Assembly: GCF_003391115.1 (NCBI RefSeq)
Contig: NZ_QTJP01000001.1
Location: 1,984,001 to 2,048,000, forward strand
Length of the DNA stretch: 64,000 nucleotides
From: Sphingomonas crusticola
GTDB lineage: Bacteria > Pseudomonadota > Alphaproteobacteria > Sphingomonadales > Sphingomonadaceae
Direction of reading: 5' to 3'
Position numbers and translations under genes: made by a program. Position 1 is the first letter of the stretch. The number at the start of each line of letters is the position of its first letter. This document shows positions 1 to 64,000 of this stretch, in pieces. The notes beneath the pieces were generated by a model. That model saw nothing but the letters and a program-made list of their open reading frames with translations, had not been told where the DNA came from and ran no database searches.

Positions 1-525
1 GAGCGCGCAATCCGTGCCGACCGTCAGGAGCCGTTTGCCGCTGCGCTTGCGGCCGTTACCGACCGGAATGTCGGCGGGCGGCGTGCGCACGTCGATCAGA
101 CGCCGCCCATGCTTGCCCGCTGCCTCGGCAAGACCCGATACGGCCGTGAGGCGCACGTGCATGCCGGCGATGATGTCCAGCCCCGCCTCGATCGCTTCGA
201 TCAAGGCCGGGTGCCAGCTCGGCGGGATGTAACCGCCGCTATTGGCCACCGCGATCACCATTGCGCGGGCACCCTTGGCGGCCGCTTCCGCGGGCGTCAG
301 CCGCGGCAGGCCAGTCGTCACCGCGTCGGGGCTTGACGAATATTCGCCGATACATTTATCGCCGGCCCAGTCGCGCAGGCCGAAGGCGGTCTTGGCGAAA
401 CCCGGTTCGGTAACGTCGCCAAGGAACAGCAAGTAGGGCGTGGGCAAGGCCAAAGCGCTGGCACCCGCCGCTGCGGAAAGGTCGCGGCCAACGCTATCGC
501 GCGCGGCCGTTTGCGCGTCCGTCAT
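1..525 (-). CDS. dgcN: DUF1611 / DgcN-type protein (3' end outside window)
   Basis: Reading from the ATG at 525 gives 175 codons with no stop, so the gene runs off the left edge. The N-terminal half contains 'FLGDVTEPGFAKTAFGL' and 'GGYIPPSWHP', and the last residues read 'RLLTVGTDCAL', the start of the P-loop-like segment of DUF1611. Proteins of this family paired with an enolase-superfamily racemase have been described as DgcN, which acetylates D-glutamate in a D-Glu catabolic route. An epimerase of that kind lies nearby at 2011-3021. The family call is solid; the D-glutamate role is inferred from context. The gene has its own upstream space (526-699) with a dyad at 651-670. Confidence 0.75.
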   Translation of the reverse strand, partial: MTDAQTAARDSVGRDLSAAAGASALALPTPYLLFLGDVTEPGFAKTAFGLRDWAGDKCIGEYSSSPDAVTTGLPRLTPAEAAAKGARAMVIAVANSGGYIPPSWHPALIEAIEAGLDIIAGMHVRLTAVSGLAEAAGKHGRRLIDVRTPPADIPVGNGRKRSGKRLLTVGTDCAL

Positions 526-650
526 CGCGTCCTACTCCGCAGGGAAAGGGCGTAGCTGCCGAGCGCAATGATCACTTCGTTACCCACGCTCGTCCCTCGC
601 TTTGCCGTCTGTACTGCATATCAACGCGGCCATGTTTCCGTCTAGAGAAT

Positions 651-670
651 AAATTTCCAAATGGATATTT
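651..670. promoter_or_regulatory. Inverted repeat upstream of dgcN (candidate operator E)
   Basis: AAATTTCC and GGATATTT flank a 4-base AAAT spacer, and the arms match at 7 of 8 positions. The half-site AAATATCC resembles ATTATCC half-sites at 5108-5126 and 9434-9452. It lies 126 bp upstream of the dgcN start. It is the weakest member of the proposed set because it is AT-rich. Confidence 0.35.
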
Positions 671-699
671 TAAGCTCGCTTGGGTGAGATTAACGCGCG

Positions 700-1953
700 T
701 TATTGGCCAACCTGCCCGCCAATTTGGGAGGCGACCGCCTCCGCGCGTGCCATGACCCGCAGCACGTTTTCGCCTGCCAGCTTGGCGACATCCGCATCGC
801 TCCAGCCCCGCCGCATCAGTTCGGCCAGGAGGGCGGGATAGGTCGAAACGTCGCCCAGTCCATCGGGCAAGTCGTTGCCGACCCCGTCGAAGTCGGACCC
901 GATCCCCACATAATCGACACCGGCGACCTTCGCGATATGCTCGATATGATCGGCGACTTCGGACAGCGTCACGCGCGGACGCGGATGCGCAGCCTGCCAT
1001 TCGGCAAACGCGGCCGCTGCCTTGTCGGGCTGGCCGATATAGAGGCCACCATAAGGGGGCGCGTTGAGGCGCGCCTTTTCCGCTGCCTGATCCGCCTCCC
1101 AGCGGCGGCGCGCGTCGGAGACATAGGACGGCGCGTAATTGACCATCACCAGCCCGCCATTGGCGGCGACCAGCTTGAGCACATCATCCGATACGTCGCG
1201 CGGATGATCGTCCAGCGCACGCGCGCTGGAATGGGAAAATATGACCGGCGCCCGGGAGACACGCAGCGCGTCGCGCATCGTCGCCTCGCTGACATGGCTC
1301 AAATCGACCAGCATGCCGAGACGATTGAGTTCCAGCACGACCTTTTCGCCGAACGGCGTCAGGCCGTCATGCTGCGGATTGTCGGTCGCCGAATCGGCCC
1401 ACTCGATCGTCTTGGTATGCGTCAGCGTCAGATAGCCCGCGCCGAGATCGTGATAGGCTTCGAGAACGGCGAGGCTGTTGTCGATCTGCCCGCCGCCCTC
1501 GACGCCGATCAGCGAAGCGATGCGCCCCTGCTTGTGAATGCGGCGGACGTCGGCGGCGGTGCGGGCAAGCGCGAAGGTTTCGGGATAGCGCGCGGCGATT
1601 GCGCGCACGAGCTCGATCTGCTCGATGGTCTGCTTGACCTGTTCGAGACCGGGCAGATTGGCCGAGACCCAGACCGACCAGAATTGGCCGCCGACCATGC
1701 CGCGGCGCAGACGCGCGATATCGGTATTGTAGGGCACCGGACGCTTGTCGAGATCCGCGCGGAGATCCATCGTCCAGCGCGCGTCGGCCTCGCGCCCGCG
1801 CAGCGCTTCCGGCCAATCATTATGCCCGTCGATCAGCGGCGTGGCTTTCAGCACGCGTGCGACCCGCGCCGCATAATCCTGCGCCGAAGCCGCGGACGCA
1901 CCCGCGAGCGCCGCCAGCGCACATCCAGCCAGTGCGATCATCCGTGGCGTCAT
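700..1953 (-). CDS. Exported M19 membrane-type dipeptidase
   Basis: Zinc dipeptidase of the renal dipeptidase family (417 aa), which cleaves dipeptides and tolerates a D-residue at the C-terminal position. The ATG at 1953 is chosen over an upstream one because AAGGAG sits 6 bases before it and it opens directly into a signal peptide (about residues 1-25). All metal ligands are visible: H44 and D46 in 'DGHND', E152 in 'GVEGG', H220 in 'LSHVSE', H241 in 'FSHSSAR', plus D354 in 'GIGSDFDG'. The stop at 700 leaves about 175 bases before dgcN. It follows the epimerase gene closely (57 bases), so it is probably co-transcribed with it and with the serine hydrolase upstream. Confidence 0.9.
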   Translation of the reverse strand: MTPRMIALAGCALAALAGASAASAQDYAARVARVLKATPLIDGHNDWPEALRGREADARWTMDLRADLDKRPVPYNTDIARLRRGMVGGQFWSVWVSANLPGLEQVKQTIEQIELVRAIAARYPETFALARTAADVRRIHKQGRIASLIGVEGGGQIDNSLAVLEAYHDLGAGYLTLTHTKTIEWADSATDNPQHDGLTPFGEKVVLELNRLGMLVDLSHVSEATMRDALRVSRAPVIFSHSSARALDDHPRDVSDDVLKLVAANGGLVMVNYAPSYVSDARRRWEADQAAEKARLNAPPYGGLYIGQPDKAAAAFAEWQAAHPRPRVTLSEVADHIEHIAKVAGVDYVGIGSDFDGVGNDLPDGLGDVSTYPALLAELMRRGWSDADVAKLAGENVLRVMARAEAVASQIGGQVGQ

Positions 1954-2010
1954 CGTCGTCTCCTTTTCCGCGGTCTCAGCGGGCATAGTGATGGTGCGGC
2001 CGTGCTGCGT

Positions 2011-3021
2011 TCAAGCGGCAACCGCCATGGGCGAGCCCCACACTTCCGGGCCGACCCAGATGTCGCCATCGCGATAATCCACGCTGGGGCTCCGATCGTG
2101 CGCCAGGAAGGTGGGGCCATCGAGATCGACCAGGTCGCACAGCTGGCCCAGAATGAAACCCGGCGCCATCGCCAGGCTCGTGCCGACCATGTTGCCGACC
2201 ATCACGCCCAGGCCAAGCTGTCGCGCCGCGGCGGCGATCATCAGGCCCTCGGTAAGCCCGCCACATTTGTCGAGCTTGATGTTGACGATGTCGAAGCGGC
2301 CGAGCGCCCGCTCGAGCTCGGCGAACGATAGAATGCTTTCGTCGGCCGCGATCGGCAGCGGCGAGACAAATCCGTCGAGATCGGCCTCGCGCCCCCGTGC
2401 GAGCGGCTGCTCGAGCAGCGACACTCCGCAGGTCTTCAGTGCGTCGGCAAGCGCAGGCAGCTCGTCGATGACGAAGCCCTGGTTGCCGTCCACCCCCAGC
2501 CAGACATCCGGCCGGGCTTCGCGGATCGCCCGCACGCGCGCAATGTCCAGCGCCAGCTCGCCGGTCAGCTTGGCCTTGATCGAACGTGCCGAGACATCCC
2601 GACGCGCGGCCTGTGCCATCGCTTCCGGCGTGTCCGCGCCCAGGGTGAAGGTGGTGCGTAACGGGCGCGGCGGGGGCAGGCCGGCGAGCTCCCACACGAA
2701 ACAGCCGGCGCGGGCCGCTTCAAGCTCCCACAATGCGCAATCTACCGCGTTGCGCGCCCCGCCCGGCGGCAGGATATCGCGTAGCGCCGCGCGGTCTGGC
2801 CCGGCCTCGATTTCCGGGCGCGCCCGCTCGATGGCGGCACACATGGCGGGAACGTCGTCGCCCATATAATAGACGCCGGACGCCTCGCCGCGACCGCGAT
2901 ACATGCCGTCTCCCAGCGTGACGACCACCACGTCCGACGTCTCGAACACATAGCCCGAGATGCGGAAGGGCGCGGCGAACCGCAATGTCTCGGTGGCGAC
3001 CTCGACCTTCAGCCTGGCCAT
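2011..3021 (-). CDS. dgcA: Dipeptide epimerase / N-acetyl-D-Glu racemase (DgcA-like)
   Basis: Enolase-superfamily member of the L-Ala-D/L-Glu epimerase type, 336 aa. Visible catalytic residues are K149 and K151 in 'SIKAKLTG', metal ligands D178 ('GVDGNQG'), E204 ('LLEQPL') and D227 ('AADES'), and K249 in 'VNIKLDK'. The ATG at 3021 overlaps the TGA of the upstream hydrolase by one base (TGATG), which points to translational coupling. Substrate could be an L-Ala-D-Glu type dipeptide from peptidoglycan or N-acetyl-D-glutamate; the nearby DUF1611 gene favours the second, the dipeptidases the first. The family is certain, the substrate is not. Confidence 0.85.
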   Translation of the reverse strand: MARLKVEVATETLRFAAPFRISGYVFETSDVVVVTLGDGMYRGRGEASGVYYMGDDVPAMCAAIERARPEIEAGPDRAALRDILPPGGARNAVDCALWELEAARAGCFVWELAGLPPPRPLRTTFTLGADTPEAMAQAARRDVSARSIKAKLTGELALDIARVRAIREARPDVWLGVDGNQGFVIDELPALADALKTCGVSLLEQPLARGREADLDGFVSPLPIAADESILSFAELERALGRFDIVNIKLDKCGGLTEGLMIAAAARQLGLGVMVGNMVGTSLAMAPGFILGQLCDLVDLDGPTFLAHDRSPSVDYRDGDIWVGPEVWGSPMAVAA

Positions 3022-5048
3022 CAGTAGCGCGTCGAAATGGTCATCAGGTGGAACCGGATGGCGAAATAGAGGATGAGCAAAGCCGCGAGGAACACCAGCA
3101 GGCTCCACAGCTTGCTCGTCCACTTGCGGCGGTCGCGGAACGCCAGCCACAGGTTCCAGCCCGCGATCGCGACCGTGCCGACGAAGATGATCGCGCCGGC
3201 GACCTGCAGCAGCAACAGGATTGTATCGAACGCGCCCGCCAGATTCTTCAGGTTGCTGAACATGGCGCTGACGACCACGACCCAGCTGATCAACAGCGCC
3301 AGTTCCAGTCCCGCCATGACGCGGACTGCGCGATAGGCTTTGAGCCCCTGCCGGGAGAGGCCGATCGGAGCGCGATAGCGCCGCCGCACATACCAGGTGA
3401 CAGGCCAGTAGAAGAAGGTGAGCGCGAGGATCGCGAGGCTGAGGAATAATGCGGGCTTCAGCCACGCCGACGAAACACCGGCCGGCACGCGATCGAAGAC
3501 GATGAAGGGCGATTCCCCATCCATGCTCCAGCGCACCACCTTGCCGTCGATCACCTTGGCCGCGAGCCGATCATGGCCGTTGCGCTCGCGCCAGACGAAG
3601 GGCGCGATCTCCACCCACTCGCGCGGGCTGCCGCCGATCCCCTTCAGGTCGGGGACGACCAGCTCGCCCTTGGGGCCGACGGTGACGGCGGTCTGGCCGA
3701 ACAGGCCGGCAACCGACACGAAGCTCGTCTGCGAGCCGCGGCTGTTGGCCCACAGGCCGGACATCATCTGCGCATGCTTCTTCGCCGTTTGCGCGTCGAC
3801 CAGCCCGTCCTTCACCGTGTTCGGGAAATAGCGATCGGCGAAATCCTGGAAGATCGCAGTACGCAAGGTTCCCGCCGCACCCGCGCGGCCAGGGCTGTTG
3901 AACGAGATGTAGAAGCCGACGCCATCATTGGTGAACAGATGCAGCGAAGTGTGGAATGCGGCGGTATCGCCGAGATGGCCGACGACCTCATGGCCGTTCA
4001 CATTGGTTTCGAAGAAGCCGAGCTCCATTCGGTCGAGCGGCGGGATCAGCGAATAAGGATTGATCTTATCGAGCGGGCTGTTGTGCATCATCGCCGCGGT
4101 TTCCGGACGCAGGATGCGGTTGCCGTCGAGCGCGCCGCCCTCGAGATGGGCGAGCATGAACCTGGCCATGTCCACGCCCGTCGCGGAGAGCGATCCTGCC
4201 GGCGCCGGGCCGACCAGCTCGAACGCAGCAGGCGATCCGGGCTTGCGATAGCCCGTCGCCATCACAGGCCTCAACCGCGCGGGCAGCGGCTGGCGGAAGG
4301 TCGCATCCTTCATGCCCAGCGGCGCGAAGATGTGCCGCTCGACATAATCGTCGAACGGCTCGCCCGATACGCGCTCGACGATATGGCCCGCCAGCGCGGT
4401 TGCCCAATTGGAGTAAGCCGGGGTCGTGCCGGCGTCATAGATGCGGGCCGGCAGCGAATTCTTCAGGAACTCGCCGAGCGGGCGCAAATGGCCGGGATCG
4501 TAGAAGATGACGCTCTTGGCCGCTTCGTCGAAGCCGGCGGTGTGCGTCATGATCTGGCGCAACGTCACCGGCTTGCCGTTGCGCGGCGGAATCTTGAAAT
4601 CGAGATAGCGGTTGACGTCGGTGTCGAGGTCGAGCTTGCCCTGCTCGACCTGCTGCATGACCGCGGTCCACGTGACCAGCTTCGATACGGAGCCCGGACG
4701 AAACAGCGTGCGATAAGGGTCGACCGGCGTGCGCTTGGCCGCATCCGCAAAGCCGAAACCCCTGGCGGTGAGAAGCTGCCCGTTCTGCACAATCGTGACG
4801 ACCGCGCCCGGAATGTCGCTGCTGTGGAGCGCGTAGGGCAGATAGCCATCGAGCCAGGTGTCGACGTCCGCCTTCGTCAGGCTGTGCGGGCCGGCATCAA
4901 AGGCGGGAGCGCTTTCACCCGGTGTCGTCGAAGGCCGCGCGGCCTCGGTGGGTGCTAGCGTCGGCGCGAGCCTATCACTCTGGCCGATGGCAGCGCTTCC
5001 CATGATCAGCGCGAGCGCGCCCAGCGCCCAACCCTTGAAAGACCGCAT
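3021..5048 (-). CDS. Beta-lactamase-fold serine hydrolase with C-terminal membrane helices
   Basis: Class-C beta-lactamase / D-aminopeptidase-like serine hydrolase, 675 aa. The start at 5048 has GGGGCAGGGG just upstream and opens into a signal peptide (residues about 1-23). Catalytic motifs are S120-V-S-K123, Y212-S-N214 and H359-L-G361. The last ~130 residues carry about four hydrophobic segments, so the enzyme is anchored in the inner membrane with the catalytic domain probably periplasmic. Members act on D-amino-acid amides, D-Ala-D-Ala peptides or esters; the exact substrate cannot be read here. It is the first gene of a likely operon with dgcA and the M19 dipeptidase, divergent from the XRE-cupin regulator. 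Confidence 0.85.
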   Translation of the reverse strand: MRSFKGWALGALALIMGSAAIGQSDRLAPTLAPTEAARPSTTPGESAPAFDAGPHSLTKADVDTWLDGYLPYALHSSDIPGAVVTIVQNGQLLTARGFGFADAAKRTPVDPYRTLFRPGSVSKLVTWTAVMQQVEQGKLDLDTDVNRYLDFKIPPRNGKPVTLRQIMTHTAGFDEAAKSVIFYDPGHLRPLGEFLKNSLPARIYDAGTTPAYSNWATALAGHIVERVSGEPFDDYVERHIFAPLGMKDATFRQPLPARLRPVMATGYRKPGSPAAFELVGPAPAGSLSATGVDMARFMLAHLEGGALDGNRILRPETAAMMHNSPLDKINPYSLIPPLDRMELGFFETNVNGHEVVGHLGDTAAFHTSLHLFTNDGVGFYISFNSPGRAGAAGTLRTAIFQDFADRYFPNTVKDGLVDAQTAKKHAQMMSGLWANSRGSQTSFVSVAGLFGQTAVTVGPKGELVVPDLKGIGGSPREWVEIAPFVWRERNGHDRLAAKVIDGKVVRWSMDGESPFIVFDRVPAGVSSAWLKPALFLSLAILALTFFYWPVTWYVRRRYRAPIGLSRQGLKAYRAVRVMAGLELALLISWVVVVSAMFSNLKNLAGAFDTILLLLQVAGAIIFVGTVAIAGWNLWLAFRDRRKWTSKLWSLLVFLAALLILYFAIRFHLMTISTRY

Positions 5049-5107
5049 TGCCCCTGCCCCTTGAATGGACGCGCGCCAGAACGGCATCTTTTGCCCAAAG
5101 GAGAATT

Positions 5108-5126
5108 ATTATCCTAATCGGAGAAT
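5108..5126. promoter_or_regulatory. Dyad in the divergent regulator/hydrolase promoter (candidate operator A)
   Basis: The 19-bp stretch ATTATCCTAATCGGAGAAT is a near-palindrome with 7 of 9 arm positions matched. It lies 60 bp upstream of the hydrolase operon and 144 bp upstream of the XRE-cupin regulator. Its left arm ATTATCCT is identical to the inverted right arm of the site before the TonB receptor (9434-9452). Confidence 0.5.
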
Positions 5127-5269
5127 TGTCAACCGATAGTGTCGGCGCGCGGCTGATGCCGCGCTCAGGCGCGCGTCCTAAGGGGAATGGACCCAAAGCG
5201 CGCATTGCGCGCCTGCGCGTAACGATGCTACGCGATCCGAATTGGAAAACGGAATAGGCCGAACAAGGC

Positions 5270-5896
5270 ATGGCGAAACGGCGCTCGACACTCGGAGCGG
5301 TAATCAGGGAACTGCGCAACAGCAATAACTGGACCCTGCGCGAGATGAGCGAGCGGACCGGCATTCCGGTATCCACGCTTTCCAAGGTCGAGCATAATCG
5401 CCTGACGCTCACTTACGACAAGCTGCAGGAATTGAGCGCGCGGCTGAATATCCGCATGTCCGACCTGTTCGCGGAGAGCGATGCGCCCCCGCCGGTCGCG
5501 TCGGTCACGGCGCGGCGGAGCCTTGGCACGCGCGATAACGCCTTTCGCGTCCAGACTGCGAACTACGATTATTATTATCTGTGCGCGGAGCTGCGCCGAA
5601 AGCGCATGATCCCGAATATCACCACCATCCGCGCGCGCTCGCTCGACGAGTTCGGGGAGCTGGTCCATCATGCCGGCGAAGAGTTCATCTACGTGCTGAA
5701 GGGCCAGATTGTCGTTCACACCGAATTCTACGATCCGGTCACGCTCGAGCCGGGGGAATCGATCTACATCGATTCCAACATGGGCCACGCCTACCTCGCC
5801 GGCCCGGATTGCGAAGAGGCCGTGACGCTGGCGGTGATGTCGAGCGCCGATGATGACCTGATGGATTCGCTGATCACCATGCACGGCGAGCGCTGA
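5270..5896 (+). CDS. XRE-family regulator with cupin sensor domain
   Basis: 208 aa. Residues about 8-65 form a helix-turn-helix of the XRE/SinR type ('TLREMSERTGIPVSTLSKVE'); residues about 125-195 form a cupin_2 barrel ('HHAGEEFIYVLKGQ', 'LEPGESIYIDSNMGHAY'). This architecture is common in repressors of amino-acid and polyamine catabolism, where the cupin binds the effector. The gene sits in the middle of the peptide-degradation island, divergent from the hydrolase operon and convergent with the second M19 gene (22 bases apart). It is the obvious candidate to bind the dyads at 651, 5108, 7129, 9320 and 9434. Effector unknown. Confidence 0.88.
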   Translation: MAKRRSTLGAVIRELRNSNNWTLREMSERTGIPVSTLSKVEHNRLTLTYDKLQELSARLNIRMSDLFAESDAPPPVASVTARRSLGTRDNAFRVQTANYDYYYLCAELRRKRMIPNITTIRARSLDEFGELVHHAGEEFIYVLKGQIVVHTEFYDPVTLEPGESIYIDSNMGHAYLAGPDCEEAVTLAVMSSADDDLMDSLITMHGER

Positions 5897-5918
5897 CCGC
5901 CCGGTCAGCGCAGCTCGC

Positions 5919-7064
5919 TCATTTCCACGTCGTGCCGAGCAGGCGGCGGAAATTCCCGCCGAGCACCTTGGCGATATCGGCATCGGCATAGCCGCGCCGG
6001 ACCAGCTCCTCGGCCAGATTGTACATCTTCAAGGGGCCGCTGAACGCCTCGATGTCGATCTTGTCCCGGAAGCTGTAGCTGCCCTTATAGCCCGCCTTGA
6101 GCATCTTATACTGGTCGGGCGCCATCTTGTCATAGCCATACAAATCCGCGTCCGTGCCGATGCCGACATGATCGATGCCGATCAGCTTCACGACATGATC
6201 GATATGATCGGCGACGTTGGCGATCGTCGTCGGCTCGGCGGCGCTCACGAAATTGCGCACGCCGGTAATGCCCATCACGCCGCCCTTGGCGCCCAGCGCC
6301 TTGATCGCTTCGTCGGTCTTGGTGCGGGGATGATTGTTCAACGCCCGGCAATTGCTGTGCGTGATCGCGATCGGCACGGGCGACAGCTCGATCGCGTCGA
6401 GCGTCGTCCGGTCTCCGCAATGCGACGTATCGACCAGCATGCCCACGGCGTTCATCGCCTGGACGATCTCGACGCCGAAGTCGCTTACACCCCCATCCAC
6501 GCGGTCGGTACAGCCCGATCCGATCCGGTTCTGGTTGTTGTAGGTCAGCTGCGAGCAGCGCTGGCCGAGCTGATAAAAGACCGCGACGTCCTTGGCGGAC
6601 CGGAAATGATCCGAATCCTGGAGGCCCATGATGACCGCGGCCTTTCGCTCCCGCTTGGCGCGGTCGATGTCGCCGGCATCGTTGACCAGCGTGAAGACGC
6701 GATCATTGTGGCCGACATAGGCGCTCCAGCCGGCGAGATATTTAAGAACCTGCGCATATGCATCGGGGCCGCCGATCCCGAACGAATTGTGAAAGCCGGT
6801 GATGCCGCTCGCACGAAAGTCGGCGATCTGCTGCTCTGACAATTCGTTGGCGATGGTTTCGGGCCGCAGGTCGAGCGACAAAGGTGCGAGCATATCGATC
6901 ACGATCGAACTCTCGACCACGTCCATGACGCGTTTCGAATAGCGCTTGGGCGAAGCGGCGTGGGCGCGATACATCCCTGCATTGACCATCGGAAAGGCGA
7001 TGGCCCCCGATGCCGCCACCACTCCACCGAGTAATGCCCGACGCGACAATTTGGACCTGTTCAT
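5919..7064 (-). CDS. M19-family dipeptidase-like protein with altered metal site
   Basis: 381 aa with an N-terminal twin-arginine-like export signal ('SRRALLGGVVAASG'). The M19 fold is recognisable from H214 ('DTSHCG'), H235 ('THSNCRALNNHPR') and D304 ('GIGTDAD'). However, the usual N-terminal HxD is replaced by residues 58-60 (MLA in 'VIDMLAPL') and the bridging glutamate by Q148 ('GLQDSD'). Only part of the normal binuclear zinc site remains, so chemistry may differ from the canonical family member at 700-1953. A GGGGAG motif lies 10 bases before the ATG. Monocistronic; a dyad lies upstream at 7129-7145. Confidence 0.82.
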   Translation of the reverse strand: MNRSKLSRRALLGGVVAASGAIAFPMVNAGMYRAHAASPKRYSKRVMDVVESSIVIDMLAPLSLDLRPETIANELSEQQIADFRASGITGFHNSFGIGGPDAYAQVLKYLAGWSAYVGHNDRVFTLVNDAGDIDRAKRERKAAVIMGLQDSDHFRSAKDVAVFYQLGQRCSQLTYNNQNRIGSGCTDRVDGGVSDFGVEIVQAMNAVGMLVDTSHCGDRTTLDAIELSPVPIAITHSNCRALNNHPRTKTDEAIKALGAKGGVMGITGVRNFVSAAEPTTIANVADHIDHVVKLIGIDHVGIGTDADLYGYDKMAPDQYKMLKAGYKGSYSFRDKIDIEAFSGPLKMYNLAEELVRRGYADADIAKVLGGNFRRLLGTTWK

Positions 7065-7128
7065 AGCAGCCGCTCCCCATATTCCAGGACATCAGTCTAG
7101 GCGATTTATTGCGCCTGAAAAGAGAAGA

Positions 7129-7145
7129 TTCTCTGATCAGGCTAA
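7129..7145. promoter_or_regulatory. Dyad upstream of second M19 gene (candidate operator D)
   Basis: TTCTCTGATCAGGCTAA contains the perfect 8-mer palindrome CTGATCAG and, with a one-base gap, matches 14 of 18 positions of the site at 9434-9452. It is 65 bp upstream of the M19 start at 7064. Confidence 0.35.
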
Positions 7146-7156
7146 ATAGCTCGAAG

Positions 7157-9250
7157 TCAGGGCTTCAGCTGCGCATCCAGGAAGCGGACCATCGCCGCAT
7201 CGGCTCGCAGCCACGTATCGTACCGCAGGAAGCCATGCACTTCGTTGGGGAAGATCAGCTCCTCATAGGCTGTGCCTTGCGCGGCAAGTCGCCGGGCAAG
7301 ATCGACGGTCTGCTCGAACCGGACGTTGCGATCATCGTCTCCCTGGATGAGCAGAACGGGTGAGCGCCAATTCTTGAGCGCCGCCTCGGGTGAGCTTTCG
7401 AAGGCGAGCTTCATCAGGGCCGCATAATCGCCCTGCTCATAGCGTGGCGGGGCGTTGCGCCCGATCGACCAATCGTGAACCCCGTGGAAGTCGACCCCGG
7501 CCTTGAACAGGTCGCTGTCGCGCGCGAGCGCCTGTGCGGTCAGGAGCCCGCCATAGGAGCCGCCCCAGATGCCGATACGGCCGCCGTCGACCTCCGGCAG
7601 CGCCTGCAGGAAATGCGCGCCCGCCACGACGTCCTGATATTCGGAATTGCCGATCGCGCCCGCTTTGGCGGGATGCTGGAAGGCGCGACCATAGCCGATG
7701 CCGAGCCGGTAATTGACCGACAGGACCGCATAGCCACGCGATGCCAGATATTGGTTCATGGCATAGCTGTGCGTGTAATAATCCATGTACGACCAGCCGA
7801 GCAGCATCTGGCGGGGTGGCCCGCCATGGACGAAGATCAATCCCGGATGCTTGCCGGCGCGCCGCTGCGGCAGGAACAATTGGCCATGGATCGTCAGCCC
7901 GTCCCGGGCCGTGAAGGTGACCGGCTTCGGAGCCACCAGAACGTTCGAGGGGAAGCTGGCGTCGGTTGTGGACAGGAAGTCAGGGCCTCGCCCCGCGGCG
8001 CTCGCCAGCGCAACACGCGGCGGGACTGCGGGCGTCGAGGCGACATAGGCCAGTTTGCCGCCGGCGAGTGGCGTGGGCAGCCATTCAAGGCCGGTTCCGC
8101 TGCTCAGTGCGAGCGGACCAGGCCGATCGACCGCCACGCGGAAAAGGTGGCGCCGGTCGATGTCTCCGGCGGCTCCGCCGGTATTGGCACTGTAGAGCAG
8201 CGCCGTCCGGTCGGGCGTCAGCGTGACATGCTCGACCATGAAAGGTCCGGGCGTGAGCAGCAATGGTTGGCCGCCGCCGGCCGGAATTGAATAGAGATGC
8301 GGCCACCCGTCCATTTCGGCGCGGAAGATGAGCCGGTCGCCCGCTCCCCACATCAGGAACAGGCCATCGGGAACGGCCGGATAGGAGCCCTCCGGCGTTG
8401 TGGGGCTCTGCCAGACCAGCCGGCCTGTGCCGTCATCGGGTGACGCTACCCACAGCGAGAAGGGGTTGGGCGTGGCGAGCAACGGCGAGGCGAGGGCGTC
8501 CGCTATTCCCAGCCGCCGGGCGAAGGCGACGTGCCTGCCGTCAGGCGACCAGACCGGCGAATCGTCGAACGCGGTCGCGGGTGCGAGCCAGCTGATCGGC
8601 CGGTCGGGGCCGCCATAGACGCCGATGAAGCTGTGGTCGCCGCGCCGCGAGACGAAAGCGAGTCTGACACCGTCGGGTGACCATGCCAGGCTGTCGATCT
8701 TGCCGCGATCGTAGAAGAGTTTTTCAGGCTTGCCCTTACCATCGGCGGCCACCGTCCACACCTGGTTGTCGCGCAGGAAGGCGATCCTGCCGCTGGCCGA
8801 GACTATTGGCTCCTCGCCCTCCCCGACCTTGACCGGCGCGCGACCGTCTACCGAGGCCCAGATTTCCATTTGTGGCTGCACAACAGCGGAAGCCGGATTG
8901 GCCGCAGGGAGGCCGTTCGCCCAGCCATTATGGTCCACCGCGCCGCGTACCCAGACCAGCGTGCGGCCGTCGGGTGAGAAAGCGAGCTCGGACAGATCCT
9001 GACCATCGTCGCTCTTGCCTGCGACGAGTTGGCGCGGGCGGTAATCGGGGCCTTGCGCCAGCCAGATGCTGCGCAATCCCTTGTGCAACTCCATCCACGC
9101 GACGCGATCCCCCGCCTCCGGTGCCGTGAGACTGCCGACGAACTTATAAGCGAGGAAGGACTCGAGGCCGGGAGGCGTGGCCGGGGCGGCGGCCAGGACC
9201 GGGAGCGCCATAGCGGCGAACCCCGCTAGCATCGATAAGCGCTTCAGCAT
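7157..9250 (-). CDS. S9-family prolyl oligopeptidase-like peptidase, exported
   Basis: 697 aa serine peptidase with signal peptide (residues about 1-21), a beta-propeller of WD40-like PD40 repeats ('LAFSPDGRTLVWVRG', 'LAWSPDGVRLAFVSRR') and a C-terminal alpha/beta-hydrolase domain. Catalytic triad: Ser about 565 in 'GGSYGG', Asp about 637 in 'GDDDRN', His about 674 in 'NEVHGF'; an oxyanion motif 'HGGPP' is also visible. GGAGGAG lies 10 bases before the ATG. It cleaves short peptides, typically after proline. S9 enzymes paired with a TonB receptor in this order also include lasso-peptide isopeptidases, so that activity remains possible, though no lasso genes are nearby. Confidence 0.9.
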   Translation of the reverse strand: MLKRLSMLAGFAAMALPVLAAAPATPPGLESFLAYKFVGSLTAPEAGDRVAWMELHKGLRSIWLAQGPDYRPRQLVAGKSDDGQDLSELAFSPDGRTLVWVRGAVDHNGWANGLPAANPASAVVQPQMEIWASVDGRAPVKVGEGEEPIVSASGRIAFLRDNQVWTVAADGKGKPEKLFYDRGKIDSLAWSPDGVRLAFVSRRGDHSFIGVYGGPDRPISWLAPATAFDDSPVWSPDGRHVAFARRLGIADALASPLLATPNPFSLWVASPDDGTGRLVWQSPTTPEGSYPAVPDGLFLMWGAGDRLIFRAEMDGWPHLYSIPAGGGQPLLLTPGPFMVEHVTLTPDRTALLYSANTGGAAGDIDRRHLFRVAVDRPGPLALSSGTGLEWLPTPLAGGKLAYVASTPAVPPRVALASAAGRGPDFLSTTDASFPSNVLVAPKPVTFTARDGLTIHGQLFLPQRRAGKHPGLIFVHGGPPRQMLLGWSYMDYYTHSYAMNQYLASRGYAVLSVNYRLGIGYGRAFQHPAKAGAIGNSEYQDVVAGAHFLQALPEVDGGRIGIWGGSYGGLLTAQALARDSDLFKAGVDFHGVHDWSIGRNAPPRYEQGDYAALMKLAFESSPEAALKNWRSPVLLIQGDDDRNVRFEQTVDLARRLAAQGTAYEELIFPNEVHGFLRYDTWLRADAAMVRFLDAQLKP

Positions 9251-9319
9251 TCCCCTGTCTCCTCCACAGCTTTGCCTCCACCCGCATCAGGCTTCCCGCT
9301 ACGCTCGATTGGAGAGCTA

Positions 9320-9336
9320 TTGTCCTATTCAGGACA
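9320..9336. promoter_or_regulatory. Perfect-arm inverted repeat upstream of S9 peptidase (candidate operator B)
   Basis: TTGTCCTATTCAGGACA contains TGTCCT and AGGACA separated by ATTC. It matches the site before the TonB receptor (9434-9452) at 14 of 17 positions. It lies 70 bp upstream of the S9 start, in the divergent region shared with the receptor. Confidence 0.55.
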
Positions 9337-9433
9337 GGTCAACGATCATGAGATAGCGCCAATGTAGCCACACTAGGACCGTAAAGCGGATAACCGCCGA
9401 TATTCAGGCTGAGACGCGCCTCATCGGGACGAC

Positions 9434-9452
9434 TTGTCTCATTCAGGATAAT
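9434..9452. promoter_or_regulatory. Dyad upstream of TonB receptor (candidate operator C)
   Basis: TTGTCTCATTCAGGATAAT is nearly identical to the S9 site 114 bp away and lies 85 bp before the receptor start. Its inverted right half ATTATCCT recurs exactly at 5108-5115. Confidence 0.55.
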
Positions 9453-9536
9453 ATGCATTATGACCTGCAGCACGGCCAACAGCCGGCAGAGCTTGCCCAG
9501 ACCGCAGGGAGCGGTCGAAGCAATTAGGGGGTTATC

Positions 9537-12368
9537 ATGCGCGGATTTTCGAACCTTTACGGCAGCCGCAAATTCAAGGGAGCCAGCGCCCTCGCGCTTA
9601 TAATCGCGCTCGCCAATGCCAGCGGAGCGCTTGCCCAGACAACCGCGACCCAGGATTCCAGCCGCCAGGACGCAGCCGAGGGCACCGGGGATCAGAGCGA
9701 AGTCGTCGTGACGGGATCACGCATCGAACGCGCAGGATTCAATCAGCCGACGCCGACTACCGTGATCGGCGATACCGAACTCCGCCTAGGGGCCCGGCCC
9801 AACATTCAGCAGGTCCTGAACGATTCGCCGCAGTTTCGTCCAACCACTACGCCGCAGGTATCTGTGGGCAATACATCGAGCGGCACCGCGCCGGTCGATC
9901 TGCGCGGCCTGGGTTCGGATCGAACGCTCACGCTGATCAACGGCCGCCGTTTCGTTGGAGCCAACAACCTCAACTTCGTTCCGCTCGGCCTGGTCGACCG
10001 CGCCGAGGTGGTCACCGGCGGTGCGTCGGCGGCCTATGGTTCAGGCGCGGTTGCGGGCGTGGTGAATATCATCCTCAAGAAGAACCTTGAGGGCCTGGCG
10101 GTCGGCGCCTCAAGCGGCATTTCGTCGCGCGGGGACGGGGCTCGCTACGGGGCCGACGCCACGTACGGCACCAGCTTTGCCGATGGGGCCGGGCATTTCA
10201 TGATCGGTGCCGAATATCTGGATGACAAAGGCATCTCAGATCGCAACTCGCGCAAGAATCTCGGTAGCGCCGCGCTGCTCGCGCTCGACCCCGCCTTCCC
10301 CAAGCGGCAGACGCGAGTACGGGATGTTAACACCAATCCATACGGCACCTATTATACGCCGGGCGGCCTCATCACGAGCGGCGTCCTCGCCGGCCAGACC
10401 TTCAATCAAGATGGCACTCTCCGGCCGTTCGATGCTCCCAACGCACGGGGTGTTGGCGGGTCCGACGCGCGCGGCTTGTACGACGATGTCGCGGTGGCGC
10501 TGCCGGTCCAGCGCATCAACGCTTATGCGCGTGCCAGTTATGACGTCGGCGGCGCGACCTTCTGGATCGACGGCACCTACGGACGCTCGCACGTAAACGA
10601 CGGCAAGTTCCTGCCGGACTATCTGGCTTCGGCACCCATCACGATCTCGGCGGCGAACCCCTTTCTGTCGCAAGCAATCCGCAGCCGGCTCACGGCAGCG
10701 GGCCAGAGCGGGTTCACCTTCATGCGCGACTATAACGATATCTATAACCTGCAGTTCGACGCGCTTCGCACCACCTATGAGGGCGCGATTGGCGTCGACG
10801 GAAAGCTTGGGAGCGGCATCAAATATGCGGCGCATTACAGCCATGGCGAAGTCGTCGCGACTCAGCGGCTGAAGAACGCCACCTTCTTTCCGCAGTTCAA
10901 TAACGCCATCAACGCTGTCAGGAACGCTTCGGGGAATATCGTCTGCGCGATCAATGCCGATGCCAGCACGACGAACGACGATGCGGCGTGCGCGCCGCTC
11001 AATCCGTTTGGCCCCAATAATGCCTCCGCGGCTGCCTTAGCTTATACCCGCGGGACCGAATATTCGCATACCGTCAGCAAGCTGGATTCCGCAGACGTCC
11101 ATGTCCAGGCCGACCTGTTCTCGCTTTGGGCTGGGCCGATCACCGGCCTGCTCGGTGCGGAAGCACGTTGGGAAGAGGTCGTCGCGACCAACGGCGCGCT
11201 GGATAAGAAGGCCGCTTTCGGCGGCTTCTCGCTATATACCAGCCCCGTGTCGGGCGGGTTCAACGTCAAGGAAGGCTATGGCGAGCTCGCGGTCCCGGTG
11301 CTTGATGCTACGGCGGTGAAGCTCGATCTGAACGGGGCCGCACGCTATTCGGATTACAGCACCAGTGGCGGCATCTGGTCATGGAAATATGGCGGCACGG
11401 TACGCTTCTTCGGTGATCTGATGCTGCGAGCAACCCGCTCGCGCGACATCCGCTCGCCCAATGTCGGCGATCTGTTCGCGGTGCGCAGCCTCAGCATCGG
11501 CCCAGTGGTTGACCGGGATACCGCCAACCGGCCGCCGACCCCGCCATATAATTCCGCGCCAACCCTGGTGAGCACCTATCGCGGCGGCAACCCGGATCTG
11601 GTGCCGGAAATTGGCAAGACGCTGACCTTCGGCGGATCCTATTCCCCGTCCTTCATTCCCCGGCTGAGCGTGTCGGTCGATTATTACGATATCAAGATCA
11701 ATGGTGCGATCGCCACGCTTAGCGGGTCGGACCTGTCCGCCGCCTGCGCCGCCGGCAATGCCGCGGCGTGCGATCGGGTGATACGCGATCCGGTTAGCCA
11801 GACGATCACCCAGGTGTTCGCCAACGCGCAGAATATCGCCAGCTTCAAGACCCGCGGCATCGATTTCGAGGCCTCGTATCTGGTGCCGCTGTCTCAACTG
11901 AGTAGCCATATCCCAGGGTCGCTGCGGATCCGGGCGCTGGCGACTCATGTCGACCGGGTCATCTTCTCGACCGGTGCAGCCACCCCCATCAACGTCGCGG
12001 GCGATGTCGGCGAAACCGTCACTAACGGCACGCCCAAATGGCGCGGTACGCTGAGCTTCAGCTATCAGACCGACCGGCTCGGACTGGACGCGCGCGTCCG
12101 CTACGTCGGCGGCGGCAAGTTCAACCAGTTGCTCGACGGGCGCATCCCGAGCCCCGGCGCACCGGCGAACGTCACGCTGCTCAATAACGATATCAGCGCG
12201 AGGACTTATGTGGACCTCGGTGCGCAGTTCAAGGTCAACGACCGCTTCACCTTCTTCGGCAATATCGCCAACCTGTTCGATCGCGATCCCCCGATCAGCA
12301 CCGCCGGGCCGATCCATTACGACGCGATCGGTACCTATTTCACCTTCGGCGCCCGTGTGAAATTCTAG
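9537..12368 (+). CDS. TonB-dependent outer-membrane receptor
   Basis: 943 aa. AGGGGG lies 7 bases before the ATG. A signal peptide (residues about 1-34, ending 'SGALAQ') is followed by a plug domain ('VVVTGSRIERAGF', 'DLRGLGSDRTLTLINGRRF', 'GGASAAYGSGAVAGVVNIIL') and a 22-strand-type barrel ending in the C-terminal aromatic signature 'FTFGARVKF'. No FecA-type signalling extension was seen and no FecI/FecR genes lie nearby. Its place beside peptidases and the shared upstream dyad suggest import of peptides rather than siderophores, but the ligand is inferred. Confidence 0.92.
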   Translation: MRGFSNLYGSRKFKGASALALIIALANASGALAQTTATQDSSRQDAAEGTGDQSEVVVTGSRIERAGFNQPTPTTVIGDTELRLGARPNIQQVLNDSPQFRPTTTPQVSVGNTSSGTAPVDLRGLGSDRTLTLINGRRFVGANNLNFVPLGLVDRAEVVTGGASAAYGSGAVAGVVNIILKKNLEGLAVGASSGISSRGDGARYGADATYGTSFADGAGHFMIGAEYLDDKGISDRNSRKNLGSAALLALDPAFPKRQTRVRDVNTNPYGTYYTPGGLITSGVLAGQTFNQDGTLRPFDAPNARGVGGSDARGLYDDVAVALPVQRINAYARASYDVGGATFWIDGTYGRSHVNDGKFLPDYLASAPITISAANPFLSQAIRSRLTAAGQSGFTFMRDYNDIYNLQFDALRTTYEGAIGVDGKLGSGIKYAAHYSHGEVVATQRLKNATFFPQFNNAINAVRNASGNIVCAINADASTTNDDAACAPLNPFGPNNASAAALAYTRGTEYSHTVSKLDSADVHVQADLFSLWAGPITGLLGAEARWEEVVATNGALDKKAAFGGFSLYTSPVSGGFNVKEGYGELAVPVLDATAVKLDLNGAARYSDYSTSGGIWSWKYGGTVRFFGDLMLRATRSRDIRSPNVGDLFAVRSLSIGPVVDRDTANRPPTPPYNSAPTLVSTYRGGNPDLVPEIGKTLTFGGSYSPSFIPRLSVSVDYYDIKINGAIATLSGSDLSAACAAGNAAACDRVIRDPVSQTITQVFANAQNIASFKTRGIDFEASYLVPLSQLSSHIPGSLRIRALATHVDRVIFSTGAATPINVAGDVGETVTNGTPKWRGTLSFSYQTDRLGLDARVRYVGGGKFNQLLDGRIPSPGAPANVTLLNNDISARTYVDLGAQFKVNDRFTFFGNIANLFDRDPPISTAGPIHYDAIGTYFTFGARVKF

Positions 12369-12418
12369 CGGCAGTTTGCTAGCCGGGCGGGGGCCCGGGC
12401 GAATGCGGAGTGCAGAAG

Positions 12419-12456
12419 GGTGGAGGCTCGCACAACCCTAGGTGCGGGCCTCCACC
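12419..12456 (+). terminator. Strong hairpin after TonB receptor
   Basis: A 15-bp stem (one G-T pair) closes an 8-base loop 50 bases after the receptor stop. There is no clear T-run, so it may act as an RNA-end stabiliser rather than a classic intrinsic terminator. Confidence 0.5.
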
Positions 12457-12563
12457 AATTGCTGTTGGTCGAATCCGCCTCATGAAGGCAGACCTTCCCA
12501 TCTTCGGAAATGCCGCCAACGATTTGTCGCTGTAACGTGCCCGTCTGCCATGAAAGCAGTGGA

Positions 12564-12639
12564 TGGTGACCCCTACGGGACTCGAACCCGTGTTTTCGCC
12601 GTGAGAGGGCGACGTCCTAGACCGCTAGACGAAGGGGCC
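12564..12639 (-). tRNA. tRNA-Glu (anticodon CTC)
   Basis: A 76-nt cloverleaf read from 12639: acceptor GGCCCCT pairs with AGGGGTC, the T-arm has GGTTCGAGTCCC, and the anticodon loop is CTCTCAC, giving CTC. The 3' CCA is encoded (12566-12564). Confidence 0.93.
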
Positions 12640-12689
12640 GGTCTGCACGGAAGGCGCGCTCTTATGTGGGCGCGCCCTCACCGTCAAGC

Positions 12690-14522
12690 TCAGGCAGCTT
12701 CAGCCTCGGCCGCTTCTTCGGCTTCGCGCTGTTCGGCCTGCTGGCGCGCCCACATCTCGGCATAGAGCCCACCGCGCGCCACCAGCCCGGCATGGCTGCC
12801 GCGTTCGGCGATCCGGCCCTTGTCCATGACGATGATCTCGTCGGCGTGGACGATCGTGGAGAGGCGATGCGCGACGATGATCGTCGTGCGGCGCTGGGCG
12901 AGCAGGTTGAGCGTGTCCTGGATCGCGGCCTCGGTGCGGCTGTCGAGCGCGCTGGTCGCCTCGTCGAGGATCAGCAATTGCGGATCCTTGAGCAGGGTGC
13001 GCGCGATCGCGACGCGCTGCTTCTCGCCGCCGGATAGCTTCAATCCGCGTTCGCCGACCTTGGTGTCATAGCCATCGGGCAGTGAGGTGATGAAATCGTG
13101 GATCGCCGCGCCGCGCGCGGCGGCCTCGACCTCGGCCTGGCTCGCGCCGGCGCGGCCGTACGCGATGTTGTAACCGATCGTGTCGTTGAACAGCACCGTA
13201 TCCTGGGGAACGATACCGATCGCGCGGCGCAGCGAGGCCTGGCTGACGCGGGCTATATCCTGTCCGTCGATCAGGATGCGGCCGGCGGTGACGTCGTAGA
13301 AGCGGAACAGCAGCCGCGCGAGCGTCGACTTGCCCGCGCCCGACGGGCCGACCACCGCCAACGTGCCGCCGGCGGGGACGGCGAAGTCGACGCCTGTCAG
13401 GATCCGGCGTTCGGGATCGTAGGAGAAGTCGACCTGTTCGAACCGCACCGATCCGCCCTGGGCGATCAGATCCGTCGCGTCCGCGACATCGGTCACCTCC
13501 TCGGGCGTATCGACCAGCTTGAACATCGCCTCCATGTCGATCAGCCCCTGGCGGATCTCGCGATAGACCATGCCCAGGAAGTCGAGCGGACGGAAAAGCT
13601 GGCTCAGCATGGTGTTGATGAACACCACGTCGCCGGTCGAGAATTTGCCCTTGCTCCAGCCCCAGACGCTGTACGCCATCGCGCCGGCCATCATCAGGTT
13701 GGTGATGAAGCCCTGGCCGATATTCATCCACGCGAGCGAGGTCTCGACCTTGGTGGTGGTGTCGACCAGCCGCTTGACGCTCTCGCCATAACGGTCCTGC
13801 TCGACGCGTTCGGCGCCGAAATATTTGACCGTCTCGTAATTGAGCAGCGAATCGACCGCCTTCTGCGTCGCCTCGCTGTCGGAGCGCGTCCATTCGCGAC
13901 GCAGCGCGATCCGCCATTCCGTCATGCGGCGGGTGAAGGAGATGTAGATCACGACCATCAGGGCCACCGCGACCACCAGGCCGGGGCCGAATTTGGTGAA
14001 GAAGATGATGCAGACCGCCGCCAGCTCGAAGATCGTCGGCGCGATGTTGAACAGCAGGAAATAGAGCATCGTGTCGATGCTCTTGGTGCCGCGCTCGATC
14101 ACCTTGGTGACGGCACCCGTGCGCCGTTCGAGATGGAAGCGCAGCGACAGGCGGTGCAGGTGGCCGAACACTTCCAGCGCGAGCTTGCGCGCCGCCTCCT
14201 GGCCGACGCGCTCGAAGATCGCGTTGCGCAGATTGTCGAACAATGTGCCGCCGAAGCGCGCGCCGGCATAGGCAACGACCAAAGCCATGGCGAGGCCGAC
14301 CGCCTCGTGGCCCGGCGTCATCCGGTCGATCGCGCCCTTATAGGCGAACGGCATGAGCAAGGTGATGCACTTGGCGCCGATCACCAGCAGCATCGCCACC
14401 GCCACGCGCATCCGCAGCGCCGGCCGGTCTTTCGGCCAGAGATAGGGCAGGAAGCGGCGGAGCGCACCAAAGCCGTTCTCGGGATTGGGCGGGGCGTCGG
14501 CGGGGGTGGAAGGCGGCATCAC
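12690..14522 (-). CDS. ABC exporter of the Atm1/HMT1 type
   Basis: 610 aa half-transporter: six-helix membrane domain (residues about 35-330) fused to an ATPase. Walker A is at about 395 ('GPSGAGKST'), the signature at about 496 ('LSGGEKQRV') and Walker B at about 518 ('LLILDEATSALD'). The segment 'MNIGQGFITNLMMAGAMAYS' and the length fit the mitochondrial Atm1 / Novosphingobium Atm1 group, which exports glutathione-linked compounds and relates to Fe-S biogenesis and heavy-metal tolerance. The C-terminus is an Ala/Glu-rich tail. It is a single gene followed by tRNA-Glu; specific substrate not readable. Confidence 0.88.
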   Translation of the reverse strand: MMPPSTPADAPPNPENGFGALRRFLPYLWPKDRPALRMRVAVAMLLVIGAKCITLLMPFAYKGAIDRMTPGHEAVGLAMALVVAYAGARFGGTLFDNLRNAIFERVGQEAARKLALEVFGHLHRLSLRFHLERRTGAVTKVIERGTKSIDTMLYFLLFNIAPTIFELAAVCIIFFTKFGPGLVVAVALMVVIYISFTRRMTEWRIALRREWTRSDSEATQKAVDSLLNYETVKYFGAERVEQDRYGESVKRLVDTTTKVETSLAWMNIGQGFITNLMMAGAMAYSVWGWSKGKFSTGDVVFINTMLSQLFRPLDFLGMVYREIRQGLIDMEAMFKLVDTPEEVTDVADATDLIAQGGSVRFEQVDFSYDPERRILTGVDFAVPAGGTLAVVGPSGAGKSTLARLLFRFYDVTAGRILIDGQDIARVSQASLRRAIGIVPQDTVLFNDTIGYNIAYGRAGASQAEVEAAARGAAIHDFITSLPDGYDTKVGERGLKLSGGEKQRVAIARTLLKDPQLLILDEATSALDSRTEAAIQDTLNLLAQRRTTIIVAHRLSTIVHADEIIVMDKGRIAERGSHAGLVARGGLYAEMWARQQAEQREAEEAAEAEAA

Positions 14523-14612
14523 CGGTCAAGATAGGGTGCAGCGCCCGATCCGCAAACTTTCGGTTACCCGCGGGGCGAACCAAGGCCTCACCGAATTGGA
14601 GCCTATCACGGT

Positions 14613-14709
14613 CCGTCGCCCCAGCGCAGGCTGGGGCCGATGTCTCGTCAGGCACAAGATGCCATCGAATACGGCAACAGACAGGGATGCCAGCCTTCGC
14701 TGGCATGAC
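14613..14709. repeat. REP-like repeat pair (BIME)
   Basis: Two imperfect palindromes in opposite orientation: one with CCCCAGCGCAGGCTGGGG (14619-14636) and one with GATGCCAGCCTTCGCTGGCA (14686-14705). The same two units recur at 30108-30190, 33836-33924 and 35970-36062. The rest of the 335-base gap between the exporter and the M23 gene holds only the LexA-like promoter and small ORF described below. Confidence 0.8.
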
Positions 14710-14739
14710 CAGGTCGGGGTGCGCGAGCCCGCGCGATGA

Positions 14740-14768
14740 TTGACTTTGTTCCCTTATTGTTCTAGGCA
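14740..14768 (+). promoter_or_regulatory. Promoter-like sequence with LexA-type box
   Basis: TTGACT (14740-14745), a 17-base spacer and TAGGCA (14763-14768). Inside the spacer lies GTTC-N7-GTTC (14748-14762), an exact match to the alphaproteobacterial LexA direct repeat. It points into the gap and then antisense to the M23 gene end. Confidence 0.45.
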
Positions 14769-14793
14769 ATCTGCTGCTGTGCAGCCACCCGGC

Positions 14794-14982
14794 ATGGGGC
14801 CGCCATCAAGTTCGTTTCTGGTGTTTTTGTTTTTTCGGCTGTTTGAAATCGTCGAAATCAATGCGCACGGATCGCCATCAGGCGGGCGAGCGTGGCGCGG
14901 AAGCGGCCGAGCTCCGCGCCGGCAAGCTGTGCCGCCTGAACGAACTTCACGCTCGCCGGATTCACCGCGACATTGTTCTTGA
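14794..14982 (+). CDS. Possible small SOS-type membrane peptide (uncertain)
   Basis: A 62-codon ORF starts 26 bases after the LexA-like promoter. Residues about 5-18 ('SSSFLVFLFFRLFE') are strongly hydrophobic and the rest is basic. The distal two thirds run antisense to the 3' end of the M23 gene, so only the first ~21 codons are free sequence. There is no clear ribosome binding site. LexA-controlled small membrane peptides such as Caulobacter SidA are a precedent for the layout only; no homology is claimed. Confidence 0.2.
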   Translation: MGPPSSSFLVFLFFRLFEIVEINAHGSPSGGRAWRGSGRAPRRQAVPPERTSRSPDSPRHCS

Positions 14983-16312
14983 ACACCTCGAAATGCAGGT
15001 GCGGCCCGGTCGAGAGCCCGGTCGAGCCGACATAGCCGATCAGCTGCCCGGCGCGGACGCGTTGGCCGGCCTTGGCGAGGATCCGGCTCATATGCGCATA
15101 GCCGGTGCCGAGATTGCCCGACGATTTGATCTGGACGTAATTGCCGTGGCCGCCATGGAACCCCGCGAAGCTGACGACGCCGTCCGTGGCGGCGACGATC
15201 GGCGAGCCCATCGGTGCGCCATAATCGATGCCCTTGTGCATGCGGCTGAAGCCCAGCACCGGGTGGAAGCGCAGGCCGAAGCTTGACGTCAGGTGGCCAT
15301 GGACCGGCATCTTCATGGTGCCGCGCGTTTCGCCGACGCCGGCGGCATCGAAGAATTGTTCCTTGCCGCCCATCATCCACTTGAGCAGGCGCAGCTCTTT
15401 CTTGCCCTGTTGCAGGCCGGCGAACAGCAGGCTGCCCGTCTCGGTTTCGCCGGTGGCGGCGCGGCGATGTTCGACGATGATGTCGAACCGGTCATTGGCA
15501 TGGATGCCGGCGGTCGAGACATGCTGGCCCATCGCGCGGAGATAGGCCTGGATCGCATTCGCCGGCGCGCCCGCGGCACGGGCGGCGGCGAGCAGGCCGG
15601 AGCCGACCCGGCCCGCGATCCGCAACGGCGTATTGTCGACCGCGATCGGGATGCGCTTGACGCGAAGCTGATCGCCTTCGCGATTGACCTCGAGCGCCAG
15701 TTCGAGCTTGGCGCGGAACGCCAGGTGATCGAGCGGGCGGGCCACCGACTTGTTGGGGCGACGACCCAAGACCAGATTCATCTTTGTGCCCGGCTTGATG
15801 GCGTCGAGATCGCCGGAGACCATGGCCGCGACCGACTTCGCCTCGTCTTCGCCGACGCCCGCACGTTGCAGCACGCGCGCGAAGCCGTCGCCGGTGCCGA
15901 GCGTGGCGCTGACCTGAACCTGCGGGCGCTCGGGCGTGTCGGCCAGCCGCTCGACCAGGTTGGTCGCGATCACATGGCGGCCCGTGTCTGCGCCGTAAGC
16001 CGATGGGGCGATCGCGCCGACGCGCATTTCCTGTTCCTGCCGCGCACCCAAGGGCGGCGCGACCGTCCCTGCCACCGGCTTGATGCTCGGCGCGAACGAA
16101 ATGGCGAGCGCACAGAGGGTGGTGCAGGTGGCGAGGCCGCGCCACCATTCGCGGCTGCCGATGCGCGTGCCAAGGTCCACGACAAGGTCGAGGTCGGTCG
16201 CACGCTCGATGCCGCGGCGAAGCGCGTGGCGATCAGGCAGGCGGGTCGGCCGCGTCGGCGCGAGCGCTACGGCGCCCCCGCCCGCAAAACCATCGCTCTC
16301 CCGCAGGTACAT
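14858..16312 (-). CDS. M23-family peptidoglycan endopeptidase, membrane-anchored
   Basis: 484 aa. A basic cytoplasmic stretch is followed by one membrane segment (residues about 60-80, 'GLATCTTLCALAISFAPSI'), a linker region and a C-terminal LytM domain. Zinc-site motifs are at about 358-362 ('HKGIDYG') and about 436 ('GPHLHFEVF'), with 'GYAHMS' between them, so it should be active. It cleaves peptide cross-bridges in peptidoglycan. The gene is divergent from the helicase at 16542. A single perfect DnaA-box sequence lies in the gap between them at 16370-16378. Confidence 0.88.
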   Translation of the reverse strand: MYLRESDGFAGGGAVALAPTRPTRLPDRHALRRGIERATDLDLVVDLGTRIGSREWWRGLATCTTLCALAISFAPSIKPVAGTVAPPLGARQEQEMRVGAIAPSAYGADTGRHVIATNLVERLADTPERPQVQVSATLGTGDGFARVLQRAGVGEDEAKSVAAMVSGDLDAIKPGTKMNLVLGRRPNKSVARPLDHLAFRAKLELALEVNREGDQLRVKRIPIAVDNTPLRIAGRVGSGLLAAARAAGAPANAIQAYLRAMGQHVSTAGIHANDRFDIIVEHRRAATGETETGSLLFAGLQQGKKELRLLKWMMGGKEQFFDAAGVGETRGTMKMPVHGHLTSSFGLRFHPVLGFSRMHKGIDYGAPMGSPIVAATDGVVSFAGFHGGHGNYVQIKSSGNLGTGYAHMSRILAKAGQRVRAGQLIGYVGSTGLSTGPHLHFEVFKNNVAVNPASVKFVQAAQLAGAELGRFRATLARLMAIRAH

Positions 16313-16541
16313 GCCGTTCCCCGTCTTGAGCCCTGATAGGTCGGTCTAGCGCCGACAGGCGGGAAGGACTGTGGATAACCCGGGTTAAAGTCAAACCAAT
16401 CCACGGGGTTAGAAGCTGAAGCTGCGACGAGGTGAGTCGTTTTTCCGGCGAAGCGAATCGATTGGCGGAACGAATTAAATCGCGGTGGTATGATCCACGT
16501 TCGCTTGCTTTTGCCGATGCTTGCGCCATCTTGCCGGGGAC

Positions 16542-19055
<2,514 letters not shown>

Positions 19056-19092
19056 AGAGCGGCGCTTGCCGGCGTTCCGGTGGGAGCCTCGC

Positions 19093-19356
19093 TTGAGGCT
19101 CGACAAATTCCTGTTCTTCACGCGGCTGGTGAAGACGCGCAGCCTCGCCCAGCGGCTCGCCGAAGGCGGCCACCTACGGATCGACAGCCGTCCCACTGAT
19201 CGCGCGCATGCGGAGGTGCGGCCGGGCATGGTCCTGAGCTTCCCGCTCAACGATCGCGTACGGGTGCTGCGAATCGAGGCAATTCCCGCGCGGCGGGGCC
19301 CTGCGCCGGAAGCGCAGGCATGTTATACGGACCTCTCGCCGCCCGCCGCCGGTTGA
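19093..19356 (+). CDS. S4-domain RNA-binding protein (Hsp15-like)
   Basis: 87 aa from a TTG start at 19093, chosen because homologous S4 proteins begin with '(M)RLDKFLFF' and no ATG or GTG is better placed. The S4 fold is clear: '[20 protein letters not shown]' then 'GGHLRID'. Hsp15-type proteins bind stalled 50S subunits carrying peptidyl-tRNA. It follows the helicase by 37 bases. Confidence 0.75.
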
Positions 19357-19402
19357 CGCCACCGGGAGCGCACCATATTCGGCCCGCTTCGAGGAGCCTT
19401 CC

Positions 19403-19741
19403 ATGACTTACGTCGTCACCGACGCCTGCATCCGCTGCAAATATATGGACTGCGTCGAAGTGTGCCCGGTCGACTGCTTCTACGAAGGCGACAATATGCT
19501 CGTCATCAATCCTAGCGAGTGCATCGACTGCGGCGTCTGCGAGCCCGAATGCCCGGCCGAAGCGATCCTGCCCGACACCGAAAACGGGCTGGAGAAGTGG
19601 CTCGAGCTCAACACGACCTTCTCCGCGCAATGGCCGAACATCACGCGCAAGCGCGAAGCGCCGGCCGATGCCGATGCGTGGAAGGGCGTTGCCGACAAGT
19701 TCGATACGCAATTCTCACCGGAGCCCGGGCAAGGCGATTGA
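19403..19741 (+). CDS. fdxA: Seven-iron ferredoxin FdxA
   Basis: 112 aa. The N-terminal half carries both cluster motifs: C9, C12, C17 and C21 in '[14 protein letters not shown]', and '[12 protein letters not shown]' near residues 40-51. Together they bind a [3Fe-4S] and a [4Fe-4S] cluster, as in other alphaproteobacterial FdxA. The C-terminal ~50 residues are the usual extension. An AGGAG motif stands 8 bases before the ATG. It lies 46 bases after the S4 gene and may be read with it. Confidence 0.93.
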
Positions 19742-19785
19742 CGGCCGGGCAGCCGGATTGTCGCCGCTTCGGTTGAGTGTTCACG

Positions 19786-19841
19786 GGTAACCGTTACCAA
19801 AATGCCGCGCTTTTACAGAAAGCTGGCATTACGGTTGTAAT
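19786..19841. promoter_or_regulatory. Two dyads in the carD leader
   Basis: GGTAACCGTTACC (19786-19798) and ATTACGGTTGTAAT (19828-19841) are perfect dyads in the 246-base gap before carD. They may be operators, but no binding family is recognised. Confidence 0.3.
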
Positions 19842-19987
19842 TCTGTTACATGCTTCGGCAAGAAGTGAGCGCCGCGCGGGCGTTCTCACATGGATCATGT
19901 TTCCCGAACCGCCCATCGCTGCCGTCGGGCCGCTCGTTAGCGGACTTGTCGGAGCCTCGCGGTCCGCTTGAGCAGGAAGGTCTCTAA

Positions 19988-20524
19988 ATGGCTGCAAAGG
20001 CGCTGAGCTTCGTCGTCGGCGATTATGTCGTATATCCCAAGCATGGTGTCGGCCGCGTGGTCGAACTCCAGAGCCAGGAAATCGCGGGTACGAAACTCGA
20101 GCTTTACGTGCTCCGTTTCGAGAAGGAGCGCATGACGCTGCGGGTCCCGACCAACAAGGCGGAAAGCGTCGGCATGCGCAAGCTGTCGTCCAACGCCCAG
20201 ATGTCGGACGCGCTGACCACGCTCAAGGGCAAGCCCAAGGTCAAGCGCACCATGTGGTCGCGCCGCGCCCAGGAATATGAAGCCAAGATCAATTCGGGCG
20301 ACCTGGTGTCGATCGCCGAAGTGGTCCGCGATCTGTTCCGCGCCGAGGATCAGCCCGAGCAGAGCTATTCCGAACGGCAGATCTTCGAGGCCGCCTGCAG
20401 CCGTCTCGCCCGCGAGCTGGCGGCGATGGAATCGGTCGACGAGCCGACCGCGCAGGTGAAGATCCTGGATATCCTCCGCGCCGCGGCGGCGATCCACAAC
20501 AAGGTTGCTGCCCCGGCGACGTAA
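19988..20524 (+). CDS. carD: CarD-family RNA polymerase-binding transcription factor
   Basis: 178 aa, usual length for alphaproteobacteria. The N-terminal RNAP-interaction domain begins 'FVVGDYVVYPKHGVGRVVEL'; the C-terminal helical DNA-contacting region includes 'KRTMWSRRAQEYEAKINSGD'. CarD binds the RNAP beta subunit and stabilises open complexes at many promoters including rRNA. AGGAAGG lies 7 bases before the ATG. A strong terminator follows directly, so it is monocistronic. Confidence 0.95.
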   Translation: MAAKALSFVVGDYVVYPKHGVGRVVELQSQEIAGTKLELYVLRFEKERMTLRVPTNKAESVGMRKLSSNAQMSDALTTLKGKPKVKRTMWSRRAQEYEAKINSGDLVSIAEVVRDLFRAEDQPEQSYSERQIFEAACSRLARELAAMESVDEPTAQVKILDILRAAAAIHNKVAAPAT

Positions 20525-20549
20525 GCCTGCCACGGCGTGAACGAAAACG

Positions 20550-20582
20550 GGGCGGCGTTCCGAAAGGAGCGCCGCCCTTTTC
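20550..20582 (+). terminator. Intrinsic terminator after carD
   Basis: A 12-bp stem (GGGCGGCG arm, one G-T pair) with a GAAA tetraloop is followed by TTTTC. Confidence 0.9.
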
Positions 20583-20596
20583 GTTTCCGATCAGCT

Positions 20597-20696
20597 CGTC
20601 TTTGCGAGGAGCGTAGCGGCGGAGCAATCCAGTCCCGATCACGCCCCATGTGGGCCTGGATTGCTTCGCCAGGCTTTCGCCCGGCTCGCAATGACG
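20597..20696. repeat. Palindromic repeat element of the CGTCATTGCGAG type
   Basis: The ends CGTCTTTGCGAG and CTCGCAATGACG are inverted, and an inner pair GCAATCCAG / CTGGATTGC is nested inside. Elements of about 100 bp with these ends are widespread in alphaproteobacteria. Confidence 0.7.
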
Positions 20697-20717
20697 GGTG
20701 GAAGGGCCTCCCTCTCG

Positions 20718-21721
20718 TCAGATCTGCGGCACCACCGCGTCCATGATCGTGATGCGTTTGCCGGTGTCCGCGCCGACGCTCGACTGGGTGACGAGGATGG
20801 TCGCGCCCGGCTTCAACTCCGCCTTTACCAGTTCGTAGAAGCGGCGCGGAAAGCGCGCACGGTTGATCGTGGCCTCGTCCAGCTCGCGCCCCGCATCCTC
20901 GCTATGGCCGGGCAAGCCGACATAGAGCCAGCGCGCCTTGCCGTCCTTGCCCACGGTCAGGGTGATGACGTGGGAGCCGGGATCGTCGTCGTTGATGATG
21001 GCCGCGCTGCGCCCGATCTCGAAACCGTTACGCAGCACCACCACCCGCTGATCATGCTTGGAAATGATGATGCTGAGCGGCCCGGTGGGCGAACGCTCCG
21101 GCGTCCAGCGAAACTCCTCCGCATCGAGGTCGCTTTGCTCGATCGGTCTCCCCTTGGCATCGATCGGCAGCAGCAGGCTCGATTCGCTCGTCAGCGCCTT
21201 CTTCGCCGCATCGCCCTGAACGACCACAGTCGCGCCCAGCCTAGTGATGCCGAACAACGCGCGGGCGAAGCCGATCGGCAGGTGCACGCAGCCATGGCTT
21301 TCGGGGTAGCCGGGCAGGCCACCCGCATGAAGCGCCACTCCATCCCACGTCAGCCTTGCTGAAAGGGCATGGGCGCGCTGTTATAGACGTTCGACCGGTG
21401 GTTGGCATCCTTTTGCAGGATGGTGAAGACACCGGTCGGCGTCGCATATCCATCCTTGCCCGAGGAGATGGTGCTGACCGCCATTCGGATGCCGTTGCGA
21501 TAGACGGTAGCGCGCTGCCGCGACAGATCGACATAGATGAGCAACGGGCCGGCAGGCGCCACCTGCGGCGCCCAGATCCACTGGCCGGGCCTGAGCTTCT
21601 CGGCCATACGCGCCAGCTCGGGCGGCGAGCTGGCGGTGGCACCCTGCGCGTGGAGCGGCGAGCCTGACCCTAGCACAAGGGCAGCCATGCCGATCATCAC
21701 GCTGAGGCATCGCTGGGTCAT
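20718..21721 (-). pseudogene. L,D-transpeptidase (YkuD), split by a one-base frameshift
   Basis: Two abutting frames encode one protein. The 5' part (21721-21350, 123 codons) has a signal peptide ending near 'LHAQG' and the YkuD start ('LIYVDLSRQRATVYRNG', 'TPTGVFTIL'). It ends 'MPFQQG' at a stop. The second frame continues as 'LTWDGVALHAG' and holds the active-site motif 'SHGCVHLP' with the catalytic Cys. One base, most likely a C, is missing at about 21355. Restoring it gives a protein of about 334 aa. L,D-transpeptidases make 3-3 peptidoglycan cross-links. Real loss and sequencing error cannot be told apart. GGAG precedes the ATG. Confidence 0.85.
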
Positions 21722-21779
21722 ATCGCTTCTCCGGTCCCTTGCCGTTAGGTCATCGTACCAATCGCCAGGGCAACTTGAC

Positions 21780-21789
21780 TACAGCTGTA
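21780..21789. promoter_or_regulatory. TACAGCTGTA palindrome (BlaI/CopY-like half-spacing)
   Basis: A perfect 10-bp palindrome overlaps the end of a possible -35 (TTGACT, 21775-21780) in the divergent gap between the L,D-transpeptidase and the DUF2807 gene. TACA-N2-TGTA is the core recognised by BlaI/CopY repressors, though no such gene is in the window. Confidence 0.3.
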
Positions 21790-21830
21790 ATAAAGGTGTA
21801 CCACTTGGATAACACAGTGGAGTGATGCCG

Positions 21831-22529
21831 ATGCGCCAAATCATCCTTTCCGCCCTGATCGCCGCCAGTGCTGCCGCGCCCGCCCTGGCGGGAGAGCGTT
21901 CGTTCCCGACCGGTGGCAATTTCGATCGTGTGTCGAACAGCACGCCGTTCGACGTCTATGTCCATACCGGGAAAGCGCCGGGGATTCATGCCGTCGGCAC
22001 GGACCAGGCATTGGATCGCCTCCGGATCGAGAATCGTGGCGGACAGCTTCGTATCGGCACCAAATCCGGCAGCTGGTTCTCCGGCTGGAACTGGGGCCAG
22101 AGCGGGCGGCTGCGGATTGACGTGACGGTGCCGATGGTCTCCGAAGTCAGCCTTGCCGGCCCGGGCAACATGATTGTCGACGTCGTGCGCACCCGCGATT
22201 TCGGCGCGCATGTGTCCGGACCCGGCACGGTCAAAGTCGCGGCGGTCGAGGCGGGGGGAGTCACGCTGAGCATGAGCGGCCCCGGGGACATATCGATCGC
22301 GGGCCATGCCGGCCGCGCGGTGATGAATGTGTCAGGCCCGGGCAATATCCGTGCCGCCAATCTCTCCCTCGCCGAGGCGAGCGTTACGGTCAGCGGCCCC
22401 GGCGATGTCGATGCAAACGTCACCCGCACCGCCGACGTGAGCGTTTCCGGCCCGGGCGACGTGCGTATCCGTGGCGGCGCACGCTGCTCGACGCACAAAA
22501 GCGGGCCGGGCAGCATCAACTGCGGTTAA
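21831..22529 (+). CDS. Exported DUF2807 beta-helix protein
   Basis: 232 aa. The start at 21831 has GGAG 8 bases upstream and opens into a clean signal peptide ending 'APALAG'. The mature protein is a DUF2807 (GIN head) domain, a right-handed beta-helix. Seven turns carry an '(S/A)GPG(D/N/T/S)' motif spaced about 18-22 residues apart from 'SLAGPGN' to 'HKSGPGS'. Such proteins are periplasmic or outer-membrane and often respond to envelope stress; the function is unknown. Two cysteines near the C-terminus ('ARCSTHKSGPGSINC') may form a disulfide. Confidence 0.8.
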   Translation: MRQIILSALIAASAAAPALAGERSFPTGGNFDRVSNSTPFDVYVHTGKAPGIHAVGTDQALDRLRIENRGGQLRIGTKSGSWFSGWNWGQSGRLRIDVTVPMVSEVSLAGPGNMIVDVVRTRDFGAHVSGPGTVKVAAVEAGGVTLSMSGPGDISIAGHAGRAVMNVSGPGNIRAANLSLAEASVTVSGPGDVDANVTRTADVSVSGPGDVRIRGGARCSTHKSGPGSINCG

Positions 22530-22573
22530 GGCCGCTGCCTACCGTTTGGGCTGAGCTTGTGACTGCTGCCTCT

Positions 22574-22784
22574 CCCGCTCATCCTGAGGTGGAATCGAGT
22601 AGCGGCATAGCCGCGTATCGAGAGCCCGTATCGAAGGACCGCTGAGGCGAGCGTGCTTCGAGACGCGTGAAGCAGGCACGCCATGTCCCCCGGACATGGC
22701 TGCGAATTGCCGGGGGCAATTCGCACCTGCTCACGCTCGATACGGCCTTCCAGGCCTACTCGGTCTCTCTTCAGCATGAGCGGG
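22574..22784. repeat. 211-bp element with terminal inverted repeats (MITE-like)
   Basis: The ends CCCGCTCATCCTGA and TCAGCATGAGCGGG match at 13 of 14 positions when inverted. The interior holds further palindromes such as CATGTCCCCCGGACATG and GCGAATTGCCCCCGGCAATTCGC-like arms, and no ORF. It fills the gap between the DUF2807 and DUF1489 genes. Confidence 0.65.
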
Positions 22785-22797
22785 TGTGGAGGTTGGG

Positions 22798-23202
22798 TCA
22801 GATCAAATAGAGCGAGGCCAGTTCGCGCACGAGGCCGGTCGGGAGCGTGGCGAGATCATCGGTATCGCCGCCGAGATCCGTCGGGGCATCCGCGCCGGTG
22901 AGATAGCGCCAGCCCTGGTGCGCGCGTTTGGGACGGACACGCACGGACACCAACGCTGCTTCGAGGCGGATCAGGCAATGGCCGCGCTCATCCTCCTCGA
23001 AGCGCAGGATGCGGCTGCGCGCGACCAGCTGATGCTTGATGATCCAATAGAGCGAGCCGCCGATCAGTTCGGCATGGCGAGTCGGGCGATAGCGCGTGGT
23101 GATATAGGTCTCGCCGCCTTCGGCCCGGCCGGTCAGCCGCGCGCGCAGCAGATCGGCGTCCGAACAACCGACCGCGACCTTGGTGAGATGAAGCAGGGAC
23201 AC
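22798..23202 (-). CDS. DUF1489 family protein
   Basis: 134 aa; matches the alphaproteobacterial DUF1489 family by its start 'MSLLHLTKVAVGCSDADLL' and the block 'TRYRPTRHAELIGGSLYWII'. Function unknown. It begins 35 bases after the mgtE stop, so it is probably the second gene of an mgtE operon. Confidence 0.8.
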   Translation of the reverse strand: MSLLHLTKVAVGCSDADLLRARLTGRAEGGETYITTRYRPTRHAELIGGSLYWIIKHQLVARSRILRFEEDERGHCLIRLEAALVSVRVRPKRAHQGWRYLTGADAPTDLGGDTDDLATLPTGLVRELASLYLI

Positions 23203-23237
23203 GGCACCAATCTGGCGCCTGTTCGCGCCGGTTCAAG

Positions 23238-24665
23238 CTAGCCGGTCAGGCCGAACAAGGCGGCCAAGCCAAGGAAGGTGAAAAAGCCCAAACAATCGGT
23301 GCACATCGTCAGAAACACCGCCGACGATACCGCGGGATCGAATTTCAGCCGGTCCATCGTCAGCGGGATCAGCACCCCGGCAAAGCCGGCCACCAGATTG
23401 TTGATCAGGATGGCGAGGCCGAACACGAACGACAGATCGGGCCGGCCGAAGATCCACCATGATCCAAGCCCGATCAGCGAGCCGAGCACGATGCCGTTGG
23501 AGGCGGCGATGCGCAGTTCGCGGAAGATCATTCGCAGCGAATTGGAGCTGGTGAGCTGGTTGGTAGCGAGCGCGCGCACCACCACCGCCAAGGTCTGGGT
23601 GCCGGCATTGCCGCCCATGCCCGAAACGATCGTCATCAAGGCCGACAGCAACGCAAAACGGGCGATTTCGTTCTGGAAGGCGCCGATGACCGAGGCGGCG
23701 ATCATGGCCGTGCCGAGATTGATCACCAGCCAGATCAGGCGCGTGCGAACCGTGAAACGGATCGGCTCGTTGATGTCGCCCATGCCGGCGCCCGACAGGC
23801 GGGTAATATCCTCGCCGGCCTCTTCCTGGATGATGTGGACGATGTCGTCGACCGTGATCATGCCGACGAGCCGCTCGTTATGGTCGACCACGGCGGCGGA
23901 AATCAGCCCATATTTCTGGAAGCGGAGCGCGACCTCTTCCTGATCCATGTCGACCGGGATGAGCGTCTGTTCGCGCTCCATCACGTCGGCGATCGGCACC
24001 TTGCGCTGCGAGCGCAGGATCCACGACAATTTGCAGGTGCCGACCGGGTGGTGGCCGTGATCGACCACGAACACTTCCCAGAAATCCTCAGTCAGATCCC
24101 GGTTGCCGCGCAGATAATCGAGCACGTTGCCGACCGTCCAATGCTCGGGAACCGCGATCAGATCGCGCTGCATCAGCCGGCCGGCCGATTCCTCGGGATA
24201 GGACAAGGCCTCTTCGATCGCGGCGCGATCGTCCGGCTCCATCGCGCGCAGGACCTCGCGCTGGTCCTCGATATCCATGTCCTCGATGATCGCGACCGCG
24301 TCGTCGGTCTCGAGCTCCGAAGCGAGGTCGGCGACCTGCTGGGCGCTCAATGCCTCCAGCACCTCGTCGCGGACCCAGTCGTTCATTTCGGCAAGCACAT
24401 CGCCATCGAGCAATTCGGCCAGCGCGCGCGCGAGCGGCTGGCGTTGATCGGCCGGCGCCAGCTCGAACAGATCGGCAATGTCGGCGGGGTGGAGCGGCTC
24501 GACCAGTGCGCGCGCCTGAGCGACCTCGTCCGCCTCGACATGTTCGATGACCGCGTCGATGAAGTCGGGGGTCAGCCGATCCTCCTCGTCATGCGAGGGT
24601 TCGGGCACGATCGGCTCGTCCGCGAGGTCGATGCGATCGGCGATGTCGGTTTCGCGCTCGCTCAT
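23238..24665 (-). CDS. mgtE: Magnesium transporter MgtE
   Basis: 475 aa from the ATG at 24665, preceded by GGGAGGTGG; an in-frame ATG 13 codons upstream lacks this. Domain order is the cytosolic MgtE N domain (residues about 40-145, 'LEPLHPADIADLFE'), two CBS domains (about 145-265, 'YPEESAGRLMQRD', 'VGMITVDDIV'), then five membrane helices with 'GMGGNAGTQTLAVVVRAL', the pore signature. It is a Mg2+-gated channel in the inner membrane. Confidence 0.95.
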   Translation of the reverse strand: MSERETDIADRIDLADEPIVPEPSHDEEDRLTPDFIDAVIEHVEADEVAQARALVEPLHPADIADLFELAPADQRQPLARALAELLDGDVLAEMNDWVRDEVLEALSAQQVADLASELETDDAVAIIEDMDIEDQREVLRAMEPDDRAAIEEALSYPEESAGRLMQRDLIAVPEHWTVGNVLDYLRGNRDLTEDFWEVFVVDHGHHPVGTCKLSWILRSQRKVPIADVMEREQTLIPVDMDQEEVALRFQKYGLISAAVVDHNERLVGMITVDDIVHIIQEEAGEDITRLSGAGMGDINEPIRFTVRTRLIWLVINLGTAMIAASVIGAFQNEIARFALLSALMTIVSGMGGNAGTQTLAVVVRALATNQLTSSNSLRMIFRELRIAASNGIVLGSLIGLGSWWIFGRPDLSFVFGLAILINNLVAGFAGVLIPLTMDRLKFDPAVSSAVFLTMCTDCLGFFTFLGLAALFGLTG

Positions 24666-24747
24666 ACCCACCTCCCGCAACGCTGCCGCTCGCTTAAGCT
24701 GCACATTCCGGCTTGTCAGCCCTTCATCGGCGCGAAAGCCATCCCAT

Positions 24748-25773
24748 ATGGTTCAGGTGACCTATCGCCTCTCCGTTCTCGACCAGTCGCCCATCGCCGC
24801 GGGTTCGACCGCGACCGATGCCCTCCACAATACGCTCGACCTTGCACAGGCGGCCGATGCTCTCGGTTATCACCGCTATTGGCTGGCCGAGCACCATGCT
24901 TCGCGCTCGCTGGCGGGCGTCGCGCCGGAGGTGATGATCGGGCCGGTGGCGCTGGCAACCAATCGCATCCGGGTCGGATCGGGCGGCATCATGTTGCCCC
25001 ATTATTCGCCGTTCAAGGTCGCGGAGATGTTCGCAATGCTGTCCGCGCTGGCGCCGGGCCGGATTGACCTGGGCCTCGGCCGCGCACCCGGTAGCGACCA
25101 GCGCACCGCATTCGCGCTCCAGCGCGATCGCAGCCGGCGCATGCCCAACGACTTTCCCGACATGCTCGACGAGCTGACGGCTTACCTGCAGGGGACGATG
25201 CCGCAGGACCATGCCTTCGCGCCGCTGCAAGATCTGATGCCGACCGGCGGCGGCATACCCGAATTGTGGATGCTCGGCTCCTCGCCCGAATCGGCCTATT
25301 GGGCGGCGGAGCGCGGCCTGCCTTATTGCTTCGCCGACTTCATCAATTCCGACGGCGCGCATCTTGCGCGTACCTATCGCGCAAATTTCCGCCCATCCGC
25401 GCAGCTCGCCGAGCCCTATGTCATGGCCGCCACCTGGACAATCGCCGCGCCGAGCGCGGAGGAGGCGGAGCGGCTCGCGGCACCCGCGCGCATGATGTTC
25501 GCCCACCTGGTCAGCGGCACGCCCATCCCCGTTCCCTCGGTCGAGGATGCGCTGGCGTGGCTCGATGCCAATCCGCAGGCCAACCGCCAGCGCCGCCGCA
25601 CCGTGCTGGGTACGCCGCTGCAGGTGCGGGCGGGGCTGGATGAGGTCGCCGCCGATTATACCGCGGACGAATTGATGCTGGTCAACATCCTGCCCGATCA
25701 CGCCGCGCGCAAGCGCTCCTACGAACTGGTCGCCGCCGAATATGGGCTGGCGCCCGTCACCGCCGCTGCTTAA
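24748..25773 (+). CDS. LLM-class flavin-dependent oxidoreductase
   Basis: 341 aa, luciferase-like monooxygenase fold of the 'group 1' kind: 'LSVLDQSPI', 'YHRYWLAEHHA', 'RIRVGSGGIMLPHYSPFKVAE', 'GRIDLGLGRAPGSD'. These bind FMNH2 or F420; the substrate cannot be inferred. The ATG at 24748 is used because the family starts just before 'RLSVLDQSP'; the binding site is weak. It is divergent from mgtE and followed 31 bases later by the cyclophilin. Confidence 0.85.
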   Translation: MVQVTYRLSVLDQSPIAAGSTATDALHNTLDLAQAADALGYHRYWLAEHHASRSLAGVAPEVMIGPVALATNRIRVGSGGIMLPHYSPFKVAEMFAMLSALAPGRIDLGLGRAPGSDQRTAFALQRDRSRRMPNDFPDMLDELTAYLQGTMPQDHAFAPLQDLMPTGGGIPELWMLGSSPESAYWAAERGLPYCFADFINSDGAHLARTYRANFRPSAQLAEPYVMAATWTIAAPSAEEAERLAAPARMMFAHLVSGTPIPVPSVEDALAWLDANPQANRQRRRTVLGTPLQVRAGLDEVAADYTADELMLVNILPDHAARKRSYELVAAEYGLAPVTAAA

Positions 25774-25804
25774 GCGCGCCCAACCGAATTTTGGAGAATC
25801 GACC

Positions 25805-26269
25805 ATGGCCGACGACACGCTGACGCTCACCCTCGATACCGGTAACGACACGGGCGGCGACGTCGTGATCAAGCTGCGCCCCGATCTGGCACCGGGCCAT
25901 GTCGCGCGCATCACCGAGCTCGCCCAGGAAGGTTTCTACGACGGGGTCGTGTTCCACCGCGTCATCCCCGGCTTCATGGCCCAGGGCGGCGATCCGACCG
26001 GCACCGGCATGGGCGGATCGAAGAAGCCCGACATCAAGGCCGAATTCTCGTCCGAGCCGCACGTTCGCGGCATCTGCTCGATGGCCCGCTCTTCCAACCC
26101 CAACAGCGCCAACAGCCAGTTCTTCATCGTGTTCGACGACGCGACCTTTCTCGACCGCCAATATACGGTGTGGGGCGAGGTGACGTCGGGCATGGAGCAT
26201 GTCGACGCGCTGCCCAAGGGCGAGCCGCCGCGCGCGCCCGGCAAGATCGTCAAGGCGACCATTTCCTAA
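25805..26269 (+). CDS. Cyclophilin-type peptidyl-prolyl isomerase
   Basis: 154 aa, no signal peptide, hence cytoplasmic (PpiB-like). The catalytic signature 'FHRVIPGFMAQGGD' and 'NSQFFIVF' are intact. GGAG stands 9 bases before the ATG at 25805. It ends at a bidirectional terminator shared with the converging LysR gene. Confidence 0.92.
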   Translation: MADDTLTLTLDTGNDTGGDVVIKLRPDLAPGHVARITELAQEGFYDGVVFHRVIPGFMAQGGDPTGTGMGGSKKPDIKAEFSSEPHVRGICSMARSSNPNSANSQFFIVFDDATFLDRQYTVWGEVTSGMEHVDALPKGEPPRAPGKIVKATIS

Positions 26270-26278
26270 TTGTCGAAC

Positions 26279-26304
26279 AGCTCCTCCCTGCGGGGAGGAG
26301 CTTT
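26279..26304. terminator. Bidirectional terminator between cyclophilin and LysR gene
   Basis: A perfect 10-bp stem AGCTCCTCCC / GGGAGGAGCT with a TGCG loop lies between two converging genes; short T-tracts follow on each strand. Confidence 0.75.
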
Positions 26305-27182
26305 CAAGCGATCGTCTCGAACAGCCAGTCGTGGAAGATCTTCACGGCGCGGTTGGACAGGCCCGTGCGGCGCGCCGCGAACCAGTAACTGTAACTCGAA
26401 TCCGCGACCTCGTCGAAAATGCGCACGAGGCGCGGATCGTGCGAGCCTTCGACATGCTCGTCGAGCATGAACGCCACGCCCAGACCCTGCGCAGCCGCGT
26501 CGAGGATCAGCTGGCCCGAATCGAAATGGTCGGTCGCCTGCGGCTCCAGATCGGGCCGCCCGATCGATTCGCGCCAGATGTTGAACAATTCCGGCATGTC
26601 GCGGTGGACGAGGATGGTGGCATGGGCGAGATCGTCGGGCTTGCGGATCGCGCCGGAACCCTCGCGCAACTTCGGCGAGCCGATCGCCGCGACCCGGCTC
26701 TGCGCAATCTTGCGCGAATAGAGCGCCGGGTCGATCTCCCGCGCGATTACGATCGCAGCATCGAGTCCCTCTCCGAGCCGCGCCAGCGCATGCGGTTGGG
26801 TATCGAGATCGATGTGGAGCGATTCGTGCCGGGCGCGCAGTTCAGGCAATCGGCCGATCAAGCGCTGCGATGCAAAAAGCGGCGGGACATTGAGTCGCAG
26901 CCGTAACAAATCCCCCTCCCCGGTGGTTGCGTCGATTGCAACGGCAAGTGCATCGAGGGCGGGGGCGACCCGTGCCAGCAACTGCTCCCCGTCATTGTTG
27001 AGCATCATCGCCTGATGGCGCCGTTCGAACAGCGGGCGGGCGACGAAGCGCTCAAGCGATTGGATGCGCCTGCTGAGGGCTGGCGAGGATAAGGCCAGCT
27101 CTTCGGCGGCAGCCTTGACCGAGCCCAGGCGCGCAACCTGCACGAATGCCTCTACGGCCGTGAGCGGGGGAAGCCGACGCAC
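26304..27182 (-). CDS. LysR-family transcriptional regulator (GcvA-like)
   Basis: 292 aa. The helix-turn-helix covers residues about 5-64 ('AFVQVARLGSVKAAAEELAL', 'PALSRRIQSLE') and the rest is the periplasmic-binding-like effector domain. The start 'MRRLPPLTAVEAFVQVARLG' is typical of the GcvA/AmpR branch. No divergent partner gene begins close by; a probable small RNA does (27334). A 20-bp palindrome at 27257-27276, with the T-N11-A content of LysR sites, is 75 bp upstream. Confidence 0.9.
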   Translation of the reverse strand: MRRLPPLTAVEAFVQVARLGSVKAAAEELALSSPALSRRIQSLERFVARPLFERRHQAMMLNNDGEQLLARVAPALDALAVAIDATTGEGDLLRLRLNVPPLFASQRLIGRLPELRARHESLHIDLDTQPHALARLGEGLDAAIVIAREIDPALYSRKIAQSRVAAIGSPKLREGSGAIRKPDDLAHATILVHRDMPELFNIWRESIGRPDLEPQATDHFDSGQLILDAAAQGLGVAFMLDEHVEGSHDPRLVRIFDEVADSSYSYWFAARRTGLSNRAVKIFHDWLFETIA

Positions 27183-27256
27183 ATCATTCTCCCTCGAGCC
27201 GGTCCCAAGTCTCGACGTTACCGGCGCAACGCCAACGTAACAAAGCGAAGTGTGGA

Positions 27257-27276
27257 TGCGAATTGCGCAATTCGCA
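27257..27276. promoter_or_regulatory. 20-bp perfect palindrome upstream of lysR-type gene
   Basis: TGCGAATTGCGCAATTCGCA is fully palindromic. It sits 75 bp from the LysR start and about 42 bp upstream of the -35 of the small RNA, so it could control either or both. Confidence 0.45.
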
Positions 27277-27298
27277 ATCGCAAAACATCGCTTCGCAC

Positions 27299-27327
27299 TT
27301 GCACAATGTTAGCGCAACCAGCATAAC
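27299..27327 (+). promoter_or_regulatory. Sigma-70-type promoter for the small RNA
   Basis: TTGCAC (27299-27304), 17-base spacer, CATAAC (27322-27327). The predicted start is near 27334. Confidence 0.5.
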
Positions 27328-27333
27328 GGACCC

Positions 27334-27395
27334 GCCTTTCAGGCATCCTCTCCTAAACTTTCAGGGCCGGTTCCTTCGGGAGCCGGCCTTTTTTT
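27334..27395 (+). ncRNA. Candidate small RNA of ~62 nt (suhB/MmgR-like?)
   Basis: A promoter is followed after ~30 free bases by a strong intrinsic terminator: 10-bp stem GGCCGGTTCC / GGAGCCGGCC with a TTCG tetraloop and seven Ts (27365-27395). No ORF fits in between. The single-stranded part has a CTCTCCT stretch able to pair with ribosome binding sites. The plan (short, CU-rich 5' part, GC hairpin, U-run) recalls the alphaproteobacterial suhB/MmgR (alpha-r8) family, but this is recognition from memory and not a search. The rest of the 437-base gap between the LysR gene and the methyltransferase shows nothing else beyond the palindrome. Confidence 0.6.
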
Positions 27396-27619
27396 CTGGA
27401 GTGACCAAGGCGGGATAGGTGCGGGCGTGCGTATAGCTGCCAAGTGCTTGCGATCGAGCCTGCTTTTGTCGCCTCGCCAGGCCGCGAGGCTGCCACGCTT
27501 CGTCTCACCGCTGCGCTGCCGCATGCAGCGAACGGGATTGCAGGGCGTCTCTCGCTTGCCATTACGTGTCAGTTTTGCGACGGGTCAAAGACGTTTCGCG
27601 TTACAGGGATCGCTGCACC

Positions 27620-28243
27620 ATGAATTCACCGGTTGCCGAGCAGGCGCTCAAGCGAACCGCGCGCCGCCGCCCGAGTGCAGGGCCCGGGCCGCTAGCCATG
27701 TTCTTCAAGGGCTTCCTGCGCCACCCGGTGATGGTCGGCTCGATCATCCCCTCGTCGCGCAAGCTGATCCGCACGATGCTGTCGCGTACCGACTGGGCCA
27801 ATACCAAATTGTTCGTCGAATATGGTCCCGGCGTCGGCACATTCTGCCAGGCGGTGCTCGATCGCATGGGCCCGGACGCGACCTATATCGCGATCGATAC
27901 CAATCCCGACTTTACCGACTATCTAGCGCGCACGATTAGCGACCCGCGCTTCATACCCGTCTTGGGCTCGGCTGCCGACGTGCGGCGCATCATCAACGAT
28001 CACGGCCACGAGCAGGCGGACTATATCCTTTCGGGCCTGCCCTTTTCGACGCTGCCGCCCGGCGTCGGCGGCAAGATCGCGACCGAGACCGCAGCGGTGC
28101 TGCGTGTCGGAGGCGCTTTCCTGGTCTACCAATTTTCGCCCAAGGTCCGCGACTTCCTGGAAATGGGCTTCCAGCGGATCGACCATGCGTTCGAGCCGAT
28201 CAATATCCCCCCTGCCCAGCTCTACTGGGCCTGGAAGGACTAA
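27620..28243 (+). CDS. PmtA-like class I SAM-dependent methyltransferase
   Basis: 207 aa. The SAM-binding motif is 'FVEYGPGVGTFCQAVL' and later motifs 'YIAIDTNPDF' and 'YILSGLPFSTLPP' fit the Rhodobacter-type phospholipid N-methyltransferase group. Phosphatidylethanolamine methylation is plausible, especially beside a phospholipase-D-type gene, but cannot be proved. The ATG at 27620 is used; an in-frame upstream start at 27566 would add an untypical Arg-rich stretch. Confidence 0.72.
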   Translation: MNSPVAEQALKRTARRRPSAGPGPLAMFFKGFLRHPVMVGSIIPSSRKLIRTMLSRTDWANTKLFVEYGPGVGTFCQAVLDRMGPDATYIAIDTNPDFTDYLARTISDPRFIPVLGSAADVRRIINDHGHEQADYILSGLPFSTLPPGVGGKIATETAAVLRVGGAFLVYQFSPKVRDFLEMGFQRIDHAFEPINIPPAQLYWAWKD

Positions 28244-28279
28244 ACGACCTCCGCGACGGAGCAGGCTGCGGCTTAGTCG

Positions 28280-29473
28280 TCACTGGTTGACCCCAAAGTT
28301 CAGCCGACGCGTGACGCTCGCGTCGACCACCGCCATCAGATAATAAGCGGCTGCCCAGCGCAGGCGGGTGAGGAAGCCCGCTTTCCTGTGCTGATCGACG
28401 GTGATTTCGCGCGAATTGGCGAGCTCGCCCTCGAAATAGCCGCGCATATGATCGGCGAAGGCCTTGTCCTCGACCCGCAGCATGATCTCGAGGTTGAGGA
28501 ATAGGCTGCGTACGTCGAAATTGGCCGATCCGATGTGCACCACATCGTCGATCACGAACAATTTGGTGTGCAGCTTGAGCGGCTGATATTCGAACACGCG
28601 CACGCCGCGCGACAATAGACGATGATAGGTGTGGCGCGCCGCCGCGATCGCGACATCGTGGTCGGTCTTGGACGGCGTGATCACGCGCGCTTCGCCGCCG
28701 CGCTTGGCGACCCGCTCGATCGCGCGCATCATGCGCGGCGTCGGCGCGAAATATGCCGCGATCAGGTCGAGCCGCCGGCTCTTCCCCACATCGCTGCGCA
28801 GCGTGCGTGCCCATGGACTCAGCCGCCGGGTCGGGCCGCCGAGCAGCCAGCAGGCCTTGCCGCCCTTGGGGTTGCTCCACCGGCCGAGCGCGTGGCGCAA
28901 GTCGCGCAGCGGCGCCTGGGCCTGATGCGTCCATTTGGCGAGTGCGTCGAAATAACTCGCGAGCCGCTGCGCCGCCGGGCCCTCGACGCAGATGCCGAGA
29001 TCGCGCCAGCCTTTCTGCTCGTCGAAATAATCATTTTCGACGTTGAAGCCGCCGACGATCGCATGATGTTCGTCCGCCAGCGCCAGCTTCTGGTGGTTGC
29101 GCAACAGATAACGCCGCCCATAACGCGGCAGGAAATGGCAAACGTCGGCGCCCAGCGCTTGCAGCGGCTTGAAGAAATCGGGTTTGGCCGAGCTGCCGAA
29201 GCCGTCGACGATCAGCGAGACGGCGACGCCGCGTTCCAGTGCGCGCTCCATTGCGGCCCGCACCTCGCGGCCGGTCTCGTCATCGGTGTAGATATAATAA
29301 AGCAGCCGCAGATTTTCCTTAGCCCCGTCGATCAGGGCGATCAGCGCCTTCAGCCGCTCCGGGCCGGCGACAAGCAAGGTCAGCCGATTGCCATCGACGG
29401 TAAAATGTTTGGACGGGCTTTCCGCGTGCGGGTGCGGGGAGGTCTTCAATGATGGTTTCGTTGACTCTGGCAC
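28280..29473 (-). CDS. Phospholipase D-like / cardiolipin synthase-family protein
   Basis: 397 aa with a GTG start at 29473. Two HKD half-sites are present: '[19 protein letters not shown]' and '[20 protein letters not shown]'. The duplicated PLD domain and length near 400 fit bacterial ClsB/ClsC-type enzymes that move phosphatidyl groups. There is no obvious N-terminal membrane helix. It converges with the methyltransferase and is divergent from rpoZ. Confidence 0.85.
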
Positions 29474-29537
29474 TCGCTCGTCCTATCTCGCCGCTCTTCA
29501 ACACTCACCAAATGCTTGGTCAAGCGGAGCGTTCAGA

Positions 29538-29879
29538 ATGGCGCGCGTTACCGTCGAAGATTGCGTCGACAAAATTCCCAACCGGTTCGATCTGGTGCTG
29601 CTCGCAGCCCAGCGTGCGCGGCAGATTTCCGGCGGAGCCGAGCTCACGATCGATCGCGATCGCGATAAAAACCCGGTCGTCGCCTTGCGCGAGATTGCGG
29701 AAGAGACGGTGGTTCCCGACGAACTGACCGAGGCGGTCGTGCAGAATCTGCAGCGCGTCCAGGTTGACGAGGAAGACGCACCGGATGCGATCGGCTCGCT
29801 GTCGGCCTCGGCCGAGGCGCTGCGCCTCACCGCCGCTGCTCCGCCGCGCACCCAGAATCTCGGCGCCGACTACGAATAA
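29538..29879 (+). CDS. rpoZ: RNA polymerase omega subunit
   Basis: 113 aa. The start '[20 protein letters not shown]' and '[14 protein letters not shown]' are diagnostic. Omega assists assembly of beta-prime and contributes to a ppGpp site. A terminator follows, so it is monocistronic, unlike the rpoZ-relA arrangement of some genomes. Confidence 0.95.
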
Positions 29880-29907
29880 GCCGCTCCGGCGCGCTCAGGC
29901 AAAAATC

Positions 29908-29943
29908 AAGGGTCCGGCTCCCGCGAGGGGGCCGGACCCTTTG
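29908..29943 (+). terminator. Intrinsic terminator after rpoZ
   Basis: An 11-bp perfect outer stem (AAGGGTCCGGC) continues into CCC-GCGA-GGG and ends in TTTGT. Confidence 0.88.
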
Positions 29944-29965
29944 TCTGTGCGCTGCTGAGAAAGGC

Positions 29966-30041
29966 TGGTGCCGGCCGTCGGAATCGAACCGACGACCTAC
30001 CGCTTACAAGGCGGTTGCTCTACCATCTGAGCTAGGCCGGC
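29966..30041 (-). tRNA. tRNA-Thr (anticodon TGT)
   Basis: A 76-nt cloverleaf read from 30041: acceptor GCCGGCC pairs with GGCCGGC, D-arm TAGCTCAGATGGTAGAGCA, anticodon loop CTTGTAA, T-arm GGTTCGATTCC; CCA is encoded. Confidence 0.95.
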
Positions 30042-30107
30042 ATGTCGCTGCAGCCCATGCTTCAGATGCTGGAAAAATGCTAGGCTCTGCTGTTTCACGC
30101 TCTTGAT

Positions 30108-30190
30108 CGTCATGCCAGCGCAGGCTGGCATCCATCTTCCCTTGCACAAGACGCTGGGGGTGATGGACTCCAGCCTTCGCTGGGGTGATG
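30108..30190. repeat. REP-like repeat pair at the 3' end of the suf operon
   Basis: CATGCCAGCGCAGGCTGGCA (30111-30130) and CTCCAGCCTTCGCTGGGG (30169-30186 approx.) are the same two opposed units as at 14613-14709. Confidence 0.78.
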
Positions 30191-30205
30191 CCGAAAAGTG
30201 AGGGA

Positions 30206-30559
30206 TCAGACCGTGAAACTCTCGCCGCAGCCGCAGCTGCCCTTGGCATTGGGATTGGCGAAGACGAAGCCGGCGGCGAAATCGTCCTCTACCCAGTCCA
30301 TGTTGCTGCCGATCAGGTAAAGCAGGCTCGCGCCGTCGATATAGAGGTCGCCGCCAGGCGTCGCGACTTTCTCATCCATCGGGCTGGCGCTGGTCACATA
30401 GTCCACCGAATAAGCCAGGCCGGAACAGCCGCGACGCGGCGTCGACAGCTTGACCCCGATCGCGCCATCCGGCGCCTGCGCCATCAGGTCGGCGATGCGC
30501 CGCTCGGCAGACGGCGTCAGCGTAAGCGCGGCCGGGCGTTGGCGAAGGGTTGTGGCCAT
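30206..30559 (-). CDS. sufA: SufA/ErpA-type iron-sulfur carrier
   Basis: 117 aa A-type carrier of Fe-S clusters. The three ligand cysteines are in 'RRGCSGLAY' and 'GSCGCGES'. Its ATG overlaps the sufT stop by one base (TAATG). It is the last gene of the suf operon and delivers clusters built on SufBCD to target proteins. Confidence 0.93.
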   Translation of the reverse strand: MATTLRQRPAALTLTPSAERRIADLMAQAPDGAIGVKLSTPRRGCSGLAYSVDYVTSASPMDEKVATPGGDLYIDGASLLYLIGSNMDWVEDDFAAGFVFANPNAKGSCGCGESFTV

Positions 30560-31026
30560 TACAACATCCCCAGTTCAAGCTTGGCTTCGTCGGACATCTT
30601 CTGCGGGTCCCACGGCGGATCCCACACCAGGTTGACGTCGGCGAGGCCGACGCCGGGCACCGAGCCGACGCGCAATTCGATCTCGCCCGGCATCGATTCC
30701 GCCACCGGGCAATGCGGTGTGGTCAGCGTCATCGTCACCGTGACATGCGCATCGTCCGCGATGTCGACGCCATAGATCAGGCCGAGATCGTAGATGTTGA
30801 CCGGGATTTCCGGATCGTAAATTTCCTTGAGCGCGTCGATCACGCGTTCGTACAGGTCGCCGCCAATCTCGCCCTGCGCCGGCGGAGCGGCGGGCTGGAG
30901 GAAGCCGGCGAGATAATCCTTGGCGCGTCCGCTTTCTTCCAGCACGGCATCGTCGACGCGTGCCTTGGGCGGCGCCGGCGGAGCCTCGGTCAATTCCTCG
31001 ACCTCGATTTTTCGTTCCTCATTCAT
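30559..31026 (-). CDS. sufT: SufT, DUF59/MIP18 iron-sulfur assembly factor
   Basis: 155 aa. A variable acidic N-terminus of ~55 residues precedes the DUF59 domain ('VIDALKEIYDPEIPVNIYDLGLIY', 'TMTLTTPHCPVAESMPGEI'). SufT helps mature Fe-S proteins under high demand. It overlaps sufS by four bases (ATGA) and sufA by one, showing tight translational coupling. Confidence 0.92.
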   Translation of the reverse strand: MNEERKIEVEELTEAPPAPPKARVDDAVLEESGRAKDYLAGFLQPAAPPAQGEIGGDLYERVIDALKEIYDPEIPVNIYDLGLIYGVDIADDAHVTVTMTLTTPHCPVAESMPGEIELRVGSVPGVGLADVNLVWDPPWDPQKMSDEAKLELGML

Positions 31027-32345
31027 CCGAAGATACGCCTTACCCGCTCGATACCCTTGACCAACGCGTCCACATCGCCCGGCCCATTATAGACGCCGAA
31101 GCTGGCGCGTGCCGTTGCCGGCACCCCCAGCGCCTCCATCAACGGCTGCGCACAATGATGGCCGGCGCGGATCGCAATCCTGCTCTCGTCCAATATGGTG
31201 CCGACATCGTGGGGATGAACCCCCTCGACCGCGAAGCTGACGATTCCGGCGGAATCTTCCGGCCCGAACAAGGTCACGCTGTTGAGCTCGCGCAATGCTG
31301 CGCGCGTCCGGCGGACCAATGCGGTTTCATGCGCGTGGATCGCTTCCAGCCCGATGCTTTCGACATAATCCATCGCGGCATGCAGTCCCAAAGCGCCGAC
31401 GATATGCGGCGTGCCCGCCTCGAACCGTGTCGGCGGTGGGGCGTAGGTGGTGCGTTCGAACGAGACCTTGTCGATCATCGATCCGCCGCCCTGCCATGGC
31501 GGCATCGCCTCGAGCAGCTCCGGCCGTGCCCACAGGCAGCCGATCCCGGTAGGGCCATATAATTTATGCCCGGAGAAGACGTAGAAATCGCAATCGAGCG
31601 CGGCGACGTCGACAATCATGCGCGGCACTGCCTGGCAGCCATCGATCAGCAGTTTAGCGCCCACGCCGTGCGCCAGATGGGCGGCGCGGCGGACGTCGAG
31701 TGTCGACCCGAGCACGTTCGAGACATGCGCCAGCGCGACCAATTTGTGCCGCGGCGTCAGCATCTTTTCGACCGCGTCGAGATCGATTCGTCCGTCCTGC
31801 GTCAGGGGCGCGACATCGATCGCAATGCCGGTGCGGTCGCGCAGCAATTGCCACGGCACGATGTTGGAATGATGCTCCAGCTGGCTCAGCAGGATGCGGT
31901 CGCCCGCCTTGAGGTGGGAGTCGCCCCAGCTTTGCGCGACGAGGTTAATCGCCTCGGTCGCGCCGCGCACGAACACGATCTCGTTGGCCGAGCCCGCATT
32001 GAGGAAGGTCGCGACCCGCCGCCGCGCCGCCTCATAAGCCAAAGTCATGTCGGCCGAGCGTTGGTAGACGCCGCGATGCACCGTCGCATAGGTTTCGCCA
32101 TAGGCCGCCGCGATCGCATCGATCACGACCTGGGGCTTCTGCGCGGTCGCGGCGGTGTCGAGATAGGCCCAGCCGGCGGGGATAGCGGGAAAGTCGGCGA
32201 CGCGGTCCAAAGGAGCGCCGTTCGTCCCGAGCGAAGTCGAAGGACGTGTTTCGACTTCATGCCCTTGGGCATGAAGTTTATCCTGAGCGCCTGTCTTGCA
32301 GGCAGTCGAAGGGCTCAACGCAAACGGGGAAGAAGAAGCGCTCAC
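31023..32345 (-). CDS. sufS: Cysteine desulfurase SufS with repeat-derived N-terminal extension
   Basis: 440 aa PLP enzyme that takes sulfur from cysteine. The PLP lysine is in 'FSGHKLYGPTG' and the catalytic cysteine in 'AGHHCAQPLM'. The GTG start at 32345 overlaps the sufD stop (GTGA). The conserved fold begins only at about residue 48 ('DFPAIPAGWAYLDTAATAQKP'). Residues about 6-43, including 'RPSTSLGTNG', are encoded by a palindromic repeat (32218-32328) inserted in frame. No other in-frame start is visible past the repeat, so it is probably translated. Confidence 0.9.
   Translation of the reverse strand: MSASSSPFALSPSTACKTGAQDKLHAQGHEVETRPSTSLGTNGAPLDRVADFPAIPAGWAYLDTAATAQKPQVVIDAIAAAYGETYATVHRGVYQRSADMTLAYEAARRRVATFLNAGSANEIVFVRGATEAINLVAQSWGDSHLKAGDRILLSQLEHHSNIVPWQLLRDRTGIAIDVAPLTQDGRIDLDAVEKMLTPRHKLVALAHVSNVLGSTLDVRRAAHLAHGVGAKLLIDGCQAVPRMIVDVAALDCDFYVFSGHKLYGPTGIGCLWARPELLEAMPPWQGGGSMIDKVSFERTTYAPPPTRFEAGTPHIVGALGLHAAMDYVESIGLEAIHAHETALVRRTRAALRELNSVTLFGPEDSAGIVSFAVEGVHPHDVGTILDESRIAIRAGHHCAQPLMEALGVPATARASFGVYNGPGDVDALVKGIERVRRIFG
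32218..32328. repeat. Palindromic repeat inside the sufS coding region
   Basis: About 111 bp with inverted ends CCGTTCG...GAGC and GCTC...AAACGGG and an inner palindrome CTTCATGCCCTTGGGCATGAAG-like core. The same family lies in the sufR gene end (35410-35500). Confidence 0.7.
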
Positions 32346-33079
32346 AGCACCCGCTCCAGCGCTGCATCGATTGCCGCCGCGAACTTCGCCTCGTCCTCCG
32401 AGCCGTCGAACAGCCCGCTGACGAACGCGCGCAACAGCACCGCCTTCGCCTCAACCGGCGGCAGGCCGCGGCTGGCGAGATAGAATAATGCCTGCGCATC
32501 AAGCTCGCCGACGGTCGCGCCATGCGCGCACTTCACGTCGTCGGCATAGATTTCGAGCTCGGGCTTGGCATTCACGGCCGCTGTGCGATCCAGCAGCATG
32601 CCCTTCACCGACTGGACCGAGTCCGTCTTCTGCGCATCGCGCGAGACCGCGACCTTGCCGAGATAGGAGATGGTGCCGTTGCTGCCGGCAATGCCGCGCA
32701 CCGTCTGCCGGCTGGTTGCGCCTGCCTCGAAATGGCGCATCGTCGTGACGAGCTCGATCGTCTGGTCCCTGCCCGCTATCAGCGCAGCGTCCAGATCGAA
32801 TGACGCCCCTTCATAAAGGGTGACGTCCAGCGCGACCCGCCCGAGCGTGCCGCCGCTATTGACGATCTGCATTGCGAAGGACGCGCCGACGCCGACCTCG
32901 ATGACATAGTCCCGCACAATTGCCGCATCGGCGACGGCGTCTTGGACCAGACTGACATAGTGACTGTCGCCGGCCGGCACGACGATCTTGCCCGGGATCG
33001 GCACCGGCCAAATGCGTTCCAGCGCCTGGAGATCGCTATAGCGCCAGGCCTCGTCACGTTTGGTCGGCAGCGACGTCAC
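32342..33079 (-). CDS. sufD: SufD, Fe-S scaffold subunit
   Basis: 245 aa, shorter than the ~420 aa E. coli protein because the N-terminal domain is reduced, which is normal for this order. The C-terminal SufBD core is present: 'VRGIAGSNGTISYLGKVAVS', 'DDVKCAHGATVGELDAQALFYLASRG'. It overlaps sufC by four bases and sufS by four. It works as SufBC2D. Confidence 0.9.
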   Translation of the reverse strand: MTSLPTKRDEAWRYSDLQALERIWPVPIPGKIVVPAGDSHYVSLVQDAVADAAIVRDYVIEVGVGASFAMQIVNSGGTLGRVALDVTLYEGASFDLDAALIAGRDQTIELVTTMRHFEAGATSRQTVRGIAGSNGTISYLGKVAVSRDAQKTDSVQSVKGMLLDRTAAVNAKPELEIYADDVKCAHGATVGELDAQALFYLASRGLPPVEAKAVLLRAFVSGLFDGSEDEAKFAAAIDAALERVL

Positions 33080-33819
33080 GCCGCAATATCCGCATAGCCC
33101 TCAGCCTCCAGCTGGTGGGCCAGTTCCGGGCCGCCCGAACGCACGATGCGCCCGCCCGCGAGGACATGGACGAAATCCGGCCGCACATAATCGAGCAGCC
33201 GCTGATAATGGGTGATCAGCAGAACCGCCTTGCCGGGCTTGCGCATGATCGCGTTGATGCCGGCACCGACGGCACGCAGCGCATCGATATCGAGCCCACT
33301 ATCGGTCTCGTCGAGGATGGCGAGCTTCGGATCGATGATCCCCATCTGCACCATCTCGGCGCGCTTCTTCTCGCCGCCGGAAAAGCCGACATTGACCGGC
33401 CGCTTGAGCATATCCGGATCGAGGCCGAGCGCGTCCGCCTGTGCGCGCGCGCGCTTGATGAAATCGCCGCCCGACAAGGGCTCTTCGCCACGCGAGCGGC
33501 GTTGCGCATTGAGCGCCTCGCGCAGGAATTGCAGGTTGGACACGCCCGGAATCTCGACCGGATATTGGAAGCCCAGGAACAGGCCCGCCGCGGCGCGCGC
33601 GTGCGGCGCCATTTCGAGCAGATCGGCGCCTTCAAAGGAAACCGAACCCTCGGTCACTTCGTAACCGGGTCGCCCCGCCAGGACATAACCCAGCGTCGAT
33701 TTCCCGGCGCCATTCGGTCCCATGATCGCATGGATCTCGCCCGCGTTCAGCGACAGCGACAGACCCTTGAGGATCGCCTTGCCGTCGATTTCGGCGTGGA
33801 GGTTTTCAATCTTAAGCAT
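33076..33819 (-). CDS. sufC: SufC, Fe-S assembly ATPase
   Basis: 247 aa ABC-type ATPase: Walker A 'GPNGAGKSTLGYVLAG' (about residue 36), signature 'GFSGGEKKRAEMVQ', Walker B 'LAILDETDSGLDIDAL'. The ATG at 33819 is preferred to an in-frame GTG two codons upstream. A repeat-bearing gap of 113 bases separates it from sufB, unusual in an otherwise overlapping operon. Confidence 0.95.
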   Translation of the reverse strand: MLKIENLHAEIDGKAILKGLSLSLNAGEIHAIMGPNGAGKSTLGYVLAGRPGYEVTEGSVSFEGADLLEMAPHARAAAGLFLGFQYPVEIPGVSNLQFLREALNAQRRSRGEEPLSGGDFIKRARAQADALGLDPDMLKRPVNVGFSGGEKKRAEMVQMGIIDPKLAILDETDSGLDIDALRAVGAGINAIMRKPGKAVLLITHYQRLLDYVRPDFVHVLAGGRIVRSGGPELAHQLEAEGYADIAA

Positions 33820-33835
33820 CGTCACTTTCTACCGT

Positions 33836-33924
33836 CAGCCAGCGGATGGCATCCATGCCTCTCTCCACGAATGCGCCCGACGGTGGGAGCAGACATGGAC
33901 CCCAGCCTTCGCTGGGGCGACGCC
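33836..33924. repeat. REP-like repeat between sufB and sufC
   Basis: One clear unit, ACCCCAGCCTTCGCTGGGGC (33899-33918 approx.), with a decayed opposing unit (CCAGCGGATGGCATCC) to its left. Confidence 0.7.
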
Positions 33925-33932
33925 ACTGGAAA

Positions 33933-35396
<1,464 letters not shown>

Positions 35397-35398
35397 GA

Positions 35399-35899
35399 TT
35401 ACGCCCCCACCGTTCGGGCTGAGCGTGTCGGAGCCCTGTCTTCACTTTCAGCCGTCAGAGAAGAAAAAGGCAGCCCTTCGACAGGCTCAGGGCGAACGGG
35501 AGTTTGGGCGAGCGACGCCAAACTCACCCCCGCGAGCGCGCCGCGCATCGCATCGTTGACGGCATTCCAGTGCGGCTTGACCAGGCAGGTGCCCTCAACC
35601 GCGCAATCGTGGCGGCCATGGTCGACGCAGGTCGTCATCGCGATCTTGCCTTCCACTGCCTCCACGATATCGGCCAGGCTGATCGCGGACGGATCGCGTG
35701 CCAGCCGAAACCCGCCGCCGGTGCCACGCGAAGAAACGATCACGCCCGCCGCCGCGAGCCGGCCGACCAATTTCTGCGCGGTTGGCAAAGGCACGCCGGT
35801 CTGCTCGGCAAGACAAGTCGCACTCAGACGTGCACCGTCGCTGCGCGCCGCGGCGGCTAGCATGACAACGGCATAATCAGCGAGATTTGAAAGGCGCAT
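35399..35899 (-). CDS. sufR: Rrf2-family SUF regulator (SufR/IscR-like)
   Basis: 166 aa. The winged helix spans residues about 1-85 ('[18 protein letters not shown]', '[13 protein letters not shown]'). Three cysteines for an Fe-S cluster lie in '[17 protein letters not shown]'. The last ~35 residues ('[13 protein letters not shown]' onward) come from a palindromic repeat (35410-35500) and are not part of the family fold. It is the first gene of the operon and is expected to repress it when clusters are plentiful. Confidence 0.92.
35410..35500. repeat. Palindromic repeat inside the sufR 3' end
   Basis: CCGTTCGGGCTGAGC and GGCTCAGGGCGAACGG form imperfect inverted ends about 90 bp apart. The element supplies the C-terminal tail and stop of sufR. 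Confidence 0.72.
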
Positions 35900-35906
35900 A
35901 TTGCCC

Positions 35907-35931
35907 TAATCGGAATGATTCAGTCCGATTA
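35907..35931. promoter_or_regulatory. Inverted repeat before sufR (probable SufR operator)
   Basis: TAATCGGA and TCCGATTA are perfect 8-bp arms around a 9-base spacer and end 8 bases before the sufR start codon. A TTGACC (minus strand, 35962-35957) lies upstream. Autoregulation of the operon is the simple reading. Confidence 0.6.
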
Positions 35932-35969
35932 CGCAGATGGTCGCTCGGGGGCGCGGGGTCAACCCTCCG

Positions 35970-36062
35970 CGTCGCCCCAGCAAAGGCTGGGGTCCATGTC
36001 TGCTATCACGAGCGCAACGCTGCTTTGAGAGAGATGGATGCCAACCTGCGCTGGCATGACGA
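35970..36062. repeat. REP-like repeat pair upstream of the suf operon
   Basis: CGCCCCAGCAAAGGCTGGGG (35973-35992) and GATGCCAACCTGCGCTGGCA (36037-36056), opposed, as in the other copies. Confidence 0.78.
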
Positions 36063-36068
36063 ATAAGA

Positions 36069-37571
36069 TTACCGCGAATACATGGCCAGCGCATCGCGGC
36101 GGAATTGCGCGGCGCTCTCGCCTCGGCTGTAGAACATGTGCCCGCCCGCGTAGAGATTGAGGTTCACCCGCTGCGCTACGCCGAAGCTCGGCATCTGATC
36201 GACGATCAGGCGGCTGGCGAAATAAGGGCAGGAGAGATCGTCCATGCCGTGGGCGATCATCACCTGCATCTTGGGATCGTTGGCGATCGCCTTGCGCAGG
36301 TCGCCCACGGGAGAATCGCTATTGTCGCGATCCCAGGCGCTGTTCACGTCGTAGGACAGGAGATTATAGCGTGCATTGACCTTCCAGCCGACCTGGTTGG
36401 TCATCAGGTCGACTGCGGCGCTGGTGGTCGGCGCGATAATCGCGTCGAGAATCGGATCGTTCGACCTCTGCTCGGCCGCGCCGGGGAAAGGATCGTAGGC
36501 GGTTACGTTGGAATCATAGACCGAGCCGATCTTGCCCTCCTGGCGGTGGATTTCGCGCAGGAAAGTGCGGATATCGACCCGCCCTTCGCTGCGGCGGACG
36601 ATCGCCGGATCGAGCCCGGTATAAGCGGAGACTTTGGCGGTCAGGCGCTCGATCGCCTGCGGATCGGATCGGCCGCGGAACAGGTCGGTTGCGAACTCGC
36701 CGCGATCATAGGCCTCGACCTCGGCCAGTGCCGCCGCATTGGACAATTTGCCCTGCCGTTCGAGGTTGGCGGCCGCCATTGACGGCAGCGACACCATGTA
36801 GGGCAGAGGCGACAGCGCATTCTCGTCGCTGTCGATCGCCTGGGGGTTGAGATAGGGCGACACCATCGTGATGCCGTTGAGGCCGACGCCGAGCCGGCTC
36901 TGCAGATAATAAGCGACGCGCGGGACGCGGTAGCCGCCATAGCTTTCGCCGACGAGATAATGGCGCGAGGTCAGCCGCCCATTCTGGTTGAGCCAGTCAA
37001 AGATGACCCGGCTGAGATATTCGATGTCGGTTTTGGCGGTATAGAAGTCGCGCTTGGTCGCGGCTTCGTCCTCCAGCGTGCGACTGAAGCCGGTGCCGAT
37101 CGGATCGATGAATACGAGATCGGTGAAGTCGAGCCAGCTATTGGCATTGTCGCGCGCAACCGGGCTGTCGGATGGCGCATCGCCCTGCGCGCCGAACTGG
37201 ACACGCTTCGGCCCGATCGCGCCCAGATTGAGGAAGGCCGACGCCGCGCCCGGGCCGCCGTTGAAGGCGAAGGTCACCGGGCGGCCCGCGCCGCGCCCGG
37301 GCACCGTATAGGCGGTATAGACCACCTCGCCGATCTTCTTGCCCTTGGCGTCCTGGATGCCGATCGTGCCGACCGTCACATCATAGGCAAGCAGCTTCCC
37401 GCCGATCGTCGCGCTCTGCCGCACCGTCTTGTCGGCGGGCAGCGGTGCCAGCTCGACCTTGTCGGCCGTTTTCTCGTCGGCGGCAAAAGCTGCGGTGGGC
37501 ATGACGAGCAGAAGCAAAGCGGAAAGGATGTGACGCACGGGATAGGACCTCAGGTGGGACGCGCGCACCAT
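36069..37571 (-). CDS. S10-family serine carboxypeptidase, exported
   Basis: 500 aa from the ATG at 37571, which has GGGAGG 7 bases upstream; the signal peptide ends 'TAAFAAD'. Catalytic triad: Ser in 'VGESYGGYRVP', Asp in 'HGMDDLSCPY', His in 'YAGGHMFYSR'; substrate-binding 'FNGGPGAASAF' is also clear. It removes C-terminal residues from peptides in the periplasm. It is divergent from the small stress-type gene at 37646. Confidence 0.92.
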   Translation of the reverse strand: MVRASHLRSYPVRHILSALLLLVMPTAAFAADEKTADKVELAPLPADKTVRQSATIGGKLLAYDVTVGTIGIQDAKGKKIGEVVYTAYTVPGRGAGRPVTFAFNGGPGAASAFLNLGAIGPKRVQFGAQGDAPSDSPVARDNANSWLDFTDLVFIDPIGTGFSRTLEDEAATKRDFYTAKTDIEYLSRVIFDWLNQNGRLTSRHYLVGESYGGYRVPRVAYYLQSRLGVGLNGITMVSPYLNPQAIDSDENALSPLPYMVSLPSMAAANLERQGKLSNAAALAEVEAYDRGEFATDLFRGRSDPQAIERLTAKVSAYTGLDPAIVRRSEGRVDIRTFLREIHRQEGKIGSVYDSNVTAYDPFPGAAEQRSNDPILDAIIAPTTSAAVDLMTNQVGWKVNARYNLLSYDVNSAWDRDNSDSPVGDLRKAIANDPKMQVMIAHGMDDLSCPYFASRLIVDQMPSFGVAQRVNLNLYAGGHMFYSRGESAAQFRRDALAMYSR

Positions 37572-37598
37572 GTTCGAGCCTCCCATGGCGTGCAAGCA

Positions 37599-37624
37599 GG
37601 AACGCGCAAGGCGCACCGTGCGTT
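37599..37624 (+). promoter_or_regulatory. EcfG-type general stress promoter
   Basis: GGAAC (37599-37603), exactly 17 bases, CGTT (37621-37624), the consensus of the alphaproteobacterial stress sigma factor EcfG. The start codon of the next gene is 22 bases downstream. Confidence 0.65.
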
Positions 37625-37645
37625 GGCGGCGAGAGGAGACGGGGT

Positions 37646-37906
37646 ATGACTCAGGACGATAAGCACGACCACGACAATCCGGACGATCCGCAGCAGCCGG
37701 AAGTGCGCCGCGCGCTCGACGCCGGTGACATCAAGGAGTTGCAGCGCAATCCCAGCGACGAGAATGCCAAGCTGGAGGTCGAACTCGATGAGAGCTTTCC
37801 CGGCTCGGACGCACCGTCCAGCACGCAGCCGGGCAAGGGCAAGGATCCTGCACCTTCGTCGGGTTACGATCCCGAGGAAGAAGCCCGGCTCGCCGGCGAA
37901 CATTGA
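37646..37906 (+). CDS. Small acidic conserved hypothetical protein
   Basis: 86 aa, no signal or membrane segment, highly acidic and proline-rich, probably disordered. It contains 'ELDESFPGSDAPSSTQPG', a motif seen in many short proteobacterial proteins of unknown function. GGAG lies 9 bases before the ATG. The EcfG-like promoter just upstream suggests induction in general stress or stationary phase. Confidence 0.75.
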   Translation: MTQDDKHDHDNPDDPQQPEVRRALDAGDIKELQRNPSDENAKLEVELDESFPGSDAPSSTQPGKGKDPAPSSGYDPEEEARLAGEH

Positions 37907-38066
37907 GCAAGCGTTTCGTCGCAATAATGTCATCTGTTGCATAAAAGACATGTTGCGCCGCAGCACGATCCATGATTCTCTCCCATCAGAGCTAGCGTCG
38001 CAGGGTTAACGGCCCGGCAAGCATCGCCGGGTTATCCTTGCGGTCTTCTCTTGGTGGGAGGGCAGT

Positions 38067-38615
38067 ATGGGCGTGCAGATGAGACCGGCCGATGGCGCGA
38101 TGTCCCTGGCTGAAATGAAGGAATTTGCGGGCTTCCCCGCCGCCACACAACGTTATGTGCGGCGCTCCCTCGATATCGGCCTGTCCCGACAAGATGCCAT
38201 GGCCCGCTGGTCGCGGGACGTGGTCGAGGCCGCCAGCATCAAGGCGCAGGCCCGGATCTATTGCCGCCTCGATCATATTCGCGATCATCTGCCGGACGAT
38301 AGCGGCCTGGATCAGATGGAGCCCTTCTATACCCCGCTGATCACGATCACGGCATTCGATCTCGGCCAGGGCCGGCTTTCGAGCTTCGCCTCCTACCGCT
38401 TCCTGTATGAGCGGCTGATCGGCGGCGGTGTCCGTCCGTGGCTGCCAGGGGCCTTCTGCGCAGCCGCGGCGCTGCCGCACCTTCATCCCGAAAAGCGCCG
38501 CCTGCTGCTCCAGTCGATCAGTGAGGCTGCCGCGACCGCGCCGGGTTGGTCGAGCCGCCAGCCCTGCTTCTTTCCCGAGTGGGTCGATAAGATCGAAGAG
38601 CCGCTCCCCAACTGA
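38067..38615 (+). CDS. Hypothetical protein
   Basis: 182 aa, soluble, not recognised. It has an Arg-rich helical start ('GFPAATQRYVRRSLDIG') and a moderately conserved-looking core, two cysteines and no signal peptide. Codon use matches its neighbours. Start is taken at the ATG with GGGAGGGCAG nearby; an in-frame ATG follows four codons later. It converges with the extensin-like gene. Confidence 0.6.
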   Translation: MGVQMRPADGAMSLAEMKEFAGFPAATQRYVRRSLDIGLSRQDAMARWSRDVVEAASIKAQARIYCRLDHIRDHLPDDSGLDQMEPFYTPLITITAFDLGQGRLSSFASYRFLYERLIGGGVRPWLPGAFCAAAALPHLHPEKRRLLLQSISEAAATAPGWSSRQPCFFPEWVDKIEEPLPN

Positions 38616-38657
38616 CGCGCTGCAACAGCGCGGACGTCGGCTTCGTCTGGGCCTCTG

Positions 38658-39383
38658 CTACCTGCATGCGGTCCAGAACCCGCCCCTGCGCGCCTCGTCG
38701 AGATGGAGATGATCCCGATGGGCGGCATTGTAGTCGGGCGACAAGGTCGTCGCGAACAGCCGGCAGGCGCCGTCGCGCACGTCGTGCAGGAATTGGCCTG
38801 TCGCGCCGGCACGGTTCCAGTCGCGCGCGACCGTGATCCGCCGGCCATCGCTTAGCACGAACCCCGCCACGTCGAGCGCGCGGGCACGGCTATGCTCGCT
38901 CCAGTCGCCGGTCTCGCGGCCATAGATGCGGCGGCAGGCATAGCTGCCATAATGATCGATCGTGGCGACGCGGGCGCCGAGCCGTTGTTCGGCCGCCGGC
39001 TGGACCACCTCCCGCTCCCAAACGGCCAGCGCGGCTGCAAGCGGGCAGGCCAGCGGCGGCGCGGCCGGAGCGTACCGCGCCGTGCGCCGTCCGCCCGCGG
39101 CCCAGGCAATGCCATCGTCGAAGCCGCAGCTCTGCTGCCGCCGCGGCGGCAAGGTACGAAAGGCGATCCCCGCCCGCGCGAGCAGGCCCCGGCAAGTCGG
39201 GCCCTCCAGCGATGCGATCTTGCCTGCGGTCGCCCGGCCGATCGGCGCGTCGAGGTCGAGCGCCGTCCATGGCAGGTCTTCCGGCGCGAGCCGCGGCAAC
39301 AGATAGACGAGCAGCAGCGGCACGCCGACCGCCGCGATCAGCATGAACGTCAGCAATCGTCGCAAGCCGCGCAGGAACGCCAT
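38658..39383 (-). CDS. Extensin-like C-terminal domain protein
   Basis: 241 aa with one N-terminal membrane helix (residues about 11-30) and the 'extensin-like' domain found in many alphaproteobacteria. The domain resembles LAS-type zinc peptidases: 'SEHSRARALDVAGF' and 'AHRDHLHLD' supply H/D/H ligands. Four or more cysteines may form disulfides in the periplasm. A murein-peptidase role is plausible but unproved. Confidence 0.75.
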   Translation of the reverse strand: MAFLRGLRRLLTFMLIAAVGVPLLLVYLLPRLAPEDLPWTALDLDAPIGRATAGKIASLEGPTCRGLLARAGIAFRTLPPRRQQSCGFDDGIAWAAGGRRTARYAPAAPPLACPLAAALAVWEREVVQPAAEQRLGARVATIDHYGSYACRRIYGRETGDWSEHSRARALDVAGFVLSDGRRITVARDWNRAGATGQFLHDVRDGACRLFATTLSPDYNAAHRDHLHLDEARRGGFWTACR

Positions 39384-39399
39384 CGCTTTCCCCGACGTT
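39374..39399 (+). promoter_or_regulatory. EcfG-type promoter for manA
   Basis: GGAAC (39374-39378), 17 bases, CGTT (39396-39399); the predicted 5' leader to the manA start is about 50 bases. The -35 lies within the 5' end of the opposite extensin-like gene. Confidence 0.5.
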
Positions 39400-39456
39400 C
39401 GACGGCATGAGGCGTTCCTTGGGAAGCGCCAACCAGATTCCGGGAGACCTCAGCCA

Positions 39457-40320
39457 ATGTCCGCCACCCGCCTGACCACCAAGCGCGTCGAAAAGCCGTG
39501 GGGCCGCCGCGACCTGTGGCCCGCCTTCGAGCCCGTGCCGGAGGGCGGCGCGCCGATCGGCGAGATCTGGTTCGAAGTTGCAGGCGAGCAGGACGGAAGC
39601 AGCGACGGGCCGCCGCTGTTGATCAAATATCTGTTCACGAGCGACCGCCTGTCGGTACAGGTCCATCCCGACGATGCGACCGCGCAGAAGCAAGGATATC
39701 CGCGCGGCAAGGATGAGGCGTGGGTGATCCTCGCCGCAGATCCGCATGCCTCGATCGCGATCGGCACGTTGAACCCGATGACGCGCGAAGAGCTGCGCGC
39801 CTCGGCCGAAGACGGCACGATCGAGCATCTGCTCGACTGGAAGGCGGTTAAGAAGGACGATTCCTATTACACACCGGCGGGCACCGTCCACGCGATCGGC
39901 CCGGGCCTGACGCTGATCGAGGTCCAGCAGAATGTCGATCTGACCTACCGGCTCTACGATTATGGCAGCGCGCGCGAACTGCATCTCGATGCCGGCATCG
40001 CGGCGAGCAACCCGGTGCCTTACGTCGCCCCCTATAAGGCGCATGCCATCGCGGAAGGCCGCACGATCCTCGCCGACGGCCCGAAATTCGTGCTCGAGCG
40101 CTGGACGGGGCCGGGCCGCGGTACCCTGAAGAGCGACGGCCGGCCCTTGTGGCTGGTGCCGATGACGGGCGCCGGCGAGATTGACGGCGCCGCGCTGGAA
40201 GCCGGTGGCGTGTGGATGGTCGAGGGAGAGACGGCGCTGACGCTCGACGATCAGGCCGACATGCTGGTCGCCTATCCCAATGCGGGGGTGATCGAGCCGC
40301 TGTGGGATCGCACGGGCTAA
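39457..40320 (+). CDS. manA: Class I mannose-6-phosphate isomerase
   Basis: 287 aa cupin-fold enzyme interconverting mannose-6-P and fructose-6-P for GDP-mannose and exopolysaccharide supply. Zinc-site motifs 'SVQVHPDDATA', 'KDEAWVIL' and 'TPAGTVHAIGPGLTLIEVQQ' are present. The ATG at 39457 is chosen by family start ('RLTTKRVEKPWGRRDLW'). It ends at a terminator shared with the second TonB receptor. Confidence 0.9.
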   Translation: MSATRLTTKRVEKPWGRRDLWPAFEPVPEGGAPIGEIWFEVAGEQDGSSDGPPLLIKYLFTSDRLSVQVHPDDATAQKQGYPRGKDEAWVILAADPHASIAIGTLNPMTREELRASAEDGTIEHLLDWKAVKKDDSYYTPAGTVHAIGPGLTLIEVQQNVDLTYRLYDYGSARELHLDAGIAASNPVPYVAPYKAHAIAEGRTILADGPKFVLERWTGPGRGTLKSDGRPLWLVPMTGAGEIDGAALEAGGVWMVEGETALTLDDQADMLVAYPNAGVIEPLWDRTG

Positions 40321-40364
40321 GCAGTTCGCGTCAGGCGACCTAACACGATCCCAAAAAAGGAAAA

Positions 40365-40396
40365 GCCGCCGGACTCGCGTCCGACGGCCTCTCTTT
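40365..40396. terminator. Bidirectional terminator between manA and TonB receptor
   Basis: Arms GCCGCCGGAC and GTCCGACGGC (one mismatch) around TCGC; CTCTCTTTTT follows on the plus strand and TTTTCCTTTTTT on the minus strand. Confidence 0.85.
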
Positions 40397-40409
40397 TTGG
40401 TTCAACCGA

Positions 40410-43010
40410 TCAGAAGTGGAGGGTTCCCTCGACGCCGAAGGTGCGCGGCATGTTGAAATTGCCATAGTCGCCGAGGATGTTGGCGTTGTTGCCCACGAGC
40501 AGGATGTTGGGAACACCCGCCGCCGCCGCGGTCTGCACGGCAGGCAGGCTGTTCGACGGATCGCGCCGGTAGACGTGATGTTCGTTGAACAGGTTGCGGC
40601 CCCACAAGCCGAACGTCACCTTTTGGTCGCCGCTGCCCAACCGGATGTCCGCCAGCGAGAGGCGCCCGTTCACGATGAATGAACTGTCCGCCTTGGTCGC
40701 GAACTGATCGAAGGTCTGCGTCGCCTGCGCGTAATTGGCGTCGAGGTGGAAGCGGACCGAGGCATTGCTGCTGCCGATCGGCAATTTATAGTCGATCGAT
40801 CCGCTCGCCGCATTGCGCGGCGTGAACACGATGTAGAACTTCTGGTTCACCGTGGTCGCATTGCCGGTTGGTGCGCCTGCCGCCGTAAACTCGCGGTAGG
40901 TGACAGGCACGGCGGGCACGTTGGTATAGGTGTAGGCGTAGGATGCGTTGAGGGTCAGGCCTTCGGCCGGGGCGACCGACAGATCGGCCTCGATGCCGCG
41001 GATCTTGGTGTTGCCCGGCGCATTGAAGGTGACAAGGTTGTTGAAATTACCCGTCGCCGTCGGCTGGATCGTGCTCAGATCGACCTGGCTGTCCTTGCGC
41101 TGCATGATGTAGCCGGCAAGGTTGAGCCGCGCGCGATGATCCCAGAAATCGGTCTTCAGACCGACCTCGTAGCTCTTCACATCCTCGGGGTTGAATGCCT
41201 GATAATTGGCCGTGCGCGAGCTCGCGCCGCCGGCGCGATAGCCGGTCGCATATTTGGCATAAGCGTGGAGATTGTTGCTGAGGTCGTAGGCCACGGTGAC
41301 CATCGGGTTGAAGCGATGCCAGGTCTTGTCGAGCGGCTTGTAGCCGTTCGCCGTCGCGGCGGCCGTGTTCACCTGATAATTGATGTTGCGCGAGAAGGTG
41401 AGGATGCCCTCTTTCTTGTCCTCGGTGTAACGGCCGCCGGCAGTGATATGCAGCGCGTCGGTCGCGTTCCAGGTCGCCTGGCCGTAAGCGGCGTAGCTGC
41501 GCGAGCGGACCTCGGATGCGCGGTCGATCGAGCAACCATTGACGGCTTCGCCGACGAACAACGGCGTTGAGGCGGTGCAGAACGGGATCGGAACATAGGT
41601 CGCGCCGGTCACGGCGGTGCCGGTCAGGGTGGCGATGGCGCCGACCGAGTTGGGCGTCGCCGCATCGTCGCTGACCCGCTCATTGAAATAATAGAGACCG
41701 GCGACATAATCGACGGGCCCGACCGATCCGACCGCCTGCAATTCCTGGCTGAACTGGTCCTGATGGAGGTCGGCAAGGCTGTAACGGCTGAACCCGCACG
41801 GGGCAGCGGCGGTGCAGGCCGCGGTCAGGTTGACCACCGGCACGCGGTGCGCCCCGCCCGAATTGTCCCACTGTTGCACGTCGACGCCGCGCCACGCCGT
41901 GATCGAGCGCAGCTCGATCTCGGGCGAAAGCTTCCACTTGAACGTGTTGGTGAAGCCATGCGTCTTATCGAAGCTCTTCTTCTGCGGCACGCCGATATCG
42001 GCATGGCGCATCAATGTGTCGCCGTTGATGACGACGCCGGGAAGGACCGGCTTGATCGAGCCGGACGTGCCGGTAAAGGCCGTGCCGGGCAGCCGGCAGG
42101 CGCTGGCGGCCGGAAGCGCCAGCGGGGCGGCGTTGGTGCCGCCGCTGACGCAGCCATCCGGATTGTAGTTGAGCAGCTGGCTGTAGAATGGCGTATTGTC
42201 GTCGCGCGCGACGTCATAGGCGAAATCGTCGGTGATGCCGTCGATCGGCTCCCACCGGACGGCGCCGCGCAGGCCCTTGCGGTGATAATAGCCCCAGCCC
42301 GCCTGGTCGGCGAGCGGGTTCTTGGTCACCGAGCCCTGATGCTGCAGGACCCCGTCGACCTTGAACGAGAAGTTGGCGATCCGGGGAAGGTCGAGGTGGA
42401 TCGCGCCATTATAAGAGCCGAGATTGCCGACGCCGCCTTCGACGCGGCCGCCAAATTCGCCGGTAGGCGCGCGGCTGACGATCGACAGCGCGCCGCCTTC
42501 GGTATTGCGGCCGAACAACGTGCCCTGCGGGCCCTTCAGGACCTCGACACGCTCGACGTCGAACAATGCCGCGTTCAGCCCGTGCTGGCGACCGAGATAG
42601 ACGCCGTCGATATAGATGCCGACGCCCTGCTCGCGCGCAGGCTGGTTGGCATCGAGCGGCACGATGCCGCGGATGCCGATCGTCAGCGCAGACTGGCGCG
42701 CCTCGAAGGTGGCAACCCGCAGGCTGGGGACCGCGCCATCGGCCAGATCGAACAGACTCTGGACATGGCGATCCTTGATCGCCTGGTTGTCGACGACGCT
42801 GATCGCGATCGGCGTGCGCTGCAGATTGGTTTCGCGCTTGGTCGCGGTCACGACGATTTCCTCGAGCGCCGGCGCATCGGCGCCTGCTGCTGCGTCGACC
42901 GCGGGTGCGGGATCGACGGCGGCGGGCGCCGCATGTGCCGACGAAGCGATGACGGCCGCCATTGCGCCTCCCATGAGGAGTCGCAGGCGGAAGCCCGTTG
43001 AATTACGCAT
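40410..43010 (-). CDS. TonB-dependent outer-membrane receptor
   Basis: 866 aa from the ATG at 43010, which has AAGGGG upstream; the signal peptide ends 'SSAHAAP'. An Ala/Pro-rich linker leads to the TonB box region ('EEIVVTATKRETNLQRTPIA'), the plug ('LTIGIRGI', 'LKGPQGTLFGRNTEGGALSI') and a barrel. The plug type is that of the large 'FyuA/CirA-like' sphingomonad group. Ligand unknown. It is divergent from the porin, across a 281-base region with Pho-box-like sites. Confidence 0.92.
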   Translation of the reverse strand: MRNSTGFRLRLLMGGAMAAVIASSAHAAPAAVDPAPAVDAAAGADAPALEEIVVTATKRETNLQRTPIAISVVDNQAIKDRHVQSLFDLADGAVPSLRVATFEARQSALTIGIRGIVPLDANQPAREQGVGIYIDGVYLGRQHGLNAALFDVERVEVLKGPQGTLFGRNTEGGALSIVSRAPTGEFGGRVEGGVGNLGSYNGAIHLDLPRIANFSFKVDGVLQHQGSVTKNPLADQAGWGYYHRKGLRGAVRWEPIDGITDDFAYDVARDDNTPFYSQLLNYNPDGCVSGGTNAAPLALPAASACRLPGTAFTGTSGSIKPVLPGVVINGDTLMRHADIGVPQKKSFDKTHGFTNTFKWKLSPEIELRSITAWRGVDVQQWDNSGGAHRVPVVNLTAACTAAAPCGFSRYSLADLHQDQFSQELQAVGSVGPVDYVAGLYYFNERVSDDAATPNSVGAIATLTGTAVTGATYVPIPFCTASTPLFVGEAVNGCSIDRASEVRSRSYAAYGQATWNATDALHITAGGRYTEDKKEGILTFSRNINYQVNTAAATANGYKPLDKTWHRFNPMVTVAYDLSNNLHAYAKYATGYRAGGASSRTANYQAFNPEDVKSYEVGLKTDFWDHRARLNLAGYIMQRKDSQVDLSTIQPTATGNFNNLVTFNAPGNTKIRGIEADLSVAPAEGLTLNASYAYTYTNVPAVPVTYREFTAAGAPTGNATTVNQKFYIVFTPRNAASGSIDYKLPIGSSNASVRFHLDANYAQATQTFDQFATKADSSFIVNGRLSLADIRLGSGDQKVTFGLWGRNLFNEHHVYRRDPSNSLPAVQTAAAAGVPNILLVGNNANILGDYGNFNMPRTFGVEGTLHF

Positions 43011-43136
43011 TTTAGATTGCCCCTTGCTGTGGGATTCGTTGTCCCGTGGCGCGGAGCTAACGGCGCAATACGACAAACTTATTACATGACCGAAATTTTA
43101 CGCGAATATTTCTGAATTAATTCGATTTAAACAAAA

Positions 43137-43154
43137 GTGTAACAGATCTGTCAT
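43137..43154 (+). promoter_or_regulatory. Pho-box-like site 1
   Basis: GTGTAACAGATCTGTCAT matches 14 of 18 positions of the Pho box CTGTCATAAATCTGTCAT and has a perfect second half-site. It is 138 bp before the porin. Confidence 0.45.
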
Positions 43155-43215
43155 CCCAAAGTGCCAAGCATTACGATGGCGATTACTGCGCCGAAACGAA
43201 TTCGGCTTGCCGGTC

Positions 43216-43233
43216 GATTCACAAGACTGTCAT
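43216..43233 (+). promoter_or_regulatory. Pho-box-like site 2
   Basis: GATTCACAAGACTGTCAT has a perfect CTGTCAT half and a weak first half (12 of 18 overall), 58 bp before the porin start. Confidence 0.35.
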
Positions 43234-43291
43234 AATCGCGGCCTAGGTCGATCCGCGCCGGTTCACAGGATCCGGTCCAAAGGAAAAGCAC

Positions 43292-44746
43292 ATGATCGTC
43301 CGTCACACGCTGCTTGCCGGTGCGGGACTTGGCGCGCTCGCGCTCGCCGCCACGCCGTCTTTCGCTAAGCCGGCCCACCATAATGCTTCCACCAGCGCGA
43401 ATGCCGCGCTGATCAAGCAAATCCAGGCGTTGCAGGAACAGGTCGCGGATCTCGCCGCCCGCCTCAACGTCACGGAAGCCGCCCAGCGCGAGACCGTTGC
43501 CAACGTCAATAACGCCCAATCCGCCGCGACAACTGCCGCGACCCAGGCCGCGCAGGCGCAAACCGCCGCCGCAGCGGCGCAAACTTCAGCGACCGCCGCG
43601 ACTGCGGCCGCTACCAAAGCTGTGCCGGCCGCGGTCAAGACCGAGTTGGCGAGCTTCACCAAGGGCAAATGGTGGGATTCGACCACCGTCTCCGGCCGGA
43701 TGTATTTCAACTTCTCGAACGTCGAAACCAAGGTCAACGGCGCGAAGCCGACCGGCGCGGGTTCGGTCAACGGCACCGGCTTCAACATCAAGCGCTTCTA
43801 TCTGGGCGTCGACCATGTGTTCAGCCCGATCTTCGCGGGTAACGTGACGATGGATGTGTCCAACGTCGTCGGCCAGACCAGCAACACCAACTTCACCTCG
43901 ACGGGCACACCTGCGGGCACCAACCTGCCGGCGCTGGTCGGCAAGGGCTTCTACATCAAGAAGGCCTACCTCCAGGCCAAGCTCGACCCGGCGTTCATCA
44001 TCCGATTGGGTGCCGCGGATCTGCCCTGGGTTCCCTATGCCGAGGGCGTTTACGGCTATCGTCATATCGAGAATACGCTGATCGACCGCACCAATTTCGG
44101 TACCTCGGCCGATTGGGGCATCCACGTCTTGGGCGATCTTGCCCAAGGCTTGATCAGCTATCAGGTCTCGGTTGTCGATGGCGGCGGCTATCGTAACGTC
44201 AAGGTGACCAACTCGGTCGACGTCGAGGGCCGCGTGTCCCTGAACTATAAGGGCTTCTACGGAGCGGTCGGCGGCTACACCGGTGATCGTGGTAACAATA
44301 CGCAAGGCGCGGTCACTCCGCACAAGGCCACCCGCGAGAATGCGCTGATCGGCTACAAGACCAAGCTCTTCAACGCCGGTCTGGAATATTATCACTCGAA
44401 GAACTGGAACAACGTGACGACCGTCGCGAGCGACACGTCCGATGGCTACAGTGCCTTCGGGAACGTCAACTTCGCGCCGACGTGGAGCGTGTTCGGCCGG
44501 TACGATTGGGTCAAGCCCACCAAGACGACCAACGACAATCTGAAGGAGCAATATTACAATATCGGCGTCCAATGGGAGCCGGTGAAGATCGTCGACCTCG
44601 CGCTCGTCTACAAACATGACAGCGTCGATAACGGCACGTTCGGCACGCAGAACGGAACGATCGGCGGCCCCAATCCGACCGGGTCGCTGGTCGGAGGCCG
44701 CGGCACTTACAATGAGATTGGCCTGTTCGGTCAGCTGCGCTTCTAG
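43292..44746 (+). CDS. Outer-membrane porin with N-terminal coiled coil
   Basis: 484 aa. The signal peptide ends 'TPSFAKP'. Residues about 38-110 form an Ala/Gln/Thr-rich coiled coil ('LIKQIQALQEQVADLAARL'), then a beta-barrel ('VSGRMYFNFSNVE' to the C-terminal 'EIGLFGQLRF'). The layout resembles the phosphate-selective porin O/P group. With Pho-box-like sites upstream, a phosphate-starvation porin is a reasonable inference. It is terminated by a strong hairpin. Confidence 0.82.
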   Translation: MIVRHTLLAGAGLGALALAATPSFAKPAHHNASTSANAALIKQIQALQEQVADLAARLNVTEAAQRETVANVNNAQSAATTAATQAAQAQTAAAAAQTSATAATAAATKAVPAAVKTELASFTKGKWWDSTTVSGRMYFNFSNVETKVNGAKPTGAGSVNGTGFNIKRFYLGVDHVFSPIFAGNVTMDVSNVVGQTSNTNFTSTGTPAGTNLPALVGKGFYIKKAYLQAKLDPAFIIRLGAADLPWVPYAEGVYGYRHIENTLIDRTNFGTSADWGIHVLGDLAQGLISYQVSVVDGGGYRNVKVTNSVDVEGRVSLNYKGFYGAVGGYTGDRGNNTQGAVTPHKATRENALIGYKTKLFNAGLEYYHSKNWNNVTTVASDTSDGYSAFGNVNFAPTWSVFGRYDWVKPTKTTNDNLKEQYYNIGVQWEPVKIVDLALVYKHDSVDNGTFGTQNGTIGGPNPTGSLVGGRGTYNEIGLFGQLRF

Positions 44747-44766
44747 GACCGTATTCTCCAAAGACT

Positions 44767-44799
44767 GGGGCGGCCGGGAAGCCGGGCCGCCCTTATTTT
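44767..44799 (+). terminator. Intrinsic terminator after the porin
   Basis: A GC-rich hairpin (GGGCGGCC ... GGCCGCCC) is followed by TTATTTT. Confidence 0.85.
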
Positions 44800-44823
44800 G
44801 CCGCCGGCCGGCTTCGACGCGTA

Positions 44824-44860
44824 TAAGAAAAAGGGCGGCCCCGGCATCCCGGGACCGCCC
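44824..44860 (-). terminator. Intrinsic terminator after rplM-rpsI
   Basis: On the minus strand a 12-bp stem (GGGCGGTCCCGG arm) with a GATG loop is followed by TTTTTCTT. Confidence 0.88.
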
Positions 44861-44881
44861 TTCTTGTTCGAGAGCGAGCGC

Positions 44882-45454
44882 TTAGCGCTTCGAGAACTGG
44901 AAGCTGCGGCGGGCCTTGGCCTTGCCGTACTTCTTACGCTCGACCGCGCGGCTGTCGCGGGTCAGGAAGCCGGCCGCCTTGACCGGGGCACGCAGCACCG
45001 GCTCGTAGCGAGTCAGGGCCTGGGCGATACCATGCTTGACCGCGCCGGCCTGGCCGGAAAGGCCGCCCCCGGCGACGGTGGCGATCACATCATATTGACC
45101 GTCACGCTCGGCAACACCGAACGGCTGGTTGATGACGAGGCGAAGCGTCGGACGTGCGAAATAGACTTCCTGATCGCGGCCGTTGATCGTGATCTTGCCG
45201 GAACCCGGCTTAATCCAGACGCGGGCGACCGCATCCTTACGACGGCCGGTGGCGTAAGCGCGGCCCTGCTTGTCGATGATCTGCTCGCGCAGCGGCATCG
45301 GCGCGGGAGTCGGCCCGGAGTTCGAAACCGGAGCTTCGTCGCTGCCGGCGTCGGCCGGTGCGGCCGCGCTGGTGGCCGGAGCGGCGGGCGCCTCAGGCGC
45401 AGCCTGGCCGGTGAGGCTCGCCAGATCGGCGAGAGACTGACGGGTGTCGGACAT
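44882..45454 (-). CDS. rpsI: Ribosomal protein S9
   Basis: 190 aa. The ribosomal core is residues about 62-190 ('[21 protein letters not shown]' to the C-terminal '[11 protein letters not shown]'). The first ~60 residues are an Ala/Pro-rich extension, as in other sphingomonads. The ATG overlaps the rplM stop by one base (TAATG). Confidence 0.97.
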
Positions 45455-45933
45455 TATGCGCCCACCTTATTCTTGCGGTTCATGCCCGCGATATCCATCG
45501 GCTCGGGCGACTGCGCGGCGTGTTCGTGATCGGTGCCCTTGAAGATGCGCAGGTTGCGCATCTGCTGACGGCCGAGCGGCCCGCGCGGGATCATGCGCTC
45601 GACGGCCTTCTCAAGCACGCGCTCGGGGAACTTGCCGTCGAGCACCTTGGCCGCGGTAATTCCCTTGATGCCGCCGGCATAACCGGTGTGCTTGTAATAG
45701 ACCTTCTGGCCCAATTTCTTGCCGGTGAACCGAACCTTGTCGGCGTTGATCACAACGACATTGTCGCCACAATCGATATGCGGCGTGTAGCTCGGCTTGT
45801 GCTTGCCGCGCAGGATATTGGCGATGATCGAGGCGACGCGGCCGACGACCAGCCCGTCCGCATCGATCAGATGCCATTTCTTTTCGACCGTGGACGGCGT
45901 AGCCGACCTGGTCTGCTTCGAGAGCGCCCTCAT
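45454..45933 (-). CDS. rplM: Ribosomal protein L13
   Basis: 159 aa from the ATG at 45933 (another ATG is two codons upstream). Family blocks '[18 protein letters not shown]', '[19 protein letters not shown]' and '[15 protein letters not shown]' are present. It forms the standard rplM-rpsI operon. Confidence 0.97.
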
Positions 45934-46076
45934 GGACATGACCTTTGATAAGTGCCGGTTTCACGCCGGCCCGAAAACAATCGCGCCGCTCTAGCCCATA
46001 AGCTGTAAGCGGCGCCGACGCGGCCAAATGCGTTGGGACCCCCAAAAAGTCAAGCAAATCCGCCATAATGTCGCGT

Positions 46077-46090
46077 GGTATTATAATACC
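46077..46090. other. 14-bp perfect palindrome after ctaA
   Basis: GGTATTATAATACC lies immediately downstream of the ctaA stop and about 140 bp upstream of rplM. It embeds TATAAT on both strands; whether it is an operator or part of a promoter is unclear. Confidence 0.3.
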
Positions 46091-46096
46091 GTAAAA

Positions 46097-47134
46097 CTAG
46101 CGGCGAACGCGATGCGGTGTTCCTATACCATGCGCGGCCCATATCATCGCCGCGAGCAGCAGCGCCGCCGTTGCCTGATGCGCCACCGCCAAGGGCAGGG
46201 CGACCCCGCTTAACAAGGTTTCGATACCCAGCACGATCTGCATCAGCACCAGGACCACCAGCACAATCGCAGGTGCGCGCCGCGCCGCGCGATAGGCGCC
46301 GAGGGCAAGCAGCCCAGCCGCGACCGCCACCACCCACGCCCACCAGCGATGCGTGAACTGTACGACGATCGGGTTTGACGAGAGATTGAAGAGCCAGGTC
46401 TTGCCGGATGCCCAGCCCCCATCCGGGAAGATCGCGTCGCCCATCTTCGGCCAGGAGGCGAAGGCATAACCTGCGCGCAAGCCGGCGGTGAACGCGCCGA
46501 GCACGAACTGCAGAGCCAACGCCAGGATTGCGAGGAACGGCCACAAGCGCAGTTTCACGCGGCGCACGCCATTGGCGAGCGCCAGCAGATCCAGCGCCGT
46601 CCAGATCAGCACGGCATAGATCAGCATTGCTGCCAGCAGGTGGACGGCAAGCCGGACGTGGCTGACTTCGGTACGGACCTCGAGGCCGGATGCGACCATC
46701 CACCAGCCGATCAGCCCCTGCAGGCCGCCGAGCGCGAAGATCAGGATCGTGCGCCAGCCAAACCCTTTCGGGATCCACTTCTTCCACCAGAACACCAGCA
46801 GCACGATCGCCAAGACCGTGCCGATCGCGCGCGCCAACAGGCGATGGACATATTCCCAGAAGTAGATGTGCTGGAAAGCGTCGAGCGTCATGCCCTTGTT
46901 GAAGGCGTGATATTGCGGGATCGTCTTGTAACCGTTGAAAGCCGCCTGCCATTGGGCATGATTGAGTGGCGGCAGCACGCCAAGCAAAGGATCCCATTCG
47001 GTGATCGACAGACCCGATTCGGTCAGTCGTGTGATGCCGCCGACCATGACGATCGCGAACACCATCGCCGCGACCACCAGCAGCCAGAAGGCGAGCAGGC
47101 GTGGGCGGGGCTGAAAGCGGGAAGAGCGTGCCAC
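46097..47134 (-). CDS. ctaA: Heme A synthase (COX15/CtaA)
   Basis: 345 aa, about eight membrane helices. Motifs 'GGITRLTESGLSITEW', 'EYVHRLLAR', 'VSHVRLAVHL', 'FTHRWWAW' and 'VAHQATAALLLAA' supply the four conserved histidines that bind heme. It converts heme O to heme A for cytochrome c oxidase. It is divergent from the Fur-family gene. Confidence 0.94.
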   Translation of the reverse strand: MARSSRFQPRPRLLAFWLLVVAAMVFAIVMVGGITRLTESGLSITEWDPLLGVLPPLNHAQWQAAFNGYKTIPQYHAFNKGMTLDAFQHIYFWEYVHRLLARAIGTVLAIVLLVFWWKKWIPKGFGWRTILIFALGGLQGLIGWWMVASGLEVRTEVSHVRLAVHLLAAMLIYAVLIWTALDLLALANGVRRVKLRLWPFLAILALALQFVLGAFTAGLRAGYAFASWPKMGDAIFPDGGWASGKTWLFNLSSNPIVVQFTHRWWAWVVAVAAGLLALGAYRAARRAPAIVLVVLVLMQIVLGIETLLSGVALPLAVAHQATAALLLAAMIWAAHGIGTPHRVRR

Positions 47135-47217
47135 CGGCGCGCTATGGCCCGGGGGCAGCGCGCGCGCAATCGGGTGCGAAACTTGTGGTGTCGGCGCGCG
47201 GGGCCTATTTGTCGGCG

Positions 47218-47685
47218 ATGGCGCATGCGCATGACCATCACATATCGGACGGAGCCGAGCTGACCATCCAGGCGCAGCGCGCCCTGGAAAAGGCGGGTGA
47301 GCAATGGACGCCGATGCGCGCGACTGTGTTCGCCGCGCTGGCGGGGTTCACGAGGCCGGCTTCGGCCTATGACATCGCCGAATCGATCTCGCGATCGGAA
47401 GACAGGCGCGTGGCGGCCAATAGCGTCTATCGCATCCTCGATCTGTTCGTAGCCAAGAACCTTGCCCAGCGCGTCGAAACGGCCAACGCTTACGTCGTCA
47501 ATGCCCATCCAGCCTGCCGCCACGACTGTATCTTCCTGGTCTGCGATGGCTGTGGCGAGACCACGCACATCGATGACGATGCGCTTACGGAGCGGGTGCG
47601 CCGCGCTGCGGACAGCGCCGGATTCATGCCTGTACGTCCTGTCATCGAAGTGACCGGGCGCTGCCGGAAGTGCGCCGCCAATTGA
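47218..47685 (+). CDS. Fur-family regulator, probably Zur
   Basis: 155 aa from the ATG at 47218; the upstream in-frame part is not family-like. The N-terminus is His-rich ('MAHAHDHHISD'). The winged helix includes 'WTPMRATVFAALAGF' and 'NSVYRILDLFVAKNLAQRV', and two CxxC pairs ('CDGCGE', 'CRKCAAN') bind structural zinc. The His-rich start and sequence style favour Zur over Fur. It sits 84 bases from ctaA on the opposite strand. Confidence 0.85.
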   Translation: MAHAHDHHISDGAELTIQAQRALEKAGEQWTPMRATVFAALAGFTRPASAYDIAESISRSEDRRVAANSVYRILDLFVAKNLAQRVETANAYVVNAHPACRHDCIFLVCDGCGETTHIDDDALTERVRRAADSAGFMPVRPVIEVTGRCRKCAAN

Positions 47686-47759
47686 GGCGGACCCGGTCCG
47701 CGCTTCCACCGCGACCGATCTGAGCCTAGACGGGGTCATCCGGAGAATAGTCCAAGCGT

Positions 47760-49679
47760 ATGTCCGAACGTCCAATCACGCCTTTGCTCGACACGATTGA
47801 AGCACCCGCCGATCTGCGTCGCCTGAAAGCCGAGCAACTGCGCCAGGTAGCCGATGAGTTGCGCGCCGAGATGATTTCGGCGGTTTCGGTGACCGGCGGC
47901 CATCTCGGTGCCGGGCTCGGTGTCGTCGAGCTGACGACCGCGCTTCATTATGTGTTCGATACGCCGAACGACGTTCTCATCTGGGACGTGGGCCATCAGG
48001 CCTATCCCCACAAGATCCTGACCGGGCGCCGCGATCGTATCCGTACGCTGCGCCAAGGCGGTGGTCTGTCGGGCTTCACCCGCCGGCAAGAGAGCGAATA
48101 TGATCCGTTCGGAGCAGCGCACAGCTCCACCTCGATCTCCGCGGCTCTTGGATTTGCTATTGCCAACAAGCTGTCGAACAGGCCCGGCAAGGCCATCGCC
48201 GTGATCGGCGACGGGGCGATGTCGGCGGGCATGGCCTATGAGGCGATGAACAATGCCGAGGCTGCCGGCAACCGGCTGGTCGTGATCCTCAACGACAATG
48301 ACATGTCGATCGCGCCGCCCGTCGGCGGGCTCTCGGCCTATCTGGCCTGGCTGGTCTCGTCCAAACCGTTTCTGGGCTTGCGCGACATCGCCAAGCGCAT
48401 TGCGCGCCGGCTGCCGCGTCCGCTCCACGATGCGGCGCGCAAGAGCGATGAATTCGCGCGCGGCATGGCGATGGGCGGTACGTTATTCGAGCAGCTCGGT
48501 TTTTATTATGTCGGCCCGATCGACGGCCATAATCTCGACCATCTGATCCCCGTGCTGGAAAATGTGCGCGACGCGGGTGAGGGCCCGATCCTGATCCACG
48601 TCGTGACCAAGAAGGGCAAGGGTTATGCCCCGGCGGAGGCATCCGCCGACAAATATCATGGCGTACAGAAGTTCGATGTCGTCTCCGGCAAGCAGGACAA
48701 GAGCCCGGCAGGTCCGCCAGCCTATCAGAATGTCTTTGCGGATGCGCTCATCGCGGAAGCCCTAAAGGATGAGCGCATCTGCGCGATCACCGCGGCGATG
48801 CCGGGCGGCACCGGCATCGATCGCTTCGCAACGGCATTTCCGGACCGCACCTTCGACGTGGGCATCGCCGAGCAGCATGCGGTGACTTTTGCCGCCGGCC
48901 TCGCGGCGCAAGGCATGAAGCCGTTCTGCGCCATTTACTCGACCTTCCTGCAGCGCGCCTACGACCAGGTCGTGCACGACGTCGCGATCCAGAATCTGCC
49001 GGTGCGTTTCGCGATGGATCGCGCTGGGTTGGTCGGCGCCGACGGTGCGACTCATGCCGGCGCGTTTGACCTAGCCTATCTGTGCACTCTGCCGAACATG
49101 GTGGTGATGGCGGCGGCCGACGAGGCCGAACTGACCCATATGGTCCATACCATGGCCGCGCACGACAGCGGCCCCATCGCGGTGCGCTATCCGCGCGGCG
49201 GCGGCACCGGCGTCGCCATTCCCGCCGAACCCGAGCTGCTCGCGATCGGCAAGGGGCGCGTCGTGCGGGAGGGTAAGGCGGTCGCGATCCTGTCGCTCGG
49301 CACCCGACTCGAAGAGGCGCTCAAGGCGGCGGATCGGCTCGAGGCGCAAGGCCTGTCGACGACGGTCGCCGATCTGCGCTTCGCCAAGCCGCTGGACGAG
49401 GCGCTGATTCGGCGCCTGCTGACCAGCCATGAGGTTGCCATCACCGTTGAGGAGGGGGCAGCGGGCGGTTTTGGAGCGCATGTGCTCACCCTGGCATCGG
49501 ATCAGGGTCTGATCGATGCGGGCCTGAAACTGCGCACCCTGCGCTTGCCCGACCGTTTTCAGGATCACGACAAGCCGGAAAGGCAATATGCCGAAGCCGG
49601 ACTCGACGCCGACGGCATGGTCGCGGCAATACTGGGAGCGCTCCGCCATAATTCGGTCGGCGTGGGCGTGGCCGGGTGA
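47760..49679 (+). CDS. dxs: 1-deoxy-D-xylulose-5-phosphate synthase
   Basis: 639 aa, full length. TPP motif '[19 protein letters not shown]', N-terminal '[20 protein letters not shown]', and '[18 protein letters not shown]' with the conserved glutamate are intact. It condenses pyruvate and glyceraldehyde-3-P, the entry step of the non-mevalonate isoprenoid (and carotenoid) pathway. It overlaps the DUF2141 gene by four bases. Confidence 0.97.
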
Positions 49680-50092
49680 GACGCTGGCTGCTGCTCCTGC
49701 CGCTTTTGATCGGCAATGCGGCCGCGGGCGGCCCGATCGAGGTGGACGTATCCGGATTGCGATCGGCTCAGGGATTTGTCCGCGTCAGCGTCTGCCCCAA
49801 GAACCTGTTCCTCAAGGTTTGCCCGTGGTCGGCATCGGTGCCTGCGCACGCCGGCGAAGTGAAGGTCGTCGTCGAGGGCGTGCCACCGGGCCAATATGCG
49901 GTTCAGGCGTTCCACGATGCGGACGCAGACAACAAGCTCGGCCAGAATTGGATCGGCATACCGCGGGAAGGCATTGGCTTCTCGAACGATGCCATGGGCC
50001 ACCTGACGCTGCCGCGTTTCTCCGTCGCGGCGTTTGATCACGGGCCGGCGCGGCAACGCATTGCCGTGACCGTGCGCTATTTTCTCGGCTGA
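49676..50092 (+). CDS. Exported DUF2141 protein
   Basis: 138 aa with a GTG start overlapping the dxs stop (GTGA). A short signal peptide ends 'NAAAGG', and the DUF2141 domain shows '[38 protein letters not shown]' spread over residues about 70-107. Function unknown; the domain often sits near isoprenoid or carotenoid genes in alphaproteobacteria. Translational coupling to dxs is clear. Confidence 0.82.
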
Positions 50093-50120
50093 CCTACCAG
50101 GGCCAGCCCTGGCGATGTTT

Positions 50121-50528
50121 CTAGCGGGCCTTGGCCGGTTTGGTGTAGGGTACGAAGTCACCGAGACCTGCGAAGCCGCGTTCCATGCGCGACGTCCGGT
50201 CGAGCAGCTTGATGCGGTCAAGACGGCATAATTCCGACCCGTAGACGAACTGCACCGGGATATCGTCCTCGCGTAACATCTCCGCGCCGCGCGGACGGTT
50301 GACGTAAACCTTTCCGCCCAACGTGCGATACACGATCGCCGTACCATCGATGATGTGCGACCCGACAATCCGGGAGAGCATGAGGCATTTTTCCGGTGGG
50401 CCCGGAATGAGGCCGCTCACCTCCTTGGCAAGCTCCGCCTCGCCGCGTTCCTGCAATGATTGGCGCGCGGCCGCAGGGCTGGCTGCCGCTATCAGGACCG
50501 CCACGCCCAACATTAGACTGCGCATCAT
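50121..50528 (-). CDS. Small exported hypothetical protein
   Basis: 135 aa from the ATG at 50528 with AGGAG 5 bases upstream; the signal peptide ends 'SPAAAR'. Mature part has two cysteines ('EKCLML', 'SELCRLD') that may pair. No family was recognised, though similar small periplasmic proteins are common in sphingomonads. It converges with the DUF2141 gene, 28 bases apart. Confidence 0.65.
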   Translation of the reverse strand: MMRSLMLGVAVLIAAASPAAARQSLQERGEAELAKEVSGLIPGPPEKCLMLSRIVGSHIIDGTAIVYRTLGGKVYVNRPRGAEMLREDDIPVQFVYGSELCRLDRIKLLDRTSRMERGFAGLGDFVPYTKPAKAR

Positions 50529-50701
50529 CCGTCTCCTGACCGTTTGGCGCCCTCTATCACGTCTGGCTGAACCGCCGATGAGCCGTGCGGATACCATTGG
50601 TCCCCCGCGCCGTATCGAAAACCTAACGGTGCGAAGATATTTATGATAATTGCTCTAGTGAGGGTGGGTGCACTTAGCATTTGTCGTATCGCGGAAAGCC
50701 G

Positions 50702-50716
50702 TTAACGGGTTGTTAG
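50702..50716 (+). promoter_or_regulatory. CtrA-like site before the EAL gene
   Basis: TTAA-N7-TTAG, one base away from the CtrA consensus TTAA-N7-TTAA, 22 bases before the start codon. A single near-match has limited weight. Confidence 0.25.
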
Positions 50717-50737
50717 GGGTGGGGAACAATATAGCGC

Positions 50738-51682
50738 GTGCCAACGATATTCACTTTGCTGCTGCCCATCGGGCTCGCTGCGATCGTCTGCGCGATCGGG
50801 ATCGTGCTGTGGCGCAATCGCGGCGCGGCGCGTGGCCGGGTGGAGAGCAAAGGTGCTTCGGACGGTGCGACGACCCTTGCCGAAGACCTCGCCCATGCGG
50901 TCGCGCGAAACGAATTCTTCCTCGTCCATCAGCCAAAGATGCGCTCTCGCTCGGGCGAGGTAACCGCGGTCGAGACGCTGGTGCGGTGGCGCCATCCGAC
51001 GCGTGGATTGATCGGTCCCAACGATTTCATCGCGCTTGCCGAAGAAAGAGGCGAGATGCGGAGCCTCACCGAATGGGTGATTCGGCAGACGATCGTTGAG
51101 CAGGCGAGCCTCGCTTCGTGTGGTCATGCCCTGACATTTAACGTCAACATCTCGGCGCGTGTGCTGCCGGACAGGGATTTTGCGGAATGGGCGCTGGCTA
51201 CGGTCAGCGCGGCTTCGGGTCCGATCGGCTTCGAAATTACCGAGACCGCGATGATCGCCGATCCTGAGGGTGCGTTGCGTAACCTGCACCTGTTTGCCGA
51301 TGCCGGAATCAAGATCGCGATTGACGATTACGGCGCTGGCCTGTCGAGCCTGGCTTACCTCAAGCAACTTCCCGCTCACGAGCTCAAGATCGACCGAATG
51401 TTCATCAGCGGCCTGTCCAGCAGCCATCGCGACCCACTACTTGTGCGCTCGACTATCGACCTTGCTCATGCCCTCGACATGGAAGTTACTGCGGAGGGAG
51501 TCGATTCGCCGGCAGCGCTCGCTTTGCTGAAAGTCATGGGCTGTGACGTCATCCAAGGATTCCTGATCGCGATGCCAATGACGCTTGGTGAGCTTAGGTC
51601 CTTCCTTGATGCGCGTGTGGATAGCACGCCCGAAGCCTCCTTGGGATTCAATTGGTTAGCGCGGGCGGGCAAAGTAGGATGA
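50738..51682 (+). CDS. Membrane-anchored EAL-domain c-di-GMP phosphodiesterase
   Basis: 314 aa with a GTG start. One N-terminal membrane helix (residues about 4-25) leads into a cytosolic EAL domain. The name motif reads ETL (E79), and the other catalytic residues are kept: N137, E169, D196-D197, K217, E253 and Q273. It should therefore hydrolyse c-di-GMP. No GGDEF or sensory domain. It is the first member of the signalling group that follows. Confidence 0.88.
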   Translation: MPTIFTLLLPIGLAAIVCAIGIVLWRNRGAARGRVESKGASDGATTLAEDLAHAVARNEFFLVHQPKMRSRSGEVTAVETLVRWRHPTRGLIGPNDFIALAEERGEMRSLTEWVIRQTIVEQASLASCGHALTFNVNISARVLPDRDFAEWALATVSAASGPIGFEITETAMIADPEGALRNLHLFADAGIKIAIDDYGAGLSSLAYLKQLPAHELKIDRMFISGLSSSHRDPLLVRSTIDLAHALDMEVTAEGVDSPAALALLKVMGCDVIQGFLIAMPMTLGELRSFLDARVDSTPEASLGFNWLARAGKVG

Positions 51683-51817
51683 TCTAACGACTCGGAAACG
51701 CGCGAACGGGGACCCCCTAAACTTCATAACGCATTAATATTGCTTGAAAAGATGCTTGCCTATTGGTAAGTAACTTCTCAAGGCGCGGCATTTCGCCCTC
51801 GCCATGACGGAGGCGTT

Positions 51818-52048
51818 ATGTTCAAGGCGACCAAGATTCTCGGCTTCACCACTGTGGCAGCCCTTGCAGTCGGTGTCGCTGCGCCGGCATTTGCTTATGA
51901 GCAGATCCGCCCGATCAAGCCGGCTTATGAGCAGATCCGGCCCGTCGGCCCGTCGTATGAGCAGATTCGTCCAGTCAAGCCCGGTTACGAGCAGATTCGT
52001 CCGGTCAACCCGTCCTACGAGCAGATTCGTCCAGTCAAGCCTGCTTGA
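51818..52048 (+). CDS. Exported pentameric decapeptide-repeat protein
   Basis: 76 aa. GGAGG stands 5 bases before the ATG. Residues 1-26 are a textbook signal peptide ending 'APAFA'. The mature part, 50 residues, is exactly five tandem copies of YEQIRP(V/I)xPx, with units YEQIRPIKPA, YEQIRPVGPS, YEQIRPVKPG, YEQIRPVNPS and YEQIRPVKPA. The 30-bp units (51896-52045) differ by many synonymous changes. Each unit has one Tyr, one Glu and one Arg and two Pro; fixed prolines suggest an extended chain. No family recognised. It has its own terminator and lies between the EAL gene and the TPR kinase. Confidence 0.85.
   Translation: MFKATKILGFTTVAALAVGVAAPAFAYEQIRPIKPAYEQIRPVGPSYEQIRPVKPGYEQIRPVNPSYEQIRPVKPA
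51896..52045 (+). repeat. Five 30-bp tandem coding repeats
   Basis: Units begin at 51896, 51926, 51956, 51986 and 52016, each starting TAYGAGCAGATYCG. The third position varies (TAT/TAC, ATC/ATT, CGC/CGG/CGT) while the protein hardly does. Confidence 0.95.
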
Positions 52049-52078
52049 TGGCATAATCTGGAAGCAGCTGTCGGATGA

Positions 52079-52101
52079 GGGTCGGCTTGCCGGCCCTTTT
52101 T
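52079..52101 (+). terminator. Intrinsic terminator after the decapeptide-repeat gene
   Basis: GGGTCGG / CCGGCCC stem (one G-T pair) closing CTTG, then TTTTT. Confidence 0.75.
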
Positions 52102-52210
52102 CGTGTCAGCCAAGCCGTGCTCGTCCCGCCAATCCGTGCGACATTGCCGTCGTCATAATGTAAGGCATCAGGCTACAGCCTTAGCTCAGGGGCACTACAG
52201 TGGCATCACT

Positions 52211-54625
52211 ATGAATCGGCTGTTAGCCGTCCTTGTGTTTGTCTTGGCGACGGCAAGCCAAGCGGTCGCCGCGCCCGCCCGATCCTTTGACGAGAGTGTG
52301 GCCGCGATCCGTGCAGAAATCGCAGCTGATCCTGAGCGTGCTTTGGCCGATGCTGAGGCGCTGCGCGCTTCATCTCGAGGAAATAAAGCCCGCGGCGGAT
52401 ACGCCGAGGCCACGGCTGACTGGCTTCGGGCAGAAGCGCTTCTTGGTCTCAATAAGCCAGCTGCGGCCCTCCCCATCGTTCGGGCAGCGCTTGTCGCACT
52501 TGGGGAGGCGGACGAGCCCGCTCTCCGCGGTGAGCTGATCCTCGCGCGGAGCGGTGCCGCCGCGGCGCTGGGGCGCGTCCAGGACGCCTTGCGCGACAGT
52601 CAGCTTTCTTATCGCCTCTTCAACCGCGCCAAGGATGCACGGGGACAGGCCAAGGCGTTGCATTCCATCGGATTTTTGTATTCCGACGGAGGCGACTACC
52701 GCACCGCGCTCCGTTATTTCGATGAGGCGATCGAAACCTATTCCGCCGATCCTTCCCTGGTGCTGTCCGCACAAAACAACCGCGCCGTGGCTTTCTCCGA
52801 ACTGGGTCGTTTCCGCGAAGCTGTGTCGGCCTATCAGTCAGCGCTTGCTTACGTTCGCGATCCAGCAACCCGGTCCCTGATTTTGCGCAACCTGGCTAGG
52901 GCACAGGCGGAGGCTGGCGAGTTGAAAGCCGCGCAAACGAGCCTGTCCCGGGCAGTCCGGCTAGCGCGGTCCGCTCCAGCAACGCGGAACACCTCCGCGC
53001 TCCTCGGCGTTGGCGCCTTTCTCGCTTTCCGGCAACGCGACCTGGGGCTTGCCGAGGCTTTGATCAATCGGGCTTTGTCGGCTGGCGATGACGATGACCC
53101 GGAAACGCAGCGCGACCTCCAGCACACTGCTTATGAAATCTACCGGACACTGGGCGACAAGGCAGCGGCGCTTGACCATCTCGAGGCTTTCCGCCGGCTT
53201 GACGACGAGCAACGCGCGCTCGCCGCTTCTTCGAGCGCCGCTTTGCTAAACGCACGCTTCAACTTTGCGAACCAGGAGGTGAAGATTGCCCGCCTCGATC
53301 GCGAAAAGACCGAATCGGCCGCGCGCTTCCGCAACGTTCTTACCCGCGGACTGCTCGCGGCAGCGATCCTGGTCTCGACCCTGCTGCTGATCGGCTTCCT
53401 GTCGATCCGACGCAGCCGCAATCAAGTGCGTGCTGCCAATACGACCTTGCTGAGCACCAACGAAGCGCTCGAAAAGGCGCTGGCGGCGAAGACCGAATTT
53501 CTCGCCACTACCAGCCACGAAATCCGCACGCCGCTGAATGGCATTCTTGGCATGACCCAGGTCATCCTCGCCGGTCGCGCGCTCGACCCGACGCTGCGCG
53601 GCCGGATCGAGCTGCTGCACGGCGCGGGGGAGACGATGAAGGCTCTGGTCGACGATATCCTCGACGTTGCCAAGATGGAGACAGGCGAACTGCGCATCCA
53701 GACCGCGGAGATGGATCTGAAGCGCCTGCTCCAGGATGCTGTCCAGGTGTGGACGGGGCAGGCAGAGACCAAGCGGATCGACATACAGTTCGACCTGGAT
53801 CATTGCCCGGGCAAGATCATCGCGGACGAGGTGCGGCTGCGCCAGATCATCTTCAACCTGATGTCGAACGCGATCAAGTTTACCGACCGCGGACAAGTGC
53901 GACTGGCGGCATTCGCGGAACCAGAAGAAGTCGATGGCGAGGCAATAGGCGAACGGCTGATTGTCCGTGTTGCCGACAGTGGCATCGGCATTCCGCCAGA
54001 GCGGATGGAGGATATCTTCGAGTCCTTCCGTCAGGTCGACGGAGGGGTCACCCGGCGGCATGGCGGGACCGGTCTGGGTCTGGCGATCTGCCGCAGCCTA
54101 GCACGCGCGATGGGTGGCGACGTGACCGTCAGCTCCATGCTTGGTGCGGGCTCGACTTTCACTCTCATGCTACCGCTGGAGCGAGGCGAGGTGGAAGTTG
54201 CGCGCGCGGACCGTGTGCCCGCCACCAGTCTCGCAACCGCCGAGATATTGATGATCGAGCCGAATCCCCTCGGTCAGGGGATCATGCGCGCTCTGCTCGC
54301 GGCGGAATGCGCCGGCCTGCACTTTGCCAGTGACGTCGACGGCGCGCAGCAGGCGCTCATGACTGCCAGCTATGACAGCGTCGTAGCCGAGGGTAACGCG
54401 CTCGGGCTCAATCCTAAAAGCGCTGGCGAACTCGCGGCGACATGCGTCGCGGCGGGTGCTCGCTTCACCTTGTTATGGCGCGAGCCGGACGAGGCGCTGC
54501 TGGCGGCTTTCGCGGAGCAAGGTGTAACGCATGTCATCGCCAAGCCGATCAGCGCGGCCGATCTTCTTTCCGAATTGAACAGGGCCTATGGACAACCGGT
54601 CGCCAGTCGGGACATTGCGGCGTGA
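52211..54625 (+). CDS. Sensor histidine kinase with periplasmic TPR domain and degenerate receiver
   Basis: 804 aa from the ATG at 52211. The signal peptide ends 'ASQAVAA'. Residues about 40-360 are TPR-like helix pairs ('ALHSIGFLYSDGGDYRTALRYFDEAI', seen in parts), predicted periplasmic. A membrane helix is at about 374-396. The kinase follows: H436 in 'SHEIRTPLNG', N-box 'NLMSNAIKF', 'DSGIGIP', 'GGTGLGLAIC'. The C-terminal ~115 residues look like a receiver (K in 'VIAKPIS') but the phospho-acceptor Asp is missing ('YDSVVAEGNAL'). Ligand unknown; the adjacent lone receiver is its likely partner. Confidence 0.87.
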   Translation: MNRLLAVLVFVLATASQAVAAPARSFDESVAAIRAEIAADPERALADAEALRASSRGNKARGGYAEATADWLRAEALLGLNKPAAALPIVRAALVALGEADEPALRGELILARSGAAAALGRVQDALRDSQLSYRLFNRAKDARGQAKALHSIGFLYSDGGDYRTALRYFDEAIETYSADPSLVLSAQNNRAVAFSELGRFREAVSAYQSALAYVRDPATRSLILRNLARAQAEAGELKAAQTSLSRAVRLARSAPATRNTSALLGVGAFLAFRQRDLGLAEALINRALSAGDDDDPETQRDLQHTAYEIYRTLGDKAAALDHLEAFRRLDDEQRALAASSSAALLNARFNFANQEVKIARLDREKTESAARFRNVLTRGLLAAAILVSTLLLIGFLSIRRSRNQVRAANTTLLSTNEALEKALAAKTEFLATTSHEIRTPLNGILGMTQVILAGRALDPTLRGRIELLHGAGETMKALVDDILDVAKMETGELRIQTAEMDLKRLLQDAVQVWTGQAETKRIDIQFDLDHCPGKIIADEVRLRQIIFNLMSNAIKFTDRGQVRLAAFAEPEEVDGEAIGERLIVRVADSGIGIPPERMEDIFESFRQVDGGVTRRHGGTGLGLAICRSLARAMGGDVTVSSMLGAGSTFTLMLPLERGEVEVARADRVPATSLATAEILMIEPNPLGQGIMRALLAAECAGLHFASDVDGAQQALMTASYDSVVAEGNALGLNPKSAGELAATCVAAGARFTLLWREPDEALLAAFAEQGVTHVIAKPISAADLLSELNRAYGQPVASRDIAA

Positions 54626-54646
54626 TCGGCTAGGCGGAGGCGTAAG

Positions 54647-55036
54647 ATGAACATATTGTTCGTCGAAGATGATGCAATGAACCGCCGCGTGGTCCGCGAC
54701 ATGCTGACCGTGGCCGGTGCGACGATGGATGAGGCGGAGGATGCCGAGAGCGGCCTCCAGATGATCGACGCTTATGATTATGACATCGTGCTGATGGATC
54801 TGCGCATGCCCGGAATGGATGGACTGACCGCCATCCGCCACATCCGTGCGCGCACTGACGATAAAGCGAGCGTACCTGTGATCGTCGTCACGGCCGATAC
54901 CGCACTGGATATCTGCCGCGACTGTATCGATCAGGGGGCCGACGAAGTGATTTTGAAGCCTGTCGCCATGAACAAATTGTTCGATGCGATCGGCCGCCTT
55001 ATCGCGCGGGGCAACAGCCGGATGATGCTGAACTAG
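54647..55036 (+). CDS. Single-domain response regulator
   Basis: 129 aa CheY-like receiver with all key residues: E7-D8-D9, D51 in 'LMDLRMP', T82, K104 in 'ILKP'. No output domain. It starts 21 bases after the kinase and so is co-transcribed. It probably takes the phosphate from H436 in place of the kinase's own degenerate receiver. The stop overlaps the tadA stop region by four bases (convergent). Confidence 0.93.
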   Translation: MNILFVEDDAMNRRVVRDMLTVAGATMDEAEDAESGLQMIDAYDYDIVLMDLRMPGMDGLTAIRHIRARTDDKASVPVIVVTADTALDICRDCIDQGADEVILKPVAMNKLFDAIGRLIARGNSRMMLN

Positions 55037-55485
55037 CGGCGTATCGCGAAAAATTGGCGGAGCTGATCGGCAGCCTCGCCCGCACCGATGCCGCCATAAA
55101 CCTCAGGGCGATGATGACATGTCGGCTGCGCGAAGAAACGCGGACCGTGCACGACCGCCCCGCCCTTGGGGTCCTCCGCGGCGTAGTAAAGGCGCCCGAT
55201 TCGCGCGTGGGCAATTGCGCCGGCGCACATTGCGCATGGCTCCAGCGTGACCCACAGGTCGCAGCCCTCGAGGCGCGGCCGATCAAGCTTCTGTGCCGCG
55301 CGGCGAATGGCGACGATCTCGGCGTGTGCGGTCGGGTCATTCCCGGCCAGCATCATGTTCGCGGACGTGGCTATCACTGACCCGTCGAGCGTCACGACCG
55401 CGCCGACCGGCACCTCCCCGGCCAGGGCAGCCTCCGCAGCAAGATCCAGCGCAATGCGCATCGGCACGGGCAAAGCTAATCGCAT
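55033..55485 (-). CDS. tadA: tRNA adenosine(34) deaminase TadA
   Basis: 150 aa zinc deaminase that makes inosine at position 34 of tRNA-Arg. Motifs 'AHAEIVAIR' (catalytic Glu) and 'EPCAMCAGAI' (zinc cysteines) are intact. The protein has the usual length. Confidence 0.93.
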   Translation of the reverse strand: MRLALPVPMRIALDLAAEAALAGEVPVGAVVTLDGSVIATSANMMLAGNDPTAHAEIVAIRRAAQKLDRPRLEGCDLWVTLEPCAMCAGAIAHARIGRLYYAAEDPKGGAVVHGPRFFAQPTCHHRPEVYGGIGAGEAADQLRQFFAIRR

Positions 55486-55510
55486 GAACCCGCCTTATCG
55501 GCGGATCGGG

Positions 55511-55699
55511 TCAGGCGCGAGCCAGGAAGTCCGGGCGCAGCACGACCGCCAGCGCGAAAAGGATGCCCGGCACCCAGAACAGGATCGTCAGAACGGTCCC
55601 GATCCAGAATGCCGGCTCAATCCCGCGCGCCAGATAGATGCCCAGCGGCGGCAGCAATATCGCTGCGATAACCGCCGCCGGGCTGACGTCACGCTGCAT
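55511..55699 (-). CDS. YqaE/Pmp3-family membrane peptide
   Basis: 62 aa, two hydrophobic helices with 'VIAAILLPPLGIYLARG' and 'FWIGTVLTILFWVPGILFA', diagnostic of YqaE/Pmp3. These are often stress-induced and affect membrane potential. Its start overlaps the stop of the upstream gene by one base. Confidence 0.9.
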   Translation of the reverse strand: MQRDVSPAAVIAAILLPPLGIYLARGIEPAFWIGTVLTILFWVPGILFALAVVLRPDFLARA

Positions 55700-55956
55700 C
55701 AGTTGGCCTTGTGGACCGCGACGGTCGGGACGGCCACGGTCTTCTTCGTGGTTTCGACCTTGGGGACATCAACGGTCGTATTCTTCGTGCCGACGTCGAT
55801 GCTGCCGACATCGGCCGACACGGCCGGCGCTTCGCCGCCCTTGACGCTCACCGTCGGCAGCGTCCCGGACTTACCATGAAGATCGACATAGCCGGTCGCG
55901 ACCGCAATGATGCCGATGACAACGATGATAGCCAAAATCGTTACAATCGCGCGCAT
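55699..55956 (-). CDS. Membrane-anchored small hypothetical protein
   Basis: 85 aa with one N-terminal helix (residues about 3-23) and a Val/Thr/Lys-rich tail ('TTVDVPKVETTKKTVAVPTV') predicted periplasmic. Not recognised. AGGAG precedes the ATG, and it is coupled to the YqaE gene. A GCAAC-N16-CGTT sequence (minus strand, 56010-55986), one base off the EcfG consensus, lies upstream. Confidence 0.7.
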   Translation of the reverse strand: MRAIVTILAIIVVIGIIAVATGYVDLHGKSGTLPTVSVKGGEAPAVSADVGSIDVGTKNTTVDVPKVETTKKTVAVPTVAVHKAN

Positions 55957-56098
55957 CGGTTTCTCCTGTTATAACTGAGGCGCCTAACGTGCGTTAGTCG
56001 AGTCGGTTGCATCCTTCGTCAGCAGGCTCCTTGACGAATTGGCGGGTTGCCGTTATCCGGCCGCTCTTTCCAGACCATCGATTTCGGGATTTCAGCGC

Positions 56099-56386
56099 AT
56101 GTCGCGTATTTGCGAGCTGACCGGCAAGGGCCGGCAGGTAGGCCACAATGTGAGCCACGCCAACAACAAGACCAAGCGGACGTTTCTGCCGAATCTGCAG
56201 AACGTGACCTTGATCTCGGACAAGCTCGGCAAGGGCGTGAAGCTGCGCGTGTCGACCCACGGCCTGCGCTCGGTCGAGCATGTCGGCGGTCTCGACAATT
56301 GGCTGCTTAAGGCCAAGGGCGAGACGCTCTCGCTGCGCGCGCGCCGCCTCAAGCGCGAGATCGAGAAAGCCTCCGTCGCCGCCTGA
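56099..56386 (+). CDS. rpmB: Ribosomal protein L28
   Basis: 95 aa from the ATG at 56099: '[27 protein letters not shown]' is the family start and '[19 protein letters not shown]' the core. The upstream in-frame extension is not family-like. Monocistronic. Confidence 0.96.
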
Positions 56387-56482
56387 GCCGCCTGCCGCCA
56401 ACGTTAACGGCGGCTAACATGCTCATTCAGTATCGACTCAGCGGCCTTGCTGCATAAACCCGTGCGTGGCGGAGGTATCGCC

Positions 56483-56905
56483 ATGAGTACGAGGATTGTG
56501 GCGATGGTGTTCAAAACGCTCAGACTTGCTGGAACGGCGATCATTGCCGCGACCATGCTTGTGCCGACCTTCGCCGGCGCCCAATATTACCGCGGCCCCG
56601 CTCCTTATTATCAGGCTGGCTATAGCCGGGACGGCTATGCCTCCGATCGCGACGGTTATTCCCGTGATCGCGACGGCTATGGCTACGACCGGGGCCGGCG
56701 AGACCGCGACCGCCGTCATGCCAATCGCGACCGCCGCGACTATCGCCATTGTGACCGCGGTACCGGCGGCACCATCCTGGGTGCTATTGCCGGCGGACTG
56801 CTCGGCAATGCCGCAGTGGGCCGTCGCGGCAATCATACGGCCGGTGCGCTTGCGGGCGCAGGCGTGGGCGCGCTCGCCGGGAACGCGATCGACCGCGATT
56901 GCTAA
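56483..56905 (+). CDS. Glycine-zipper 2TM outer-membrane-type protein
   Basis: 140 aa from the ATG at 56483 with GGAGG upstream; the signal peptide ends 'FAGAQ'. The middle is a Tyr/Asp/Arg-rich low-complexity part with 'SDRDGYSRDRDGYGYDRGRR' repeats. The C-terminal glycine zipper ('GGTILGAIAGGLLGNAAVG', 'AGALAGAGVGALAGNAI') is the Rickettsia 17-kDa antigen type 2TM domain. Probable envelope protein of unknown role. Confidence 0.85.
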   Translation: MSTRIVAMVFKTLRLAGTAIIAATMLVPTFAGAQYYRGPAPYYQAGYSRDGYASDRDGYSRDRDGYGYDRGRRDRDRRHANRDRRDYRHCDRGTGGTILGAIAGGLLGNAAVGRRGNHTAGALAGAGVGALAGNAIDRDC

Positions 56906-56932
56906 GGCGCGGTTCCCGACTTTGATCGGAAT

Positions 56933-58759
56933 TCAGGCGGCGTCGAACAGCCCGGCAAGCTGTTCGACCATGGTTCCGCCCAGCTGTTCGGCATCCATGA
57001 TCGTCACCGCGCGCGCATAATAACGCGTCACGTCGTGGCCGATCCCGATCGCCACCAGCTCGACCGGCGACTTGGTTTCGATCCACGCGATCACCTGACG
57101 CAGATGCTTCTCAAGATAGGAGCCGCTGTTCACCGACAGGGTCGAATCGTCGACCGGCGCCCCGTCAGAGATGACCATCAATATGCGTCGCTCCTCGGCG
57201 CGCGCCATCAGCCGGCCGTGCGCCCATAACAAAGCTTCGCCGTCGATGTTCTCCTTGAGCAGCCCTTCCCGCATCATCAGCCCAAGGCTTTTGCGTGCCC
57301 GGCGATAGGGTTCGTCCGCCCGCTTGTAGACGATATGGCGAAGGTCGTTGAGGCGGCCGGGGGTGGCCGGGCGGCCTGCCTGCAGCCACGCCTCGCGCGA
57401 CTGCCCGCCCTTCCAGGCGCGGGTGGTGAAGCCCAATATTTCCACCTTTACGCCGCACCGCTCGAGCGTGCGCGCCATGATGTCCGCCGAGATCGCCGCG
57501 ATCGAGATAGGACGTCCGCGCATTGATCCTGAATTGTCGATCAGCAACGTCACGACCGTATCCCGAAAGTCCGTGTCGCGCTCGATCTTGTAGGACAAAG
57601 AATGGGTAGGGCTGGCGACGACCCGCGCCAGCCGCGCCGCGTCGAGCAAACCTTCTTCCTGGTCGAACTCCCACGACCGGTTCTGCTGCGCCATCAGCCG
57701 GCGCTGGAGGCGGTTGGCAAGCTTGGTGACCGCGCCCTGCAGATGGATGAGCTGCTGGTCGAGATAGGCGCGCAGCCGCGTCAGTTCTTCCTCGTCGCAC
57801 AATTCGCTCGCGGTCACGACCTCGTCGAAGCGGGTGGTATAGGCCTTGTAGTCGAGGAAGCCCGGCGTGTCGGCGGCCGGCCGATTTGGACGGACCGGCT
57901 GCATGCCTTCGTCGCCCTGATCGCCCTCCTGGCCGTCGCCTTCGAACTCGCCTTCTTCCGATTCCCGCGTTTCGCCCTGCTCGTCGCTCTCGGACGCGTC
58001 GGAGCGGACGTCCATCTGGCCGTCGCTCTGCCCGCCGGGCTGATCCTCGTCGCCGTTCTCGGTGTCCTCACCTTCCTCAGGTTCTTCGCCCTGCTCGCTA
58101 CTCGATTCCTCGGGTTCGGTTGCTTCGGGCTGTGCCTCGACCAGTTCCAGATCCTCGAGCAGCCGCGTCGTCAGCCTGGCAAAGGCCCGCTGGTCGTCAA
58201 GTAGCAATTCGAGCGCGTCGAGGTCGGCGCCGGCTTTCTCCTCAATCCAGTCGCGCACCAGCGCAATGCCGCCCTCGGCGATGATCGGCGGCTTTTCCCC
58301 TGTCAGCCGCTCGCGCACCATCAGCGCAAGCGCGGAAGCGAGCGGCACCTCGGCGCGACTGCGCGCCCGTGTCAGCGAATCGGACCGCAGCCGCATTTCC
58401 AGCGCATGCGTCAGATTGGCGCGCACCCCCTCCATCGCGCGTGCCCCCAGCGCCTCGACCCGCGCCTGCTCGACCGCGTCGAATACCAGCCGCGCGGCAG
58501 GGTCGAGGGGAGCGCCGCGGGCATGCAGCTTGGAATCGTGGTGGCGCTCGCGCAGCGCAAAGCTGTCGGCGAAGCCCCGCGCCTCGGCGACCTGCTCGCG
58601 CGGCAGGTTGCGGCCCGGCATCGGCACGCGCAATTGCTTGAGCGAGGCCGATGGCGCTTCGGTGGTGAAGCTCAGTTCCAGCTCCGGCTCATGCGCCATC
58701 GCCCGCGCGGCACCGGCGAGCACGGATCGCAAGGCGTCGAGGGGCGATTGCTCGGCCAT
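56933..58759 (-). CDS. cobT: Cobaltochelatase subunit CobT
   Basis: 608 aa. A very acidic Glu/Asp-rich linker (residues about 205-290) precedes a C-terminal von Willebrand A domain with MIDAS '[12 protein letters not shown]'. CobT works with CobS as an AAA+ motor that inserts cobalt with CobN in aerobic B12 synthesis. It overlaps the cobS stop by one base (TGATG). No CobN or other cob gene is in the window. Confidence 0.93.
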
Positions 58760-59763
58760 CAGGCCTTGCCGACGATGCTTTCGGGAAGATCCTTGCCGAA
58801 CACGCGCTGGTAATATTCGGCCACCAATGGCCGTTCCGCCTCATCGCATTTGTTGAGGAAGGACAGGCGGAAGGCAAAGCCGATATCGCCGAGGATGAGC
58901 GTGTTCTGCGCCCACGAGATCACGGTACGTGGGCTCATCACGGTGGAGATGTCGCCCGCCATGAAGCCCTGGCGCGTGAGGTCCGCGACCTTGACCATAT
59001 TGTCGACCGTCTTCTTGCCGTCGGGCTTGTCATATTCGCCCGACTTGGCGAGCACGATCTGCGCCTCGATCGCGGCCGGCAGATAGTTGAGCGTGACGAC
59101 GATGTTCCAGCGATCCATTTGCCCCTGATTGATTTGCTGGGTGCCATGATAAAGGCCGGTCGTGTCGCCCAAGCCGACGGTGTTCGAGGTCGCGAACAGG
59201 CGGAAATAGGGGTTGGGGCGGATCACACGATTCTGATCGAGCAGGGTCAACTTACCCTCGGTCTCCAGCACGCGCTGGATCACGAACATCACGTCGGGAC
59301 GGCCGGCATCATATTCGTCGAACACCAGGGCGGACGGCGTCTGTAGCGCCCATGGCAGCAGGCCTTCGCGGAATTCGGTGACCTGCTGGCCGTCGCGCAG
59401 CACGATCGCATCGCGGCCGACCAGATCGATCCGGCTGATATGCGCGTCGAGATTGATACGGATCATCGGCCAGTTCAGCCGGGCGGCGACCTGCTCGATG
59501 TGGCTTGACTTGCCGGTGCCATGATAGCCCTGGATCATCACGCGGCGGTTGAAGGCAAAGCCCGCGCAGATGGCGAGCGTCGTGTCCGGATCGAACACAT
59601 AGGCCGGATCGAGATCGGGAACGCGCTCGTCGGCTTCCGAGAAGGCGGGGACTTCCATATCGGAGTCAATGCCGAACAGGTCGCGCACCTTCTTCATCTG
59701 GTCGGGCGCGTCCATCACCGTATCGGAACGGCTATCGGGCTGGATGTTGGAAATATCGGCCAT
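58759..59763 (-). CDS. cobS: Cobaltochelatase ATPase subunit CobS
   Basis: 334 aa from the ATG at 59763 ('[10 protein letters not shown]'). AAA+ ATPase: Walker A '[18 protein letters not shown]' near residue 77, Walker B '[10 protein letters not shown]', sensor-1 'LFATSNTVG'. It forms the ring complex with CobT. The gene starts an operon with cobT, adjacent to the HxlR gene on the same strand, 72 bases upstream. Confidence 0.94.
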
Positions 59764-59835
59764 ATCAGTCTCGGTCGGCGGGAATGGGGGAGTCGAAACG
59801 GCGGTAAAGCCTCGTTGCTCTCGTCGCAACGCCGA

Positions 59836-60528
59836 TCAGGCTACCTTTGCTGGGAGCGGGAACAGGGTGACGAAGCGTGCCGCCAGCGCGCGATCGCCTT
59901 CGACGCGCACCAGCCCGGCCGCTTCAAGGCGGGCGAGCGGCTCGCCCGCATAGACGGCAGCGGCGATGTTGCGGGCCTCGTCCGTGCTCATTGCGAATGC
60001 CGGAGCCGTCGCCGGGGCACGCGTGACTTCAAGCGCGCCATTGCCGAGATGAGCTGCAAAAGGGTCGGGTCCGATGCGAAAACCAATCTCTGCATCGATC
60101 CCTGCAGCGCGCGCGGGATCGATCATGGTCCGGAAGGACATCATCAGCGACGCGCCGCTCAGCGGCAGGCGCGGATCGTGCAGCGGCGAGCGTACTGCCC
60201 AGCGACCGAGCGCTGCCAGCGCGGCCTCGCTCTCATATCCCCACTCCGTCAACTCATAGACTTGCGCGGACGCCGGAGGGGGCAGGCGCCGGCGCAGGAG
60301 CACGCCGTTCGCTTCCAAGCTTTCCAGCCGCTGCGTCAGCACGTTTGCGCTGATCGCGGGAAGGCCGCGCCGCAGTTCGCTGAAGCGGCGCGGCCCGAAC
60401 ATCAGCTCGCGCAGGATTAAAGGGACCCAGCGTTCCCCGACCAATTCGAGGGCAAAAGCCATGCCGCAGGCGTCATCGTAGAGCCGGCCGGGTACCACAA
60501 GCTTATTGGTTACTTTTTCTAACGTCAC
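59836..60528 (-). CDS. HxlR-family regulator with C-terminal SCP2-like domain
   Basis: 230 aa, long for HxlR. Residues about 15-115 are the winged helix ('GMAFALELVGERWVPLILRE', 'FSELRRGLPAISANVLTQRL'); the rest is a sterol-carrier-like domain seen in a subgroup. The GTG start at 60528 overlaps the first base of an inverted repeat, so a slightly later start is possible. It is divergent from the GST operon, which it probably controls. Confidence 0.88.
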   Translation of the reverse strand: MTLEKVTNKLVVPGRLYDDACGMAFALELVGERWVPLILRELMFGPRRFSELRRGLPAISANVLTQRLESLEANGVLLRRRLPPPASAQVYELTEWGYESEAALAALGRWAVRSPLHDPRLPLSGASLMMSFRTMIDPARAAGIDAEIGFRIGPDPFAAHLGNGALEVTRAPATAPAFAMSTDEARNIAAAVYAGEPLARLEAAGLVRVEGDRALAARFVTLFPLPAKVA

Positions 60529-60546
60529 AGTTGTTTTTAATAACTG
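60528..60546. promoter_or_regulatory. Inverted repeat in HxlR/GST divergent region
   Basis: CAGTTGTT-TTT-AATAACTG, arms matched at 7 of 8 positions, is the likely operator of the HxlR protein. Confidence 0.55.
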
Positions 60547-60603
60547 ACTGGCGCATCAAGTGCAAGCGAGGCGATTCGATCGCTCGACGAGAGGGAGCCG
60601 AAA

Positions 60604-61269
60604 ATGTCCGATCCCATCCCCGTAATTACCGCGTTCCGCTGGGTTCCCGATTTCGCCAAAGGCCAGGTGCGCGATCTTCGCGTGCGCTGGGCGTTGGAAG
60701 AGGTCGGCCAGCCCTATCATGTCCGACTGGTCGATGGCGCAAGCGTCAAGGCGGCCGAGCATCGCTGTCTCCAGCCGTTCGGTCAGGTGCCGACCTATGA
60801 GCAGGACGGGTTTACCCTGTTCGAGTCGGGTGCGATTCTGATGCACATCGCGCGCACCCGGAAGGGGTTGCTGCCGGCCGATCCGGCCGCAGCGGCCGCC
60901 GCGGAACAATGGGTGTTCGCCGCGATGACGTCGGTCGAACCTGCGGTGCAGGATCTGGCGCTGGTCGATGTGTTCGAAGCCGACAAGCCCTGGAAGGAGG
61001 CACGTCGCCCGCTCAGCGTGCAACGCGTGCGCGACCGGCTCGAGGACCTGTCCCGCCGGCTGGGCGACAAGCCTTATCTGGAAGGCGAGTTCACCGCCGG
61101 CGACCTCATGATGGCATGCGTGTTGCGCGGGACTGCGCGATCCGGACTGCTGGCGGACTATCCCAACCTCGACGCCTACCTCGCCCGATGTCAGGCGCGG
61201 CCAGCCTTTCAGCGCGCGCTGGCGGCGCATCTCGCCGATTTCGACGAAACACCGCCGATTGCGGCCTGA
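60604..61269 (+). CDS. Glutathione S-transferase family protein
   Basis: 221 aa: thioredoxin-like N-terminal half ('VRWALEEVGQPYHVRLVD', 'PFGQVPTYEQDGFTLFESGAIL') and an all-helical C-terminal half. No CxxC; a Ser or Tyr-type GST is likely. AGGGAG lies 8 bases before the ATG. First gene of a four-gene operon (GST, DUF1428, two VOC proteins) that looks like an electrophile or toxic-compound response. Confidence 0.88.
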   Translation: MSDPIPVITAFRWVPDFAKGQVRDLRVRWALEEVGQPYHVRLVDGASVKAAEHRCLQPFGQVPTYEQDGFTLFESGAILMHIARTRKGLLPADPAAAAAAEQWVFAAMTSVEPAVQDLALVDVFEADKPWKEARRPLSVQRVRDRLEDLSRRLGDKPYLEGEFTAGDLMMACVLRGTARSGLLADYPNLDAYLARCQARPAFQRALAAHLADFDETPPIAA

Positions 61270-61290
61270 CCAGACACATAGGAGAGGGAT

Positions 61291-61665
61291 ATGGCTTATA
61301 TCGATGGTTTTGTGGTGCCGATCCTGCCGGGCAAGCGCGACGCCTATCGCGAAACAGCAATGGCCGCTGCGCCGATCTTCCTCGAACATGGCGCGCTGCA
61401 GGTCGTGGAAAGCATCGGTGACGACGTCCCCCACGGGAAGGTTACCGACTTCTACCGTGCGGTCTCGGCGGAAGAGGGCGAGCTGGTGAACTTCTCGTGG
61501 ATCCTGTGGCCATCGAAGGCAACGCGCAACGCCGGCATGGCGAAGGTCATGGCGGACGATCGCATGAAGAATTTGGGCGAGATGCCGTTCGACATGAAGC
61601 GCATGATCTTCGGCGGGTTCGAAGTCATTCTCGACACAGCGCTGGCTGAGGGAGAGGGATCATGA
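61291..61665 (+). CDS. DUF1428 family protein
   Basis: 124 aa, matching DUF1428 by 'MAYIDGFVVPILPGKRDAYR' and 'FSWILWPSKATRNAGMAKVMAD'. It is a ferredoxin-like dimeric alpha+beta barrel fold. Function unknown. GGAGAGGG precedes the ATG; it overlaps the following VOC gene by four bases (ATGA). Confidence 0.9.
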   Translation: MAYIDGFVVPILPGKRDAYRETAMAAAPIFLEHGALQVVESIGDDVPHGKVTDFYRAVSAEEGELVNFSWILWPSKATRNAGMAKVMADDRMKNLGEMPFDMKRMIFGGFEVILDTALAEGEGS

Positions 61666-62417
61666 CCGATAATTTCGTCTGGTATGAGCTGTGTACCAAT
61701 GATCTCGATGGCGCGCAGGCCTTTTACGAAAGGCTGCTAGGATGGACCTGTGCCCCGTTCGGAGGCTCCGGTTCGGCGGAAACCCCGGAATATCGGATCT
61801 TTTCGATGAACGGGGCCGGCATAGCCGGATTGATGCCGCTGCCCGAGGGCATGACCACGCCGTTCTGGCTCGGTTATGTCGGCGTTGGCGATTGCGACGC
61901 CGCGACCGCAAGCGCCGAAGCCGCCGGTGCCCACATCCATCGCACGATGGAGATTCCTACTGTTGGCAAGATCACTTTGCTGAGCGACCCGCAGGGCGTC
62001 GGCTATGCGATCATTCAGGGCTATAGCGACAGGAAGAGCGAGGCCTTTGCCGTAGGCAAGCCAGGCCATGGCAATTGGCACGAACTCTACAGCCCCGATC
62101 CGGTCGCGGCCTTGGATTATTATGCCGGCCAATATGGCTGGACCAGGGGCATGACCATGCCGATGGGCGCGATGGGCGACTACCAATTGGTCCAGGCCGA
62201 CGGCGTCGACATCGGCGGCATGATGCGCGCGCCGGAAAATGTACCGCCCTCATGGGGCTATTATTTCGGCGTGGACGCCGCCGCCGATGCGATCGAGCGG
62301 GCCAAGGCTAATGGCGGTGCGGTCCTGAATGGGCCGATGGAGGTGCCGGGGCCAATGTACATTGCCCAGCTGACGGATCCGCAGGGTGCCTATGTCGCCG
62401 TAGTCGGGCCGCGCTGA
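61662..62417 (+). CDS. Two-domain VOC (glyoxalase-fold) protein
   Basis: 251 aa with two VOC domains: first from 'FVWYELCTNDLDGAQAFYERL', second from 'GNWHELYSPDPVAALDYYAGQ'. Resembles the CFP-30B/'glyoxalase-like' group. Metal ligands are plausible (H and E at domain starts and ends), but the substrate is unknown. Translationally coupled to DUF1428. Confidence 0.88.
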   Translation: MTDNFVWYELCTNDLDGAQAFYERLLGWTCAPFGGSGSAETPEYRIFSMNGAGIAGLMPLPEGMTTPFWLGYVGVGDCDAATASAEAAGAHIHRTMEIPTVGKITLLSDPQGVGYAIIQGYSDRKSEAFAVGKPGHGNWHELYSPDPVAALDYYAGQYGWTRGMTMPMGAMGDYQLVQADGVDIGGMMRAPENVPPSWGYYFGVDAAADAIERAKANGGAVLNGPMEVPGPMYIAQLTDPQGAYVAVVGPR

Positions 62418-62453
62418 AACGCGGCACCAAAACGATATTTCAGGAGAGAGACG

Positions 62454-62939
62454 ATGGCCCGTATCACCCCCTGCCTCTGGTATGATGGAACTGCCGAAGA
62501 GGCGGCCAAGCTTTACGCCAGCATATTTCCCGATTCCTCGGTCGATGCGGTCCATCGCGCGCCCGCGGATTATCCGAGCGGCAAGGCCGGCGACGTCCTC
62601 ACGGTGGATTTCACCGTACTCGGCATGAAGTTCATGGGGCTGAACGGCGGACCCTACTTCCAATTGAACGAGGCGGTTTCCTTCCAGGTCCACACTGCGG
62701 ATCAGGAAGAGACCGACCGTTACTGGGACGCGATTATCGCCAACGGCGGCGCGCCCAACGCGTGCGGCTGGTGCAAGGACAAGTTCGGCCTGTCCTGGCA
62801 GATTACGCCGAAGGTGCTGACGGAGATGATGACGAGCAAGGATGCTGCCGCATCCAAGCGCGCGATGGAGGCGATGATGACGATGCACAAGATCGACATT
62901 GCGGCGTTGGAGCGCGCTTTCCGCGGAGAGGAAGCGTGA
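62454..62939 (+). CDS. PhnB-like VOC family protein
   Basis: 161 aa, PhnB/3-dmu-9_3-mt type: 'ITPCLWYDGTAEEAAKLYASIFPDS', 'GLNGGPYFQLNEAVSFQV', 'CGWCKDKFGLSWQITP'. These are often near HxlR regulators; function not established. GGAGAGAG precedes the ATG. Last gene of the operon. Confidence 0.88.
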   Translation: MARITPCLWYDGTAEEAAKLYASIFPDSSVDAVHRAPADYPSGKAGDVLTVDFTVLGMKFMGLNGGPYFQLNEAVSFQVHTADQEETDRYWDAIIANGGAPNACGWCKDKFGLSWQITPKVLTEMMTSKDAAASKRAMEAMMTMHKIDIAALERAFRGEEA

Positions 62940-63024
62940 GCGCGGATTTTTTTCGAGCTCTCGATCGAATGCACCGTCGAGACGGTCGCGAAGAGGCTGG
63001 TCGGGACGTAAGCGTCCCGCCGCA

Positions 63025-63615
63025 TCAGGCGAAGGCGGCCGCGCCCTTCAGCAGCTTGTAGGAATCGATCACCTCCTGCAGTGCTTTCTCGTGCCTGCGA
63101 TCGCCGCCGTTACGGTCGGGATGATAGCGCCGCACCAATTCGCTGTAGCGTTCGCGCAGCGCGCGGCGATCGACATCCGCCTCCAGCCCCAGCACGCGCA
63201 ACGCACGACGCTCGTTGTCGCTGAGCGGCTTGCCGTCCTTACGCGCGGCGTGGCGGCCGGTGCCATAACGGGCCTGGATCGCATCAAGCGGATCGAGGAA
63301 GTCGGCCCAGCGCGGCGTGCCGCCAGCCCCGACGTTGAAGGCGCGCGTCTCGCGCTCCCAGCCGGCATAGGGGCGCTGTTGCGCGTTGATCTCTTCGGCG
63401 CTCATGCCGTTGAAGAAATTGTAGCGCCCGTTGAATTCGCGCACATGATTCAGGCAGAGGAAGCGCCATTCACCGGGTCCGTTGAAACCCGAACGCGGAC
63501 CGTCTTCCGGAGGCGCACGGAATTCGCCGGGCTCGGCGCATCCCGGCTCGCTGCACTGGCGCTCGCCCGGCACGCGACCGTGAAAACGCGGTTGTCTTTG
63601 CCCGGCATCTGCCAC
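63025..63615 (-). CDS. J-domain protein
   Basis: 196 aa from a GTG at 63615 with GGGAG 7 bases upstream. The C-terminal ~65 residues form a J domain ('ERRALRVLGLEADVDRRALRERYSELVRRYHPDRNGGD') with the HPD motif that stimulates DnaK. The N-terminal part has a Cys pair ('QCSEPGC'), a later Cys in 'FLCLNH' and the block 'FNGRYNFFNGMSAEEI', typical of a conserved alphaproteobacterial family. It is divergent from bolA. Confidence 0.88.
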   Translation of the reverse strand: MADAGQRQPRFHGRVPGERQCSEPGCAEPGEFRAPPEDGPRSGFNGPGEWRFLCLNHVREFNGRYNFFNGMSAEEINAQQRPYAGWERETRAFNVGAGGTPRWADFLDPLDAIQARYGTGRHAARKDGKPLSDNERRALRVLGLEADVDRRALRERYSELVRRYHPDRNGGDRRHEKALQEVIDSYKLLKGAAAFA

Positions 63616-63651
63616 GCATGATTCTCCCTTAAACCCCGCTATATAAGAAGC

Positions 63652-63939
63652 ATGACGCAAACTCCCACCGGTCCCGTGGCCACCCAGATCGAACAATTGC
63701 TTCGGGCCGCCCTAGCGCCTGAACGGCTTGCCGTGATCGACGACAGCATCAAGCATCGCGGCCACGCCGGCCACGATCCGCGCGGCGAAAGCCACTTCAC
63801 CGTCGAGATCACGGCTAAGGCTTTTGCGGGTAAGGCGCGCGTGCAGCGCCACCGGCTGGTCAATCAGGCCTTAGCGGATCTGCTGCGCGATCGTGTCCAT
63901 GCGCTGGCGATCGTGGCGCGCGCCCCGGACGAGGGCTGA
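63652..63939 (+). CDS. bolA: BolA-family protein
   Basis: 95 aa. The BolA fold shows 'IKHRGHAGHDPRGESHFTVEI' and 'KARVQRHRLVNQAL'. It partners with monothiol glutaredoxins in Fe-S/iron handling and acts in stress. The J-protein/bolA pair is a usual neighbourhood in this order. Confidence 0.92.
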   Translation: MTQTPTGPVATQIEQLLRAALAPERLAVIDDSIKHRGHAGHDPRGESHFTVEITAKAFAGKARVQRHRLVNQALADLLRDRVHALAIVARAPDEG

Positions 63940-63945
63940 CGCGTC

Positions 63946-64000
63946 ATGTGCAACGAATTTGCCCGCCGCATTTCGCTTGATCAGCTTCGCGCCGGGTGGG
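63946..64000 (+). CDS. SRAP-family protein (YedK/HMCES-like), 5' end only
   Basis: The last 55 bases read MCNEFARRISLDQLRAGW, the start of the SOS-response-associated peptidase family, in which Cys2 links covalently to abasic DNA. Six bases after bolA. The rest is beyond the window, so this is tentative. Confidence 0.6.
   Translation, partial: MCNEFARRISLDQLRAGW

Follow-up and report, generated by a model that had tools for sequence, protein, structure and literature searches.

What is an exported protein for when its mature chain is a decapeptide motif in five tandem copies, and what in the cell might read it? This question is raised by a 76-residue open reading frame (ORF) at positions 51818-52048 of the window, by which we mean the whole 64,000-nucleotide stretch of the Sphingomonas crusticola genome (G000) analyzed here. 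In translation, the N-terminal part of this ORF, MFKATKILGFTTVAALAVGVAAPAFA, is hydrophobic and ends in AFA. We read it by eye as a signal peptide, and the predicted cleavage after AFA (residue 26, a site likewise read by eye) leaves exactly 50 residues. These form five units of the pattern YEQIRPVxPx, in the order YEQIRPIKPA, YEQIRPVGPS, YEQIRPVKPG, YEQIRPVNPS, and YEQIRPVKPA, followed by the stop codon. TRF reports the array as 51893-52046 with a period of 30 (score 161) and as 51896-52046 with a period of 60 (score 197); no other array in the 64-kb window scores above 69. Translation and TRF bear out the earlier note on this DNA, which had described an exported protein of five such decapeptides, the export signal being the part read by eye. 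Its further claim, that 5 x 10 residues are left with no leftover, holds in S. crusticola and in the congener G006 (26 + 50 residues each) but not in the congener G002, where the signal peptide is longer and the last unit has nine residues. The features of the locus are as follows.

50738-51682, + strand: c-di-GMP phosphodiesterase-type protein with an EAL domain (Pfam EAL, 6.9e-64), its N terminus hydrophobic as read by eye
51723-51748, + strand: decayed CtrA box TTCA-N7-TTAA (51723-51737), overlapped by TTAA-N7-TGAA (51734-51748)
51809-51813, + strand: Shine-Dalgarno sequence GGAGG, four bases 5' of the ATG (from the sequence; GGAG[GA]CGTTATG in G000, G006, and G002)
51818-51895, + strand: signal peptide of 26 codons, AFA preceding the first Tyr (read by eye)
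51896-52045, + strand: five tandem decapeptide units YEQIRPVxPx (TRF, translation, ortholog comparison, dN/dS)
51896-51925, 51926-51955, 51956-51985, 51986-52015, and 52016-52045, + strand: the single units
52046-52048, + strand: stop codon of the array ORF
52077-52098, + strand: terminator-like hairpin of nine pairs with a T run (hairpin scan)
52211-54625, + strand: sensor histidine kinase with a signal peptide (by eye), a TPR superhelix, a TM segment (by eye), HisKA, and HATPase
54647-55036, + strand: single-domain response regulator (Pfam Response_reg, 3.1e-27)

The same note had credited the gene with a strong binding site and its own terminator. The GGAGG sequence confirms the former, while the latter stands with a qualification, since the scan that picked out the hairpin found three such sites in 701 bases against 0.7 expected and is weak taken alone. 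In G006 and G002, the array orthologs are followed by hairpins of 12 pairs. At the array gene, nothing matched a sigma-70-type promoter. The array models as a disordered chain, the predicted structure being devoid of secondary structure with a pLDDT of 53.9, which is weak evidence given an alignment of only three sequences, and no anchor, sorting signal, or Cys was seen in the protein.

Relatives of the array and selection on its units

A search of 148 relatives revealed array orthologs in two congeners, G006 (71% identity), with five units YETIRPVxPx, and G002, with 11 units YDDIRPVxTA that include the shorter last one. Four of the 148 matched at E <= 0.01, namely the own genome, G006, G002, and G015, whose match (E 0.0047, residues 2-35 within a 645-codon frame) we discarded as chance. 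In all three array species the gene occupies the same place, in the order EAL gene, array, TPR sensor kinase. A profile search found the array in three of 397 family genomes at E <= 0.001, own genome counted, and in one of 396 order genomes at E <= 1e-4, which is the own genome; the two samples overlap, and the order list includes just two members of the genus. Plasmids gave just two weak records (E 0.4 and 0.6) and phages no array match. Scanning genome contigs for the motif pattern returned 19 stretches, of which one is a relative, on a contig of a Sphingomonas sp. MAG (L047) that equals the G006 contig C137 in length, at 6387 bases; the other 18 are short-period DNA repeats or unrelated frames as judged from their translations, without each being traced, and two viral stretches are short-period repeats open in several frames. 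Beyond the two congeners and the MAG contig, no convincing relatives turned up in the samples searched.

Nor does the array belong to a catalogued family. The best Pfam match of the window protein, to Bflower (PF21784), reaches 15.5 bits, below the gathering cut-off of 25, and neither NCBIfam nor PHROGs holds a family matching this protein. PHROGs matches to the G002 array (best 7.8e-5) and a PDB profile match (E 0.19) were taken as composition matches. In openly available papers, we found no match for YEQIRPV, YETIRPV, or YDDIRPV, and none for a decapeptide repeat combined with a signal peptide and Sphingomonas. Conservation shows the family to be real, and it is undescribed in the sources searched. 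This agrees with the earlier note, which knew of no such family and had proposed looking for the repeats in other genomes. Homologues do exist, with unit numbers of 5, 5, and 11; as to two of the outcomes that it had named as refuting, absence of homologues and decay of the repeats in sister strains, orthologs were found and their repeats are intact.

The units differ mainly at silent sites, as the note had held. Over the core (positions 1-7), dS is 1.11 in S. crusticola, 1.37 in G006, and 0.32 in G002, with corresponding dN values of 0.025, 0, and 0, so that core dN/dS is about 0.02 in S. crusticola and exceeds roughly this value in none of the three arrays; 10 of the 11 G002 units entered this estimate, and unit pairs within an array are not independent. 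Over all 11 G002 units, the core shows no replacement difference. Since the heptapeptide core is nearly invariant and its silent sites have diverged, selection acts on the peptide, which had also been suggested before. The silent/replacement pattern and the orthologs together rule out chance or low-complexity DNA as the source of the array.

The third residue of the unit is uniform within each species, being Q in 5/5 units of S. crusticola, T in 5/5 of G006, and D in 11/11 of G002. Silent divergence within the S. crusticola and G006 cores is not far below the 1.70 found between the two species over the array, yet this residue is uniform in each. Each array may have undergone a new expansion soon after the two species separated, or its units may be held alike by gene conversion or selection. 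Unit-by-unit orthology between S. crusticola and G006 is not supported, 46 of the 120 possible unit orders fitting no worse than the actual one. The G002 array (L003:1318-1749) is probably a younger expansion: its silent-site dS, taken over 10 of the 11 units, is 0.27, and the five-unit arrays reach 1.14 and 1.40.

Such regularity brings to mind a precursor of free decapeptides, in which a protease would cut before each Tyr after export and release five or eleven near-identical 9-10-mers as a secreted signal, in the manner of the fungal alpha-factor and KEP precursors. Unit size is exactly 10 residues in 20 of 21 units, the core is near-invariant, the residue before Tyr is small (A, S, or G) in 21/21, and copy number varies among species. 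However, the residue three before Tyr is not conserved among orthologs (K/G/N/A vs V/A), the last G002 unit breaks the size rule, and no cleavage enzyme was identified among the four neighbourhood proteins put to profile searches. The literature searched offered no Sec-exported bacterial precedent either, microviridin being a bacterial multi-core precursor of another kind. On balance we consider processing into free peptides unlikely.

Composition weighs against some other roles. The arrays contain neither Cys nor His, and their net charge, counted by hand, is not conserved, going from about +3 (S. crusticola) and +2 (G006) to about -11 (G002), which speaks against the metal- or wall-binding strand envisaged in the earlier note. 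Charge and composition also argue against an antimicrobial role. Five equal copies behind a signal peptide would be an unlikely make-up for a translation-arrest or attenuator leader.

A CtrA box in the leader and its counterpart mini-ORFs

Neither a CtrA box, nor the differing third residue of the orthologs, nor the adjoining periplasmic TPR kinase had figured in the earlier note. The sequence TTAA-N7-TTAA is given as the full CtrA site in two publications (PMC8921679, PMC9437464). It occurs, perfect, at the matching place in six of the seven genus genomes, where at most 0.0004 would be expected per 125 nt, although these genomes are related and the occurrences not independent. In 7/7 the box lies 93-99 bp from the start codon, the decayed S. 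crusticola copy counted, and G002 has a second box at 82 bp. The box of the window's genome, with one mismatch, is the sole imperfect one among the seven. The CtrA model NF045991 scores above its cut-off of 350 bits in exactly the six genomes that have the perfect box, the best match in S. crusticola reaching 183.7 bits. This agreement between box and regulator across genomes is good evidence of a genuine box. The CtrA-type regulator model finds 29 matches in S. crusticola and 23, 35, 47, 56, 61, and 67 in the others.

In S. crusticola, no CtrA match exceeded the cut-off and no match to ChpT (PF10090) or FlhA (PF00771) was found, in an assembly rated 99.99% complete. The other six genomes have CtrA and FlhA in 6/6 and ChpT in 5/6, the one without a ChpT match being G006, whose genome is only 71% complete. 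S. crusticola nevertheless keeps the array ORF, its Shine-Dalgarno sequence, and its terminator intact beside intact EAL and kinase genes. The coincidence of the imperfect box with the missing CtrA match suggests that the array may have persisted here after CtrA was gone. The seven genomes thus amount to a natural experiment, in which one genome has no detectable ctrA or flhA and has kept the array.

The EAL gene followed by the TPR sensor kinase is kept in 7/7 genus genomes, with the array between them in three. The remaining four congeners (G001, G003, G004, and G005; loci L009, L010, L011, and L012) have, instead of the array, a mini-ORF of five or six codons with a strong Shine-Dalgarno sequence: MYRPY, MYNPF, MILPF, and MGVVPW, all four ending in Pro-aromatic-stop. 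Their leaders carry the CtrA box, 93-97 bp from the mini-ORF start, and predicted hairpins. Each mini-ORF genome has a single occurrence of the box combined with TTTACCAT; the other three genomes lack this combination. The mini-ORF is possibly a leader peptide. Rfam gave three matches in the seven loci, all far below gathering scores, and none near gathering at the mini-ORF leaders.

Could the array itself be a passing by-product, a young ORF born of repeat expansion in an old CtrA-driven leader and functionless in S. crusticola, where ctrA was not found? It is present in only 3/7 genus genomes, the mini-ORF of the other four begins at the same position, and the S. crusticola box has decayed. 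In trees of the EAL and TPR proteins, moreover, a single branch separates the array species from the mini-ORF species (support 99/98 and 98/97). Depending on where the root lies, either state may be the older one, and the outgroup branches of the EAL tree are long. The low core dN/dS in all three arrays weighs against this account, as do a Shine-Dalgarno sequence and a terminator-like hairpin in each of them, and we regard it as very improbable.

What else CtrA may control was surveyed in G002, which has 12 perfect TTAA-N7-TTAA boxes, two of them at the array gene and another 96 bp upstream of the CtrA match. For eight others, the downstream gene that seemed most plausible was picked by hand; these genes encode PEP-CTERM proteins (four), GGDEF proteins (two), a sugar transferase (one), and a PLP decarboxylase (one). 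One box (L091) has no convincing gene. The four boxes before PEP-CTERM proteins (L090, L092, L095, and L096) stand 67-105 bp upstream. A control pattern gave 6 sites against these 12, meaning that about half of the boxes outside the array locus may be chance. The four PEP-CTERM boxes hint that CtrA governs a surface programme of PEP-CTERM proteins and exopolysaccharide.

In such a programme, the array could be a structural or adhesive protein of the envelope or matrix, a flexible surface rod containing Pro and Tyr, whose production CtrA would coordinate with that of exopolysaccharide and PEP-CTERM proteins. Its repetitive chain, disordered in the model, would suit this role, as would the G002 boxes beside PEP-CTERM, sugar transferase, and GGDEF genes, with the reservations just given. 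The mature chain is, however, only about 50 residues long in two species, its net charge is not conserved, and it shows none of the features mentioned above (anchor, sorting signal, Cys). A bulk role would also leave the near-invariant seven-residue core unexplained. We find a matrix protein rather doubtful.

The adjoining TPR kinase as a candidate reader

If the core is kept for binding, the nearest candidate partner is the TPR part of the sensor kinase, whose model has a mean pLDDT of 89.9. The nearest solved folds are TPR superhelices, among them consensus designs, LGN with bound peptides, Rap, and O-GlcNAc transferase; against Rap with its pheromone (4gyo), the model scores E 1.9e-6. The modeled fold makes a peptide ligand for the kinase plausible, the match being generic to TPR superhelices. 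Farther downstream, at 56447-56905, lies a second repeat-bearing, apparently exported protein with GY.DRD-like repeats (TRF period 21, 56630-56688) and, by eye, a glycine-rich, zipper-like tail after them.

The kinase does not need the array, because it is present in 57/397 family genomes against 3/397 for the array, both counts including the window's genome. Among the regions 5' of the TPR kinase in 30 loci, 25 of them from other genera, the array is found in three, which are the array species; the upstream filter was crude, and in three loci at contig ends (L056, L063, and L066) the upstream part is misplaced. These three were excluded from the TPR alignment, which covers 27 of the 30. A receptor-ligand coevolution test was negative, as at equal EAL divergence the TPR of array species is no more divergent than that of others. 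TPR identity is 61% between G000 and G006 (EAL 92%), 55% between G001 and G003 (EAL 92%), and 64% between G004 and G005 (EAL 87%). Of 14 TPR residues specific to the array species, eight lie in presumed inner helices, a weak indication.

A partner encoded elsewhere in the genome, also in the envelope, would make the adjoining kinase coincidental. Its own promoter box and terminator set the array apart, the terminator meaning that it is not obviously cotranscribed with the kinase, and the kinase is common without it. Yet the array adjoins the EAL and kinase genes in 3/3 species, including S. crusticola with no CtrA or FlhA match, and we judge a distant partner distinctly unlikely.

Our best explanation is a multivalent motif array. 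The exported, unfolded protein would be built from copies of one linear motif, Y-[DE]-x-I-R-P-V, each followed by a three-residue spacer, and would bind one dedicated envelope partner multivalently. Its likeliest partner would be the adjoining downstream kinase, through the periplasmic TPR domain that spans about 52271-53340; the kinase may then signal how much array is present or bound to the single-domain response regulator and to the c-di-GMP enzyme encoded at the locus. Where a congener has CtrA, CtrA would switch transcription of the array gene, probably together with surface and c-di-GMP genes. What sequence and computation show is the export signal (by eye), the array, the selection on its motif, the conserved place, the CtrA box, and the modeled TPR fold; multivalent binding, the kinase as partner, and the signalling output are inferred from these. 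Taken whole, the statement that a multivalent array has the adjoining TPR kinase as its likeliest partner and is CtrA-switched in congeners is put forward tentatively, as possible but somewhat short of probable. A more specific version seems to us somewhat unlikely, namely that a periplasmic TPR sensor kinase reads an exported multicopy array under CtrA control as part of a peptide-ligand system of Gram-negative bacteria, the residue at position 3 (Q, T, or D) giving each species a uniform motif variant of its own.

Comparison with known systems

A lineage-restricted, exported, near-pure motif that is near-invariant within a genome and changed in step between species offers a clean system for studying how the units of a repeat array change together, along with their reader. 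Several known systems resemble it in part. Fungal KEX2-processed repeat proteins (KEPs), which include pheromone precursors of the alpha-factor type (PMC6339444), share the signal peptide and the near-identical short repeats. The likeness is one of layout; the array is bacterial, has no dibasic KR or RR (KEX2) sites, and shows no evidence of cleavage. Multi-core RiPP precursors such as the microviridins (PMC5934393) likewise carry several similar core peptides per chain. The array instead has a Sec-type signal peptide in place of their leader, and no RiPP enzymes were noticed among the four neighbours searched. The TPR domains of LGN/Pins with Inscuteable, NuMA, or Frmpd4 peptides (PDB 3sf4, 3ro2, and 4wne), which are among the nearest folds of the sensor TPR, are eukaryotic and intracellular and have unrelated ligands.

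Proline-rich antimicrobial peptides are cationic when mature, in contrast to G002 units such as YDDIRPVATA, which are net negative. RRNPP receptors (the Rap, Rgg, NprR, PlcR, and PrgX families) are cytoplasmic proteins of Firmicutes. Here, too, a peptide gene adjoins one for a TPR protein linked to a two-component pathway, as for Rap with CSF (PDB 4gyo), and the TPR folds match. The present TPR part differs in lying between a signal peptide and a TM segment (both by eye) and in being fused to the kinase, and the motif comes in 5-11 copies. If the adjoining kinase does read the array, a Gram-negative two-component system would have Rap-like peptide sensing on its periplasmic side.
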